A DNA stretch of 49,711 bases, taken from positions 1 to 49,711 of the forward strand of contig CALAHF010000183.1 in NCBI GenBank assembly GCA_937891465.1, read 5' to 3'. Within the stretch, counting starts at the first letter, position 1. Every line of letters starts with the position of its first letter. The position numbers and the translations under genes are program-made. Below are positions 1-49,711 of the stretch, piece after piece. The notes under the pieces were generated by a model. The model saw nothing but the letters and a program-made list of their open reading frames with translations. It was not told the DNA's origin and made no database searches. The DNA comes from an uncultured Verrucomicrobiales bacterium (GTDB lineage Bacteria > Verrucomicrobiota > Verrucomicrobiia > Verrucomicrobiales > DEV007).

Positions 1-136
1 CATTTGGATTTGCATTTGCATCACCGACACTTTTCGTGATCGCAAAAACGGTGTGCCCGTCAGCGACGAGCTCTTGGGCAAGGGGCTCACCTAAGTAGCC
101 GTGGCCGGCGATGAGGATTTTGGAACAATGTTTCAC
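1..136 (-). CDS. NAD-dependent epimerase/dehydratase family protein, N-terminal fragment
   Basis: Only the first 45 or so residues are inside the window; the gene runs off the left edge. It starts at a GTG at 136, and an in-frame TAG lies just upstream, so no earlier start is possible. The N-terminus KILIAGHGYLGEPLAQEL has a beta strand, a glycine-rich GxGYLG turn and a helix, the nucleotide-binding start of Rossmann-fold SDR/epimerase proteins. The substrate cannot be told from this piece. It lies 19 bases downstream of the membrane protein gene on the same strand and is probably the tail of that transcription unit. The Rossmann start is well supported; the exact family is inferred. Confidence 0.6.
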   Translation of the reverse strand, partial: MKHCSKILIAGHGYLGEPLAQELVADGHTVFAITKSVGDANANPN

Positions 137-155
137 ACCGCTATTCTAGCACGCT

Positions 156-989
156 CTAAAATCCGTGCCGCCACAGAAAATCGAGGCCGTAGCTCGGGTA
201 GTAGGAGTGGACGATCGCGGCCACAAGGAAAAAATCGACGATGAGATGTACGATGAGAACCCAGAGTAAGCTCTCAGATTTTTCAAACATGCTGCCCTGC
301 GTCCACGCAAAAAAGAGAATGATGATTGGCCCAATACCGATGAAGGCCATGTCGTAGAGGACTGCCGTGTAAACGATTGCTTGAACGGCATTCGCGACTC
401 GATAACTGAAAAGGCTTCGGAGGACAGCGTAGACGGTGTTTACAAAAAAGAGCTCGTCCCAGATCCCCACCATATTGATTCCGATGAAGAGTCTTTTAAT
501 TTGGCTGTCATCGGGCGTCTCGGGCAAAGTCCATTGCATGTATTGCTCAGGGGTGGCCCACCAGTAAAATTTCAATACCAGCCAAGCGAGTGGGATTGAG
601 AGAATGGTGTAGATGATGTCATGCTTGCGCCAAACCTTCGGCCAAAATCGATAAGTGATCACTCCCTGGTCGGTCTTTCTGAGAATTAAAAACGGAACGA
701 GAATGACAATGGTGAAGGGGATTCCGACTCGAAGAAAATTTGCAGTTTCTGTCGAGCTGTTGATGTCGGCGATTCCGAGGACTGCGATACAGCCCATCAG
801 GACTGACATGCGGCGGCGTAGTTTTTTTTCCGGATCCTGCCAAATTAAGAGAAGGCATGCGATCCATGCAACGGTACCTGCGAAGTGCCAGTGCAGTGGA
901 ATGAGAGTGATCGTCGCCACCGCAAACAAGAAAAGCATTGAGATGCGCGCGGGGTTCAGCGGCAAGCAGTTGCGATTGGATTCTGTCAT
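156..989 (-). CDS. Polytopic membrane protein, CPBP-like with degenerate motifs
   Basis: 277 residues with about eight hydrophobic segments. The C-terminal half resembles the CPBP (CAAX protease and bacteriocin-processing, ABI) family: a WDELFFVNTVYAVLR stretch where motif 1 (EExxxR) would be, then VYTAVLYDMAF, then HLIVDFF, which fits the last HxxxD/N motif. The first glutamate of the EE pair is Asp, and the usual motif 2 His appears to be replaced by Asp. It may therefore be a non-proteolytic relative. It sits between a GYF-domain membrane protein (22 bases upstream) and a partial epimerase in a minus-strand operon. The membrane nature is clear; the family call is an inference from spacing and motif remnants. 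Confidence 0.55.
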   Translation of the reverse strand: MTESNRNCLPLNPARISMLFLFAVATITLIPLHWHFAGTVAWIACLLLIWQDPEKKLRRRMSVLMGCIAVLGIADINSSTETANFLRVGIPFTIVILVPFLILRKTDQGVITYRFWPKVWRKHDIIYTILSIPLAWLVLKFYWWATPEQYMQWTLPETPDDSQIKRLFIGINMVGIWDELFFVNTVYAVLRSLFSYRVANAVQAIVYTAVLYDMAFIGIGPIIILFFAWTQGSMFEKSESLLWVLIVHLIVDFFLVAAIVHSYYPSYGLDFLWRHGF

Positions 990-1011
990 CAGCGGGATTT
1001 TTGAAGCGGCA

Positions 1012-1644
1012 TCACAAGCCAGGCTCTATGCCGCCGCCTAAAAACGGTGCTAGAAGTTCCATTGACAAGACTGCGATGATTGCGCCGATGTAGAGGATGA
1101 GTAGGACCAGCAGCACGATTCCATTGATCTTGAAAAACCGCCCGATTTGGTAAAGGCATCGTTCGAGCGATTCGTTTGTTCCAGTCTTTAAAGCAATCTC
1201 AGCCTGGCTCGCGGCTTTCATGAGGATCACTCCAAGCCAAATAAACAGTGCTCCGTAGAGGAATATTAGCTGGGCGATTCCGCTGATGATCAAGATGATT
1301 CCGAAGAAACGGATCCATTTAGCATTGGCGCTGAGATAGGAAGCGAGGTCTTTGACCAATTCACGGAGATCGTGATTGAGCATTTTCGATTCCTCCATTC
1401 GCACGGGCATCTTGGCCTTTCCCTGTTGGCTCATTCCCGCAGGAGGAGAAATCTGCTGTTGCGGTATTGCTTGCTGCTGGCCAAAAGATTGCGGAAAAGA
1501 AGCAGCTGCCGATTGCCATTCGGGAAGTCGCTCGTTCCAAGTGAGCGTCTGCGCATTGATGGTTCCATCGTGAGCCAACGCCTGAACGTAATTTTCATCG
1601 AACGGGACCTGCTGCTTGTTTGTGTCTAAGTAATACCACTGCAT
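1012..1644 (-). CDS. GYF_2 domain membrane protein (DUF5362-like C-terminus)
   Basis: 210 residues. Residues 1-50 (MQWYYLDTNKQQVPFDENYV..., with WNERLPEWQ further on) match the GYF_2 pattern of many PVC and Bacteroidota membrane proteins: an N-terminal WYY, a small polar core and a closing W. A Gln/Pro-rich linker (about 55-75) follows, then a conserved membrane domain with two hydrophobic hairpins (about 110-145 and 170-205) of the type annotated as DUF5362. No enzyme motif is visible. GYF_2 domains probably mediate protein contacts, here on the cytoplasmic side. The gene follows an L,D-transpeptidase gene by 31 bases, so co-transcription is likely. Function is unknown. Confidence 0.7.
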   Translation of the reverse strand: MQWYYLDTNKQQVPFDENYVQALAHDGTINAQTLTWNERLPEWQSAAASFPQSFGQQQAIPQQQISPPAGMSQQGKAKMPVRMEESKMLNHDLRELVKDLASYLSANAKWIRFFGIILIISGIAQLIFLYGALFIWLGVILMKAASQAEIALKTGTNESLERCLYQIGRFFKINGIVLLVLLILYIGAIIAVLSMELLAPFLGGGIEPGL

Positions 1645-1675
1645 TTCAATTCCTGAGGGGGTCGTGCATTGTTGT

Positions 1676-2422
1676 TCAATTTCCGAATTCAGGCAAATTC
1701 CACGGGCCCTTGAGCTTTTCGTATTCGGCTCGGGGCAGCAGAACGTAATGCGGTTTCATCTCCGGATTCAGCCATTTGATAATTTCCTCTAATTGCTCTT
1801 TCCGCATCGTTGTGCAGCCAGAGGTGTATCGGCTGGGGCCGCGACGGACGTGAAAAAAGATGGCGCTTCCGGCACCCGGTTTTGGCGTATTGGCATTGTG
1901 ATCAATCTGGATCAGCCACTCGTAAGCGAAATCACCATGCCGCATTTTTTGAGAATTGAACCAAGACGGGACGTTGCCCGGGTCGGCGACGTAATGCTTG
2001 TTGTAATAGGGGTTTTTGGGATCATCAATCCAAGCATCCCATTTAGTAACTGAGCGGTAAGGGATTCCCTTTGAACCTCCGGGGAGTTTGCCGGCATATC
2101 CCAGGACTTTCGGCACTGCAAAAAAGCCTGCTGGAGCTTTGCCGTCGCCCTCTTTTTTTACGCTGCCGCCTGAAGGAGCCGGCATGACGCCGCGCCCCCA
2201 GGCCAAACCGTTGCGGCCATATAAGACGTCGATCGATGACTTGAAAGATTGCTTCCATTCTTTGCCGTCCCAATGAAATGCTTTCAGTTTTCCTGTTTTG
2301 CTATTCCAGCTATTGGGAACGCTGAGGAGAATTTGCCCTGTCGTTGGCGGGGCGTCGGCACTGGACGCAGCGGAGCTGAGCAGGCTCAGGGATAAAAAGA
2401 GAAAGAGAATTTTTCGGCCCAT
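1676..2422 (-). CDS. L,D-transpeptidase (YkuD/COG3786 type), secreted
   Basis: 248 residues with a clear signal peptide (MGRKILFLFLSLSLLSSAASSADA). The catalytic region near residues 185-210 reads IFFHVRRG, then SGCTTM. The His and the Cys of SGCT are the expected YkuD-fold L,D-transpeptidase residues, and the T-T variant is typical of the COG3786 branch rather than classical ErfK (GCIRM). Such enzymes cross-link or edit peptidoglycan in the periplasm through an acyl-cysteine intermediate. The N-terminal half (residues 25-150), with VLYGRNGLAWGRG, also fits that branch. It is followed by the GYF protein gene (31-base gap). A second, unrelated-looking L,D-transpeptidase gene lies at 33506-34333. 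Confidence 0.85.
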   Translation of the reverse strand: MGRKILFLFLSLSLLSSAASSADAPPTTGQILLSVPNSWNSKTGKLKAFHWDGKEWKQSFKSSIDVLYGRNGLAWGRGVMPAPSGGSVKKEGDGKAPAGFFAVPKVLGYAGKLPGGSKGIPYRSVTKWDAWIDDPKNPYYNKHYVADPGNVPSWFNSQKMRHGDFAYEWLIQIDHNANTPKPGAGSAIFFHVRRGPSRYTSGCTTMRKEQLEEIIKWLNPEMKPHYVLLPRAEYEKLKGPWNLPEFGN

Positions 2423-2479
2423 GACGGAGTGAATAAACTACCCGATTCCTTCAGTGACGCAAATCACGCCAACGATGGA

Positions 2480-3247
2480 TTAGAGACCGCTTGGGTGGTC
2501 AACGAATGTCCAGTGAAGCCCTTCAAATTTTTGACACAGCCATTTGGACAGTGCTTTTACGCCAAAGGTTTCGGTCGCGTAGTGCCCGCCGTAAATCAGA
2601 TTCAAACCTAATTCTTCAGCGGCGGTGTAACTCCAGTGCGGGCCTTCGCCGGTGATGAATGTGTCGATTCCTGTCTCGGCGATTGAAAAAATTTCAGCTC
2701 CCGCGCCGCCGGTAATGACTCCGAGAGAGCTGACTGTTTCAGGCCCGCCAGCGCACATCATCGCTTCGGCTCCGGTTGCGGATTTCACTTTCGATAAAAG
2801 GTCGGCGCGGCTAATTTCTAATCCATCGATTCGAAGGCCGAGTTTGATGCCCTTCCAGTCGAAGAACGGTTGGGGTTCGACGCCCAAATCGAGTCCCGAA
2901 ATCAATTGTGCGTTATTTCCAAGGCGAGGGTGTACGTCCAGAGGAATGTGAACGCTGTAAATTGCGAGATTATTTTCCATCGCAAGTTGGAGTTTTTTAA
3001 ACTGCGCATCGACGATTCGCTGGGCTCCATTCCAGAACATTCCATGGTGAACAATTAGCAAATCAGCTTCTTGTTCAACGGCTTCCCGGATCACGGGAAG
3101 GCAAGCGTCAACTGCAGCGACAATCTTTGTGGCACGGCCACTCTTATTGGTGAGTTGCAGCCCGTTCAGCGCGGGCGGATAATCCGGAATCTCAGAAATT
3201 TTCAATTCTGCATTCGCAGTATCGATGAGCGTGTTGATTTCAGCCAT
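2480..3247 (-). CDS. Nif3-like dinuclear metal centre protein (NIF3/YbgI family)
   Basis: 255 residues from the ATG at 3247. The open frame extends to a TTG at 3259, but those extra codons lie in a dispersed palindromic repeat, so the ATG is preferred. Family features are LIVHHGMFW (metal-binding His pair), IYSVHIPLD..LGNN, FITGEGPHW, and GGHYATETFG near the C-terminus (His and Glu ligands). Members form toroidal hexamers with two metals per subunit. The database name 'GTP cyclohydrolase 1 type 2' is poorly supported biochemically. The gene is downstream of grpE-dnaJ on the same strand, separated from dnaJ by the palindrome at 3251-3295. Family identity is strong; the cellular role is unknown. 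Confidence 0.9.
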   Translation of the reverse strand: MAEINTLIDTANAELKISEIPDYPPALNGLQLTNKSGRATKIVAAVDACLPVIREAVEQEADLLIVHHGMFWNGAQRIVDAQFKKLQLAMENNLAIYSVHIPLDVHPRLGNNAQLISGLDLGVEPQPFFDWKGIKLGLRIDGLEISRADLLSKVKSATGAEAMMCAGGPETVSSLGVITGGAGAEIFSIAETGIDTFITGEGPHWSYTAAEELGLNLIYGGHYATETFGVKALSKWLCQKFEGLHWTFVDHPSGL

Positions 3248-3250
3248 GCT

Positions 3251-3295
3251 ACGAATCAACAGGGTATGTTCAATGAATCAACCCTATTGATTCGT
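3251..3295. repeat. Dispersed palindromic repeat, copy 1 (near-perfect)
   Basis: A 45-nt imperfect palindrome. Its left arm ACGAATCAACAGGGT pairs with the right arm ACCCTATTGATTCGT with a single G-U type mismatch around a 15-nt centre. It fills most of the gap between dnaJ and the Nif3-like gene, so it would form a hairpin inside a shared transcript. This is the best-preserved copy in the window. Confidence 0.9.
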
Positions 3296-3302
3296 GAAAC
3301 AC

Positions 3303-4469
3303 TTACTTGAAGAAGCGCTTCGCTTTCTCGAAGAAGGATTCGCGGAGTGGCGAATTTTTCTCGCTTAAAGATTCCGTGAATGTCTTCAACTTTTCTTCCT
3401 GATCTTTGCTGAGCTTGACCGGGATCTCAACTTGAACATTAACGAGAAGGTCGCCTTTCTTGTCCGAATTGAGATAGGGAATCCCTTTTCCGCGGAGTCG
3501 GAATGATGTGTCGGTCTGAGTTCCACCAGGAACTTTGATAGATGTCTTACCGTCCAATGTCGGAACCACTAGGTCGCCACCGAGTGCCGCCAGAGAAAAC
3601 GGGACAGGCATTTCACAGTAAAGATCGGCTTCGTCCCGTTCGAAAATTTCGTGTTTTTTGATGTGAACAACGACATACAAATCTCCGGCCGGGCCGCCAC
3701 GCTTGCCGGCGTCGCCGTTTCCGGTTGAGCGAAGTCGCGCGCCTTCCGTCATGCCTTTCGGGATGGAAAGCTTGATGCGACTGGTGTTTTGAACCCGACC
3801 TTCTCCGCTACAAGAACGGCAAGGATTTGAAATTGATTCACCCGCACCGGAACATGCCGGGCAGGTTTGTTGAACTTGAAAGAAACCCCTCGTTGCGATG
3901 ACCTGACCTGCGCCGCCGCAAGTAGGGCATGATCGGACGTCAGCTGAACCGCCTCGGGCACCTGTGCTTTTGCAGGATCCACATGGATTGTGTTTCTCGA
4001 GTTCGAGCTCTTTTTCAATGCCTGTGGCTGCTTCCTCAAGGGTGATCTGAAGATCGTAACGAAGATCAGAACCTTGTTTTTTCGCACCGCGGCGGGCACG
4101 ACCTCCGCGCCCACCAGCTGCTCCAAAAATCTCTTCAAAGATGGAGCCGCCTCCGCCACCACCACCTCCGCCGCCACCAAAGACGTCGCGAAAAATATCG
4201 AACGGATCTGCACCGGCACCGCTTGCAGAAGGGCCTGTTCCCTGGCTGAACGCGCCATGTCCGTAGCGGTCATAGGCAGCCCGCTTCTGATCGTCCATCA
4301 AAATTTCGTAGGCTTCACCGAGTTCTTTGAATTTGTCTTCTGCGGATGGATCATCGGGATTTTTGTCCGGATGAAATTTGATCGCCAGTTTGCGATAGGA
4401 TTTCTTGATGTCAGAGGAACTGGCTTCCCGGGTGACGGAGATGACTTCGTAATAGCAACGTTTTTCCAT
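3303..4469 (-). CDS. dnaJ: Chaperone protein DnaJ
   Basis: 388 residues with the full type I Hsp40 layout: a J domain (1-70) with the HPD motif in [10 protein letters not shown]; a Gly/Phe-rich linker (75-130) with a run of 11 glycines encoded by a GGN tract near 4150-4180; a zinc-finger region (about 150-225) with four Cys pairs (CGSC, CPTC, CPAC, CRSC); and a C-terminal substrate-binding domain ending in coiled KAKRFFK. The first zinc repeat is CGSCKSTGA, slightly off the CxxCxGxG consensus. DnaJ delivers unfolded clients to DnaK and stimulates its ATPase. It follows grpE by 36 bases on the same strand; dnaK is not in this window. Confidence 0.98.
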
Positions 4470-4505
4470 GCGGAATAGGGCAAGAATTCAGGGTGCGTAA
4501 TGCGC

Positions 4506-5138
4506 TTACTCGGCAGCGTCTTCGGCGGGTTTTTCTCCCGTATCAGGTCCGGTAGATACCACGACATTTGCTGCGCGGAGCAGGCGGTCGCGCAGTTTGT
4601 AACCACGGCGGAGTTCGTAAATGATGTTTCCTTCAGGAACATCATCACTCGGCTCTTGTTTCACGGCTTCGTGAATATTGGGATCAAACGCCTGGCCTTC
4701 GCCGCTAAAAATTTCGACGTTATTTTCTTCGAGAAAATCGTTCATCTGCTTCTGAACCATGACCATTCCCATGTAAACCATGGAGCCTTCGCCTTCACTG
4801 GCGGCAGCTTTGAGGCCAATTTCGAAATTGTCGATCACGGGCAGGAGGCTTTGAAGTAAATTGCCGTTTGCGTATTGAATCGCATCGCTTTTTTCGCGAG
4901 CCATACGTTTACGGAAATTCTCTAAATCGGCCTGATTTCTCGCTGCAGTATCCCGCCATTTGTCAGCTTCGGCTGCGAGTTTTTCAATCGGATTCAGTTC
5001 GATCTCCGGCCCCTTATCCTCAATGATTTCGGGATTTCCATCAGTTGGAATATCCGCGCTTTCGCCAACGAGAATATCATCCAGATCGAGATCGGATTCT
5101 TCGTTCACTAGTTCTGATTCGGGTGGAGTTTCGCTCAT
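4506..5138 (-). CDS. grpE: Nucleotide exchange factor GrpE
   Basis: 210 residues. An acidic N-terminal tail (1-50) is followed by a long coiled coil (55-110) with RNQADLENFRKRMAREK, the family hallmark. The C-terminal beta domain includes FDPNIHEAVKQE and ends YKLRDRLLRAANVVVS, both characteristic. GrpE releases ADP from DnaK and works as a dimer in the cytosol. It is first in a probable grpE-dnaJ unit. No CIRCE element (TTAGCACTC-N9-GAGTGCTAA) is present in the 125 bases upstream, so HrcA-type control is not evident. Confidence 0.97.
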   Translation of the reverse strand: MSETPPESELVNEESDLDLDDILVGESADIPTDGNPEIIEDKGPEIELNPIEKLAAEADKWRDTAARNQADLENFRKRMAREKSDAIQYANGNLLQSLLPVIDNFEIGLKAAASEGEGSMVYMGMVMVQKQMNDFLEENNVEIFSGEGQAFDPNIHEAVKQEPSDDVPEGNIIYELRRGYKLRDRLLRAANVVVSTGPDTGEKPAEDAAE

Positions 5139-5263
5139 GAGTTGGGTCTGAAAAATGAGATACCTGAAAGGCGGGTTTGTTCAAAAAAGTTCGCGATTTA
5201 TGTCGCGATTTAACATGCGCTTGGTAAATGTTGAAGCGCTGATAATTGAACGGGGCGGACTAT

Positions 5264-6739
5264 TCACCGTTTCTCGATTGCAATCAAGGTGATGTCGTCG
5301 CTTTGGGTCGCTCCGGTTGTGAAGGTGTTCAGCGTCGAGGTGATTCTGTCCAGCACTTCGGTCGCGTTTTCAGTGCCAGTTGCGAGAATAGTTTCTTCGA
5401 GCCGTTCGATTCCAAACTCTTCACCACCAACGGCTTCCAGCTCATTCACGCCGTCTGTATACAGGATGAGAATATCTCCTTTTTCCATGGTGAAACGAAA
5501 ATCTTTCACGGTCCGTTTAAAAACGTTCCCCGAGTCAATTCCGGCTGCCATTCCGCCGGCTTCGAGGGTTTCAATGCGGTTTTCCTGCCTCCGATAAAGT
5601 AAGGGGAGTTCATGGCCGGCCCGTGCCATCGTGACTTCGTTCGAATCCCGTTCTAAAACGAGATATAAGAAACTGACGAACATGTCTTCGCGAATATCCG
5701 GAAAAATTGCCCGGTTCACTGCGTGCAAAACGGATGCGGGAGACAAGTTATCCGGCGCATAGGAACGCAAAATCGAACGTGACATCGCCATGATCAGCGA
5801 GGCCGCGATTCCTTTGCCACAGACGTCGCCAATGGCGATACCAAATCGATCATCATCAATGCGAACGTAATCGTAATAATCGCCGCTGACCATTCGTGCC
5901 GGTTTATAAAATGCAGCGAGGTCGAAATCTGCCAAATCAGGGGAATTTCGGGGAAGGAGGATGCGCTGAATTTCGCTGGCTCGAGTCAACTCCTCATCGA
6001 TACGTCGTTTTTCACCTGCCTCGGCATGAATGATGGCGCTTCCAAGTGTGCAGGCGCTTTGTTCAGCGACACTGTCAAAGACATCGCAGTCGTTTTCCGT
6101 AAATTTTCGATCGCCTTTGAGCGTCACGGCCAGGACTCCGACCGTTTTTTGAGCATAGATCAAGGGGGCAACCAAAACGCTCATTCCTTCCTGAATCGAA
6201 TTTGGTTTTCCTGTGAAGGTGGGGTGTTTGAGTAATTCCTGAGTGTGAATCGCCTTTCCTTCGCGAAGGGCTTCGCCCAAAATTCCTGTATTAGAATCCA
6301 CTGCTGTTAGTTTCAAAAAACTGCGAAGCCGGCTTTTTCGGTCCGCTGGATCTTTGAAACCCTCCAATTCCGAGGGAAGATCGGTTACAGAAGCTTCCTC
6401 ATCGGTCATGTGAACGGGGACGAGGCGTGATCTAGCCTCGTCGATCAGATATAAAATCCCTGCGTCTGCTTTCACCACCTCAGCAACGCCACCGACTACG
6501 TATTTGTGCATGTTCGGCGGGGATGAATCCTCTTGCAATGATTTGCCGAGACCATGCAGGAAATCGATCATTCGATGCTCTTCCTGATCAATCTCATTCA
6601 GCATCGATGACACCTTGTTTCGCTTTTGGCGCTCCAATCTCCACAATGCCAAGAACAGGCAAATGATGACGGTTATGAGGGTGCCATATACAAAGTGTTC
6701 CATCACTGGGTTGAAGAAAAATAGCTCGTCGGGGTTCAA
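5264..6739 (-). CDS. GAF domain PP2C-type (SpoIIE/RsbU) protein serine phosphatase
   Basis: 491 residues. One transmembrane helix lies near the N-terminus (VYGTLITVIICLFLALW), then a GAF sensor domain (about 70-235) and a C-terminal SpoIIE-type PP2C domain (about 260-490). Phosphatase metal-binding signatures are visible: MVSGDYYD, IAIGDVCGKGIAASL and ILILYTDGVNE. Such enzymes dephosphorylate STAS anti-anti-sigma proteins in partner-switching pathways, and the gene directly upstream encodes a STAS protein. The TTG at 6739 overlaps the STAS stop codon (TTGA), which suggests translational coupling; an alternative ATG at 6703 would still keep the membrane helix. The signal sensed by GAF is unknown, and no RsbW-type kinase is in the window. 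Confidence 0.9.
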   Translation of the reverse strand: MNPDELFFFNPVMEHFVYGTLITVIICLFLALWRLERQKRNKVSSMLNEIDQEEHRMIDFLHGLGKSLQEDSSPPNMHKYVVGGVAEVVKADAGILYLIDEARSRLVPVHMTDEEASVTDLPSELEGFKDPADRKSRLRSFLKLTAVDSNTGILGEALREGKAIHTQELLKHPTFTGKPNSIQEGMSVLVAPLIYAQKTVGVLAVTLKGDRKFTENDCDVFDSVAEQSACTLGSAIIHAEAGEKRRIDEELTRASEIQRILLPRNSPDLADFDLAAFYKPARMVSGDYYDYVRIDDDRFGIAIGDVCGKGIAASLIMAMSRSILRSYAPDNLSPASVLHAVNRAIFPDIREDMFVSFLYLVLERDSNEVTMARAGHELPLLYRRQENRIETLEAGGMAAGIDSGNVFKRTVKDFRFTMEKGDILILYTDGVNELEAVGGEEFGIERLEETILATGTENATEVLDRITSTLNTFTTGATQSDDITLIAIEKR

Positions 6740-7254
6740 CCCATCGCATCCACATCCTTCTTCAAATATTCAAGTACATCACGAAACTGACTGTAATTTT
6801 TTTCGTTGGCTTCGACGAGCGTTTCATGAGCTTTCAGCATCATTTCGGCCCGTTCCCGTTTTGAGAGTTCTTTTTTTGGCAACGGTCTGTTCACGTTGTC
6901 TGCGACAAGCGCCCGCTCTTCAGTCCACGAAGTTCCGTCTCTGTCGATCGTAATCAATTCATCAAGCCCCAGCTTTTTCACTGATTTAAAATTTCGATCA
7001 TTTGCATTTACGACTTCGATTTTGCCGTCCATCTCCGCCATTCTCATCGTCAGCCCAGTCAAGATGCCAATGAATGTTGAATCCATTCCCGGGCAATTTT
7101 CAAGATCGACCACGATTTGACGGCCGCCGCGACTCACGTAGTCATCCGCGAAATCCCGAACCAAATGACTATTTAGATGAGAGGCGTTCCCATTTAAGCG
7201 AACCCACGCAACATCTCCAAAACATCCAACCAATATGGAATCTTCGTCTTTCAC
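6736..7254 (-). CDS. STAS domain protein, anti-sigma factor antagonist-like
   Basis: 172 residues from a GTG start. Residues 5-110 form a STAS domain; CPGMDSTFIGILTGL carries the D-S-T site where the serine is normally phosphorylated by a partner kinase. The C-terminal 50 or so residues are a charged helical extension (KKELSKRERAEMMLKAHE), not part of the usual domain and possibly a second contact surface. Coupled to the SpoIIE phosphatase gene by a 4-base overlap, it is the expected substrate of that enzyme. The output (sigma factor, cyclase or other) cannot be deduced because no kinase or sigma gene is adjacent. Confidence 0.88.
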   Translation of the reverse strand: MKDEDSILVGCFGDVAWVRLNGNASHLNSHLVRDFADDYVSRGGRQIVVDLENCPGMDSTFIGILTGLTMRMAEMDGKIEVVNANDRNFKSVKKLGLDELITIDRDGTSWTEERALVADNVNRPLPKKELSKRERAEMMLKAHETLVEANEKNYSQFRDVLEYLKKDVDAMG

Positions 7255-7428
7255 AATCTGAAAGGTTTAAAATCCGGGTGAAGTTTGAGTGCGTCCCCAT
7301 GAATTCGGGGCGCGGTTGGTAATTCCCAAGACTTCACCTTCAATTCAGAGGATTGGTCTGAAATTTCAGCTCTCTGATTTGGATCGCTGGTAAACACGGT
7401 GGGGGAGGGGGCAGGAATGTTGAAAGAG

Positions 7429-7923
7429 TTACTTCCAGAGGAACGATTTGTTTTCTGCAATCACGGTGTCGCCCTGGAGAACAAGGGCTCGCCATGAGGT
7501 AACCGGGCCGCCTTTCGTGTAGTAATTTCCGTTTACGCGAAACTTAGTCGTGTTTTTGCGCTTCGCAGTCACGTTCGCGCTGATTTGGTGAACTTCGGAT
7601 CCCGTATTTGCCTGACAATACTCCAAGCGAACTGTCACCTGGGAGCCAGGTGATTCAGATTTCCAAAAAATTGTGTAATAATTTCCGAATTTGTCCTGAA
7701 ACTGTTCCGAAGTCACGGCGCCGTGGAGGTGATGACGCTGCTCGAATTTAATCATCGATTCGTCTGTCTTCACATACATCCCCGGCTTCAAGTGATAAGG
7801 GTTCACTTTCGTGATTGCAACCGGTCCGGAAGGTGTCGGAGCGGTCGAGCATCCCGTAAAAATAGTCAACGAGACTGTCGTCAGGACAGTTAAGAGAGAA
7901 AATCGACACAAAGAGAGATTCAT
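7429..7923 (-). CDS. Hypothetical lipoprotein
   Basis: About 164 residues from the ATG at 7923; a TTG at 7935 would add four residues. A lipoprotein signal with the lipobox FTGC ends near residue 25 (MNLSLCRFSLLTVLTTVSLT, then IFTGC). The mature part is rich in beta-strand-like, polar segments (YYTIFWKSESPGSQVTVRLEY) with repeated Tyr/Lys/Asn and is predicted to lie on the membrane. No known domain was recognised. It is transcribed away from the exonuclease-ligase gene across a 128-base AT-rich divergent gap. 174 bases separate it from the STAS gene, so it need not belong to that operon. Confidence 0.75.
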   Translation of the reverse strand: MNLSLCRFSLLTVLTTVSLTIFTGCSTAPTPSGPVAITKVNPYHLKPGMYVKTDESMIKFEQRHHLHGAVTSEQFQDKFGNYYTIFWKSESPGSQVTVRLEYCQANTGSEVHQISANVTAKRKNTTKFRVNGNYYTKGGPVTSWRALVLQGDTVIAENKSFLWK

Positions 7924-8051
7924 ATTTTCCAACAAAGCGTATGTAATTATAACCGTTTCCAGATGTCGTTTTTCTTCGAAACGAAGTCTAGCCGTTGAAG
8001 AATATAGCCCCTTTTCTAAAAAAATTGAAAAAAAGTGACTGATTTCTCAGT

Positions 8052-10853
8052 GTGAGCAAAAACAATCCAGTAATTGAAGTGATTTGGCGCAAAGCTCCGT
8101 TTTTGCCTGAGGCAAAATTGTGGCTTGATCCCCATGGGCCGTGCGATTTTGCCTTTGTTTCTCACGCGCACGCAGACCACTTTGCCCCTCATGGAAAAAT
8201 TCTCTGCAGCGAGCCCACCGCTCGAATTATCGAGAAACGATTCGGGAATCGGAAAAGCGACTATCTAATTTTGCCATTCGGAGAGGTGCATCAGCTCGAC
8301 GACCGGCACGAGATTCAACTCCTCCCTGCTGGACATACTGCTGGTTCCGCTCAAATTTTTGTCCGAAATACCGAAACTGGTGCCAGCCTTCTTTACACCG
8401 GCGATTTCAAAATGAGGCCATCAGCTGCGGCCGAACCCATCGAGTTCCGCCATGCTGACACGCTGATTATGGAGACCACCTTTGGGATTCCTAAATTCAC
8501 CCTTCCACCCACTGCTGATGTCATTGCGCAAATGGTGAAGTTCGCCCGTGAGACGCTTGAGGACGGTGACATTCCATTTCTGATGGGGTATTCGCTCGGA
8601 AAAGCGCAGGAAATTATTCTGGCGGTTCATGCCGCTGCGCCGGAATTAAAATTTCAGGTTCACAAAACGGTCGAAAAAATGAACGCCGTTGTCGGATCTC
8701 TCGGTTGGAAATTCCCCGAATGTCAGCCGTTCGAGCCCAAAAAACGTGATCCAGTCGGCCATGTCATTGTCATTCCTCCAAACAGCCTGAAGTCTCAGGA
8801 AATTCGCCGAATCAAAAACAAACGGGCCGCTATGATGACGGGGTGGGGGATTGATTCAAACGCGCGCTATCGCTACCAGTGTGACGAAGTATTCCCGTTG
8901 ACCGACCACGCGGATTATCCAGACCTCCATACCTATGTCGAGGACGTAAATCCACACCTTGTCTACACACTTCATGGCTATGCAAGCCAGTTTGCCACAG
9001 AGCTACGCGCCAAGGGGCGAGAAGCGTGGTCCCTCATTTCTGCAAATCAAACCGAGCTGAAATTTGATGGCGATGTTCGAACCACGATTCCAAAGGTCGA
9101 AAATACCAGCCACGAAGTTCCACGGCCTGAATCCGGTTTCGGGCGCTTCGTTGAAACGTGCGAAGCCGTCCGTGACGCCACGGGTAAGTTGAAAAAACAG
9201 GCTGTCCTTGCTGAATACCTCCGCTCACTCACGACGTCGGAAGAACTTCAGACGGCATGCTTGTTCTTGACCGGGAGCCCACTTTCAAAAACCGCTGCGA
9301 CGCGCACCGTCAACACAGGCTGGGCGATTGTTCGTCGCGTCATTCGCGAAATTTCGGGGCTTTCTGAAACTCAATATCGTCAGATTTCCACCAGTCAGGC
9401 TGATTCAGCTCGCACTTCATATATCATTCTTCAGGGGCACACCAATCCGGAACCTCATAAGCTTTCGGATATTGCTCGGCTTTTTGAAAACCTCGCCGCC
9501 GCCAGGGGATCGGCAAAAATTTCAGTTCTTAAAGAAACGCTTTCCAAGCTGCACCATGCCGAAGCGGCCATGGTCGTCGGAATTCTCGGGGGCGATCTTC
9601 GAATCGGACTGAAGGAAGGTCTCCTTGAAGAATCTATTGCGGCCGCTTTTGATCGAGAAGTAAGCCTTGTTCGCGAAGCTCATATGCTCACAGGAGATCC
9701 CGGGAAAACAGCGCTGCTCGCACGCGATAATTTGCTTTCAGAATCCGGAGTTACTCCCTTTCATCCGTTAAAAATTATGCTCGCCAGCCCCGAGCCGGAT
9801 GCTGAGGGTATTTGGAAGAGGCTCTCCGAAACCGAAGGTGGCGTTTGGCTCGAGGACAAATACGACGGCATTCGAGCGCAACTTCACAAAGTTGGTGATC
9901 GTGTCGAAATTTATTCCCGCGACCAAAGGGCGCTGGGGAAAGAGTTTGCGGAACTCATCCCCGAAGCTCAGAAGATTACAGACGACTTCATTTTCGATGG
10001 CGAAATCATTGCCTACGCCGCCGGCAAAAAACTGACGTTCTTCGATCTGCAAAAACGTCTCGGCCGACTTAATGAAGGCGATTTGTTTTTCGGAGAATCC
10101 ATCCCTGTGACTTTTCTTGCCTTCGACGTTCTCTGGCACAACGGCGAAAGCCTGATCAAAAAGCCGCTGATCGACCGTGTTTCCCATTTCGATCAGATAG
10201 GGTTCGATCGACAAACAGACCCTGTTGGATCGAATGAAGGAGATCGCGTAGCTTCGGCCGATAGCCCAGCAAGCCGATCGCCGCACGATCAGATAGAGTA
10301 CGTTTATCGAATCAACCCTGTTGCTTCGTATCGTGCCCAATCGACTGCAGAAATTGATGACCATTTTTACGCGGCTAGAAAACGTGACAATGAAGGGCTC
10401 ATCGCAAAAGACCCCAATTCCGCATACTCGCCTGGGCGCCGGGGGAAATCCTGGCTCAAGCTTAAAAAGGCTGCGGCTACGTTGGACTGTGTTGTTGTGA
10501 AAGCGCAACTGGGGCACGGCAAACGAACTCATGTGTTGAGTGATTACACGTTCGCAATCCGAGATGAGCAAACCGATCAGCTTCGAGTCTTGGGAAAAGC
10601 GTATTCAGGCCTGACCGATCTGGAAATCGAAGAACTTACCGAACATTTCAAAGCAAACACGCTCGAGGTGAACCGCCGGGTTCACACGGTTGAACCGAAT
10701 GTTGTCCTGGAAATTGCATTCGATTCGATTCAGCCAAGCAAGCGTCACGATTCCGGATTGTCACTCCGGTTTCCCCGAATCAAGGCGATTCGTCGTGACA
10801 AAACCATTGCCGATATCGATACGATGAAGTCGGCATTGAAGCTGATTCGGTGA
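8052..10853 (+). CDS. Fused ligase-associated MBL-fold exonuclease / ATP-dependent DNA ligase
   Basis: 933 residues from a GTG start. Residues 1-340 are a metallo-beta-lactamase/beta-CASP nuclease: SHAHADHF is the metal motif, followed by LLPAGHTAGSAQ, YTGDFKM and LTDHADY, as in the ligase-associated exonuclease of bacterial repair clusters. Residues 360-933 are an ATP-dependent DNA ligase: helical DNA-binding domain, motif I EDKYDGIR (lysine is the AMP acceptor), DGEIIAY (III), FDVLWHNG (IIIa), NEGLIAKD (IV), SWLKLKK (V), then an OB-fold. In many bacteria these activities are separate genes beside an Lhr helicase and a phosphoesterase, neither seen here. Between IIIa and IV (about residues 713-760) the frame contains two palindromic repeat copies. 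The frame stays open. Confidence 0.93.
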   Translation: MSKNNPVIEVIWRKAPFLPEAKLWLDPHGPCDFAFVSHAHADHFAPHGKILCSEPTARIIEKRFGNRKSDYLILPFGEVHQLDDRHEIQLLPAGHTAGSAQIFVRNTETGASLLYTGDFKMRPSAAAEPIEFRHADTLIMETTFGIPKFTLPPTADVIAQMVKFARETLEDGDIPFLMGYSLGKAQEIILAVHAAAPELKFQVHKTVEKMNAVVGSLGWKFPECQPFEPKKRDPVGHVIVIPPNSLKSQEIRRIKNKRAAMMTGWGIDSNARYRYQCDEVFPLTDHADYPDLHTYVEDVNPHLVYTLHGYASQFATELRAKGREAWSLISANQTELKFDGDVRTTIPKVENTSHEVPRPESGFGRFVETCEAVRDATGKLKKQAVLAEYLRSLTTSEELQTACLFLTGSPLSKTAATRTVNTGWAIVRRVIREISGLSETQYRQISTSQADSARTSYIILQGHTNPEPHKLSDIARLFENLAAARGSAKISVLKETLSKLHHAEAAMVVGILGGDLRIGLKEGLLEESIAAAFDREVSLVREAHMLTGDPGKTALLARDNLLSESGVTPFHPLKIMLASPEPDAEGIWKRLSETEGGVWLEDKYDGIRAQLHKVGDRVEIYSRDQRALGKEFAELIPEAQKITDDFIFDGEIIAYAAGKKLTFFDLQKRLGRLNEGDLFFGESIPVTFLAFDVLWHNGESLIKKPLIDRVSHFDQIGFDRQTDPVGSNEGDRVASADSPASRSPHDQIEYVYRINPVASYRAQSTAEIDDHFYAARKRDNEGLIAKDPNSAYSPGRRGKSWLKLKKAAATLDCVVVKAQLGHGKRTHVLSDYTFAIRDEQTDQLRVLGKAYSGLTDLEIEELTEHFKANTLEVNRRVHTVEPNVVLEIAFDSIQPSKRHDSGLSLRFPRIKAIRRDKTIADIDTMKSALKLIR
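10190..10233. repeat. Dispersed palindromic repeat, copy 2a, inside the ligase ORF
   Basis: The arms CGATCAGATAGGGT and ACCCTGTTGGATCG match the intergenic family. The copy lies in frame inside the exonuclease-ligase gene and is read as DQIGFDRQTDPVGSNE, after motif IIIa. A second copy starts exactly 96 nt (32 codons) downstream. Confidence 0.85.
10286..10329. repeat. Dispersed palindromic repeat, copy 2b, inside the ligase ORF
   Basis: It begins CGATCAGATAGAGT and ends AACCCTGTTGCTTCG, and is read in the same frame as copy 2a (DQIEYVYRINPVASYR against DQIGFDRQTDPVGSNE). It is more diverged than the intergenic copies, with a weaker stem, as expected if coding constraint or age has altered it. 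Confidence 0.8.
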
Positions 10854-13800
10854 TCAGACTCGCCGCAGTTGTCGCGATAAGTTGAGCTTCAGTAAAAACA
10901 AGGCGATCACCACAAACATCGTCATCGCAAACACATTGATCCAAAGCGTTTTGACTTGGATGATGTCGTTTTTTGGTGGGTCGCCCGCTTTATCAGGAGG
11001 CGCTGCAAATGGGTTTCCCGGAATAGCGAAAGGCATTTTATACTGCCGCATACTTCCGAAAAAAACGTTTGGTGGACGCTCTTCTTTTCGGTAGTCACGC
11101 CGTTCCACTTCTGCCCGGTTAAAGAGGCGCCACACTTTTTCGTTCACGAAAATTTGTTCAGCAGTAAAGGTTTTGCCTTCGGGCGAGGCTTCAAAAATTG
11201 GTTCAGGATCAAAGTCGCGGTTAATCAATCCTTCGCGAATCGTCGCAATTTTTGTTGCGATATCGTCGGCACTTTTACCTTCAAGTCCGTGAATAATCGC
11301 AAGGGCATCTTTTGCATTTCGCAGGCGAATTGATTCCACCGCAGATAATTTCTGACTGATTGGAATTGCACTGATTTCGGCCAATTCGTTTTCAATCAAA
11401 TTGGTCAGCGAGCTGGTCGGGTTCAATTCAGCATGAGAAATAATCGTTCCTTCGTAACTCCACCGGAGTGGCATCAAATGACAAATGCTTGGCACCTGAA
11501 GTTTGCTTTCATTCTCCGCTTCTTCCTCGGTTTGAGCGGGGCCGAACCAATGCCGCACGGATGAAATGACATCGAGCGCGCTGCGGTTCATTTCATCATA
11601 TTTAATCAAAGCGCCCCCCAAAATGATATTTGGGATCATGATGAGCGGGATGATGTTTGCCGCAGTTTTCGGGCTGGAAACGGTGCTGGAGATAAACAAT
11701 CCGGCTGCTGCCCCGACCAAAGCGGTCCCGAACATCCAGAACAAATTGTAGAAAAACATCGCACGAATTCCCAAGATCCAATCGGCAAGCAATAGATAAA
11801 TGACGCATTGGATGAGTGAGAAAAATGCCAGCGAAAGCATCTTGCTCGTTAGGTAAGCGGACACGCGAATCCCGTGATGCCGTTCTCGTTCCAGTAAACT
11901 TCGATCGCGAATGATCTCTTCAGCGGAGTTGGTTAATCCGAGAAAAAGTGCGATGACCAATGACAGGAAAAGATAAGTTGGGATGTGAAAGGCCGAGGCA
12001 AAGTTGTAGGCTCCATCCTCGCTGTAACGCAAAACGACAGCGACCAAAACAGCTAATGCAGGAGCTTCTAACAGAGTGGTGGCAAGGTTTGAGCGGTTCC
12101 GCAGTTTACTCCAAAAGGCGCGTTTCAGCTGATTGAGGAATCGCACCCAGTCGTCACGCAGTCTCCGTTTCGGTCGTTGCGGAGTTTTTTGAAGTTGAAC
12201 GGTCGCCGAGCTGTCCGGTTCGATTTCCCGCAAGTTCACTTCCTGCAACATGCGGTAAGTCTGGAAGCGATCGGCCCAAAACGCAGGGCTGAAACGACGT
12301 GCTGGAATCAAATGTCCGCGATCGTTTTGCTCGTAAATGACATCACCACTCAGATCAAGCAAGGGAGTTTCAAGAACGTCGAATACGAAATCGGGAGTCA
12401 GTTGATTCGCCGCCAGAGGAGAGGTAATAGGGACCTCCGATCGATCAGGATCAGTCGAAACAGCTCCGGCTCCGAATGTGCCGAATGCAGTGCGATTGAC
12501 GCCTTCTTGATCGCGGGCTTCTGCAAAATATTCGAGCATTTGCGAGGGCGTTCCGAAAAAGGCAAGCTTGCCACCCTGGTCAAGAAGGATTGCTTTGTCG
12601 AACATCTGAAACAAGCGGCTGCTTGGTTGGTGAATCGACACCAGGGTGATTTTGTTGTGGGTTAGCCCACGGATGATTTCGAGAACATGTTCTGAATCCT
12701 TCGATGAAAGGCCGGAAGTAGGCTCGTCAAAAAGGTAAACATCGGCAATGCCGATCATGTCCATTCCCGCGTTCAGACGCCTTCGCTGGCCACCACTGAG
12801 GTTTTTCGTTTGTCCGTCACCTGCGAGGCGATGGCGAATTTCGTTGAGTCCCAGTTCGACCAATTTTGCATCGACGCGCCGTCTGCGTTCAGGGCCTCGA
12901 AAATGGGGGGCGCGAATTGCAGCTGCAGTGTCGAGGTTTTCTTCAACGGAGAGGAGTGAATCGAATGTCTCCTCCTGAGGAGTCAGCGCTATGTACGACG
13001 ACAGGTTTTCGTGCTCGGAATAGAGATCGACTCCGTTCAAATCGATTCGCCCGCCTTGCGGTTTCATTTGCCCCGCGATGCCTTTCAACAACGTGCTTTT
13101 TCCGCAACCACTCGGCCCCATCACGCAGATCATTTCACCGCGTTGCACGGCAAAGCTGATGTTGTCTAGCGCCTGCACTTTACTCCCCGAGAATCGATGA
13201 ACCACGTCCCGGAGCTTCAGTGTGTTGATGACGTTGCGCTCTTCTTCGATCACGCCGTCACCGAAATGGCAGCGAACATACTGGCCTTCGCCAACAGTGA
13301 TTGCATCTTCGTCTTTGAGCGGATAGGTGCCGCCAACACGAACGATCTGTCCCTCCACAGCCATCGGCCGATCCGCGTCCAGCACTTCCAACGTTCCCGT
13401 TTTGGCCTCGTAATCACAACGGATTCGCAGCAGGAGTTCACTGGTCAGACCGGGAGTGAGCAAGATGTCACCGGGCTGAAGTCGATCGGGATTGTTCGAA
13501 ATTAAATACTCCGAGCGACTGGGAAGCATGTTGAACCGGCCGCCCATTTCACGAGCACGTCGGCGGAGTTCTCCAAAAGCGATCTCGGTGTGGTTATCGA
13601 AAACCAGTTTCTCGCGAGAGCCGACTTTTTGGTGATCGCCTTTTTTGAGATCCAGTTCTCCAATCCGCGCTTTTATGTTTCGCAGGACCTTGATCTCGAT
13701 ATCAAGACCGAAATGAATCTCAATATAGCTCTGCTTGGAACGTTGCTTCTCGATGAACTGGGTGCCGTTGTTGTCCTGAGCCAGATACAGTTGGACTGAG

Positions 13801-14654
13801 GAAACGTCTTTCTTCGCATTGAAATAAAAGACCAGATCCTGATAGTCGAGAACCTCAGCGCCGATTAAAATCCGCTGGCCTTCGTATACCCGGCAGAACT
13901 CGCCTTCATTCACGCGGCGTCCCCGTGCGATGATTGTTTCGGTCCCGATATTTTTGATCAATACCAGATTTTGAAAACGGAATGCGGCGACTTGATGGCC
14001 CTCCGAAAGCGATTTGAAACAGACATCAGCAGCATTTTCAGGACTGAAAATCAGCGTTTCCAGCGGCTGGACTTCAGATGATTCAGCAGTTGGTTCCTCT
14101 TCGACCAACTCGCTGGTGTTGAGTTGATAAACAATGTTGATTGCCTCAGACGCCACGCTCAACGTGGTCATGAACTGATAAAAGGTAATCAGGTTTTCCT
14201 TCGGCAATCCCGCCCGACTGATCAAAACGTAAAGTTGGACACCGAGCAAAATTTTGTCTTCCAGCGGCAAAAGAGCTGCGAGATCTTCAGAAATTGCATC
14301 TAGGTCCTGTGACTCCCGGAGTGCTTCCATGAAAAGCTCCCGCAATTCGGAATACACAGTTTCCGGGTAATCGTAACGGAGAAATCCAAGAATCGAATCA
14401 ATCTCGCCTTCAGCAACCCGGCCATCGAGTTTTGTAAACCCCGCAAATACCTGAATTAAAACGGGGAGCATCGATTGCTCTGTCCGCGGAGCTGTATTTC
14501 TACGATCTAGGATACTGGTAAATCGCTTCCAGGCAGAGGCGCGTTTGGCTCCTTTTGAAAGCTGGCCGGAGTTCAAACTTTTCAGTTTGGAGGAACCGCG
14601 GGTCGAAGCGGTCGTCGACGGCTTTTCAGGGGGTTGTTTCGGGGCAGTAGGCAT
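10854..14654 (-). CDS. ABCG-type ABC transporter (ATPase fused to ABC-2 membrane domain) with TerB-like N-terminus
   Basis: 1266 residues. A basic low-complexity N-terminus (1-55) is followed by an all-helical segment (about 60-165; LDGRVAEGEIDSILGFL) resembling TerB/tellurite-resistance-like domains. A mainly beta region (about 200-470) may be FHA-like. The ABC ATPase (about 485-720) has Walker A GPSGCGKST (near 510), signature LSGGQRRRLNAG (near 616) and Walker B VYLFDEPTSGLSS, in ABCG style with the ATPase before the membrane part. The C-terminal ABC-2 domain (about 870-1266) has six hydrophobic segments; a soluble region of roughly 180 residues precedes the last helix. The substrate is unknown. 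Its stop abuts that of the ligase gene tail to tail. Confidence 0.88.
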   Translation of the reverse strand: MPTAPKQPPEKPSTTASTRGSSKLKSLNSGQLSKGAKRASAWKRFTSILDRRNTAPRTEQSMLPVLIQVFAGFTKLDGRVAEGEIDSILGFLRYDYPETVYSELRELFMEALRESQDLDAISEDLAALLPLEDKILLGVQLYVLISRAGLPKENLITFYQFMTTLSVASEAINIVYQLNTSELVEEEPTAESSEVQPLETLIFSPENAADVCFKSLSEGHQVAAFRFQNLVLIKNIGTETIIARGRRVNEGEFCRVYEGQRILIGAEVLDYQDLVFYFNAKKDVSSVQLYLAQDNNGTQFIEKQRSKQSYIEIHFGLDIEIKVLRNIKARIGELDLKKGDHQKVGSREKLVFDNHTEIAFGELRRRAREMGGRFNMLPSRSEYLISNNPDRLQPGDILLTPGLTSELLLRIRCDYEAKTGTLEVLDADRPMAVEGQIVRVGGTYPLKDEDAITVGEGQYVRCHFGDGVIEEERNVINTLKLRDVVHRFSGSKVQALDNISFAVQRGEMICVMGPSGCGKSTLLKGIAGQMKPQGGRIDLNGVDLYSEHENLSSYIALTPQEETFDSLLSVEENLDTAAAIRAPHFRGPERRRRVDAKLVELGLNEIRHRLAGDGQTKNLSGGQRRRLNAGMDMIGIADVYLFDEPTSGLSSKDSEHVLEIIRGLTHNKITLVSIHQPSSRLFQMFDKAILLDQGGKLAFFGTPSQMLEYFAEARDQEGVNRTAFGTFGAGAVSTDPDRSEVPITSPLAANQLTPDFVFDVLETPLLDLSGDVIYEQNDRGHLIPARRFSPAFWADRFQTYRMLQEVNLREIEPDSSATVQLQKTPQRPKRRLRDDWVRFLNQLKRAFWSKLRNRSNLATTLLEAPALAVLVAVVLRYSEDGAYNFASAFHIPTYLFLSLVIALFLGLTNSAEEIIRDRSLLERERHHGIRVSAYLTSKMLSLAFFSLIQCVIYLLLADWILGIRAMFFYNLFWMFGTALVGAAAGLFISSTVSSPKTAANIIPLIMIPNIILGGALIKYDEMNRSALDVISSVRHWFGPAQTEEEAENESKLQVPSICHLMPLRWSYEGTIISHAELNPTSSLTNLIENELAEISAIPISQKLSAVESIRLRNAKDALAIIHGLEGKSADDIATKIATIREGLINRDFDPEPIFEASPEGKTFTAEQIFVNEKVWRLFNRAEVERRDYRKEERPPNVFFGSMRQYKMPFAIPGNPFAAPPDKAGDPPKNDIIQVKTLWINVFAMTMFVVIALFLLKLNLSRQLRRV

Positions 14655-14702
14655 GCGACGTGGCCGACCTTACCTTGAAAAACTCCGTTTTGCGAGAGCT
14701 TG

Positions 14703-15887
14703 TCACGCCTCAATTACTGCTTTGACCTTCCCGAATTTTTCTGCAGCCAGTTGCAGTTCTTCTTTAGAATGAGCGGCTGAAATCTGCGTCCGAATTCGCG
14801 CTTTTCCCTGAGGAACAACGGGGAATGAAAATCCAATGACGTAAATTCCTTCTTCCAAAAGAGCGTCCGCCATTTTTGAGGCCAGTTTGGCATCACCTAT
14901 CATCACGGGGACAATCGGATGTTCACCGGGCAAAACTTTGAGTCCTGTCTTCTCAATTTCACTGCGGAAAAAGGCGGTGTTTTCCCGAAGCCGATCCAAC
15001 AAGCTTGAATCCCGCTGAACCAATTTGAGCGCTTTCAATGAAGCTGCGCAAATAACAGGGGCCAGTGAATTCGAAAACAAATACGGGCGCGAACGTTGCC
15101 TTAGTAATTCGACGATTTCCTTTTTACCGCTGGTGTAGCCACCGCTCGCGCCGCCGAGGGCTTTTCCGAGTGTGCCGGTAATGATATCCACTCGGCCCAT
15201 CACGCCGCAATGTTCGTGGGTACCGTGCCCGTTTTCGCCAATAACTCCAACGGCATGAGAATCGTCGACCAGCACTAAGGCGTCGTATTTGTCGGCCAAA
15301 TCACAGATTCCTTCGAGGTCGGCAATGCTTCCATCCATCGAGAAAACGCCATCCGTCGCAATCAATTTGTGACGCGCGGATGAGGCTACTTTCAACTTTG
15401 CCTCCAAATCTTCGAGGTCGTTGTTGGCGTAGCGAAAACGCTGGGCTTTGCACAATCGAACGCCATCAATGATTGACGCGTGATTCAGCGAGTCGGAAAT
15501 AATCGCGTCTTCCGGTCCGAGCAACGTCTCAAAAAGGCCGCCATTGGCGTCGAAACAGGACGAATACAAAATGGTGTCTTCGGTTCCCAAAAAATCACTG
15601 AGAGCTGATTCCAGTTCGCGATGAATCGTTTGCGTTCCGCAGATGAAGCGGACCGAAGAAAGCCCGTATCCCCACTTGTCGAGCGCGTCGTGAGCGGCCT
15701 CGATAATTTCGGGGTGGCTGGCCAGTCCCAGATAATTGTTCGCACACAAATTCAGAACCGAATCTCCGGAGGCAACTTCGATTTGTGAATTCTGCCGCGT
15801 TGTGATTTCGCGTTCAGACTTATAAAGTCCTGCTTCCCGAATCGAGTCGAGAGTTTCTATGAGTTGTTTGGTGAGTGAGTCGTTCAT
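14703..15887 (-). CDS. kbl: Glycine C-acetyltransferase (2-amino-3-ketobutyrate CoA ligase)
   Basis: 394 residues, the usual length. It belongs to the alpha-oxoamine synthase family of PLP enzymes: [17 protein letters not shown] near the N-terminus, [42 protein letters not shown] (PLP-ring Asp/His), and the PLP lysine in [14 protein letters not shown] near residue 240. VRFICGTQ and CFDANGG fit KBL better than 8-amino-7-oxononanoate synthase or 5-aminolevulinate synthase. It splits 2-amino-3-oxobutyrate with CoA into glycine and acetyl-CoA in threonine breakdown. The usual partner tdh is not nearby. A palindromic repeat separates its start from the end of the upstream propeller gene. Confidence 0.93.
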
Positions 15888-15896
15888 CGCGTTTTG

Positions 15897-15940
15897 CGAT
15901 CTAATAGGGTCTGTTCGACGAATGAACCCTATCCATTCGT
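15897..15940. repeat. Dispersed palindromic repeat, copy 3
   Basis: The arms CGATCTAATAGGGT and ACCCTATCCATTCG flank the centre CTGTTCGACGAATGA. The copy occupies nearly the whole gap between the propeller-protein stop (15945) and the kbl start (15887), so a co-transcript of the two genes would carry the hairpin just before kbl. Confidence 0.88.
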
Positions 15941-15944
15941 GAAT

Positions 15945-17252
15945 TCACTTTTTTCTCACGTCATAACAAATCACTTTCGATCCCATTTCGTTTTGGACGA
16001 GATACAGTCGGCCGTTCGAAAGGACAGGCGGCGCCCAGGTTTCGGGAGCGTAAAACGGCACCGCTTTCGAAAGTACAACAGGTTTTTGCCGAAGAGCAAT
16101 TGCAAGCCGAAGCAACGTTCCGTTTTCACCGAGAACGACGTAATCACCATCCGCCCAGATCAGGCTGCCGCGTCCCATATTGACGGCAAGCTCGCGATCG
16201 TTGTAGGGAATGGTTAATTTGATGAACGTTTCGTCCATGTGAAGGCGTTCAAATTGGGTGTCGTAACTGACCATCAAGCCACCGGTTCCTCCAAATCCGG
16301 TCAGCATTCCGTCGTGAAAAATGGGTGTCTGAAACTGGCACCCGAGATGTTCCGTGGTCCAGGCAAGTCGTTGCTTGAAATTTGAATCAAACTGAATCAT
16401 GACGCCGCTTTTTCCGTAGTCCTCGGAGATGAAAACCTGATTATTATCGCAAACCACCGGGCTTGAAGCAACGACGCTGGTGGGATTCGACGTTCGCCAT
16501 GGAAATGAACTGTCTATTTTTCCGTCTTTCGGATTCAGGCAAACCAGGCCGCCCGCGGGTGGCTTAGTTTTGCCGCCCGCGTAGATCAAAATGCGGTCCT
16601 CTCCGTTGATTTTCCCGGGAATCGGCGATGCGTAACTGCCGTGCCATTCGTGTTGATTTTTCCAGACCACTTCGCCATTGGTTTTATTCAACGCGACCGC
16701 AAAGGTATCGTCCGATCCTACATGGATGATCAGCAGGTCGCCGAGCAACAACGGGCATGAACCGATCCCGAAAAAGGTCGGCGCGTCTCCGAATTTTTCG
16801 CCCACTTTGAGCTGCCAGAGAACTTTCCCTGATTCGAGTTCAAGCGCCAGTAAATCACCATCGTTGCCGAGCGTGTAAACCGTTTTTGTGTCCGGATCGA
16901 TGACTGGACTTGAGCGCGGCGCATCGACGATTCCAAAATTCTGTCCGACCTCGACGCCGTAGCTGTGCTTCCAAATTTTGCTGCCGTTCTCAGCTTTCAG
17001 GCAAACGATCTCTTCATTTTTATCCTTTTGGTGAATGAAAACGACATGGTCATCAACCACCACTGGGCCTGCGTGTCCTTTACCTTTTCCGTAAGTCCAG
17101 ACGGGTTTGAAATCTTCCCTTTCAAAATCCCAGTCCAGCCCTGTTTCAGCGGAATGCCCATTGTGATTGGGTCCGAGGAAATGGGGCCAATCATCGGCTT
17201 GAATAGCCGATGAAATGCAGGAAAAAAACAGAAGCAGGAATACGCGCGTCAT
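15945..17252 (-). CDS. Secreted PQQ-binding-like beta-propeller repeat protein
   Basis: 435 residues with a signal peptide (MTRVFLLLFFSCISSAIQA). After the DDWPHFLGPNHNGHSAE start typical of these PVC proteins come repeated beta-propeller blades with the pattern 'W....L..G..lW': LKAENGSKIWKH, LALELESGKVLWQLK, NKTNGEVVWKN. The fold is that of BamB and quinoprotein dehydrogenases; no PQQ-dehydrogenase catalytic motif was noticed, so a binding or scaffold role is more likely than catalysis. It probably acts in the periplasm. It lies 66 bases downstream of a DUF1501 gene; such propeller proteins often accompany DUF1501/DUF1553 pairs in Verrucomicrobiota and Planctomycetota. Confidence 0.87.
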   Translation of the reverse strand: MTRVFLLLFFSCISSAIQADDWPHFLGPNHNGHSAETGLDWDFEREDFKPVWTYGKGKGHAGPVVVDDHVVFIHQKDKNEEIVCLKAENGSKIWKHSYGVEVGQNFGIVDAPRSSPVIDPDTKTVYTLGNDGDLLALELESGKVLWQLKVGEKFGDAPTFFGIGSCPLLLGDLLIIHVGSDDTFAVALNKTNGEVVWKNQHEWHGSYASPIPGKINGEDRILIYAGGKTKPPAGGLVCLNPKDGKIDSSFPWRTSNPTSVVASSPVVCDNNQVFISEDYGKSGVMIQFDSNFKQRLAWTTEHLGCQFQTPIFHDGMLTGFGGTGGLMVSYDTQFERLHMDETFIKLTIPYNDRELAVNMGRGSLIWADGDYVVLGENGTLLRLAIALRQKPVVLSKAVPFYAPETWAPPVLSNGRLYLVQNEMGSKVICYDVRKK

Positions 17253-17318
17253 ATGACTAAAGCGTAGCCGATCTTCTGGATTTTTCGCGTGGCGTTATTT
17301 CGCTACAATTTTTTGGCG

Positions 17319-18602
17319 TCAAACAAAAAGCTCCGCCACTGGCTTCGCTTCTTTGCGAACCAATGTCATCGGACGACCTTGTGGCGTCGTAATTTCATGC
17401 GCGGGATTGATGCCCATGGCATGAAGTACCGTTGCGTGAAGATCGCTGACTTCAACGGGACGTTCGTCCGGCATAGCGCCGTCTGTGTCGGACGAACCAA
17501 TTACGGTGCCGCCTTTGATGCCGCCACCAGCCATGAAACAGCTGAAGACTTTTGCCCAGTGATCGCGACCGGCGTTGTCGTTCACGCGAGGAGTGCGGCC
17601 AAATTCTGAAAGCACCACAACAAGCGTTTTATCGATCATTCCGGTGACGCTGAGATCTTCGATCAGTGATGCAAGCGCTGGGTCCATCGTCGCGCCATGA
17701 TTGGTCATCGCGTCAGCAATGTTCATGTGGTTGTCGAATCCACCGCGATTCACCTGGACAAAACGAACACCGGTTTCGACGAGCTTTTTCGAAAGTAGAG
17801 CAGCCCGACCAAACTCAGTTTCGCCATAGCGAGCGAGGGTTTTCGGATCTTCTTTTTCCAATTCGAATGCCGCCAGCGCGGGACTTTTCATCAGATCAAC
17901 TGCATCATTGAGAGCAACTTCAGCAGCTTTCATCTCATGTGAGCTGAGCTGCTTTGTCTTCTTCAAATTCATCTTCGCGAGGATATCGAGCCGCTTGTTT
18001 CCCTGAACCTGAGAAATGCCGTCAGGAAAAGTGAGATACGGATCACGCTCACCGGGACGACCCACATAGTAGGCTTCGCAAGCCTGACCGAGATATCCCG
18101 CCTTCGGAGCACGGCCGCCGATCGATACAAAAGCCGGCAAATCTCCGAGTGAATCACGTTGGCTGGTGACGATTGAACCGAGGCCCGGGTGAACCGTGCT
18201 GTTACCCGTCATCTGATAACTCGTCTGCAATTCATACGTCGCCCGACCGTGATCGCCATTTGTGCCGGCGATGGAACGGATCAGCGAGGCGTGATGCATT
18301 TGTTTGGCAAGCTTCGGAAAAATTTCACTGATCTCGACACCTGAAGCGCTCGTTTTGATCGGGGAAAACGGACCTGCAGTGGGACGGCCTGGTTTTGGGT
18401 CCCACGTGTCGATGTGGCTCATTCCGCCACCGTTCCAAAAGAGAATCACGTGTTCGGCGGTCGCTGCTTTCGGAGCTGCGGCAATGAGTTCGCGCACGGG
18501 CATTCCGAGAAATGTCGCGAGCGATGCTGCGCCGGCAGTTTTCAGCAACGAGCGGCGATTGATGGTGTCGTGGTAGTCTTGGCAGCCAAATTGGTTGTTC
18601 AT
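17319..18602 (-). CDS. DUF1501 domain protein with Tat signal
   Basis: 427 residues from the ATG at 18602. The frame is open to 18683, but that extension overlaps the upstream gene and would bury the signal. The twin-arginine signal is NRRSLLKTAGAASLATFLG. The body is the DUF1501 domain, an alkaline-phosphatase/sulfatase-superfamily fold: ILFWNGGGMSHIDTWDPKPG, RFVQVNRGGFDNH, LVVVLSEFGRTPRVN and GRDHWAKVFS are hallmark blocks with likely metal-binding Asp/His. Biochemical function is not established. It is exported folded to the periplasm. It lies 38 bases downstream of the DUF1549/DUF1553 gene, the canonical partner arrangement. Confidence 0.92.
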   Translation of the reverse strand: MNNQFGCQDYHDTINRRSLLKTAGAASLATFLGMPVRELIAAAPKAATAEHVILFWNGGGMSHIDTWDPKPGRPTAGPFSPIKTSASGVEISEIFPKLAKQMHHASLIRSIAGTNGDHGRATYELQTSYQMTGNSTVHPGLGSIVTSQRDSLGDLPAFVSIGGRAPKAGYLGQACEAYYVGRPGERDPYLTFPDGISQVQGNKRLDILAKMNLKKTKQLSSHEMKAAEVALNDAVDLMKSPALAAFELEKEDPKTLARYGETEFGRAALLSKKLVETGVRFVQVNRGGFDNHMNIADAMTNHGATMDPALASLIEDLSVTGMIDKTLVVVLSEFGRTPRVNDNAGRDHWAKVFSCFMAGGGIKGGTVIGSSDTDGAMPDERPVEVSDLHATVLHAMGINPAHEITTPQGRPMTLVRKEAKPVAELFV

Positions 18603-18640
18603 GATTTGGGTGGGTTTGGGGTGTCCTTCTAAAAAATGGG

Positions 18641-21097
18641 TTATGGCAAAAAACGAAATTCGTGGCAGTTCAAAAGCGCCCAACGCAAATCGGACATGCC
18701 GGCGAGTGCGGTTTCACTCTCTTTCAAAACGGTGATGCCGTCGATCAATTCTTCCGCATCGGGTTCGCGGGTGAGTGTTTCCAAATAAACGCGGCGAACG
18801 GCATCTTCCGTTTTCGGGCTGTCTCCTGCAAGCATGGCATAGAGTGGTTCGAGCGAACCGACGCGTGCTGCTTCGTGAGTTGCTTTGCCATTCAACATCA
18901 TCAATTGCTGGCGCAGCGAGGCTGAGTGATCGCGAAATTCTCCAAGCCCTTCACGACTTGGCTGGCCGAACACACGGAGGAAATGATCTGCCGGAGCAGG
19001 TGAAGCCATCCGCATCGAGCTGTTGAAGCTCGGATTATCATCGAGCTTTTCCTCAACGGTTTTCAGTTGATAACGCTGTGGTCCCTGACGACGACGAGCT
19101 TCTTCTTCCGCTTCGCGGCGTCGTTTTTCTGCTTCAAGTTTTGCGTCTTCTTTCGCCCGCATTGAAGCCAGCTCATCTTCCTGAGCGGCGTTGTCCGCGA
19201 GGACTTTTTTGAAATCGATCTCAATGCTGTTTTCCAAACTATAATCGGAACCGGCGCTCATCATGGCGTCCCCGTTTGCATTGGTCATCATCGCCATTTC
19301 GGTTTTTCCTTCGTCGGTTTCGGTGGTTTCCATCCTGCCAAGAGGAATCCGGATTTGTTTTGAAACGACACGGACGTTCTCACCTGCAAGCCATTTTTTT
19401 GATTCGAGATGTCCGGCAATAACGACGGAATCAAACAGTGCTTCGGAAAGCATCCGCCGAATGGGGCTGGCGGAAAATGCGATCTCGGCCGCTTCCAATT
19501 CGTTTGCCGTCGCGTCGTTCTGCAAATGCCCGCGGCGGTAGGTGTCCGTCAGCATGATCGAGCGAACCAATTCGCGCATATTATAGCCGCCGGCGATAAA
19601 CTCACGAGACAAATACTCGAGGGTCTGGGGATGCGAATTCGCCTGATATTCGGTGAAATTATCGAGTGGCATGACAAAACCACGTCCGTTCAATTCCGCC
19701 CAGACCCGGTTTGCAAAAGCCCGCGCAAAATACGGATTGCGCGGATCGGTCACTTTTTCAGCCAGCACAGCGCGATCGACGCTGGGCTTGTAGAGGTCCT
19801 CGTGAACCTTCAGGTCGGCGCTCGATTTCTTCGCATCGGCCATCACATCGAAATCGAGGCTGCTCTTTTTCTCAGGGCCGGCATCGATATCGAGGAGCGA
19901 TTCCAAATCATCACCGGCTTCCTTGGCTGCAATTTTTTGAACGTCAGCCGCCCGTAGTTTTTCAAATCGCTCAATGTAATGCGGCGCTTTCTCGAAGCTC
20001 ACAAGCTCGAACGGGAACTTCGGTTTCACAGGTTCCCGGCTTGGCGGATTATCATTCTCAGGCGGCCACATGACTTTGTTCGTCTTTTCTTCCGTGGTGT
20101 AAGTTGTCCGGGCGAACTGATTTTCGCGCTGCACAGTTTTTCCGAAAAAGCTCGCGAGTTCATAGAAATCCGTCTGATTCCAGTCATCAAATGGATGGTT
20201 GTGGCACTGGGCGCAGGACATCCGCACGCCGAGAAAAATCTGGCTGACTGCAGCGGCCATCGACATCGGGTCGGTGTTGTCGTTTAGCAAAAAGCCAACG
20301 GCAGGATTTTGGGAAGTTCGTCCATTTGCTGAAATCATTTCGCGAGTCATTTCATCCCAGCCAGTGTTTTTTTCTACCTCGGTGTGAAGCCACGCCTGCA
20401 TTTCGCGACCGCCGGTGACGTTGGAGCGAACCCGTAAAGTGTCTGCCAGAAAGACCGTCCATCGATCCGTAAAACGGGGATTGGCGAGCAGCTTGTCGAC
20501 GACTTTTTCGCGTCGTTCAGTCGGAGACCATTTTTGAAACGCTTCGATTTCTTCAACTCGCGGAATCCGGCCAATCAAATCCAGTGTAGCCCGGCGGAGA
20601 AATGCCGAATCATCGATGGGGGCTGCCTTTTTCGTGTCCCGATTCTGATTTTCATGAGCGAGCAGTTTGTCGATCGTTTTGGAAACTTCCGCTTTCGATT
20701 TCGGAGCTTCCTTCGGAATGGCATCCGTAATCAGTTCCTTCTTGGCCGTCTTCAAGCGAACGCTGTCGGGCCATTCGGCACCGGCTTCGACCCACGCTTT
20801 CAGAATTGCAATTTGCTCGGGAGTGAGCGGTTCCGCTTCCTGCGGCATGATTTCGTCATCTTCCGGCGGGAGGGTGATTCGATCGATCAGTGAAAATTTG
20901 ATATCGTCTCCGCTTTCGCCGCCTTTGAAGAACAGTTCCTTGTCATGCATTCGGAGGTCGCCTTTCTCTTTTCCCGAGCCGTGGCAACGAAGACATTGAG
21001 ATTCAAAAATAGGAGCGACGTCGCGTTCAAAATCCGGTGCGGCGAGCAGTGGGAGGCTGCAGAAAAAGATCGTGGAGGCGAGAAGGCGGGAAAGCAT
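18641..21097 (-). CDS. DUF1549/DUF1553 protein with N-terminal cytochrome-c-like (PSCyt1) domain
   Basis: About 818 residues from the ATG at 21097, chosen because it begins a good signal peptide (MLSRLLASTIFFCSLPLLA). Residues 20-120 form a PSCyt1 haem-binding domain with CLRCHG and a distal MP (DDEIMPQEAEPL). The DUF1549 region (about 150-330) includes CAQCHNHPFDDW, a second CxxCH. The DUF1553 region (about 430-800) includes YFARAFANRVWAELNGRG and FGQPSREGLGEF. A charged coiled insert (KAEDAK... near 650, rich in E/R) separates its halves. These large secreted proteins are almost confined to PVC bacteria, and their function is unproven. It is first in a three-gene unit with DUF1501 and the propeller protein. 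Confidence 0.92.
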   Translation of the reverse strand: MLSRLLASTIFFCSLPLLAAPDFERDVAPIFESQCLRCHGSGKEKGDLRMHDKELFFKGGESGDDIKFSLIDRITLPPEDDEIMPQEAEPLTPEQIAILKAWVEAGAEWPDSVRLKTAKKELITDAIPKEAPKSKAEVSKTIDKLLAHENQNRDTKKAAPIDDSAFLRRATLDLIGRIPRVEEIEAFQKWSPTERREKVVDKLLANPRFTDRWTVFLADTLRVRSNVTGGREMQAWLHTEVEKNTGWDEMTREMISANGRTSQNPAVGFLLNDNTDPMSMAAAVSQIFLGVRMSCAQCHNHPFDDWNQTDFYELASFFGKTVQRENQFARTTYTTEEKTNKVMWPPENDNPPSREPVKPKFPFELVSFEKAPHYIERFEKLRAADVQKIAAKEAGDDLESLLDIDAGPEKKSSLDFDVMADAKKSSADLKVHEDLYKPSVDRAVLAEKVTDPRNPYFARAFANRVWAELNGRGFVMPLDNFTEYQANSHPQTLEYLSREFIAGGYNMRELVRSIMLTDTYRRGHLQNDATANELEAAEIAFSASPIRRMLSEALFDSVVIAGHLESKKWLAGENVRVVSKQIRIPLGRMETTETDEGKTEMAMMTNANGDAMMSAGSDYSLENSIEIDFKKVLADNAAQEDELASMRAKEDAKLEAEKRRREAEEEARRRQGPQRYQLKTVEEKLDDNPSFNSSMRMASPAPADHFLRVFGQPSREGLGEFRDHSASLRQQLMMLNGKATHEAARVGSLEPLYAMLAGDSPKTEDAVRRVYLETLTREPDAEELIDGITVLKESETALAGMSDLRWALLNCHEFRFLP

Positions 21098-21195
21098 GTC
21101 GATCAGCGGGTTAAGACTTCGTAGATCATAGCCGTTCGCTAAAATCGGGTCCAGCACCGAATTCGATTTTACGGTGGCTCTTTAGAGCCAGCCTG

Positions 21196-21238
21196 CGAAC
21201 CAACAGTGTATGTTCGATGAATCAACCCTGTTGGTTCG
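21196..21238. repeat. Dispersed palindromic repeat, copy 4
   Basis: The arms CGAACCAACAGTGT and ACCCTGTTGGTTCG flank the centre ATGTTCGATGAATCA. The copy lies in the divergent intergenic region between the DUF1553 gene and trkA. Confidence 0.88.
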
Positions 21239-21257
21239 AAAAATGGTAAAATTCTTC

Positions 21258-21286
21258 CCGAAAATCGCCGATTGCGGCGATTTCGG
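21258..21286 (+). promoter_or_regulatory. Strong hairpin 24 bases before trkA
   Basis: AAATCGCCG, loop ATTG, CGGCGATTT is a perfect 9-bp stem at 21262-21283. It extends to about 12 bp with one bulged A by the outer CCG/CGG. It sits between palindrome copy 4 and the trkA start and could act in the trkA leader. A related stem occurs at 36572-36597. Confidence 0.5.
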
Positions 21287-21310
21287 TAGGGTCTATCTTC
21301 GGCGCGAATC

Positions 21311-22657
21311 ATGAACATCATCATTGTTGGTGCCGGTGAAATCGGTCGTCACATGGCACAAAGTCTTTCTCACGAAAGTCATGCCATCTGCGTAATTGAA
21401 TCAGATGAAAGCGTCGGGAGCGAACTCGATCAAGCGGTCGATGCTCGCATCCTCGTGGGTGACGGTGCGTCTGTTAACGTATTGCTCGATGCCGGTGTAT
21501 CCGAGTGTGATTTGTTTTTTGCGCTAACGAGCGAGAACAACATCAATCTCGTCTCTTGCTCGATGGCTAAAGCGCTTGGCGCGAAACAAACGATCTGTCG
21601 CGTTCATCCAGATTTGCAGCGTGAGGAATTTCTTTTCGATTTCCGAAGTCACTTTGGAATCGACAGTTTGTTCAGCTCCGAGCGGCTTGCGGCGGTTGAG
21701 CTTTCCAAATACGTGCGCAATCCCGATGCGCCGATTGTGGAGGAAATTGCTCACGGTCACATTGAACTGCAGCAAATCAAAGTTCCTGAAAATTCATCGT
21801 TGATCAATAAGCCGATTAAAGATCTTGGATTTCCCCCACGCGTTCGGATTGGTTCGATTCGCCGCGGGGAGGAATCAATTATCCCGTCCGCCAATGATGA
21901 ATTGAAAGCCGGTGATTTGGTAACCTTGTTTGGCGATCCGGCTCGACTCCACGAAGTCGCCGTTAAACTCAGTAAACACGGCAAGGAAACCGAAACGAAT
22001 GTGGTGATTTTCGGTGGCGGTGAATACGGATTTTCGCTCGCGCAAAATTTGGAGAGTTGGAAATGCCGGGTGCGAATTTTTGAAAAAGACCCCGACCGTT
22101 GCGCGTTTCTTGCCGACTCGCTCGTGAAAGCCACGGTTTTAAATGCGGACGCGACTTCCCTGGCGGAGTTAAAAGAAGAGCAAATTGGCAATGCGGATTT
22201 CTTTATCGCAACGACATCGGTTGACGAAGACAATGTAATGACTTGCCTTCAGGCTCACAGTTTAGGTGCAAAAAATTGTCTTACCCTGATTCACCGGGCT
22301 GATTATGCGGAAGCAATCACCGGGTTTAGTGATCAAATGGGAATTCGCTCTGCGGTGAGTCCTCGCGATGCAACGCGGCGTGATTTGATGCGTTTCGTCA
22401 CTTCGGATCGCTGGCATTTGCTGCAAAAGCTCGATGCCGGTGAGTTAATCGAATCAGCCGTGACCGAAGGTTCCGTGATCGACGGAAAGCGCGTGTCCGA
22501 AGTCGACTGGCCGGTGGATTGCATTTTGGTAGCATTGCTTCACGGCGTGAGGGCCATGGTTCCAGCGGCCGATGATCCGATCAAGGCGGGCGATCATCTC
22601 TACGCAGTGGTGTCGCCAAAAGCTAAAAAACGTTTTTTGAAATTGGTGACAGGCTGA
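21311..22657 (+). CDS. trkA: Trk potassium uptake system regulatory subunit TrkA
   Basis: 448 residues, the usual length for the two-copy form. Two tandem RCK units are present: a first Rossmann domain starting NIIIVGAGEIGRHMAQSL with Asp/Glu at the strand-2 end, a RCK_C domain (about 140-220), then a second Rossmann domain VVIFGGGEYGFSLAQNL (about 230) and a C-terminal RCK_C. TrkA binds NAD(H) and ATP on the cytoplasmic face and gates the TrkH channel. trkH follows on the same strand 13 bases later, confirming the pairing. A conspicuous hairpin and a palindromic repeat lie just upstream. Confidence 0.95.
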   Translation: MNIIIVGAGEIGRHMAQSLSHESHAICVIESDESVGSELDQAVDARILVGDGASVNVLLDAGVSECDLFFALTSENNINLVSCSMAKALGAKQTICRVHPDLQREEFLFDFRSHFGIDSLFSSERLAAVELSKYVRNPDAPIVEEIAHGHIELQQIKVPENSSLINKPIKDLGFPPRVRIGSIRRGEESIIPSANDELKAGDLVTLFGDPARLHEVAVKLSKHGKETETNVVIFGGGEYGFSLAQNLESWKCRVRIFEKDPDRCAFLADSLVKATVLNADATSLAELKEEQIGNADFFIATTSVDEDNVMTCLQAHSLGAKNCLTLIHRADYAEAITGFSDQMGIRSAVSPRDATRRDLMRFVTSDRWHLLQKLDAGELIESAVTEGSVIDGKRVSEVDWPVDCILVALLHGVRAMVPAADDPIKAGDHLYAVVSPKAKKRFLKLVTG

Positions 22658-22670
22658 TTTGTTTCTTCGC

Positions 22671-24161
22671 ATGAATTTTCGGATCATCGCAAAAGTCCTT
22701 GGTATTCTGATCATCTTGATCGGCGTCGCCATGTCAGCGTGTGCCATTTTTTCTGAAATTGAAGTGCGGCATAGTGTGGAAGAATCCGGGCCGGCTGCCA
22801 AGTCAGCGGTGACGGCGCTGTGGGCGGGCACTGGAATATCGGTATTTTTCGGTCTCGCTTTGTTTCTGTTTGGATTCCGCTGCAAAAATGACATTCTCCG
22901 TCGTGAAGCGATCGTCATTGTTGGGTTGAGCTGGATACTGGCGGCAGGATTCGGGGCCATTCCTTTCTACTTATGTGATCCGGGGCTCGGAATGGTAGAA
23001 TCGTATTTTGAATCGATGTCTGGAATCACCACCACGGGTTCAACCGTGATGGAAGATATTGAAGCCTATCCCCGTGGAGTTTTGTTGTGGCGCTCGACGT
23101 TGCAGTGGCTCGGCGGAATTGGAATTGTTGTCCTGTTTGCGGCTGTATTGTCTTTTCTTGGGGTCGGAAGCCGCTCACTGATGCAGCAGGAATCCAGTCT
23201 GAATATTTCCGATTCCAACGCATCTCGCGTGAGCGACATCGCGCTGATGTTGCTGAAAATTTATCTTATCTTCTCCGTCGTCTGCACTGTCGGTCTTATT
23301 GTTTTGGGAATGTCCACCTTCGACGCGGTCCTGCATGCAATGACGACGGTTTCCACCGGCGGGTTCAGTCCCAAAAACGCCAGCGTTGGCCATTTCGACA
23401 GCATTCCGATCGAAATTTGGATTTCCATTTTTATGATTCTAGGAAGCCTTAGTTTCATGCTTTATGTCTTCATTGTGCAACGAAAGTGGAAACGGGTAGC
23501 TTCCGAGGAAGAGGGGAAATTCTACCTTATTTTGCTAGTCATCGTTTGTGCCGCTATCGCTCTGGATTTATTTTTGGCTACTGATGACCACACCTTTGGT
23601 CAGGCCTTTCACGAATCTTTCTTCAATGTCATATCTATCAGCTCCACAACAGGATTTGCAGTGAGCGATTACGATCAATGGCCGCTTTTTTCGCGGATGC
23701 TTCTGATTTTCCTAATGGTGGTTGGAGGGTGCGCTGGTTCTACTGCGGGCGGTGTGAAAATGAACCGTGTGATCCTTTTCAAACGGATTGCACGAATGGA
23801 GCTGACGCGAACCTTTCGTCCCCATCAGGTTTTTAAAATCACGCTCAACGGTGTTGCACCTGACCGAAAAGTTCTCGTGACAGCCACACTCTTTCTCGCG
23901 CTCGCATTGATTATCATTTTGATTTCCAGCCTACTTATTGCCCTTTTGGAGCCTGATTTGAACCTGATTTCTGTATTTGGATGTTCTTTTGCGACTCTAT
24001 TTAATACCGGCCCCGGCTTTGAAAGCGTCGGGCCCACAGATAACTTTGCGTTCCTCAATGACGGCACGCTCGCGCTGCTCAGTCTATTGATGGTGATCGG
24101 CCGACTCGAGTTCTTCGCGATCCTGGTTTTGTTTATGCCGTCGCTGTGGAAGAAATACTGA
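22671..24161 (+). CDS. trkH: Trk potassium uptake system membrane subunit TrkH
   Basis: 497 residues from the ATG at 22671; the frame opens at a TTG at 22659. It is a polytopic K+ channel-like protein with four P-loop repeats whose selectivity-filter segments are visible: GITTTGSTV (about 120), TTVSTGGFSP (about 225), ISSTTGFAVSD (about 320) and LFNTGPGFESVG (about 440). Each carries the conserved Gly. TrkH passes K+ across the inner membrane under TrkA control. The adjacent trkA gene supports the call and probable co-transcription. Confidence 0.95.
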   Translation: MNFRIIAKVLGILIILIGVAMSACAIFSEIEVRHSVEESGPAAKSAVTALWAGTGISVFFGLALFLFGFRCKNDILRREAIVIVGLSWILAAGFGAIPFYLCDPGLGMVESYFESMSGITTTGSTVMEDIEAYPRGVLLWRSTLQWLGGIGIVVLFAAVLSFLGVGSRSLMQQESSLNISDSNASRVSDIALMLLKIYLIFSVVCTVGLIVLGMSTFDAVLHAMTTVSTGGFSPKNASVGHFDSIPIEIWISIFMILGSLSFMLYVFIVQRKWKRVASEEEGKFYLILLVIVCAAIALDLFLATDDHTFGQAFHESFFNVISISSTTGFAVSDYDQWPLFSRMLLIFLMVVGGCAGSTAGGVKMNRVILFKRIARMELTRTFRPHQVFKITLNGVAPDRKVLVTATLFLALALIIILISSLLIALLEPDLNLISVFGCSFATLFNTGPGFESVGPTDNFAFLNDGTLALLSLLMVIGRLEFFAILVLFMPSLWKKY

Positions 24162-24166
24162 TTTTT

Positions 24167-24211
24167 CGAGTCAACAAGTGCGGTTCATTGAACAGAGTTA
24201 CTGTTGGATCG
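24167..24211. repeat. Dispersed palindromic repeat, copy 5 (degenerate)
   Basis: It begins CGAGTCAACAAGTG and ends AGTTACTGTTGGATCG, with TTCATTGAA in the centre. It is recognisably the same element but with several mismatches. It fills the convergent gap between trkH and valS, where the stem could help terminate both transcripts. Confidence 0.65.
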
Positions 24212-24223
24212 TAAGCAAATTTC

Positions 24224-26932
24224 TCAGCCGAGATTGGCGATCATCTGTTTGAGTTCTTCAACCTTGGCTTTCCACTCAGCCTGGCGGTCTTTGTTTTCCT
24301 GAACGATTTCAGGCTTCGCGCGGGATACAAAATTCTCGTTTGAGAGTTTCCCATTCACCTTTTTCAGCTCAATTTCAGCTTTCTCTTTCTGTTTTGAGAG
24401 TCGAGTCCGTTCCGCGTCTTTGTCGATTAAACCATCGAGTGGCATGTAGATCTTCCCGATCGGGGTCAATGCCACGGGCACGCCTGATTCAGCTTCGAAC
24501 CCAGCCTCGGTCTTGATTCCGCCGGCACCGGCGAGTTTTGCAAAGACGGCCGCTTCGGTGAAGTCGCCTTCGGGATCGAGAATGAATTTCACGTTCCGAT
24601 TTGCAGCCAGGTTGTATTCGGCTTTGAGATTTCGAGTGCGACCAACGGCTTCGTAAACGTCGGAAACGGTTTTTACGGCCGCTTCGACTTGAGCTTCATC
24701 AATTCCATCAAGCATTGAGTCAGACGGAAGCTGCGTGAGCATCAAGAAGTCGGGACCACCGTCCTCGCGAAGCCCGCATTTTTCCCACAGCTCTTCGGTG
24801 AGGTGAGGCATAAACGGGTGGAGCAAGATCACAAAACGACGCAGCACGCGATCCATCGTCTGGAGCGTGGCTGCTTTTGCAGCAGGATCAGCATCTTTTC
24901 CGAAATCCTGTTTTGCACCTTCGAGGAACCAATCGCAGTATTGATTCCACCAGAATTCGTAGAGCAAAGAGGCGATCTCGTTGAAGCGATAATCTTCGTA
25001 GGCGCTCGCCACGTTGGTCTCGAGAGTGTCGAGTTTTTTCAGAATATCGATCGCGTAAATCGAAAGCTCGCCCGGCTCAGTGTCGGCTTCGCCCTGCATT
25101 TGGCGAAAACGAACCGCGTTCCAAATTTTCGTCGCGAAGTTCCGGCCTTCTTCAACCTGTGGATAGGTTTCCTCACCATCTTTGTCCTTTTCAACGATGA
25201 ACCGAACGTCGTTTCCGAGGGGCGCGGCTTTGAGCACGGAGAAACGCATCGCGTCGGCTCCAAACTTATCCATCACGTTGAGCGGATTGGGAGAATTCCC
25301 GAGTTGCTTCGACAATTTCCGTCCCTGTTTGTCGCGGATGATGGAATTGAAGAATACGTTTTTAAACGGCACTTCGCCTTTCCAGCGGAAACCGGCCATG
25401 ATCATCCGGGCAACCCAGAAGAATAGAATATCAGCACCGGTCGCGAGATCGGACGTCGGATAGAATTTCGTGAGCGTCTTAGATTCTTCGCCTTCGGAAT
25501 TGGACATGGTCGCAAACGGCCACAACCAGCTGGAAAACCACGTGTCGAGCACGTCAGGATCGCGAACCCAGTTCTCGCCATCTTGCGGAGGCTCAACACC
25601 AACATACAAATCGCTTCCCGCCGAATCCGTATCAAGCGATTCACGGTTCTGGAGCTCCTCAGATTTCTCTTTCCGGTACCAGACCGGAATTTGATGCCCC
25701 CACCACAACTGGCGGCTCACGCACCAGTCCTGAATGTTATCCATCCAGTGAGCGAATGTTTTCTTCCACCGATCGGGACGGAACTTGATATCACCATTGG
25801 CAACGGCCGCTGCAGCTTCTTCTTTGCACGGATACTTTAAAAACCACTGCATCGAAATGCGTGGCTCAATCGGCACGTTGGCGCGTTCGGAAAAGCCCAC
25901 GTTGTTTTCATAGTCTTCCTCGCTGACGAGAAGCCCCATTTCTTTGAGCTTCTCCGCTGCTTTTATGCGCGCCTCAAAACGGTCCATTCCTTCGAACTCA
26001 GGACCGCCGTGCTCGTTGATTTTTCCATCGGGCGTGAAGACATCGATGATCTCGAGTCCGTTCTTCATGCCGATTTCGAAGTCAGCCTTGTCATGCGCCG
26101 GTGTCACTTTTAGAACACCGGTTCCGAATTCCATATCGATGTGATCACTCGCCACGATGGGGATTTCTGCCTCGGGGAAAGGACGCAAGACAAATTTCCC
26201 AACGAGATCTTTATAGCGCTTGTCTTCGGGATGAACTGCAACGCCCGTGTCGCCCATGAGCGTTTCAGGTCGCGTTGTCGCGATTTCGAGGAACTTGTCC
26301 TTCTCGCCCACGATCGGGTATCGCATCGTGTAGAGCTTCGATTTCTGAGGCTTCATGATGACTTCCTCATCACTCAATGCGGTGAGCGACTTCGGACACC
26401 AGTTCACCATCCGCTTGCCGCGATAGAGCAAGCCTTCGTTGAAAAGATCGACAAAAATCTTCGAGATCCATTTCGAATACTCGGGGTCCATTGTGAAACG
26501 CTCGCGTTCCCAATCGCAGGAGCAACCGAGGCGTTTCAGCTGATTGTTGATGATGCCGCCATGCTCATCTTTCCATTCCCACACTTTCTCGAGAAATTTA
26601 TCGCGACCGAGGTCGTGACGCGTCACTTTTTCTTTGCGCAGCTTTTGCTCCACCTTCGACTGGGTAGCGATGCCCGCGTGATCCGTTCCCGGCAGCCAAA
26701 GCACTTCCTTGCCTTCCATCCGCGCGCGACGGCAGAGGATATCCTGAATCGTATTGTTCAAGACATGGCCGAGGTGAAGAATTCCCGTGACGTTGGGCGG
26801 TGGAATGACGATTGAGTAAGGCTCGCGATCGCTATTTTCGTCCGCATGGAAACAACCGGCTTCGAGCCAACGGGAATACCACGCTGCTTCGACTTCGTTC
26901 GGTTGATAGTTGCTTGAAAGTTCTTCTGCCAT
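24224..26932 (-). CDS. valS: Valyl-tRNA synthetase
   Basis: 902 residues from the ATG at 26932 (MAEELSSNYQPNEVEAAWY); the open frame extends 26 codons upstream without a typical N-terminus. Class I synthetase signatures are HIGH as GILHLGHVLN with LPGTDHAGIATQ after it, a CP1 editing domain (TTRPETLMGDTGVAVHP), and KMSKS in the variant KLSKQLGNSPNP. The anticodon-binding domain is followed by a C-terminal coiled arm (DKDAERTRLSKQKEKAEIEL) that distinguishes ValRS from IleRS. It charges tRNA-Val in the cytosol. It is transcribed divergently from the amidase gene across an AT-rich gap. Confidence 0.97.
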   Translation of the reverse strand: MAEELSSNYQPNEVEAAWYSRWLEAGCFHADENSDREPYSIVIPPPNVTGILHLGHVLNNTIQDILCRRARMEGKEVLWLPGTDHAGIATQSKVEQKLRKEKVTRHDLGRDKFLEKVWEWKDEHGGIINNQLKRLGCSCDWERERFTMDPEYSKWISKIFVDLFNEGLLYRGKRMVNWCPKSLTALSDEEVIMKPQKSKLYTMRYPIVGEKDKFLEIATTRPETLMGDTGVAVHPEDKRYKDLVGKFVLRPFPEAEIPIVASDHIDMEFGTGVLKVTPAHDKADFEIGMKNGLEIIDVFTPDGKINEHGGPEFEGMDRFEARIKAAEKLKEMGLLVSEEDYENNVGFSERANVPIEPRISMQWFLKYPCKEEAAAAVANGDIKFRPDRWKKTFAHWMDNIQDWCVSRQLWWGHQIPVWYRKEKSEELQNRESLDTDSAGSDLYVGVEPPQDGENWVRDPDVLDTWFSSWLWPFATMSNSEGEESKTLTKFYPTSDLATGADILFFWVARMIMAGFRWKGEVPFKNVFFNSIIRDKQGRKLSKQLGNSPNPLNVMDKFGADAMRFSVLKAAPLGNDVRFIVEKDKDGEETYPQVEEGRNFATKIWNAVRFRQMQGEADTEPGELSIYAIDILKKLDTLETNVASAYEDYRFNEIASLLYEFWWNQYCDWFLEGAKQDFGKDADPAAKAATLQTMDRVLRRFVILLHPFMPHLTEELWEKCGLREDGGPDFLMLTQLPSDSMLDGIDEAQVEAAVKTVSDVYEAVGRTRNLKAEYNLAANRNVKFILDPEGDFTEAAVFAKLAGAGGIKTEAGFEAESGVPVALTPIGKIYMPLDGLIDKDAERTRLSKQKEKAEIELKKVNGKLSNENFVSRAKPEIVQENKDRQAEWKAKVEELKQMIANLG

Positions 26933-27073
26933 TTTTTTACTGGAAATTTTAGGAGCGAAACTATTTGGTTGGACCGCTTCTTTGTAAAATTGAAATGCCC
27001 ACTCTTTCAAAATTGCGCTAAGCTAAAAAATAGCGATATTTATTTAGAATTTCTGTAATAATTTCATTTTCCC

Positions 27074-28087
27074 ATGTCGGTTCTTCTTCGACAATTTCCC
27101 ACCATTTTAAACCCTCATTTTATGGCCGCCTTCGTAGCTGTTGTGATGAGTCTTGTGTCGTCCATCTCAGCTGTGGCGGGGCCTTGGAGTGTAGTGAAGG
27201 TGAATGGTCGGGAGTATGTCACTGATGAAAATGTGAATTCATTTTACAAATTTGAGCGCTTTGCGAAGGAGGAAAGTGACCGCGTTTTTCGTCATCCCAG
27301 CCTGATCATGAGCTGGAAAACGGGTTCTCAGGCGATTTATATTAACAATATAAAATTCAATCTGAGCTTCCCGATCGTCGAACAGGGTGGAAAGGCGATG
27401 ATTTCGATCGTGGATTTGGCAAAACTTGTCGATCCTGTTTTGCGGCCGAGTTACATCAAAAAGCCGATTTCTTTCGATGCGGTCGTGATTGACGCCGGTC
27501 ATGGAGCGCACGATTCCGGCGCAAAAGGGGTCAAAGGCTATGAGAAAAATTACACGCTCGATCTTTCTCGAAAATTGGAGGCAGAGCTAAAGGCCCGTGG
27601 TTTCAAAACGGTGATGACTCGCAGCACGGACGTGTTTCTCACGTTGGGCCAACGCGTTGCCATCGCCAACAAGACGAAGAACGCGATTTTCGTGAGCATT
27701 CACTTTAATTCATCCGGTACGAAAACGGCCAACGGAATTGAAACCTATTCGCTGGCGCCGCAGGGAACTTCATCCACGAATGGCGGTTCGCCCTGGAGTT
27801 CATTTTTGAACGGAAACATCCGCGATAAGGAAAATATCGCTCTCGCGACATCGGTTCATGCGCATGTTGTTCACGAGTTCAAATCGATCGATCGCGGAAT
27901 TAAACGAGCCCGTTTCAACGTGCTGCGAGGCATCAACAAGCCGGCAATTTTGTTCGAGGGCGGATTCATCACAAATCCAACCGAAGGCGCTAAAATCGAT
28001 GACGATGCTCACCGTCTTCGTCTGGCGGCGTCGATTGCGACCGCGATTCAGAAGTTCAAAGGCGCGGTTGGGAAGAAGAAGCGGTAA
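27074..28087 (+). CDS. N-acetylmuramoyl-L-alanine amidase (Amidase_3), secreted
   Basis: 337 residues. The start is uncertain: an ATG at 27074 or one at 27122, the latter giving the cleaner signal peptide (MAAFVAVVMSLVSSISAVAG). Residues 40-130 form a small N-terminal domain (VNGREYVTDENVNSFYKFE) resembling copper-amine-oxidase-like or AMIN-type wall-targeting parts. The catalytic Amidase_3 domain follows: VVIDAGHGAHDSGAKG (zinc His), EKNYTLDLSRKLEAEL, TRSTDVFLTLGQRVAIAN, FVSIHFNSS (zinc His) and ILFEGGFITNP (catalytic Glu). It cleaves the bond between muramic acid and the stem peptide in the periplasm. An unknown gene follows after 25 bases. Confidence 0.92.
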   Translation: MSVLLRQFPTILNPHFMAAFVAVVMSLVSSISAVAGPWSVVKVNGREYVTDENVNSFYKFERFAKEESDRVFRHPSLIMSWKTGSQAIYINNIKFNLSFPIVEQGGKAMISIVDLAKLVDPVLRPSYIKKPISFDAVVIDAGHGAHDSGAKGVKGYEKNYTLDLSRKLEAELKARGFKTVMTRSTDVFLTLGQRVAIANKTKNAIFVSIHFNSSGTKTANGIETYSLAPQGTSSTNGGSPWSSFLNGNIRDKENIALATSVHAHVVHEFKSIDRGIKRARFNVLRGINKPAILFEGGFITNPTEGAKIDDDAHRLRLAASIATAIQKFKGAVGKKKR

Positions 28088-28112
28088 TTTTTGACCGCGT
28101 TCACTCAAAAAA

Positions 28113-28748
28113 ATGGCCGCCGAAGATAAGTTGGCTAATGCTTCCGAAACGAAGACTCCTAACGATGCGGAGTTTCTCGCTTTCGTTTACCGAGAGGACA
28201 CGCCCATTGAAAAGCAGTTGGCTGATGATGCAGAAGCGGAGATTCTCCGCGCTGTCTCGACTTGTGAAGCGGCGGATTATTCCCAAGAGAGTTGCGACGC
28301 TCTTTGGGGTGCATTTGATCGATGGCTGAATGATGCCAGGCTACTCACGGATGCGTCTTCGTTGCGAGTCCGTGTGCTAACCGAACTCACTGCGAGGCTT
28401 TGGGAGGAACATCTTGGGGGAGAGGCGTGGGAAATCTTCCGAAAGCTGGCACGAAAATATTCAAACAACGATCCAGAGGGCATGGGGATTTCGCTGACAA
28501 TTTCGACTTTCGAGCTATTTGCTGAGCCGCCTGAGGTTCCTGAGGTTCCTGAGACGTTGCGGCTGCTCTTCTCCTTGGCCGGTGATCCCGAAACTCGGTG
28601 GGCGGTTTTTGCTGCGTATAAGAACACTCCATCTCGATTGAGATCTCATGCGGCGATGTATTCTGGTGGAAGTGTCACCGATGCTGATTGCGACGAATGG
28701 TTTCGAAAACAGTGGATACGTGAATTTGAAGATCTGAATCCGCACTGA
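28113..28748 (+). CDS. Hypothetical acidic cytoplasmic protein
   Basis: 211 residues without signal peptide or membrane segment. It is acidic and predicted helical, with Trp/Leu-rich stretches (LWGAFDRWLNDARLL, LTARLWEEHLGGEAWEIF) that could form a TPR-like helical bundle, but no motif is clear enough to name. The PEVPEVPE segment near residue 145 comes from a 9-bp tandem repeat (cctgaggtt). It follows the amidase gene by 25 bases and converges on lysC with a 14-base gap. Codon use is like its neighbours. It is probably real; function is unknown. Confidence 0.6.
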   Translation: MAAEDKLANASETKTPNDAEFLAFVYREDTPIEKQLADDAEAEILRAVSTCEAADYSQESCDALWGAFDRWLNDARLLTDASSLRVRVLTELTARLWEEHLGGEAWEIFRKLARKYSNNDPEGMGISLTISTFELFAEPPEVPEVPETLRLLFSLAGDPETRWAVFAAYKNTPSRLRSHAAMYSGGSVTDADCDEWFRKQWIREFEDLNPH

Positions 28749-28762
28749 GGCGTTTGAACAAA

Positions 28763-29992
28763 TTACGCTGTCCCCAAACCAAACTTGTCGTGCACCGCCT
28801 GAGCAGCCGCATCGATCTCGTTTTCGGCGACGGTCACAGTGACTTTGATCTCGGAGGTCGAGATCATCTGAATGTTCACGCCGGCGTCTGAAAGCGCGGC
28901 AAACATTTCTGCGGCGACTCCGGAGTGCGAGCGCATTCCGATTCCGACAACGCTGAGCTTGGCGATTCTGCTTTCAGATTCGAGCTCGATATCGTCACCT
29001 AACTTCGTCCGAACATTTTCAAGAGCGGACTCAGCTTTCTCCAAATCACTTTTATGAAGTGTGAACGAAATATCGGTGATCCCGGTTTTGGAGACGTTCT
29101 GAACGATCATATCGATGATCAGATCGGCCTGGGCAAGAGCTCCGAAAATCATGCTGGCACTGCCGGGGTGGTCTTTAACGCCGGTGATGGTGACTTTTGC
29201 TTGGTCGCGCTCAAGGCTGACTCCACGGATGACAACGGATTCCATACTCATGGTTTCTTCTTTTACGAGGGTTCCAGAATTTTGATTCAAACTACTGCGG
29301 ACTTCAAAGGGGACTCCAAATTTTTTGGCAAATTCAACCGAACGGGACTGCATCACTTTCGTGCCGGAACTGGCCATCTCGAGCAACTCGTCGTAGCTGA
29401 TTTCGCCAAGCTTCCTTGCGTCTTTCACAACGCGAGGGTCACAAGTGTAGACTCCATCTACGTCGGTAAAAATCTGGCACAGCTCAGCATCAACGGCTGC
29501 GGCCATCGCAATCGCGGTCAAATCGGAGCCACCACGACCAAGCGTTGTGATTTTTCCATCGGAAGTTTTTCCCTGAAATCCTGCTAAAATCACGATGTTA
29601 CCTTCATCGAGAAGTCTATGAACTTCGTTCGGAGTGATATTCGAGATCCGGGCCTTGGTGTGAACGCCATCGGTTTCGATTCCCGCTTGAGCACCGGTTA
29701 GCGAGACTGCATTTCCACCCATCGCGTTGATCGCCATGGCGGTGAGAGCGATCGTCGTCTGCTCGCCCGTCGCGAGGAGCACATCAATTTCGCGCTCCGT
29801 CGGGTAATGATCTTTGCCAGTCACTTCATCAGCGAGTGCGACGAGACGATTGGTTTCGCCGGACATGGCTGAAACTACCGCGACTACCTTTTTTCCTGAT
29901 CGGTGCGTTTCCAAAATGCGGCTGGCGACATTTCGAATTCGTTCCGGGGTGCCGACGGAGGTTCCGCCATATTTCTGGACAATCAGGCTCAA
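28763..29992 (-). CDS. lysC: Aspartate kinase
   Basis: About 409 residues from a TTG at 29992, which gives MSLIVQKYGGTSVG, the typical start. Another TTG at 30040 would add 16 unusual residues; there is no ATG at either site. Kinase signatures are KYGGTSVGTPERI, GFQGKTSDGKITTLGRGGSDLTA and FTDVDGVYTCDPR. Two ACT domains at the C-terminus (about 265-405) suggest feedback control by lysine and/or threonine, as in single-function aspartokinases. It phosphorylates aspartate in the first step to lysine, methionine, threonine and diaminopimelate. No pathway neighbour is present. Confidence 0.95.
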   Translation of the reverse strand: MSLIVQKYGGTSVGTPERIRNVASRILETHRSGKKVVAVVSAMSGETNRLVALADEVTGKDHYPTEREIDVLLATGEQTTIALTAMAINAMGGNAVSLTGAQAGIETDGVHTKARISNITPNEVHRLLDEGNIVILAGFQGKTSDGKITTLGRGGSDLTAIAMAAAVDAELCQIFTDVDGVYTCDPRVVKDARKLGEISYDELLEMASSGTKVMQSRSVEFAKKFGVPFEVRSSLNQNSGTLVKEETMSMESVVIRGVSLERDQAKVTITGVKDHPGSASMIFGALAQADLIIDMIVQNVSKTGITDISFTLHKSDLEKAESALENVRTKLGDDIELESESRIAKLSVVGIGMRSHSGVAAEMFAALSDAGVNIQMISTSEIKVTVTVAENEIDAAAQAVHDKFGLGTA

Positions 29993-30082
29993 AGTTTCAG
30001 TGGATTTCGTTTCGTTTGTGGAGCGGAATCTATGGCTCAAGAATGAAAAAAGTCCACCCGAGAGACGTGGCGGGCGGGAAAT

Positions 30083-30349
30083 TTACTCGACGGAAATTGG
30101 AGCTGATAATTCCTCCAATTTTTCCCTCAAGAGCGCATTTTCTTTGTCACGTTGTTCAAGCTGGTTTTGAAGACTGAAAAACTGCTTTTCATCATCGCTG
30201 AATTTCGCTCCGGAAGCGATTTGGTAATAATGCCCCCCCCAAATCCAACCTGATGCGGCAACGGCAATACCGCCCAGAATGATTAATAGCTGAATAGACT
30301 TATGTTGAGCTGCCACGGCGTAAATGGAAATGCTGACGGCAACCAACAA
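30083..30349 (-). CDS. Small hypothetical membrane protein with C-terminal coiled coil
   Basis: Up to 88 residues. A TTG at 30349 abuts the stop of the upstream gene (TGATTG), suggesting translational coupling; no ATG is available. Two hydrophobic segments (VAVSISIYAVAA and IQLLIILGGIAVAASGWIWGG) are followed by a charged helix (FFSLQNQLEQRDKENALL) that looks like a coiled coil. The GGG run in WIWGG corresponds to a run of eight C's on the plus strand (30231-30240 region), a possible slippage site. No family is recognised. The frame is convincing because the heptad pattern and membrane segments are continuous, but the gene is short. Confidence 0.55.
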   Translation of the reverse strand: MLVAVSISIYAVAAQHKSIQLLIILGGIAVAASGWIWGGHYYQIASGAKFSDDEKQFFSLQNQLEQRDKENALLREKLEELSAPISVE

Positions 30350-31225
30350 TCAGTTGCCTTTGTTTCGGCCGCCAAAGAAAAGTTTGCCCAAGCCTTTGCG
30401 TTCTTTCGGCTCTGAAGCAGGGCCGGTCGTCACATCCTTTTTCTTTTTGTTAAACCCGGGGATAAGTCGGTCACCCGCTTCTTGATCCTTACTCTTGCCG
30501 AATAGTTTCCAGCGCTTGCCTTTTTCGCGGGGGTTTGGGTTTTCGCCCTCTGTAATAACAAGCTGCAAATCCTGAGGAAGATTTTTTACATAATCGTAAA
30601 TCTCGACGGGCATGGGATGGCCTCCAGTGTCATATTTCTGAACGTTGCGTCGGAGTGGTTTACCGTTCGCGTCAAAAATCTGCTCTTCCTTGAGGCGACG
30701 CGTCAACGGGTCATAAACTAAAACTCCGCGATATCGAAAATTATCCTGCGCGTCGCGAATGATGACCTCCTTGGGGTCGCCAAATTCATTGTGTGTGATG
30801 TGACGTTTCGAAATAAGCACCTTGTTCGAAGCGTAGGTGTATTGCTCCACCGGCTGGTTTGCCTCCGTCGTTTTCATGGTCTTGTTGTCCCGTTTTGTCT
30901 CGGTGTAAGATCCATCGGGATGGTTCACAACCTGTGACCAGTAAAAGGCTTCCTCCTGCTCCATTTGCCCGAGCCGAATGCTGCCGCCGCGATTGGCCGC
31001 CCACTCAGGGAGATACATCGCTGAGTTTTGAAGAGCGGTTTGATCACCGTATTTTCCGGCAACTCCGCGAGCGATCTTCGCTTTTTGTTGCGCAACCATG
31101 TTGGCCTGAGCCTGCTGGCTGATCGTTACCTGACCGGTTTCCCGAGCCTTGTTGTGAAATTGAGCCTGCGCGCTTCCCGCCAACACACTTCCCGCCACTG
31201 CCGCATAAATTACTACCTGTTTCAT
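30350..31225 (-). CDS. Hypothetical secreted protein
   Basis: 291 residues with a clear signal peptide (MKQVVIYAAVAGSVLAGSAQAQ). The mature part is hydrophilic, with segments resembling RHS/MORN-like antigenic repeats (DGSYTETKRDN, YRGVLVYDPLTRRLKEEQIF, DANGKPLRRNVQKYDTGG) that alternate D/N-G turns with short strands. The C-terminus (about 230-291) is very basic with KKKKD and GLGKLFFGG. No catalytic motif is visible. This type of protein looks lineage-restricted. It is followed directly by the small membrane protein gene. Function is unknown; periplasmic or surface location is inferred from the signal peptide. Confidence 0.7.
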   Translation of the reverse strand: MKQVVIYAAVAGSVLAGSAQAQFHNKARETGQVTISQQAQANMVAQQKAKIARGVAGKYGDQTALQNSAMYLPEWAANRGGSIRLGQMEQEEAFYWSQVVNHPDGSYTETKRDNKTMKTTEANQPVEQYTYASNKVLISKRHITHNEFGDPKEVIIRDAQDNFRYRGVLVYDPLTRRLKEEQIFDANGKPLRRNVQKYDTGGHPMPVEIYDYVKNLPQDLQLVITEGENPNPREKGKRWKLFGKSKDQEAGDRLIPGFNKKKKDVTTGPASEPKERKGLGKLFFGGRNKGN

Positions 31226-31314
31226 AATCGTGTTTCGTTCGATTGATTGATCTGGAATTTCTCGCTTTCCGTACGCAAGTTTACCGCGATGACGGTATCA
31301 GAGCAAGAGCCGAA

Positions 31315-32244
31315 TCACTCCCGCTCAGCGAGGTAACGTTCCGCATCCAGTGCGGCCTGACAACCGTTTCCTGCAGCGGTAATTGCCTGACGGTAAACGT
31401 GGTCCGCAACGTCTCCTGCTGCGAAAAGACCTTCGATATTGGTGAATCCTGTTCCCGGTTTCTGGATGATGTAACCGTTGTCGTCGAGATTGAGGCCGCT
31501 TCCCTCAAGAAATTGCGTATTTGGAATGTGCCCGATGGCAACAAAAACGCATTTTAGATCAAGCTCGGATTTCTCACCGGTTTTCAAATTTTCGAGTTCA
31601 ACGGCGCGAACTTTGCCGTCGTCATCGGTCAAATAAGCAGTGACGCCTGAATCCCAGACGGGCTCGATTTTTTTATTCGCCAATGCGCGCTCGGCCATGA
31701 TTTGCGAGGCCCGCAATTCATCGCGGCGGTGAACGAGATACACTTTGCTCGCGAAACGAGTCAGGAACGTTGCTTCTTCACAGGCAGAATCACCGCCACC
31801 GATCACGGCGACAGGGACGTCTGGATAAAAAGCGCCATCGCAAGTCGCGCAGGAAGTAAGTCCGTGGCCGATCAGTTCTTTTTCATTCGGCAATCCGAGG
31901 TGACGTGGGCTTGCGCCAGTCGCGATGATGACCGTTTCAGCCGCTTTTTCGCCGCTTGAAGTTTGCAGCAAAAACGTTCCGTCTTCTTGTTTCTCAACTT
32001 TCTCGACCATCGAGTAGTCGACCCGCGTTCCAAATTTCTCAGCCTGCTTCTGCATGTTCATCATGAGATCAGGGCCGTCGATTCCTTCAGGAAAGCCGGG
32101 GTAGTTCTCAACTTCAGTCGTCGTCGTTAGCTGCCCCCCTGGCTGCTCGCCGGAAATGACAAGTGGCTCAAGGTTTGCCCGTGCCGTGTAGATCGCTGCT
32201 GCCCAGCCTGCACAGCCGGTTCCGATGATGATAACTTTTTCCAT
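31315..32244 (-). CDS. trxB: Thioredoxin-disulfide reductase
   Basis: 309 residues, standard for the low-Mr enzyme. The N-terminal FAD motif is [18 protein letters not shown]; the Gly-Cys-Ala replaces the more common [12 protein letters not shown] and a central NADPH-binding [16 protein letters not shown] follow, with the redox-active CATCDGAF near residue 135 and C-terminal [31 protein letters not shown] segments. It reduces thioredoxin with NADPH in the cytosol. It is transcribed divergently from the maf gene with only a 66-base gap. There is no thioredoxin gene in the window. Confidence 0.96.
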
Positions 32245-32310
32245 GGGTGGTGAATGTGTGTTGCTCTCTCCGACGAATCAAGGAATTGTTGCTTACGCAA
32301 ATCACTTTTC

Positions 32311-32889
32311 ATGACCAACCCGACTTCCCCTCTTATTCTCGCTTCCGGATCTCCTCGTCGAAAGGACCTTTTGGGGGAGGCTGGCTACGAATTTGTTGTC
32401 ATTCCACCGCAGGAAGAAGAGGTCGATGATCCATCGATTCCAATCGGTGAGTTGACCCAAATGAACGCGATGCTCAAAGCAGATTGCGTCGCGGTTGATT
32501 ATGCCGAAGCGATTGTGATCGCGGCAGATACCCTTGTGTTGCGGGACGGAGAAGCTTTAGGAAAACCAGCAAACATGGATGAGGCGCGAACAATGATTCG
32601 TTCGCTGAACGGACGTGCTCATCAGGTTTTTACAGCGGTTTGTATTCTTCAAAACTCGACCGAATTCGTCGAAGAATTCACCGTCATCACCGACGTTCAG
32701 TTCAAACAGCTGACCGATGCCGAGCTCGACAATTATCACAAGCTCATTGAGCCGCTCGACAAAGCCGGAGCATACGCGGCGCAGGATCATGGCGAGTTGA
32801 TCATCGAATCGATCAAAGGGTCGCAGACGAACGTCGTCGGTTTGCCGATGGACGAAGTGAATGCCGTTTTAATGCGTTTCACGAAATAA
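32311..32889 (+). CDS. maf: Maf family nucleoside triphosphate pyrophosphatase
   Basis: 192 residues from the ATG at 32311; the frame opens 57 bases earlier, but the family starts at LILASGSPRRKDLL. Motifs are the substrate-binding SPRR, the catalytic region VIAADTLVLRDGEALGKP, MIRSLNGRAHQVFTAV and AGAYAAQDHGELIIESIKGSQTNVVGLP. Members hydrolyse dTTP, UTP and modified nucleotides to monophosphates and help to exclude non-canonical nucleotides. The call is to family level; the exact substrate class (YhdE- or YceF-like) is not certain. A 7-bp hairpin (32898-32915) follows the stop. Confidence 0.93.
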   Translation: MTNPTSPLILASGSPRRKDLLGEAGYEFVVIPPQEEEVDDPSIPIGELTQMNAMLKADCVAVDYAEAIVIAADTLVLRDGEALGKPANMDEARTMIRSLNGRAHQVFTAVCILQNSTEFVEEFTVITDVQFKQLTDAELDNYHKLIEPLDKAGAYAAQDHGELIIESIKGSQTNVVGLPMDEVNAVLMRFTK

Positions 32890-32897
32890 TTTAGAAA

Positions 32898-32915
32898 ATT
32901 TCGCAGCAGCGAAAT
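32898..32915 (+). terminator. Short hairpin after maf
   Basis: ATTTCGC, loop AGCA, GCGAAAT: a perfect 7-bp stem nine bases after the maf stop. There is no T-run, so intrinsic termination is uncertain. Confidence 0.3.
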
Positions 32916-32976
32916 CATAGCCTTACCTGACAAAACCCCTCTCTGCCTTCGACAGTTCAATCTTTCGTTACTCAGG

Positions 32977-33010
32977 AGGGTTGGTTCGACGAACAGACAC
33001 TGTTCGATCG
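32977..33010. repeat. Dispersed palindromic repeat, copy 6 (truncated)
   Basis: GGGTTGGTTCGACGAACAGA followed by CACTGTTCGATCG matches one arm plus the centre of the family in reverse orientation. The other arm is missing or replaced. It lies between the convergent genes maf and rpsT. Confidence 0.6.
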
Positions 33011-33050
33011 AAAATCGGCTTAGCAGGCGGATTTCGATATTTCAGTAGAC

Positions 33051-33086
33051 AAAAAGAATCGATTCCACTGGAGCGAAATCGATTCT
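33051..33086 (-). terminator. rpsT: Intrinsic terminator for rpsT
   Basis: Read on the minus strand, AGAATCGATT and AATCGATTCT form a perfect 10-bp stem with a 12-nt loop, followed by a T-run (TTTTTG). It lies 55 bases after the rpsT stop. A second perfect stem (GCAGGC/GCCTGC, 33098-33118) precedes it. Confidence 0.7.
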
Positions 33087-33140
33087 GTAAAATCCGAGCA
33101 GGCGTCACAATTGCCTGCAGAAAATTCGGTGAATAGCGAA

Positions 33141-33404
33141 TTACGCCATTGCTTTCACCCGAGCAGCAGCCTTGGCCTTGATGTTGCCAGCTGTGTTGCG
33201 GTGAATGATGTTTTTCTTGGCAGCGCGATCTGCGGTTGAAGAAACTGCGACAAGAGCTTTCGCCGCTTCGTCTTTGTTTCCGCCCTCAACAGCAACAAGA
33301 AGTGCTTTGCGCGCTTCTTTAACGTTGTTTTTGACAACTCGGTTACGAGAAGTGCGAACGACGATCTGACGAACGCGTTTGAGAGCTGATGCTGAGTTAG
33401 CCAT
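33141..33404 (-). CDS. rpsT: 30S ribosomal protein S20
   Basis: 87 residues, Lys/Arg/Ala-rich and all-helical: MANSASALKRVRQ, NVKEARKALL, ADRAAKKNIIHRNTAGNIKA, ending AARVKAMA. The IIHRNTAGNIKARA-like block is the S20 signature (KGVIHKNKAARKKSRL in other bacteria). It binds 16S rRNA at the base of the small subunit early in assembly. It stands alone, with a strong intrinsic terminator downstream, as expected for a highly expressed single gene. Confidence 0.97.
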   Translation of the reverse strand: MANSASALKRVRQIVVRTSRNRVVKNNVKEARKALLVAVEGGNKDEAAKALVAVSSTADRAAKKNIIHRNTAGNIKAKAAARVKAMA

Positions 33405-33505
33405 GGCAAAAATTTGGTATCAAAGATGTGTTTCGATCTTCCTATGGTAGGGAAGGGCGCGGAAGTTACTCATCCGTGGTTCGAAGTCAAGTTCAGATTC
33501 GGTGG

Positions 33506-34333
33506 CTATTCTGGAACCCTGTTCCCTGCGACAAGGGGCTGGAATCTGTGTTTTCTGCGAATGGCACCGGTGTTCTCGTCATTCAGCGGCACGACAGGGT
33601 TCAGTTTTTTAGGATCAACGACCACATTGGATTGGTTTTCGGGTGTTGCCGCCACTTGCATCATTGGCATGACGCCAGCCATCGCCATCGGCATGCTTGC
33701 TCCGGCAGAGAGTATCGGTGCGATTTGCGGCGCAGGATTCGGTCGCCACAATGGCTTGTTTACCACATAAACGTCTGCACCCCAGCCCACTGCGTCGTAT
33801 AAATCAATCACATCTCTCGATTTCATCCGGATGCAGCCGTAACTCGCTGGTGTTCCAATGGTTCTCTCTTCCGGTGTGCCGTGGATGTAAATGTAACGGG
33901 CAAAGGCGTTTTTGTTGATATCATCTTTCCCCTTCAGCCAAAAAATTCGCGAAACGATCGGATCGCGACCCGGGCTGTTTGGTTTGACGACTTCGCCGGT
34001 GGGTTTCCGGCTCTTGAAGACAGTTCCAGAACGCTTTCCGTCTCCGATTTTTTCGGCAACTTCGAACCGTCCGATCGGAGTTCTATTGCTTCCCGGTTCG
34101 TCACCGAGGCCAAATTTCGAGGTTGAAATCGGGAAATATTTTACGGGCCTGCCATCTCGGTAGAGAGCCATCTTTTGCTCCGGGACTGAGATTTCAACGA
34201 CATGCGACCGATCTTTTTCCTTTTGAACAGTTGAACAACTGCTGAAGAAAAAAGCCGTTAAAAGCGCGCAAGATGACGCTGTAGCGAGGCGTCTGAACTG
34301 GTTAAAAGACTTGGAATTGTAGATCGTTTTCAT
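33506..34333 (-). CDS. L,D-transpeptidase (ErfK/YbiS type), lipoprotein
   Basis: 275 residues. The N-terminal signal ends in a lipobox-like FFFSSCS (about residue 33), so the protein is probably lipid-anchored. The YkuD domain (about 40-200) starts VVEISVPEQKMALYRDGRPV and contains the catalytic block IYIHGTPEERTIG..ASYGCIRM with the expected His, Gly and Cys (near residue 170). It cross-links peptidoglycan or attaches proteins to it. A Pro/Ala/Met-rich C-terminal tail (about 205-275) is low-complexity and of unknown role. It differs from the window's other L,D-transpeptidase (SGCTTM type), so two branches of the family are present. Confidence 0.92.
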   Translation of the reverse strand: MKTIYNSKSFNQFRRLATASSCALLTAFFFSSCSTVQKEKDRSHVVEISVPEQKMALYRDGRPVKYFPISTSKFGLGDEPGSNRTPIGRFEVAEKIGDGKRSGTVFKSRKPTGEVVKPNSPGRDPIVSRIFWLKGKDDINKNAFARYIYIHGTPEERTIGTPASYGCIRMKSRDVIDLYDAVGWGADVYVVNKPLWRPNPAPQIAPILSAGASMPMAMAGVMPMMQVAATPENQSNVVVDPKKLNPVVPLNDENTGAIRRKHRFQPLVAGNRVPE

Positions 34334-34485
34334 GAGACGTTGGTCAGAACGCCCCGAGGATATTAGCTTGGTTGGTTTTTTCGTTGTTCGTTGATGCGGT
34401 CAGGCAATAGTTACGAATATACGCCAGTTCTATGAATAAATCTAGCTTTCCCTTGTTACTCGCCTAAATTCTGACCATTCTCAAA

Positions 34486-35334
34486 ATGAATATTGGAGGT
34501 CATATCCGTCGTTTTACGATTGCAGTCGCTTCGATCGCGATGCTCAGCTCGTCGATTGGGAGAGGTCAGGAAATTCCTGATGACCTGCTTGAAGATGAGC
34601 ATGTCCGCGAGGAATTTGGAGTGAATCAATTCACGGCACCTTCGATTCGAAAAATCTTCGAAGACCTCAATTCGCTTCGCCCTCTGCCATATGATGCTCT
34701 AAAGCGTGAAGTGCCCGAGAAAATGCCGAAGGATCGGTCGAAATTGGCCCTCAGTCTTGGTGGTTTATTAGCTGACGGTTTTCTTGCAGTCGAGGCAGAA
34801 AAGCTCCTCGATCTCGAGCCCGTTGGTCGCTCGCTTTTAAAACACGCAAAAATTCTAGGAGCCGGAACTCGCCTTTCTGAGCATACCAATTCGATCCTCG
34901 AACACGGCGCACTGGGTGATTGGGGCGGTTTGAAGTTGGAGTTGGCGAAGACGCAAAAAGACGTCGAAAAAGAAATGGTGATGATTCGCGATGTGGATGC
35001 CGCCCATCTCATCAGTCTTGGCGGTTGGCTTCGTGCGCTTGAAATTGGATGCGCCGCGTCGCTGGAACCATTTGATGCGAAAAAAGCAGCGGTATTAGCC
35101 CGAGCCGATTTGGCTGAGTATTTTGTCGAATCCGTCCAGATGCTTGAAGACCGAGTGAAGGATCAGGATCACATGAAGGAAATGCTGGCTGGCCTGCGCA
35201 TTATCCATGACATGCTGGACGTTCCTGAATCTAAGTCTTTTACCGCAGAGGAAATTACGGCGCTTCAAGAGAAGGTTCAGTCGATGAACAAACTCGCTCT
35301 GGCGCCTCAAAAAGCGGTGGCAAAAGCCGATTGA
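34486..35334 (+). CDS. Hypothetical secreted helical protein
   Basis: 282 residues with an N-terminal signal (RRFTIAVASIAMLSSSIGRG). The mature part is almost entirely alpha-helical and acidic (LLEDEHVREEFG, IRKIFEDLNSLRPLPYD, LLDLEPVGRSLLKHAKIL, SLGGWLRALEIGCAASL). No motif of a characterised family was recognised. It ends ten bases before a GTG-started FAD oxidoreductase gene on the same strand, so the two are likely co-transcribed, but the link between a periplasmic protein and a flavoenzyme is unclear. It is probably a PVC-restricted family. Confidence 0.7.
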   Translation: MNIGGHIRRFTIAVASIAMLSSSIGRGQEIPDDLLEDEHVREEFGVNQFTAPSIRKIFEDLNSLRPLPYDALKREVPEKMPKDRSKLALSLGGLLADGFLAVEAEKLLDLEPVGRSLLKHAKILGAGTRLSEHTNSILEHGALGDWGGLKLELAKTQKDVEKEMVMIRDVDAAHLISLGGWLRALEIGCAASLEPFDAKKAAVLARADLAEYFVESVQMLEDRVKDQDHMKEMLAGLRIIHDMLDVPESKSFTAEEITALQEKVQSMNKLALAPQKAVAKAD

Positions 35335-35344
35335 GATTGTTTCC

Positions 35345-36403
35345 GTGAAAGTTGATTATCTCATCGTAGGTCAGGGCCTTGCTGGCTCGCTGCTTGCCTG
35401 GCAACTTCTCGAACGCGGCCAGCGAGTGCTCGTGATTGATCGTGACGAGCCTGATACATGCTCAAAAGTCGCGGCGGGAATTGTCAGCCCCATCACAGGT
35501 AGCCGAATTGCTCCGAGCTGGCGCATCAATGAGTTTTTGCCTTTTGCGCATCAGTTTTATTGGAAAATTGAAGAACAACTCGGCGAGAAATTTTTTCATC
35601 ACACGCGGATTGCCCGGCTTTTTCGCGAGGAAAAACAACAGGTTCGCTGGGAAAAACTGAAAGTGGAACAGGCGGAGAATATCACGCCGTATGTTTCAGA
35701 TGATCCGTTCCAGGTCGATAACGCGGTGTTTCACAATGACCTTGGCGGATTTGAAATGAGCCAGGCCGGATGGCTCGATGTTCCGGCGTTTTTGCGCGCC
35801 ACTCAGTTGCACCTATTGGAGCGTTTGGGATTCGCGATTGGTAAGCTCAATGCGGAAGATGTGAACGTGGATCACGAAGGCTTGAAATGGAAAAACATCG
35901 AAGCTAAATCGATTATCTTCGCACAAGGATGGGAAGGAAATCGGAATCGGTTTTTTGATTTCATGCCGATGAACGGAACTAAGGGCGAAATTCTGGAAAT
36001 CGAATGCAATGACGTGGCCGCCGCAGCTGAAACCAGAATTGTGAATCGCGAAGGCTGGGTTTTGCCGCTGGGGAATGGAAAGTTTCGTGTCGGATCCAAT
36101 TACGATCGTGAATTCGAAAATGCGGGTCCAACCGAAGCTGGAAAACAAGCCGTTACAGAAAGGGTCAGCCAATTTTTCAAACCGGAATTTTCGGTAACCG
36201 ATCATCGTGCTGCGATTCGCCCGGTCATTCGCCAAAGTCGTGCCGTGATTGGTCGACACCCGGAATTTGTTCGTGTGGCGTTTTTCAACGGCCTCGGATC
36301 GAAGGGTGTGATGAACGGTCCATTCATCGCCAACCAACTCGCAGAGCATTTGGTTTATGGCGAGCCGATTGATGATGATTTGGATCTCCGTAAAAATTAT
36401 TGA
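35345..36403 (+). CDS. FAD-dependent oxidoreductase (DAO/glycine oxidase-like)
   Basis: 352 residues from a GTG start. The N-terminal FAD motif is VDYLIVGQGLAGSLLAWQLLERG with the expected DRDEP acidic end of strand 2. KVAAGIVSPITGSRI resembles the active-site entrance of the D-amino-acid oxidase family. The C-terminal RAAIRPVIRQSRAVIGRHP and FNGLGSKGVMNGPFIANQLAE bind the pyrophosphate. The family includes glycine oxidase ThiO, sarcosine oxidase and MnmC C-terminal domains; no thiamine or tRNA-modification neighbour is present to decide. Substrate is unknown. The next element downstream is a palindromic repeat (36412-36455). Confidence 0.85.
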   Translation: MKVDYLIVGQGLAGSLLAWQLLERGQRVLVIDRDEPDTCSKVAAGIVSPITGSRIAPSWRINEFLPFAHQFYWKIEEQLGEKFFHHTRIARLFREEKQQVRWEKLKVEQAENITPYVSDDPFQVDNAVFHNDLGGFEMSQAGWLDVPAFLRATQLHLLERLGFAIGKLNAEDVNVDHEGLKWKNIEAKSIIFAQGWEGNRNRFFDFMPMNGTKGEILEIECNDVAAAAETRIVNREGWVLPLGNGKFRVGSNYDREFENAGPTEAGKQAVTERVSQFFKPEFSVTDHRAAIRPVIRQSRAVIGRHPEFVRVAFFNGLGSKGVMNGPFIANQLAEHLVYGEPIDDDLDLRKNY

Positions 36404-36411
36404 ACGATTTT

Positions 36412-36455
36412 CGATCCAATAGGGTCTCTTCATCGAACGCACCCTGTTCGTTCGT
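36412..36455. repeat. Dispersed palindromic repeat, copy 7
   Basis: The arms CGATCCAATAGGGT and ACCCTGTTCGTTCG flank the centre CTCTTCATCGAACGC. It lies 8 bases after the FAD oxidoreductase stop and just before a strong AGGAGG site and a 20-codon ORF. Confidence 0.85.
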
Positions 36456-36478
36456 AAATTCACAACCAGGAGGACGTT

Positions 36479-36541
36479 ATGAAAAATTACACTCCACAGA
36501 TCCAGATCACACTTCTTGCACCCCGCGCGACGCGGTGGTGA
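36479..36541 (+). CDS. Possible 20-residue leader peptide
   Basis: The perfect Shine-Dalgarno AGGAGG (36468-36473) is spaced five bases from an ATG that opens a 20-codon frame, MKNYTPQIQITLLAPRATRW, ending TGA. Such a strong site is rare in this window, where most genes lack one. The frame is followed by a strong hairpin (36572-36597) and then, 115 bases after its stop, by the RbfA-like gene. This resembles a leader-peptide attenuator, but there is no run of a single regulatory amino acid. The site may also be chance. Too short for homology support. Confidence 0.35.
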   Translation: MKNYTPQIQITLLAPRATRW

Positions 36542-36571
36542 TCGGTGGGATTTGTTTTTTCACATCGGTAA

Positions 36572-36597
36572 AAATCGCCGCCCGTCGCGGCTGATTT
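36572..36597 (+). promoter_or_regulatory. Hairpin between leader ORF and RbfA-like gene
   Basis: AAATCGCCGC, loop CCGTC, GCGGC-T-GATTT: a 10-bp stem with one bulged T. It is followed by CCAAAAACTTTT rather than a clean T-run. A second small palindrome CAGAGCTCTG lies at 36613-36622. Placement suggests a role in the leader of the RbfA-like gene; the stem resembles the one upstream of trkA. Confidence 0.45.
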
Positions 36598-36655
36598 CCA
36601 AAAACTTTTCGGGCAGAGCTCTGTCTGGATTCTTGCAATTTTACCTTTATGAAAA

Positions 36656-37099
36656 ATGAAAACTTCACCCAACCACCCCAACGAAAACGAAATGCTGGAA
36701 CACTGCGACGAATTGTTCGTGGATGACGGAATTTCTCCTCAGGAACTTGAAAAACGGAAGCAATCCGCTATCGGAAAACAGAGTCGCGGAAAGCCGAACC
36801 ATCACTCGCGCCAGCTCTGCAATCAGATTTACCATGCCATCGATGAAGCGATCACGTGCGATTGTGGCGATCCGGTTTTGGATGATCTCCGCGCCGTGTG
36901 GGTCCGCCCCGTTTGCAAAAGCTCAACGCTGGAAGTCATGCTCACGACGCCGGAAACGGATGTGAACCAGATTGATAAAATGCATGAAGCGCTGAAAAAC
37001 GTGAGCGAAATTCTCCGTTCTACTGTGGCGGGTTCGATCACAAGAAAACGCGTTCCGCAGCTGACGTTCCGAATAGTGCCTGAAAAGCAGCGTGATTGA
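36656..37099 (+). CDS. Divergent RbfA-like ribosome-binding factor
   Basis: 147 residues. The central and C-terminal part matches the pattern of ribosome-binding factor A (KH-like fold): an N-terminal helix (RQLCNQIYHAIDEAIT), a 'DP.L' turn (CGDPVLDDLRAVWVRPV), a strand with LEVMLTTPETD, a long helix (MHEALKNVSEILRSTVAGSI) and the closing RKRVPQLTFRIVPEK, equivalent to the RbfA 'lR.vPeL.F..D' end. It differs in having a hydrophilic N-terminal extension of about 50 residues and a Cys cluster (CDCGD). RbfA helps 16S rRNA maturation in 30S assembly. The neighbours (no infB, nusA or truB) do not help. Confidence 0.6.
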   Translation: MKTSPNHPNENEMLEHCDELFVDDGISPQELEKRKQSAIGKQSRGKPNHHSRQLCNQIYHAIDEAITCDCGDPVLDDLRAVWVRPVCKSSTLEVMLTTPETDVNQIDKMHEALKNVSEILRSTVAGSITRKRVPQLTFRIVPEKQRD

Positions 37100-37438
37100 T
37101 CACCGAAATAAAAATTGAGGTAGCCATAAAAATTGAGGTAGCCGTCTTCTATTGTGAGGGCGGCTGCCGCTTCTCGCATTTTGATGCGCTCGACATTTCG
37201 TGTTCAATCGTCCAGGGCTGATCCCAATGTCTTTCCGGTCAATTAATGCCCAGCCGTTTTTGAGCGTAAAAAGCCCGCAAATCGCAAAGCCAGTCCACAA
37301 ACCCGCTGCTAGTTTGTAATAGCCACGACCGGTGAATTCGACTCTTGGATTGTATTCAAAGTATGCCAGTAAGCCGCCGCAAACGAGGGTTCCAATCAAT
37401 CCCGCAATGAATTTGATCAAACTTCGCTTCCGGATCAT
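37100..37438 (-). CDS. Small membrane protein, C-terminus possibly altered
   Basis: About 112 residues from the ATG at 37438, whose ATGA overlaps the sulfatase stop. The frame extends to a TTG at 37483. Two hydrophobic helices are visible (SLIKFIAGLIGTLVCGGLLAY and YKLAAGLWTGFAICGLFTL). After them the sequence turns very basic and irregular (GRLNTKCRAHQNARSGSRPHN) and ends in a direct 6-residue repeat (PQFLWLPQFL) made by a perfect 18-bp tandem duplication. The tail may reflect a frameshift. The gene is coupled to the sulfatase and tail to tail with the RbfA-like gene (TGATCA shared). Function is unknown. Confidence 0.5.
   Translation of the reverse strand: MIRKRSLIKFIAGLIGTLVCGGLLAYFEYNPRVEFTGRGYYKLAAGLWTGFAICGLFTLKNGWALIDRKDIGISPGRLNTKCRAHQNARSGSRPHNRRRLPQFLWLPQFLFR
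37108..37143. repeat. 18-bp perfect tandem duplication
   Basis: ATAAAAATTGAGGTAGCC occurs twice in direct succession (37108-37125 and 37126-37143). It lies in the 3' end of the small membrane protein gene and adds six codons without shifting the frame. Confidence 0.95.
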
Positions 37439-38970
37439 TGCCGCCCGTTCGTTGAAAGCCTGATCGATAAATTGATCAGCCAACTCAGTGGCACTCCTTT
37501 TTTCTGACTCTTCTTTTTCTTCTTACCGCCACCTTTGGTTTTTCCGATGGCGGCTTCAATGGCCTTTTTCTCTGCGTCGGCTTCGAACTGAGGATTTTTC
37601 TCGCTCGGAACGGGAGCATTTGTGCTCTCGCGCCATGATTTCATAATATCGAGAAGCTCCTTGGTTTTCTCAGGATTTTCAGCGGCGAGGTTGTTGGCTT
37701 CGCCGATGTCGACTTTCAAATTGTAGAGTTCAAGATCGCCGGATTCGAAAAATTCCAGCAACTTCCAATCGCCGTTTCGAACCGCTCCCACGGGACGTGA
37801 ACGGAAAAGTGGATCGCGTTGCTCGAAGGGACCCGCGCCCCCGTAGCTCTGTAAATACGCGGGGAAATGCCAGAAAATGGAGCGTTCCGGCAACGCATCG
37901 CCTTTGAACGACGAAACCAAGCTGACTCCATCTTGTGGCTGATTTTCGTCCGCTGTGGCACCCGTCATTTCGAGAAAGGTGGGATACAAATCGACACCAA
38001 TAATCGGCGTCTCGTTTTTCGTTCCCGCTTCGACTTTGCCCGGCCACTTCACAAAAAACGGCTCGCGAATGCCTCCTTCATAGTAGGTTCCTTTGTAGCC
38101 TTTCAGCGGATCCATGTCGGTTCCGGGGCCATAACCGCCGTTATCGGAAAAGAAAACGATCGCTGTTTTCTTGGTCAGTCCGAGCTCATCCAGCTTTGCC
38201 ACGATCAGTCCAACGCCGTCGTCGACCGCTTGGATCATTGTCGCCATCTTCACATTGTCATGAAGCTCGCCCGGAGTTTTTGCTTCGTATTTCGCAACGA
38301 GATCTTTCTTCGCCTGAATCGGCGTGTGAACGGCGAACATCGTGAGATATAAAAACCAAGGATTCTCTTTGTTCTCGGTAATGAATGAAGCAGCTCGTTT
38401 TGAGAGCGTGGTTGTTACAAATTCATCTTTCGGCACATCTTGAAGATTCGGAGCTTTTCCATGAGGGGGATAATAGCCGTTCGGAGGTCCGCCGGAGTGA
38501 GTTCCGCCCACATTTACATCGAATCCATAAGGCTTAGGATCATCTGAAAGGTGCCATTTACCCATCGTTGCGGTTTTGTAGCCCGCCTTTTGAATCCGGT
38601 GCGCCCACGTTTGAATATCCGGTCGAAGCGTATCCGTTCCGGGAATGTGATTCAGCCTGCGATGGGCCGCTTTGCCGCGTGGCCCCGTTCCCACATTATA
38701 AACCTCGTGACGCGGCGTGTATTGGCCGCTGAGTAAACTGGCGCGAGCCGGAGCACAGTTTGCCGACGCAGAATAAGCATCGGTGAAAATCATTCCTTCG
38801 CTGGCGAGCTTGTCGAGATTCGGCGTTTCGTAGAAATCCGAACCCATGTAACTCGTATCTTTCCAGCCAAAATCGTCGAGAAAGATAAAGAGAACGTTGG
38901 GGCGTTCCGCCGTTTGTGCATTCAGCATGCAGGTCAGAAAAAGCAAAGTAATGGTGAGAAACGTGCGCAT
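37435..38970 (-). CDS. Secreted sulfatase (arylsulfatase A-like)
   Basis: 511 residues from the ATG at 38970, or 516 from 38985. The signal peptide is MRTFLTITLLFLTCMLNAQ. Type I sulfatase features are NVLFIFLDDFGWKDTSYMG (calcium-binding Asp pair), SANCAPARASLLSG with the C-x-P-x-R motif whose Cys becomes formylglycine, TMGKWHLSDDPKPYGFD, and FFSDNGGYGPG. The C-terminus ends in a Lys-rich stretch (GGGKKKKKSQKKG). It hydrolyses sulfate esters, probably on algal or mucin-type polysaccharides, in the periplasm or outside the cell. It needs a formylglycine-generating enzyme, not seen here. It precedes a small membrane protein gene with overlapping stop and start. Confidence 0.94.
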   Translation of the reverse strand: MRTFLTITLLFLTCMLNAQTAERPNVLFIFLDDFGWKDTSYMGSDFYETPNLDKLASEGMIFTDAYSASANCAPARASLLSGQYTPRHEVYNVGTGPRGKAAHRRLNHIPGTDTLRPDIQTWAHRIQKAGYKTATMGKWHLSDDPKPYGFDVNVGGTHSGGPPNGYYPPHGKAPNLQDVPKDEFVTTTLSKRAASFITENKENPWFLYLTMFAVHTPIQAKKDLVAKYEAKTPGELHDNVKMATMIQAVDDGVGLIVAKLDELGLTKKTAIVFFSDNGGYGPGTDMDPLKGYKGTYYEGGIREPFFVKWPGKVEAGTKNETPIIGVDLYPTFLEMTGATADENQPQDGVSLVSSFKGDALPERSIFWHFPAYLQSYGGAGPFEQRDPLFRSRPVGAVRNGDWKLLEFFESGDLELYNLKVDIGEANNLAAENPEKTKELLDIMKSWRESTNAPVPSEKNPQFEADAEKKAIEAAIGKTKGGGKKKKKSQKKGVPLSWLINLSIRLSTNGRQ

Positions 38971-39060
38971 TCGGGATGATTCCATTTCAGAAGAGCGATG
39001 GCAATGTCTCGTTTGTGTCAGCGGAATCGTAGCTTACCTTTGTGACTCAATTGGTTTTCA

Positions 39061-39103
39061 CGAACCAACAGGGTTGGTTCATCGAACCGACCTTATCAAA
39101 TCG
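39061..39103. repeat. Dispersed palindromic repeat, copy 8
   Basis: The left arm CGAACCAACAGGGT, centre TGGTTCATCGAACCG and right arm ACCTTATCAAATCG (diverged) place it in the family. It lies in the divergent gap between the sulfatase and nadB. Confidence 0.75.
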
Positions 39104-39142
39104 CGTCGGGATTAACTCGATTAATTTAGCAAAACCGTTATC

Positions 39143-39183
39143 GCGAATTGGTGGGGTTTTGGCAGGCGGTATCGCCGGTCTTT
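39143..39183. repeat. 41-nt dispersed repeat, copy 1
   Basis: It aligns without gaps to 42036-42076 with 30 of 41 identical positions by eye. Shared blocks are GCGAATT, GTGG and GCCGGTCTTT. It sits 40 bases from palindrome copy 8, overlapping the possible 5' end of nadB. Confidence 0.5.
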
Positions 39184-40833
39184 ACTTGCTGTTGGTTCAT
39201 AAAAACTGAAGAACTAACTTTTTTCTTTTCTATCAAAACCTACGATTTCATCGTCATCGGGTCCGGGATTTCCGGGCTGAGTTTCGCGCTTCGTGCTGCA
39301 AAATTTGGAACGGTTGCTGTGGTGACCAAGCAGGAGGCGATGACAACCAACACGGCCTGGGCACAGGGCGGGATCTGTTGCGTGAAAGCGAAAAACGATT
39401 CGTTCGCAGAGCACACTGCGGACACGTTGGGTGCGGGAGCGGGTTTGTGCGACGAAGAGGTTGTCAGCACGATTGTCAGCGAGGGCCCCGAAGCCATTCA
39501 GGAACTGATCGATTGGGGCGTGAAATTTGATTCGAGCGTTGATCCTGAAACCGGCGAGGAAACGCTCGATCTCGGGCGGGAAGGTGGCCACAGCAAACGT
39601 CGGATTTTGCATGCGAAGGACACCACCGGCCGCGAAATCGAAACAAAATTGCTTGCGGAAGCTCGCGAGAATGACCAAATCGAATTTCTTGAGTTCCATT
39701 TTGCAATCGATCTGATCACTACCAAAAAGCTGGGATATGCCTCACCACCGCGTTGTGTGGGCGTTTATGCGCTGAACGTGAAAACGGAGAAAGTCGTGAC
39801 GCTTCGTTCGGACCGGGTAATTCTTTGTACGGGTGGAAGTGGGCGAGTTTATCTTTATACCACCAATCCTGACGTCGCGACGGGAGACGGCGTGGCGATG
39901 GCATGGCGTGCTGGCGTTGATATCGCGAACATGGAGTTTGTCCAATTCCATCCCACCTGCCTGTATCATCACGAGGTGAAATCGTTTCTTATTACCGAAG
40001 CGATGCGGGGTGAGGGCGCGGAATTGATCGACAAAGACGGTCGACAATTCATGAAGGAATATGATGAACGTGGCTCTCTTGCTCCGCGGGATATCGTGGC
40101 GCGTGCGATTGACCAGGAGATCAAAAAGACCGGTGGCCCCTGTGTGTTTCTCGACATCACCCATCAGTCTAAAGAATATATTGCTGATCGCTTCCCGAAT
40201 ATTTATGAGACGTGTCTCGACCTCGGAATCGACATTTCGAAAGAGCCTATTCCGGTTGTTCCGGCCGCGCATTACCAATGCGGAGGAGTTGCAACTGATG
40301 TAAACGGGATTACTTCGATGCAAGGATTGTGGGCTGTTGGAGAAGTTGCCTGCACGGGGCTTCACGGAGCAAACCGTCTCGCGAGTAATTCATTGTTGGA
40401 AGGGGCCGTTGTTTCGGCCCGGGCTTTGGAGGCGTGTGTGAAAACGTTCCCCGCTGGAGATGAGGTTGAATTGATTGAACTTCCGGAATGGGAGAGTGGA
40501 GCTGTAAGTGATGTCGACGAGTTGGTCGTGATTTACCACAACTGGGATGAGATCCGCCGGTTAATGTGGGATTATGTCTCAATTGTGAGAACGACGAAAA
40601 GGCTCCAGCGTGCAGCGACCCGATTGCACAACCTTCAGAACGAAGTTCAGGAATTTTATTGGAACTTTCGTGTCACAGCTGACCTCCTCGAGCTAAGGAA
40701 CCTTGTAGAACTTGCAACTTTGATTGTGGATTCGGCAGCCCGACGGAAAGAAAGTCGAGGGGCTCACTTCACTTTGGACTATCCGAATTCAGAATCAAAC
40801 TTGCGGGAAAATACGGTAATTTCTAAATTTTAA
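39148..40833 (+). CDS. nadB: L-aspartate oxidase
   Basis: The frame opens at a TTG (39148), giving 561 residues, but the family starts near YDFIVIGSGISGLSFALRAA (residue 32). No ATG, GTG or TTG lies in frame between 39151 and there, so the start is uncertain. Motifs are the FAD-binding GSGISG, the NTAWAQGGI substrate-side loop, HSKRRILHAKDTTGREI, MEFVQFHPTCL, DERGSLAPRDIVARAI, and HGANRLASNSLLEGAVVSARA with the FAD-contacting GANRLASNSL. AQGG and the lack of a succinate-dehydrogenase covalent-FAD His region favour NadB. It oxidises aspartate to iminoaspartate for NAD synthesis. nadA and nadC are not in the window. Confidence 0.92.
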   Translation: MVGFWQAVSPVFTCCWFIKTEELTFFFSIKTYDFIVIGSGISGLSFALRAAKFGTVAVVTKQEAMTTNTAWAQGGICCVKAKNDSFAEHTADTLGAGAGLCDEEVVSTIVSEGPEAIQELIDWGVKFDSSVDPETGEETLDLGREGGHSKRRILHAKDTTGREIETKLLAEARENDQIEFLEFHFAIDLITTKKLGYASPPRCVGVYALNVKTEKVVTLRSDRVILCTGGSGRVYLYTTNPDVATGDGVAMAWRAGVDIANMEFVQFHPTCLYHHEVKSFLITEAMRGEGAELIDKDGRQFMKEYDERGSLAPRDIVARAIDQEIKKTGGPCVFLDITHQSKEYIADRFPNIYETCLDLGIDISKEPIPVVPAAHYQCGGVATDVNGITSMQGLWAVGEVACTGLHGANRLASNSLLEGAVVSARALEACVKTFPAGDEVELIELPEWESGAVSDVDELVVIYHNWDEIRRLMWDYVSIVRTTKRLQRAATRLHNLQNEVQEFYWNFRVTADLLELRNLVELATLIVDSAARRKESRGAHFTLDYPNSESNLRENTVISKF

Positions 40834-40966
40834 TGGAAATATACGGAAATTATAATAGAATTTTCGTATTGGATGTCCCAAAATTACCCTAAGCAGGCGT
40901 CAAAGGCTGTAGAAAGATTCTTCTTCTAAGAAAGTTTTTCTCTGAGACGTCATCTGTTCACTAAAC

Positions 40967-41926
40967 GTGAATACCTCCTCACACAGCAAGATTTTATTTT
41001 TAACCGGAGCGGCCCTTCTTTTGGCGGGTCCAGTAGTCTCCTGTGCGCAGACATTGACTGCGGGGACACCATCTCCGACAACCGCGCCTTCCATTTCGCC
41101 AATTGCCCCGCTTCCGGCTACTGCATCGACCGGCGTTAAAAATCTCTTTCCTGGGGCAGTTTCTCAGACAAGTAAAAAATCGACATTACCGCGCGTTTTT
41201 GCGCCGACTCGGCCGCGAACCACCTACACTCGCTTCCCGTGGAAGCGGGCTATTACGACGACGGTTTTCTGGATTGGTGAGTTGCCAACTCAGAACAATC
41301 CAACTCCAAACACGATGAGTTCGTGGGACATGAGGTGGGTGAATAGCTTCGGAGGCTACGACGATCCGAAAAGTTCAGGAAGGGATGGTTTTCGTCCGAA
41401 AAAGTTCGAGCCGACCCAGAACCCTTTTTACATCGCGCTTCCTTACAATGACATCAAAGGGGGGGGAGTTGGGACCAAGCCCTCTGCCCGTGCCATGGTG
41501 CCGTGGTTTAAAAAGAAATTTTACCGCAATGGTCGGACGATTCTGAAAGGTCGCTGGTTGGCGATTCGTCGCGGAGATAAAGTTTGTTATGCGCAATGGG
41601 AAGATGTCGGTCCTTTTGAAACAGATGACTGGCAGTACGTTTTTGGTGATTCGAAGCCGAAGAATCAGGTGAAAAACAGTGCGGCAGGCTTAGACGTTTC
41701 GCCCGCAGTTCGCGATTATCTCGATTTCAACACCAAAGCAAGCTGTGACTGGCGGTTCGTCGATGAAGATGAAGTTCCCGATGGTCCCTGGAAAAATTGG
41801 GGCACCAACAATCCCTTCGCGAAGTCCAAACTGACGGACCGAGCGAATTCTACGGAATATCAGCGGATCGTGAAGCTCAAAGAGATGCGTGATTCCTACA
41901 TCGGGCAGATGGCGATGAAGCGGTAA
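40967..41926 (+). CDS. Hypothetical secreted protein with double-psi-barrel-like C-terminal half
   Basis: 319 residues from a GTG start, with a signal peptide (KILFLTGAALLLAGPVVSC; also a possible lipobox). A Pro/Thr/Ser-rich linker (30-95) leads to a conserved globular part with WIGELPTQNNPTPN, NPFYIALPYNDI, GRWLAIRRGDKVCYAQWEDV and GLDVSPAVRDYL. The pattern 'CYAQWEDVGPF...GLDVSPAVRDYL' resembles double-psi beta-barrels of the RlpA/3D/expansin group, where an Asp closes the barrel on glycan. No characterised enzyme can be named. Preceded by 133 bases of AT-rich intergenic DNA. Secretion is well supported; the fold is inferred. Confidence 0.65.
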   Translation: MNTSSHSKILFLTGAALLLAGPVVSCAQTLTAGTPSPTTAPSISPIAPLPATASTGVKNLFPGAVSQTSKKSTLPRVFAPTRPRTTYTRFPWKRAITTTVFWIGELPTQNNPTPNTMSSWDMRWVNSFGGYDDPKSSGRDGFRPKKFEPTQNPFYIALPYNDIKGGGVGTKPSARAMVPWFKKKFYRNGRTILKGRWLAIRRGDKVCYAQWEDVGPFETDDWQYVFGDSKPKNQVKNSAAGLDVSPAVRDYLDFNTKASCDWRFVDEDEVPDGPWKNWGTNNPFAKSKLTDRANSTEYQRIVKLKEMRDSYIGQMAMKR

Positions 41927-42035
41927 GTTTGCATCGAGCCCCATTCGATTACCCATCGCAACGAATTTTTTTCTCGAATAACCGCTACAAAAATGCGTCA
42001 GGGCCAAATCGCGGGAATTCAGACACAATGCCACC

Positions 42036-42076
42036 GCGAATTAGTGGAGTTCAGACAAGCACGCTTGCCGGTCTTT
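42036..42076. repeat. 41-nt dispersed repeat, copy 2
   Basis: Ungapped partner of 39143-39183 (30 of 41 identical by eye). Here the middle can form CAAGC-AC-GCTTG. It lies immediately before the truncated palindrome copy 9 and upstream of pyrF. Confidence 0.5.
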
Positions 42077-42082
42077 TATACG

Positions 42083-42114
42083 GTTGACTCATGGAATAGA
42101 CCCTGTTGATTCGT
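42083..42114. repeat. Dispersed palindromic repeat, copy 9 (truncated or rearranged)
   Basis: TTGACTCATGGAATAG then ACCCTGTTGATTCGT: the right arm is intact but the left arm is replaced by what looks like another right-arm end (compare TTGAGTCATGG at 49609). It lies 24 bases before the pyrF start. Confidence 0.6.
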
Positions 42115-42137
42115 GCAGAGAGATTTTTTGTAGTGCC

Positions 42138-42926
42138 ATGACTTATCGCGAGAAATTGATGAACCGCATCACGTCGTCAGGTTCCCGACTTTGTGTCGGG
42201 ATTGACCCGCGACCTTCCGTCCATGCTGACGTTGCTGATGTCCGTCGGACATGCGTTAAGCTGATCGATGAAACCGCGCAATATGCAGCGGCTTTCAAGC
42301 CAAATATTGCCTATTTTGAAGCAATGGGAGTCGAGGGCTACAAATTACTCGAAGAATTGCTGGGGCAAATTTGGGGAACGCGAGTCCCTGTAATTCTGGA
42401 TGCCAAGCGAGGCGATATTGGAACGACTCAGGAACACTACGCCGAAGCCTATTTTGAAAAATGGGACGTCGATGCCGTGACTCTCAGTCCCTACATGGGC
42501 TACGATTCGGTCGAGCCGTTTCTCGGATTTCCAGGGAAAGGCGTTTATTTGCTCGGTGTTACCTCGAATAAAGGGGCTGCGGATATCGAAACGCAGGTGT
42601 TGGCCGGAGAAGAGAAGCGTCAGGTGCATCAGCTTGTCGGAGATATGGCAATGAAAGAGCCGGAACAAATTGGTCTCGTCGTCGGTTTGACCAACGCTTC
42701 GAAATCAGTTCTCAAAACCATTCCCGACGTGCCGCTCTTGATCCCCGGCCTTGGAGCTCAGGGAGGAGATTTATCCGCGCTCGCCAACGAAAAAGCCCGC
42801 AAAGCACCGTGGGTCGTGAATGTCTCACGAGGAATTTTATACAACGAACCGGACCGTTCGTTCGCTGAAAAAGCTGAAGATTATGCTGGCCAGATTCGCG
42901 TTGTGATTGAGGGAAATGCGGAGTGA
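42138..42926 (+). CDS. pyrF: Orotidine 5'-phosphate decarboxylase (type 2)
   Basis: 262 residues from the ATG at 42138; the frame is open from 42084, but that part is repeat DNA. Motifs are SRLCVGIDPRP at the N-terminus, AAFKPNIAYFEAMG, and the catalytic VILDAKRGDIGTTQEHYAEAYF with the DAKRGDIG block (Lys and Asp of the catalytic array). LIPGLGAQGGDLSAL and VNVSRGILY form the phosphate-binding site. VGIDPRP and the length put it in the PyrF2 subgroup found in actinobacteria and PVC bacteria. It makes UMP from OMP. pyrE is only 1.3 kb downstream, with a broken protease gene between. Confidence 0.95.
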   Translation: MTYREKLMNRITSSGSRLCVGIDPRPSVHADVADVRRTCVKLIDETAQYAAAFKPNIAYFEAMGVEGYKLLEELLGQIWGTRVPVILDAKRGDIGTTQEHYAEAYFEKWDVDAVTLSPYMGYDSVEPFLGFPGKGVYLLGVTSNKGAADIETQVLAGEEKRQVHQLVGDMAMKEPEQIGLVVGLTNASKSVLKTIPDVPLLIPGLGAQGGDLSALANEKARKAPWVVNVSRGILYNEPDRSFAEKAEDYAGQIRVVIEGNAE

Positions 42927-42980
42927 GGATAATAATCGCGTTTCACACTGAAAAAATTACCTCTTTCCTGATAAAATCGG

Positions 42981-44093
42981 TTATTGAACGGAAAATTCCG
43001 GCAACTTGATAACGATTGAAACATTCTTAGAAACGCCTTCCCGCTTGACTTCGAACGTTGTCGAAGTTGCGGTTTTGGTTCGAAATATTTCGCCTATTGA
43101 AAGAAGGGACGAAATCCCTACGGGCGAACAATTAACGTGAATAATTTCATCGTTCAATTTGATTCCAGCTTGTTCGGCTACAGAACCTGCGACAACTTGT
43201 TCCACAACGATCTTCCCCCCTATCGCTGACGGTCGCATTCCAGTGCGTTCAAAAATGCCAGGGTCATAAGCCTTCTTTCGCGGAGAAGTCCAAAATTTTT
43301 CGTTGTCAATTCGCCAGTTAAACCGGCGCATGAATTTTGATCCTACGCTAGCCGAACCCTCCATTTGATCGCAAATTACAAATTCAAATTTCTTCCGTAA
43401 AATGTCGAGCTCAGTGATGAATCCCACTATTTCCTTTCACTGGTTTTCGATCATTTGAATGGTTGAATCATTTACCAAATATTCAAATTCACTTTCGGGA
43501 AATCGGATTTCGGTGTTTGAACCAGAATCAATCAAAAACGTCCCCTCTATTTCGCCAATCGCGCATTCAACGTAAGGTCTTCCTTCATAAATGGTAACTG
43601 GGATTTTTTCCCATCCTTTTTCTGCAGGGACGAATTCTCCAATTTTCAGTAAACCGTCATCGAAATTCAGCTCCATTTTGAACTGCTTGAGAATGTCCAT
43701 TCCCAATATCATGGCGTACTCTTTTCCCACTATTCTTTTTGATTCAGGGAATTCATACGCGACTACGTTGATGTTTGAAATGTCTTGGCCCCCAAATCGG
43801 ATATTTTTTAGGATGCCTTCTTCAGCATCGATGTGCAGATCGTTTGAAATCATCACCCCCTTTTTGGTGAACGTAAATTTTTCATAAAAATCTGATGCGG
43901 GATTCATGGCAGTCCGGTTCGAACCGGTGTCGATCATCACCTCCCAAATTTTACCATCGGCCTGAATTTGCGTCGTTAAAGGAGCTCAACCCTCTGGATG
44001 GATTTCAAGATTAGGTTTTGCTGATTTTTCCTGACAGTATCCAAAAGCCCCGAATCCCAGTGCGATCGCCGAAATTGAGAGGTGTTTTTTCAA
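42981..44093 (-). pseudogene. Retropepsin-like aspartic protease with PDZ domain, interrupted by two in-frame TGA codons
   Basis: One continuous minus-strand frame can be read from a TTG at 44093 to 42981 with only two stops, both TGA (43988-43986 and 43439-43437) and no frameshift. Segment 1 is a signal peptide (KKHLSISAIALGFGAFGYC). Segment 2 (after HPEG-stop) has VMIDTGSNRTAM, an aspartyl catalytic motif, and AMILGMDILKQF, the retropepsin C-terminal signature, then a second FLIDSGSNTEI. Segment 3 (after ENQ-stop) has GSKFMRRFNW and a PDZ domain (VVEQVVAGSVAEQAGIKLND). Two protease domains plus PDZ match known bacterial clan-AA proteins. Other genes here use TGA as stop, so it is most likely a young pseudogene. 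Confidence 0.75.
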
Positions 44094-44256
44094 TGTGTGT
44101 ACAGGATTCTGGTTTTTTTGAATTTTAATCTCAGAATCTCTGATTCGACAAGACCAATCATCGAGGCGTAGTCCGCTTCGACAGTCCCTGTTAATTAAAA
44201 AGTTATTGCGTATCAGTTCTGGGTATCGGAATGACTAGTTTCTGAACTCCGAAATC

Positions 44257-44859
44257 ATGCAAACCAAATTACCGACGTCATCGCAGGAAACGATTGAATT
44301 GCTCAAGGAATACGGAGCGGTCGAAGAAGGCCACTTCCAGCTTGCGAGTGGGAATCATTCGAACTTCTACGTTAAAAAAGGAAAGCTGGTTCAGCATCCA
44401 TTTGAGTTGCAGGCGATGATCGAACAGCGCGTCGATGCGATGAAGGCGCTTGGCAAAATCGATGTGGTCCTGAGCCCGGCAATGGGTGGCGTGCCAGTTG
44501 GCCAGCAGGTCGGTTTGGCGGTTCATGCACGCACGATCTACGCAGAGCGAAATCCTGAGACGAACGAGCTGGAGCTGAAGCGCGGTTTTGAAATCAACAG
44601 AGGCGATCGAATTTTGCTCGTCGAAGATGTGATTACAACGGGCGGAACGCTGGTGGAGCTGTTCGAATTCATCAAATCACAGGGCGGCGAAATTGCCGGT
44701 GTGTTTGTCGTGGTCAATCGAAGCGGAAAAGAAACCGTCGGAGATTATCCCGCTGTTTCATGTATGGAAGTTCAGTTTCCAGTCTACGCCCCCGATGAAA
44801 TTCCTGAGTGGCTCGCAGAAATTCCTGCGGTTCGTCCGGGAACGAAGCGTGTTGAGTGA
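44257..44859 (+). CDS. pyrE: Orotate phosphoribosyltransferase
   Basis: 200 residues. The N-terminal part has GHFQLASGNHSNFYVKKG, the orotate-binding block of the family; IDVVLSPAMGGVPVG follows, and the PRPP loop is RILLVEDVITTGGTLVE with two acidic residues. Its length fits the Gram-positive/PVC type rather than the E. coli type. It adds the phosphoribosyl group from PRPP to orotate, the step before PyrF, whose gene lies 1.3 kb upstream on the same strand. Its stop is 6 bases from the convergent SGNH hydrolase stop. Confidence 0.95.
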   Translation: MQTKLPTSSQETIELLKEYGAVEEGHFQLASGNHSNFYVKKGKLVQHPFELQAMIEQRVDAMKALGKIDVVLSPAMGGVPVGQQVGLAVHARTIYAERNPETNELELKRGFEINRGDRILLVEDVITTGGTLVELFEFIKSQGGEIAGVFVVVNRSGKETVGDYPAVSCMEVQFPVYAPDEIPEWLAEIPAVRPGTKRVE

Positions 44860-44865
44860 GTTACC

Positions 44866-45567
44866 TCACTTCCCGTAAACGCCTGCTTTCTCCAACAGCG
44901 GCTTGATCACCTCGACCCATTTGGTGTAGCCCATTTCGTTGAGGTGAAGTCCGTCTGCTTTGAACCACTTGTCCTCCGGTTTGCCGCCGTCAGGACCGAA
45001 GGTCGGCGTCGCGATATCTGCGTATTGTAGCAAGTCATCCGTTTTTGCGAGTTCGGCGATTTTCTGATTCGCGTCGTTCATGGTTGGCCACATGTCCCAA
45101 CGCTTTGTGCTGGGCTTGATCGCGATAAAAATCACGTTCGCAGTTGGATGCGTTTTCTTGATTTTTCCGAGCAGCGTTTTGAAATCTGCCAGCACTTCGT
45201 CTGCATTGAGGCCTTTGCTGACATCGTTGTCGCCTGCGTAAATCAAGATCGCTTTCGGATTTTTGTAGGGCGCGATGTGTCGATCAAAATGAAAAATGGA
45301 ATCGGCTAAGGTAGAGCCACCGAAACCATTATTAAGCGCCGTCAATTTCGGCCACGACTTTTCCAAGTCCCACATCCGAATACTGGAGCTTCCGACAAAC
45401 AGAACAACACCTTCAGGCGGAGGCGTCGCTTTGTCTCGGGCTTCGAACTTTTTCATGTCCGCCTCATATTTTGGAGCTTTCGGTTTTTCTGTCTGATCCT
45501 GGGCGAAAGTCAGGTTGCCGATCACAAGACTGGCAAAGAGAAGGCGTGAGATTGAATTCAATTTCAT
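44866..45567 (-). CDS. Secreted SGNH/GDSL hydrolase
   Basis: 233 residues from the ATG at 45567 (MKLNSISRLLFASLVIGNLTFA, a signal peptide); the frame opens 27 bases earlier. The SGNH blocks are all visible: block I VVLFVGSSSIRMW (nucleophile Ser), block II LNNGFGGSTLAD (Gly), block III ILIYAGDNDVSKG (Asn), block V DGLHLNEMGY (Asp/His). Relatives deacetylate or de-esterify carbohydrates or lipids. The substrate is unknown; the GSSSIRMW variant is common in PVC and Bacteroidota members. It converges on pyrE. Confidence 0.92.
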   Translation of the reverse strand: MKLNSISRLLFASLVIGNLTFAQDQTEKPKAPKYEADMKKFEARDKATPPPEGVVLFVGSSSIRMWDLEKSWPKLTALNNGFGGSTLADSIFHFDRHIAPYKNPKAILIYAGDNDVSKGLNADEVLADFKTLLGKIKKTHPTANVIFIAIKPSTKRWDMWPTMNDANQKIAELAKTDDLLQYADIATPTFGPDGGKPEDKWFKADGLHLNEMGYTKWVEVIKPLLEKAGVYGK

Positions 45568-45633
45568 AACGTTGGCTGAAAAGCTAAGGGGCATTTTTCA
45601 AAAGGGGAATCGCATCGCTGCGGCTTCGCGCGG

Positions 45634-46086
45634 TTAAGGCTCAACCGTGTGATATTCCAAAGCCCATTCCCGCATGAAGCGGATTCGGGTTGGTTTGATC
45701 TGGTAAATGATCATCTCTGGATTGTCGATCGAGCCTAGGTAATTCCGTAGAAGCGGATTGGATTCCCAGATTGATTCAAGAACCGCTCGATCGGTTACCG
45801 TTTCGGCAGCGCCTTCAATCCGCAGCTGATCGTGGTTCGGGGCCATGTAACACAGCTCCACATTGGGGTTCGCTTCGATTTGCTTGGTTTTATGATACGA
45901 ACGTAAATTGGCGACATAATGGGTGAGATCAGCATCATCCACTTGCACCGGCGAAACTGGCCGCACGCGCGGCTTGTCGCCATCAATCGACGCCAACATC
46001 GGAAATTTTGCCTCCCGGACCACCGCGCGGGCGAGTTCAGGAAGATCTTCGGGGTTGATGGGTTCGGGTTTTGGAGGAGCTGCCAT
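45634..46086 (-). CDS. Pyridoxamine 5'-phosphate oxidase-like FMN-binding split-barrel protein
   Basis: 150 residues, cytoplasmic. The pattern FPMLASIDGDKPRVRPVSPVQVDD, LTHYVANLRSYHKTKQIEANPNVELCY and LRIEGAAETVTDRAV, with ending ptRIRFMREW, is typical of the small PNPOx-like (general stress protein 26-like) family that binds FMN or F420. SYHKTKQIEANP is the cofactor phosphate region. Its specific substrate cannot be deduced. It is transcribed divergently from the VTT membrane protein gene with a 65-base gap. Confidence 0.85.
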   Translation of the reverse strand: MAAPPKPEPINPEDLPELARAVVREAKFPMLASIDGDKPRVRPVSPVQVDDADLTHYVANLRSYHKTKQIEANPNVELCYMAPNHDQLRIEGAAETVTDRAVLESIWESNPLLRNYLGSIDNPEMIIYQIKPTRIRFMREWALEYHTVEP

Positions 46087-46151
46087 GATGGGGTAGACGA
46101 AGTTTTCCAGAAACTGCGTGAACTTTCGACAAAAAAACGAAGATTCATGCG

Positions 46152-46796
46152 ATGCGCCGTTTGGTTCTACTATTTATTTTTCTCGCTGTTCTGGTGATCG
46201 TCCCGTTTTTGATTTGGGGTGATTTCTTTGAAACCCAGATGTCGTTGGAAAAACTCGTCGCTGATTTGGAGAAATCAGGCAGCTGGGCATGGGCTGTCGG
46301 TATGGGATTTCTCATTATCGATCTGGTTCTGCCAATCCTCGGAACAGTCGTGATGTCCGCGCTCGGCGTCGTTTACGGATGGTTTTGGGGAGGCGTTCTC
46401 AGCTCGATCGGCTCAATCGTTGCGGGCCTGTTGGCCTACGGATTGTGTCGGAAATGGGGTCGTCGTGCGGGTTTGTGGATCGCTGGTGAATCGGGTATCG
46501 AAAAAGGAGAGGCGTTGTTTTCCGGCGAAATCGGAGGTTGGGTTGTCTCGCTTTCCCGCTGGCTTCCCGTCATGCCCGAAGTTGTCGCGTGCATGGCTGG
46601 CCTTGTCCGTATGCCGTTCCGCCGCTTTTTTCTCGCTCTGTGCTGCGGCTCTATTCCGCTGGGATTTGCTTTTGCCATCATCGGAGCAAGTGGCCGGGAT
46701 CGCCCTGCAATGGCGTTGCTGCTCAGCGCTTCCATTCCGCCCGTTTTGTGGTTGGTGATTAAGCTTTTGCATCTCGCGAAGACGAAGAAAAGCTGA
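46152..46796 (+). CDS. VTT-domain membrane protein (TVP38/TMEM64/DedA type)
   Basis: 214 residues, with five or six hydrophobic segments. The VTT (formerly SNARE-associated) core is visible: [63 protein letters not shown] with its conserved Arg and Pro, and [13 protein letters not shown]. Relatives include phospholipid scramblases and undecaprenyl-phosphate flippases, so a lipid-transport role is likely but not proven. leuS follows on the same strand after 56 bases. Confidence 0.88.
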
Positions 46797-46852
46797 TTGC
46801 CTCGCGCTGCTTTCCCTCTATTTTCCACGCCACAATTTTTACTGCCAAAATT

Positions 46853-49558
46853 ATGTCCACCGAGAGACGCAAACAATTTCCCTTCGACGAATTCGAGCCC
46901 AAATGGCAAGGCGTCTGGGAGTCCGAAAAAACCTTTTCCGTGCCGAACCCCGGCGACGCAGATTTCGATGCTTCCAAGCCGAAGTTCTACGCGCTTGATA
47001 TGTTCCCGTATCCAAGCGGATCAGGGCTTCATGTTGGCCACCCCGAAGGCTACACCGCGACGGATATCATTACGCGCCAGAAGCGCATGGCTGGTTTCAA
47101 TGTGCTTCACCCGATGGGTTGGGATGCCTTTGGTCTTCCCGCCGAGCGATATGCCGAAAAAACGGGGCAGCACCCGCGGATCAGCACAGAAAAAAATACG
47201 GACAACTTTCGTCGCCAGTTGAAAAGCCTCGGTTTCGCCTACGATTGGGATCGTGAAATCAACACAACCGATCCAGCTTACGTAAAATGGACCCAGTGGA
47301 TTTTTCTCCAGCTCTACAATTCGTATTTCTGCGAAGAAGAAAACAAAGCCAAGCCCGTTTCCGAATTGGAAGCCAAAGGAATGTCGCGAGATGAAATTGA
47401 CGAGCTGCGTCTCGCCTATGTTGCTGAGACTCCTGTGAACTGGTCGCCGGATTTGGGCACCGTTTTGGCAAATGAAGAAGTCGAAGAATGGCGCTCGAAG
47501 GGCCACACTGTTGAGAAGCGTCCGTTGCGTCAGTGGATGTTGCGGATCACCTCGTATGCTCAACGTTTGATCGATGAACTCGAAGGTCTTGACTGGCCGC
47601 ACGGCATCAAAATGCTGCAGACCAACTGGATTGGCCGCAGTGAAGGTGCTGAAGTGGATTTCACGATCGATGGAGAAAAGGTCACCGTTTTCACAACACG
47701 CCCCGATACCCTTTTCGGAGCGACCTACATGGTTCTCGCGCCCGAGCATCCGCTTGTTGAAAAAATCACCACGGATGATCGGAAATCAGCTGTCGAAGAT
47801 TATCAGAAAATGTGCAGCGGGAAATCCGACCTTGAGCGCACAGAGTTGGCGAAAGATAAGACCGGAATTTTTACCGGTGGCTACGCGATTAATCCCGTGA
47901 ACGATGAGAAAATACCCGTTTGGATCGCCGATTACGTTATGATGGGCTATGGCACTGGAGCGATCATGGCAGTGCCGGCGCATGATGAGCGGGACTACGA
48001 GTTTGCTGAGAAGTTTGAGCTTCCGATTATTGAAGTCGTGAAGGCGCCGGAGGGCGGGGAACAGAAGAATTTCTGCGGGAACGGAACCGCGATCAATTCC
48101 GGCTTCCTCGACGCTCTCTCCACCGCCGAAGCCAAAGAAAAAATCAGCGAGTGGCTTGAAGAAAAAGGACTCGGCAAAAAGACGATTAATTTCAAACTTC
48201 GCGACTGGTTGTTCTCACGCCAGCGTTACTGGGGTGAGCCGTTTCCAATTGTTTGGAAGGACGGAAAACACGAAGCGATTTCGGAAGCTGATTTGCCGCT
48301 GCTTGCGCCTGCGTTGGAAGATTACAAACCAACCGGAACTCCCGAGCCGCTACTTTCAAAAGCGACTGATTGGGTGAATGAACTTGGTGATGGAATCATT
48401 CGCGAAACCAACACCATGCCTCAGTGGGGGGGATCGTGCTGGTATTACCTTCGTTATTGCGATGCGCAAAACGACAGTGCGCCAATCAGCAAAGAGGCTG
48501 ATGATTATTGGCTTGGTAAAAATGGGAATCCCGGTGGAGTTGATCTCTACATCGGCGGAACCGAGCATGCTGTGTTGCATCTGTTGTATGCCCGTTTCTG
48601 GCACAAAGTCTTGTTCGACCTCGGACATGTCACCACACCCGAGCCTTTTCAGAAATTGGTGAATCAGGGGCTGATCATGGGTGAAATGGAATTCACGCTT
48701 TTTCGCGATGATTCAGGTGATCCAATTAGTTATAAATCAAGTTTCGTCGCAGGGAACATGAAGACCGATTCTCTGACGGCGGATGACGTTGAGAAAAAGG
48801 GTGACAGCTTCGTTTGGAAAACAGACACGAAAATTCGAGTCGAAGCCAAGTCTCACAAAATGTCCAAGTCACGCGGCAACGTCGTGAACCCCGATGACGT
48901 GGTTGAACTCTACGGCGCCGATTCGCTCCGCCTTTACGAAATGTTCATGGGACCGCTTGAGCAGGTGAAGCCCTGGTCAATGAACGGTGTCGAAGGTGTG
49001 TATCGCTTTCTCGGTCGCGTCTGGCGGTTGGTCATGGAACAAAATCAGGAAGGTGATTGGGCAAAGCGCGATCATTTGACTGATGGCGAGCCTGACAAAG
49101 CCACGCTGAAAGTCGTTCACGCTACGATCAGGAAAGTCACCGAAGACATTGAGAGCATGAGCTTCAATACCGCTATTTCCCAAATGATGGTGTGCACCAA
49201 CGAGCTCAACAAACTGGAGTCATTGCCGATCAGTGCGGTGAAGACATTGCTTCACGTGCTGAATCCGTTTGCGCCGCATTTGTCCGAAGAATTGAATGGG
49301 ATTCTCGGAGGTGATGCACTCGCCAATCAGGCATGGCCTGAGTTTGAAGAAGCGTATCTCGTCGAAGATGAAATCGAACTCGTCATTCAGGTGAACGGAA
49401 AAGTCCGCGACAAGCTGATGGTTTCCAAAGATGCGCCGAAAGATGAAATCGAAAAACTGGCTCTCGCGAGTGAGAAAGTTCAGAACTTCACCGACGGTAA
49501 CACTGTTCGGAAAGTCATCGTTGTTCCAGGTCGCCTCGTAAACATCGTGGCGAACTGA
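46853..49558 (+). CDS. leuS: Leucyl-tRNA synthetase
   Basis: 901 residues, slightly longer than the usual 800-870. HIGH region: [22 protein letters not shown]; editing domain with [22 protein letters not shown]; zinc-like insert region; catalytic KMSKS as [16 protein letters not shown]; a leucyl-specific stretch with [10 protein letters not shown]; and the C-terminal [10 protein letters not shown] block of the tRNA-binding domain. It charges tRNA-Leu and edits norvaline-like errors. Two tandem palindromic repeats follow the stop. No operon partner other than the VTT gene upstream. Confidence 0.97.
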
Positions 49559-49572
49559 GCGGCCCGATTTTT

Positions 49573-49616
49573 ACGAATCAACAGGGTCTATTCATCGAAC
49601 GTACCCTATTGAGTCA
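49573..49616. repeat. Dispersed palindromic repeat, copy 10
   Basis: The arms ACGAATCAACAGGGT and ACCCTATTGAGTCATG flank CTATTCATCGAACGT. It lies 14 bases after the leuS stop and is followed within 12 bases by another copy, so the pair could form a double hairpin. Confidence 0.85.
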
Positions 49617-49625
49617 TGGAGGCAT

Positions 49626-49667
49626 TTCGATCGAACAGGGTTGATTCGATGAACCAACCCTATTGAG
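49626..49667. repeat. Dispersed palindromic repeat, copy 11
   Basis: TTCGATCGAACAGGGT and ACCCTATTGAGG arms with TGATTCGATGAACCA between. Its left flank is adjacent to copy 10. This is the only tight tandem pair outside the ligase gene. Confidence 0.8.
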
Positions 49668-49711
49668 GCTGTTGGAAAAATATTTTATCGACGCGGTATT
49701 CCGACTTGAAC

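Follow-up and report, generated by a model that had tools for sequence, protein, structure and literature searches.

What are two copies of an intergenic repeat doing inside the reading frame of a DNA ligase? The gene that raises this question lies at positions 8052-10853 of the forward strand of the window, by which we mean the whole 49,711-nt stretch of DNA that was analysed, and which belongs to a Verrucomicrobiales MAG of 5.97 Mb in 229 contigs (G000). A first-pass annotation of the window had read the two copies as a mobile palindrome that inserts into essential coding sequence and is tolerated there as a loop, in the manner of the Rickettsia palindromic elements (RPEs).

The ligase gene and its palindrome pair

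The gene is a single open frame of 933 codons with a GTG start, and its 933-aa product fuses a ligase-associated exonuclease (metallo-beta-lactamase/beta-CASP type) to an ATP-dependent DNA ligase. Pfam finds all three ligase domains (DNA_ligase_A_N, DNA_ligase_A_M and DNA_ligase_A_C) together with Lactamase_B_2; matches to TIGR04122 and TIGR04120/PRK09247 lie below their cut-offs. The fused protein is 68-72% identical to its orthologue in G001, a congener of G000.

Both palindromes are 43 nt long and are read on the forward strand in phase 2, copy 1 (10190-10232) as FDQIGFDRQTDPVGS and copy 2 (10286-10328) as HDQIEYVYRINPVAS, with a 53-nt linker (10233-10285, forward strand) between them. The first-pass annotation was right that the two lie exactly 96 nt apart in the same frame, that they fall between ligase motifs IIIa and IV with the catalytic motifs kept, and that they belong to a repeat family also present between genes. 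Their matrix scores are 52 and 47 bits, against a peak of about 3 bits in shuffled sequence. When the codons of the same protein are shuffled synonymously, these scores drop to means of 14 and 5 bits; the protein alone therefore does not explain the ligase DNA. Plain shuffles and synonymous-codon shuffles together exclude a chance origin of the repeats. An assembly artefact caused by duplicated reads is likewise ruled out for the ligase pair, since its copies are just 72% identical.

Between motifs IIIa and IV (DLLW...GLIAK), this protein has 95 residues, compared with 63 in G001 and 62-65 in palindrome-free orthologues. The orthologues are thus indeed shorter at this site, as had been expected, but the excess amounts to 32 residues and not to the 40-45 proposed. 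It corresponds to a 96-nt (32-codon) region at 10206-10311 of the forward strand that is missing from G001 and from every other aligned orthologue, and whose boundaries cannot be placed exactly, the two copies being repeats of each other. Nor do the alignments support the addition of both palindromes: the G001 ligase has one repeat copy at the same place, read as CGAATCGATAGGGTTCGTTCGCCAAATCAAACCTGTTCATTCG, with no gain in length, so that the site was probably occupied already in the common ancestor of G000 and G001. On this comparison, the addition is only one palindrome plus the linker, since G001 has the other copy, and the difference of 96 nt is 32 whole codons alike for a gain here and for a loss in G001 between repeats. 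The left half of the G001 copy best matches copy 1 and its right half aligns with copy 2 (p = 0.09), the pattern expected for an addition within a resident palindrome, which we take as suggestive only given the weak support for the breakpoint.

In an AlphaFold2 model, the added stretch (model residues 361-391, residues 720-750 of the full protein) has a pLDDT of 33-38 and no secondary structure. Model confidence is good in the rest of the ligase, including the flanks of the addition (mean 86), and this part matches DNA ligases from archaea and human. The 32-residue addition is therefore probably a disordered loop; a loop is also what the first-pass annotation had suspected. At the nucleic acid level, copy 2 by itself is a poor palindrome, with an RNA fold of -6.9 kcal/mol (z -0.8); the whole 139-nt composite is predicted to form one long hairpin of -52 kcal/mol (z -4.2).

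Anatomy and abundance of the repeat family

The 43-nt unit consists of two 21-nt half-sites separated by 1 nt (21+1+21). Each half-site follows CGAW-N3-A(C/T)AGGGT-N3-WTCG in either orientation, with symmetric arms around an asymmetric A(C/T)AGGGT core, and the consensus of the unit ends in TTTTA-CGAW...WTCG-TRAA. Because the half-sites are direct in 65 copies and everted in 1, against 124 inverted, where both cores could be oriented, the unit is better called a half-site pair than a strict palindrome. Single copies fold well as RNA hairpins, at about -20 kcal/mol with z below -5.

Units also occur in combination. Pairs at 54-nt spacing are the commonest pair form in G000 (45 pairs per 1.65 Mb), and a second composite with the 96-nt unit spacing of the ligase lies in an M56-peptidase gene (G000:C175:1672-1810). 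Its linker is 80% identical to the 53-nt ligase linker over 40 nt, weaker kin of which adjoin palindromes in both species (G000:C104, G000:C166 and G001:C341); an 86-nt linker type recurs at several genomic places. As judged from these homologous linkers, the dispersed composites show that units have been copied around the genome. As regards a MITE, the ligase composite has symmetric ends, and neither a target duplication nor a parent transposon was found.

How common is the repeat? Searched with a degenerate 43-mer and at most 3 mismatches, the window yields 16 strand-hits, whereas 100 shuffles yield none; in G000 there are 244 pattern hits, and the reversed control gives 0. By weight matrix, the count is 161 copies in 0.85 Mb of G000 contigs and 131 in a further 0.80 Mb, and the genome therefore holds roughly 1,000 copies, a figure to be read with the sampling in mind: the census covers 1.65 of 5.97 Mb, in contigs picked partly for known copies, which affects density and leaves within-contig spacing unaffected. 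The repeat is limited to one clade, being rich in G000, G001 and G012 (a member of another genus, g12), with traces in a few relatives; the order is otherwise essentially without it. The exact symmetric pattern is blind to the copies of genus g12, whose centre differs. All these genomes are draft MAGs with simple gene calls, and the comparison within the genus rests on one congener, G001.

Copies in other genes

But is the ligase typical of genes that carry the repeat? Counting as in-gene every copy at least 150 nt inside an ORF, the 1.65 Mb of G000 hold 20 such copies across 17 genes, the ligase and 16 others, all of them in frame. The reading phase is 1 in 13 genes, 2 in 4 and 0 in none. Judging by their sequences, we take the carriers to include DnaE, CysRS, PanC, GlpD, MenD, an HscA-like Hsp70 and a MobA-FdhD fusion, as well as PhnE, PSD1- and DUF1501-type proteins, a squalene/phytoene synthase, HEAT proteins and the M56 peptidase.

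One inserted copy would give 14-15 extra residues. Compared with palindrome-free relatives, PanC and MobA-FdhD each differ by -3 residues, the DUF1501 and squalene synthase-like proteins each by -5, the HscA-like protein by 0 to +2, GlpD by about +1 to +3 and the G001 ligase by 0. Real additions are those in PhnE, the HEAT protein of C97, a PSD1 protein (+6) and the ligase composite. Most in-gene copies thus appear, from these alignments, to stand in for native residues with the length unchanged; in GlpD and a PSD1 protein, the repeat-encoded residues match a native motif.

Almost all in-gene sites tested are occupied in G001 too, and those in MobA-FdhD, GlpD, DnaE, CysRS and a HEAT protein have a copy at the same place in genus g12. 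Where G000 and G001 share the amino acid, they also share the codon in 100 of 128 cases inside repeats and in 1615 of 3595 outside (Fisher p = 7e-14); in the ligase, 9 of 10 synonymous codons are identical inside the repeats, compared with 41% outside. The genes were picked by their palindrome in G000 only, so this conservation in G001 was not forced by the choice. In-gene and intergenic copies are about equally close to the consensus (52.1 and 49.2 bits, p = 0.45), and the former have not decayed relative to the latter.

Spacing along the chromosome

For the analysis of spacing, copies no more than 400 nt apart were merged into one site, and the sites were compared with random intergenic slots or uniform positions in 2000 simulations. 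The sites are much more evenly spaced than random in both genera. The 238 sites in 1.65 Mb of G000 have a CV of 0.626, where random intergenic slots give 0.860, and for the 47 sites in 400 kb of G012 the two values are 0.394 and 0.898; in each genome, 0 of 2000 simulations were as even. Gaps below 2 kb make up 2.9% in G000, versus 20.5% at random, and are absent from G012, versus 17%. Sites or site pairs occur about once per 6.7 kb.

The copies lie a median of 35 nt from gene 3' ends, and their density per kb is 1.40 between convergent genes, 1.11 and 0.85 between genes running in the same direction and 0.42 between divergent genes. In-gene sites follow the general spacing, with neighbour distances like those of other sites: the median distance to the next site is 5.6 kb, where coding positions drawn at random give 2.05 kb (p = 1.6e-6). 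They also lie farther from the nearest usable intergenic slot than random coding positions do (1.3 kb versus 0.65 kb, p = 0.002). The idea that in-gene copies sit in longer gaps than intergenic copies was dropped, as their gaps are not longer.

The window itself illustrates this arrangement. The ligase copies are 6.9 kb from their left neighbour (3252-3294) and 5.6 kb from their right one (15897-15939), and further palindromic sites follow at 21196-21238, 32968-33010 (39 bits), 36412-36454 and 39061-39103, all given without a strand, as are a weak site of 21 bits that overlaps an ORF start (42071-42113) and paired palindromes at 54-nt spacing (49574-49670).

A maintained chromosomal site or a tolerated parasite?

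We favour the reading that the palindrome is an evenly spaced DNA site that is maintained as an architectural element or in the manner of an uptake sequence and that also grows by copying, and give it a probability of roughly 0.55. Such a clade-specific site, needed or driven about once per 7 kb, would usually lie between genes, close to their 3' ends. In stretches that lack a nearby intergenic slot, it could sit inside a gene at a permissive segment, usually over native codons; of the three phases, it would use the two whose peptide is hydrophilic and free of stops. For the ligase, this would mean that the common ancestor with G001 had a single site in the IIIa-IV loop, which in the present lineage was enlarged to palindrome-linker-palindrome, or that G001 lost 96 nt by recombination between repeats. 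The site would be kept at the DNA level, through selection for sequence-specific protein binding in nucleoid or chromosome organisation or through an uptake-sequence-like molecular drive; an uptake tag under such drive would also come to be spaced evenly, conserved at silent sites and laid over coding sequence. That recognition of the DNA by a protein is the property maintained is something we infer, as we do the function served and the route of copying. No binding protein or uptake specificity for the repeat was identified in these genomes; ComEC is present in the repeat-bearing genomes and also in palindrome-free relatives. The unusually even spacing, together with translated copies in essential genes, suggests that the DNA sequence does a chromosomal job and is not simply a tolerated parasite. 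More tentatively, and at slightly less than even odds, we propose that the clade uses an evenly spaced 2 x 21-nt dyad site, roughly every 7-8 kb, as a chromosome-wide signal (uptake tag or architectural site) that is written into essential proteins (ligase, CysRS, DnaE, PanC, Hsp70) where intergenic room is absent and is kept there at synonymous positions.

The main rival is a selfish, mobile REP- or RPE-like palindrome that spreads by transposition or copying, with gene insertions surviving only where the frame is kept and the loop is exposed; the ligase pair would be one such composite, borne by the protein as a loop. It retains this place because composites have clearly been copied about, and the high copy number confined to one clade, the paired and composite forms with shared linkers and the disorder predicted for the ligase addition all fit it. 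So does the size of the composite, one hairpin of about 140 nt and thus near the ~150 bp of RPEs (PMC10969869), and so do the preference for 3' ends and the scarcity between divergent genes, both reported for REPs, intragenic examples of which include those in DNA ligase and uvrA of Opitutus terrae (PMC3733652). The first-pass annotation is supported in part, namely for the in-frame translation in a ligase that looks functional and for the presence of residues, 32 in number and of low pLDDT, that orthologues lack. A tolerated parasite alone, however, does not predict copies that are neutral in length, silently conserved and evenly spaced: most in-gene copies replace native residues without extra ones, they are kept at synonymous sites between species and show no decay relative to intergenic copies. 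Even spacing could arise from transposition with target immunity, but target immunity by itself would not yield silent-site conservation or length-neutral copies; the latter could be insertions of long standing whose extra length was offset by deletions. Mobilisation by a Y1 transposase also finds little in its favour, as PF01797 has one match in G000, which is decayed, and one in G001, no clear palindrome stands beside any of 14 Y1-transposase loci in eight genomes (G012 among them), and no terminal GTAG or CGTC tag was noted in the listed flanks of the repeats. A RAYT-driven REPIN was rejected on the decayed Y1 fragment, the only one in G000, and on these 14 loci. On balance, we consider the mobile palindrome rather unlikely, if still a serious rival.

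An element acting at the RNA level, as mRNA hairpins that serve as terminators, 3' end protection or processing sites and are regulatory inside transcripts, is improbable. It would account for the short distance to gene 3' ends, for the highest density between convergent genes and the lowest between divergent ones and for the folding of single copies, but the full hairpin is not formed in the 65 of 190 orientable copies with same-direction half-sites, and ligase copy 2 alone hardly folds. Moreover, in-gene copies would terminate or cut essential messages, and even chromosomal spacing is not predicted. Least probable by far is an ancestral ligase segment with a secondary likeness to the repeat, a reading which the left-edge hydrophobic pattern (F/L)-E-x-(I/L)-x-(F/L), in keeping with the family, and the normal loop length of G001 with one copy might suggest, but which the drop in DNA score upon synonymous shuffling opposes and which, for the 32-residue addition, the alignments refute, as no orthologue outside the genus has these residues.

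Relation to known repeat systems

RPEs are palindromic repeats of ~150 bp found in frame within unrelated, often essential Rickettsia genes (PMC10969869). The family described here resembles them in having in-frame palindromes in otherwise normal genes and, with the 139-nt ligase composite, a loop-like addition of similar size. It differs in belonging to another lineage, in the replacement of residues by most single copies, in the conservation of synonymous sites, in its even spacing and in its ~1,000 copies. With REPs, BIMEs and REPINs, it shares high-copy palindromes, pairs at fixed spacing, a 3'-end bias and some copies in DNA repair and replication genes, whereas neither the terminal GTAG or CGTC tag of the 20-40 nt REP stem-loops nor an adjoining RAYT was noted, the half-sites have symmetric arms and occur in either orientation, and the sites are evenly spaced. 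What is new in the phylum is the spacing and the conservation at silent sites, for which a limited literature search found no description in such elements; palindromes read in frame were already on record there, as the intragenic REPs of Opitutus terrae, a verrucomicrobium, include those in DNA ligase and uvrA (PMC3733652).

The uptake sequences of Pasteurellaceae and Neisseriaceae (USS and DUS) number hundreds to thousands of copies, with inverted intergenic pairs and coding copies that have a frame and orientation preference (PMC7811141, PMC2346458), and the relatively even distribution of USS has been explained by molecular drive (PMC7811141). The present repeat is similar in copy number, in spacing more even than random in two genera (CV of 0.63 and 0.39 versus 0.86 and 0.90) and in its overlay on coding sequence, without insertion in most genes and in phases of 13:4:0, with PhnE, the C97 HEAT protein and the ligase composite as exceptions. 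In contrast, its sites are dyad-symmetric (2 x 21 nt) with half-sites much longer than known uptake motifs.

In-gene palindromes such as RPEs and intragenic REPs have so far been read as selfish DNA tolerated by proteins, yet copies that are evenly spaced, mostly replace residues and are silently conserved in two species are just what one would expect of a chromosomal signal under selection or drive. If this is true, a chromosome-scale signal in the DNA would be shaping essential proteins in a case open to direct testing, and it would be worthwhile to check other 'selfish' in-gene palindromes, among them RPEs and the Opitutus REPs, for spacing and silent-site conservation. Sites that organise chromosomes through nucleoid or condensin-type proteins are a further candidate for comparison, with a likeness in dyad-symmetric arrays of several half-sites and in even spacing. 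With centres at distances of 22 and 32 bp, roughly two and three turns of the helix, the half-sites lie on one face of it, a placement that would suit an oligomeric DNA-binding protein.

Palindromic sites in coding sequence

Throughout the genome to which the window belongs (G000) and a genome of another genus, g12 (G012), palindromic sites are spaced far more regularly than expected by chance, the coefficient for the gaps between them (CV, lower values being more even) amounting to 0.63 and 0.39, respectively (for example, loci L052-L062 and L283-L300). Within genes, the residues encoded by a palindrome can match a conserved native motif of the protein, as for TNPVDSFI in a PSD1-type protein (L267:743-785, G000:C57) and QPCSTGELTLL in GlpD (L059:529-571, G000:C80). 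Across three species from two genera, the palindrome at the MobA/FdhD junction of a fused protein (L068:5753-5795, G000:C86; orthologues L193 and L198) retains a DNA identity of 88-93%, with third positions well above the mean of the gene.

Composite elements

A second composite of two palindromes joined by a 53-nt linker lies in frame inside an M56/BlaR1-type peptidase gene (L051:1672-1810, G000:C175), in a reading phase different from that of the ligase composite. Another composite type (G000:C39:12781-12952 and 48810-48952; L066 and L067) carries the linker GGCAAGCTGGCTCGCCAGCGATCTGAGGATTC..., which is scattered through the G000 genome. Both PhnE and a HEAT/sorbosone-dehydrogenase-like protein read this linker in one shared frame, as KLARxRSED.

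The ligase gene itself (8052-10853) encodes a single exonuclease-ligase fusion protein, in the window and in Verrucomicrobia relatives. In genus g12, the loop of the ligase is free of palindromes, and one palindrome overlaps the 3' end of the gene (L031:4170-4212, G012:C74).
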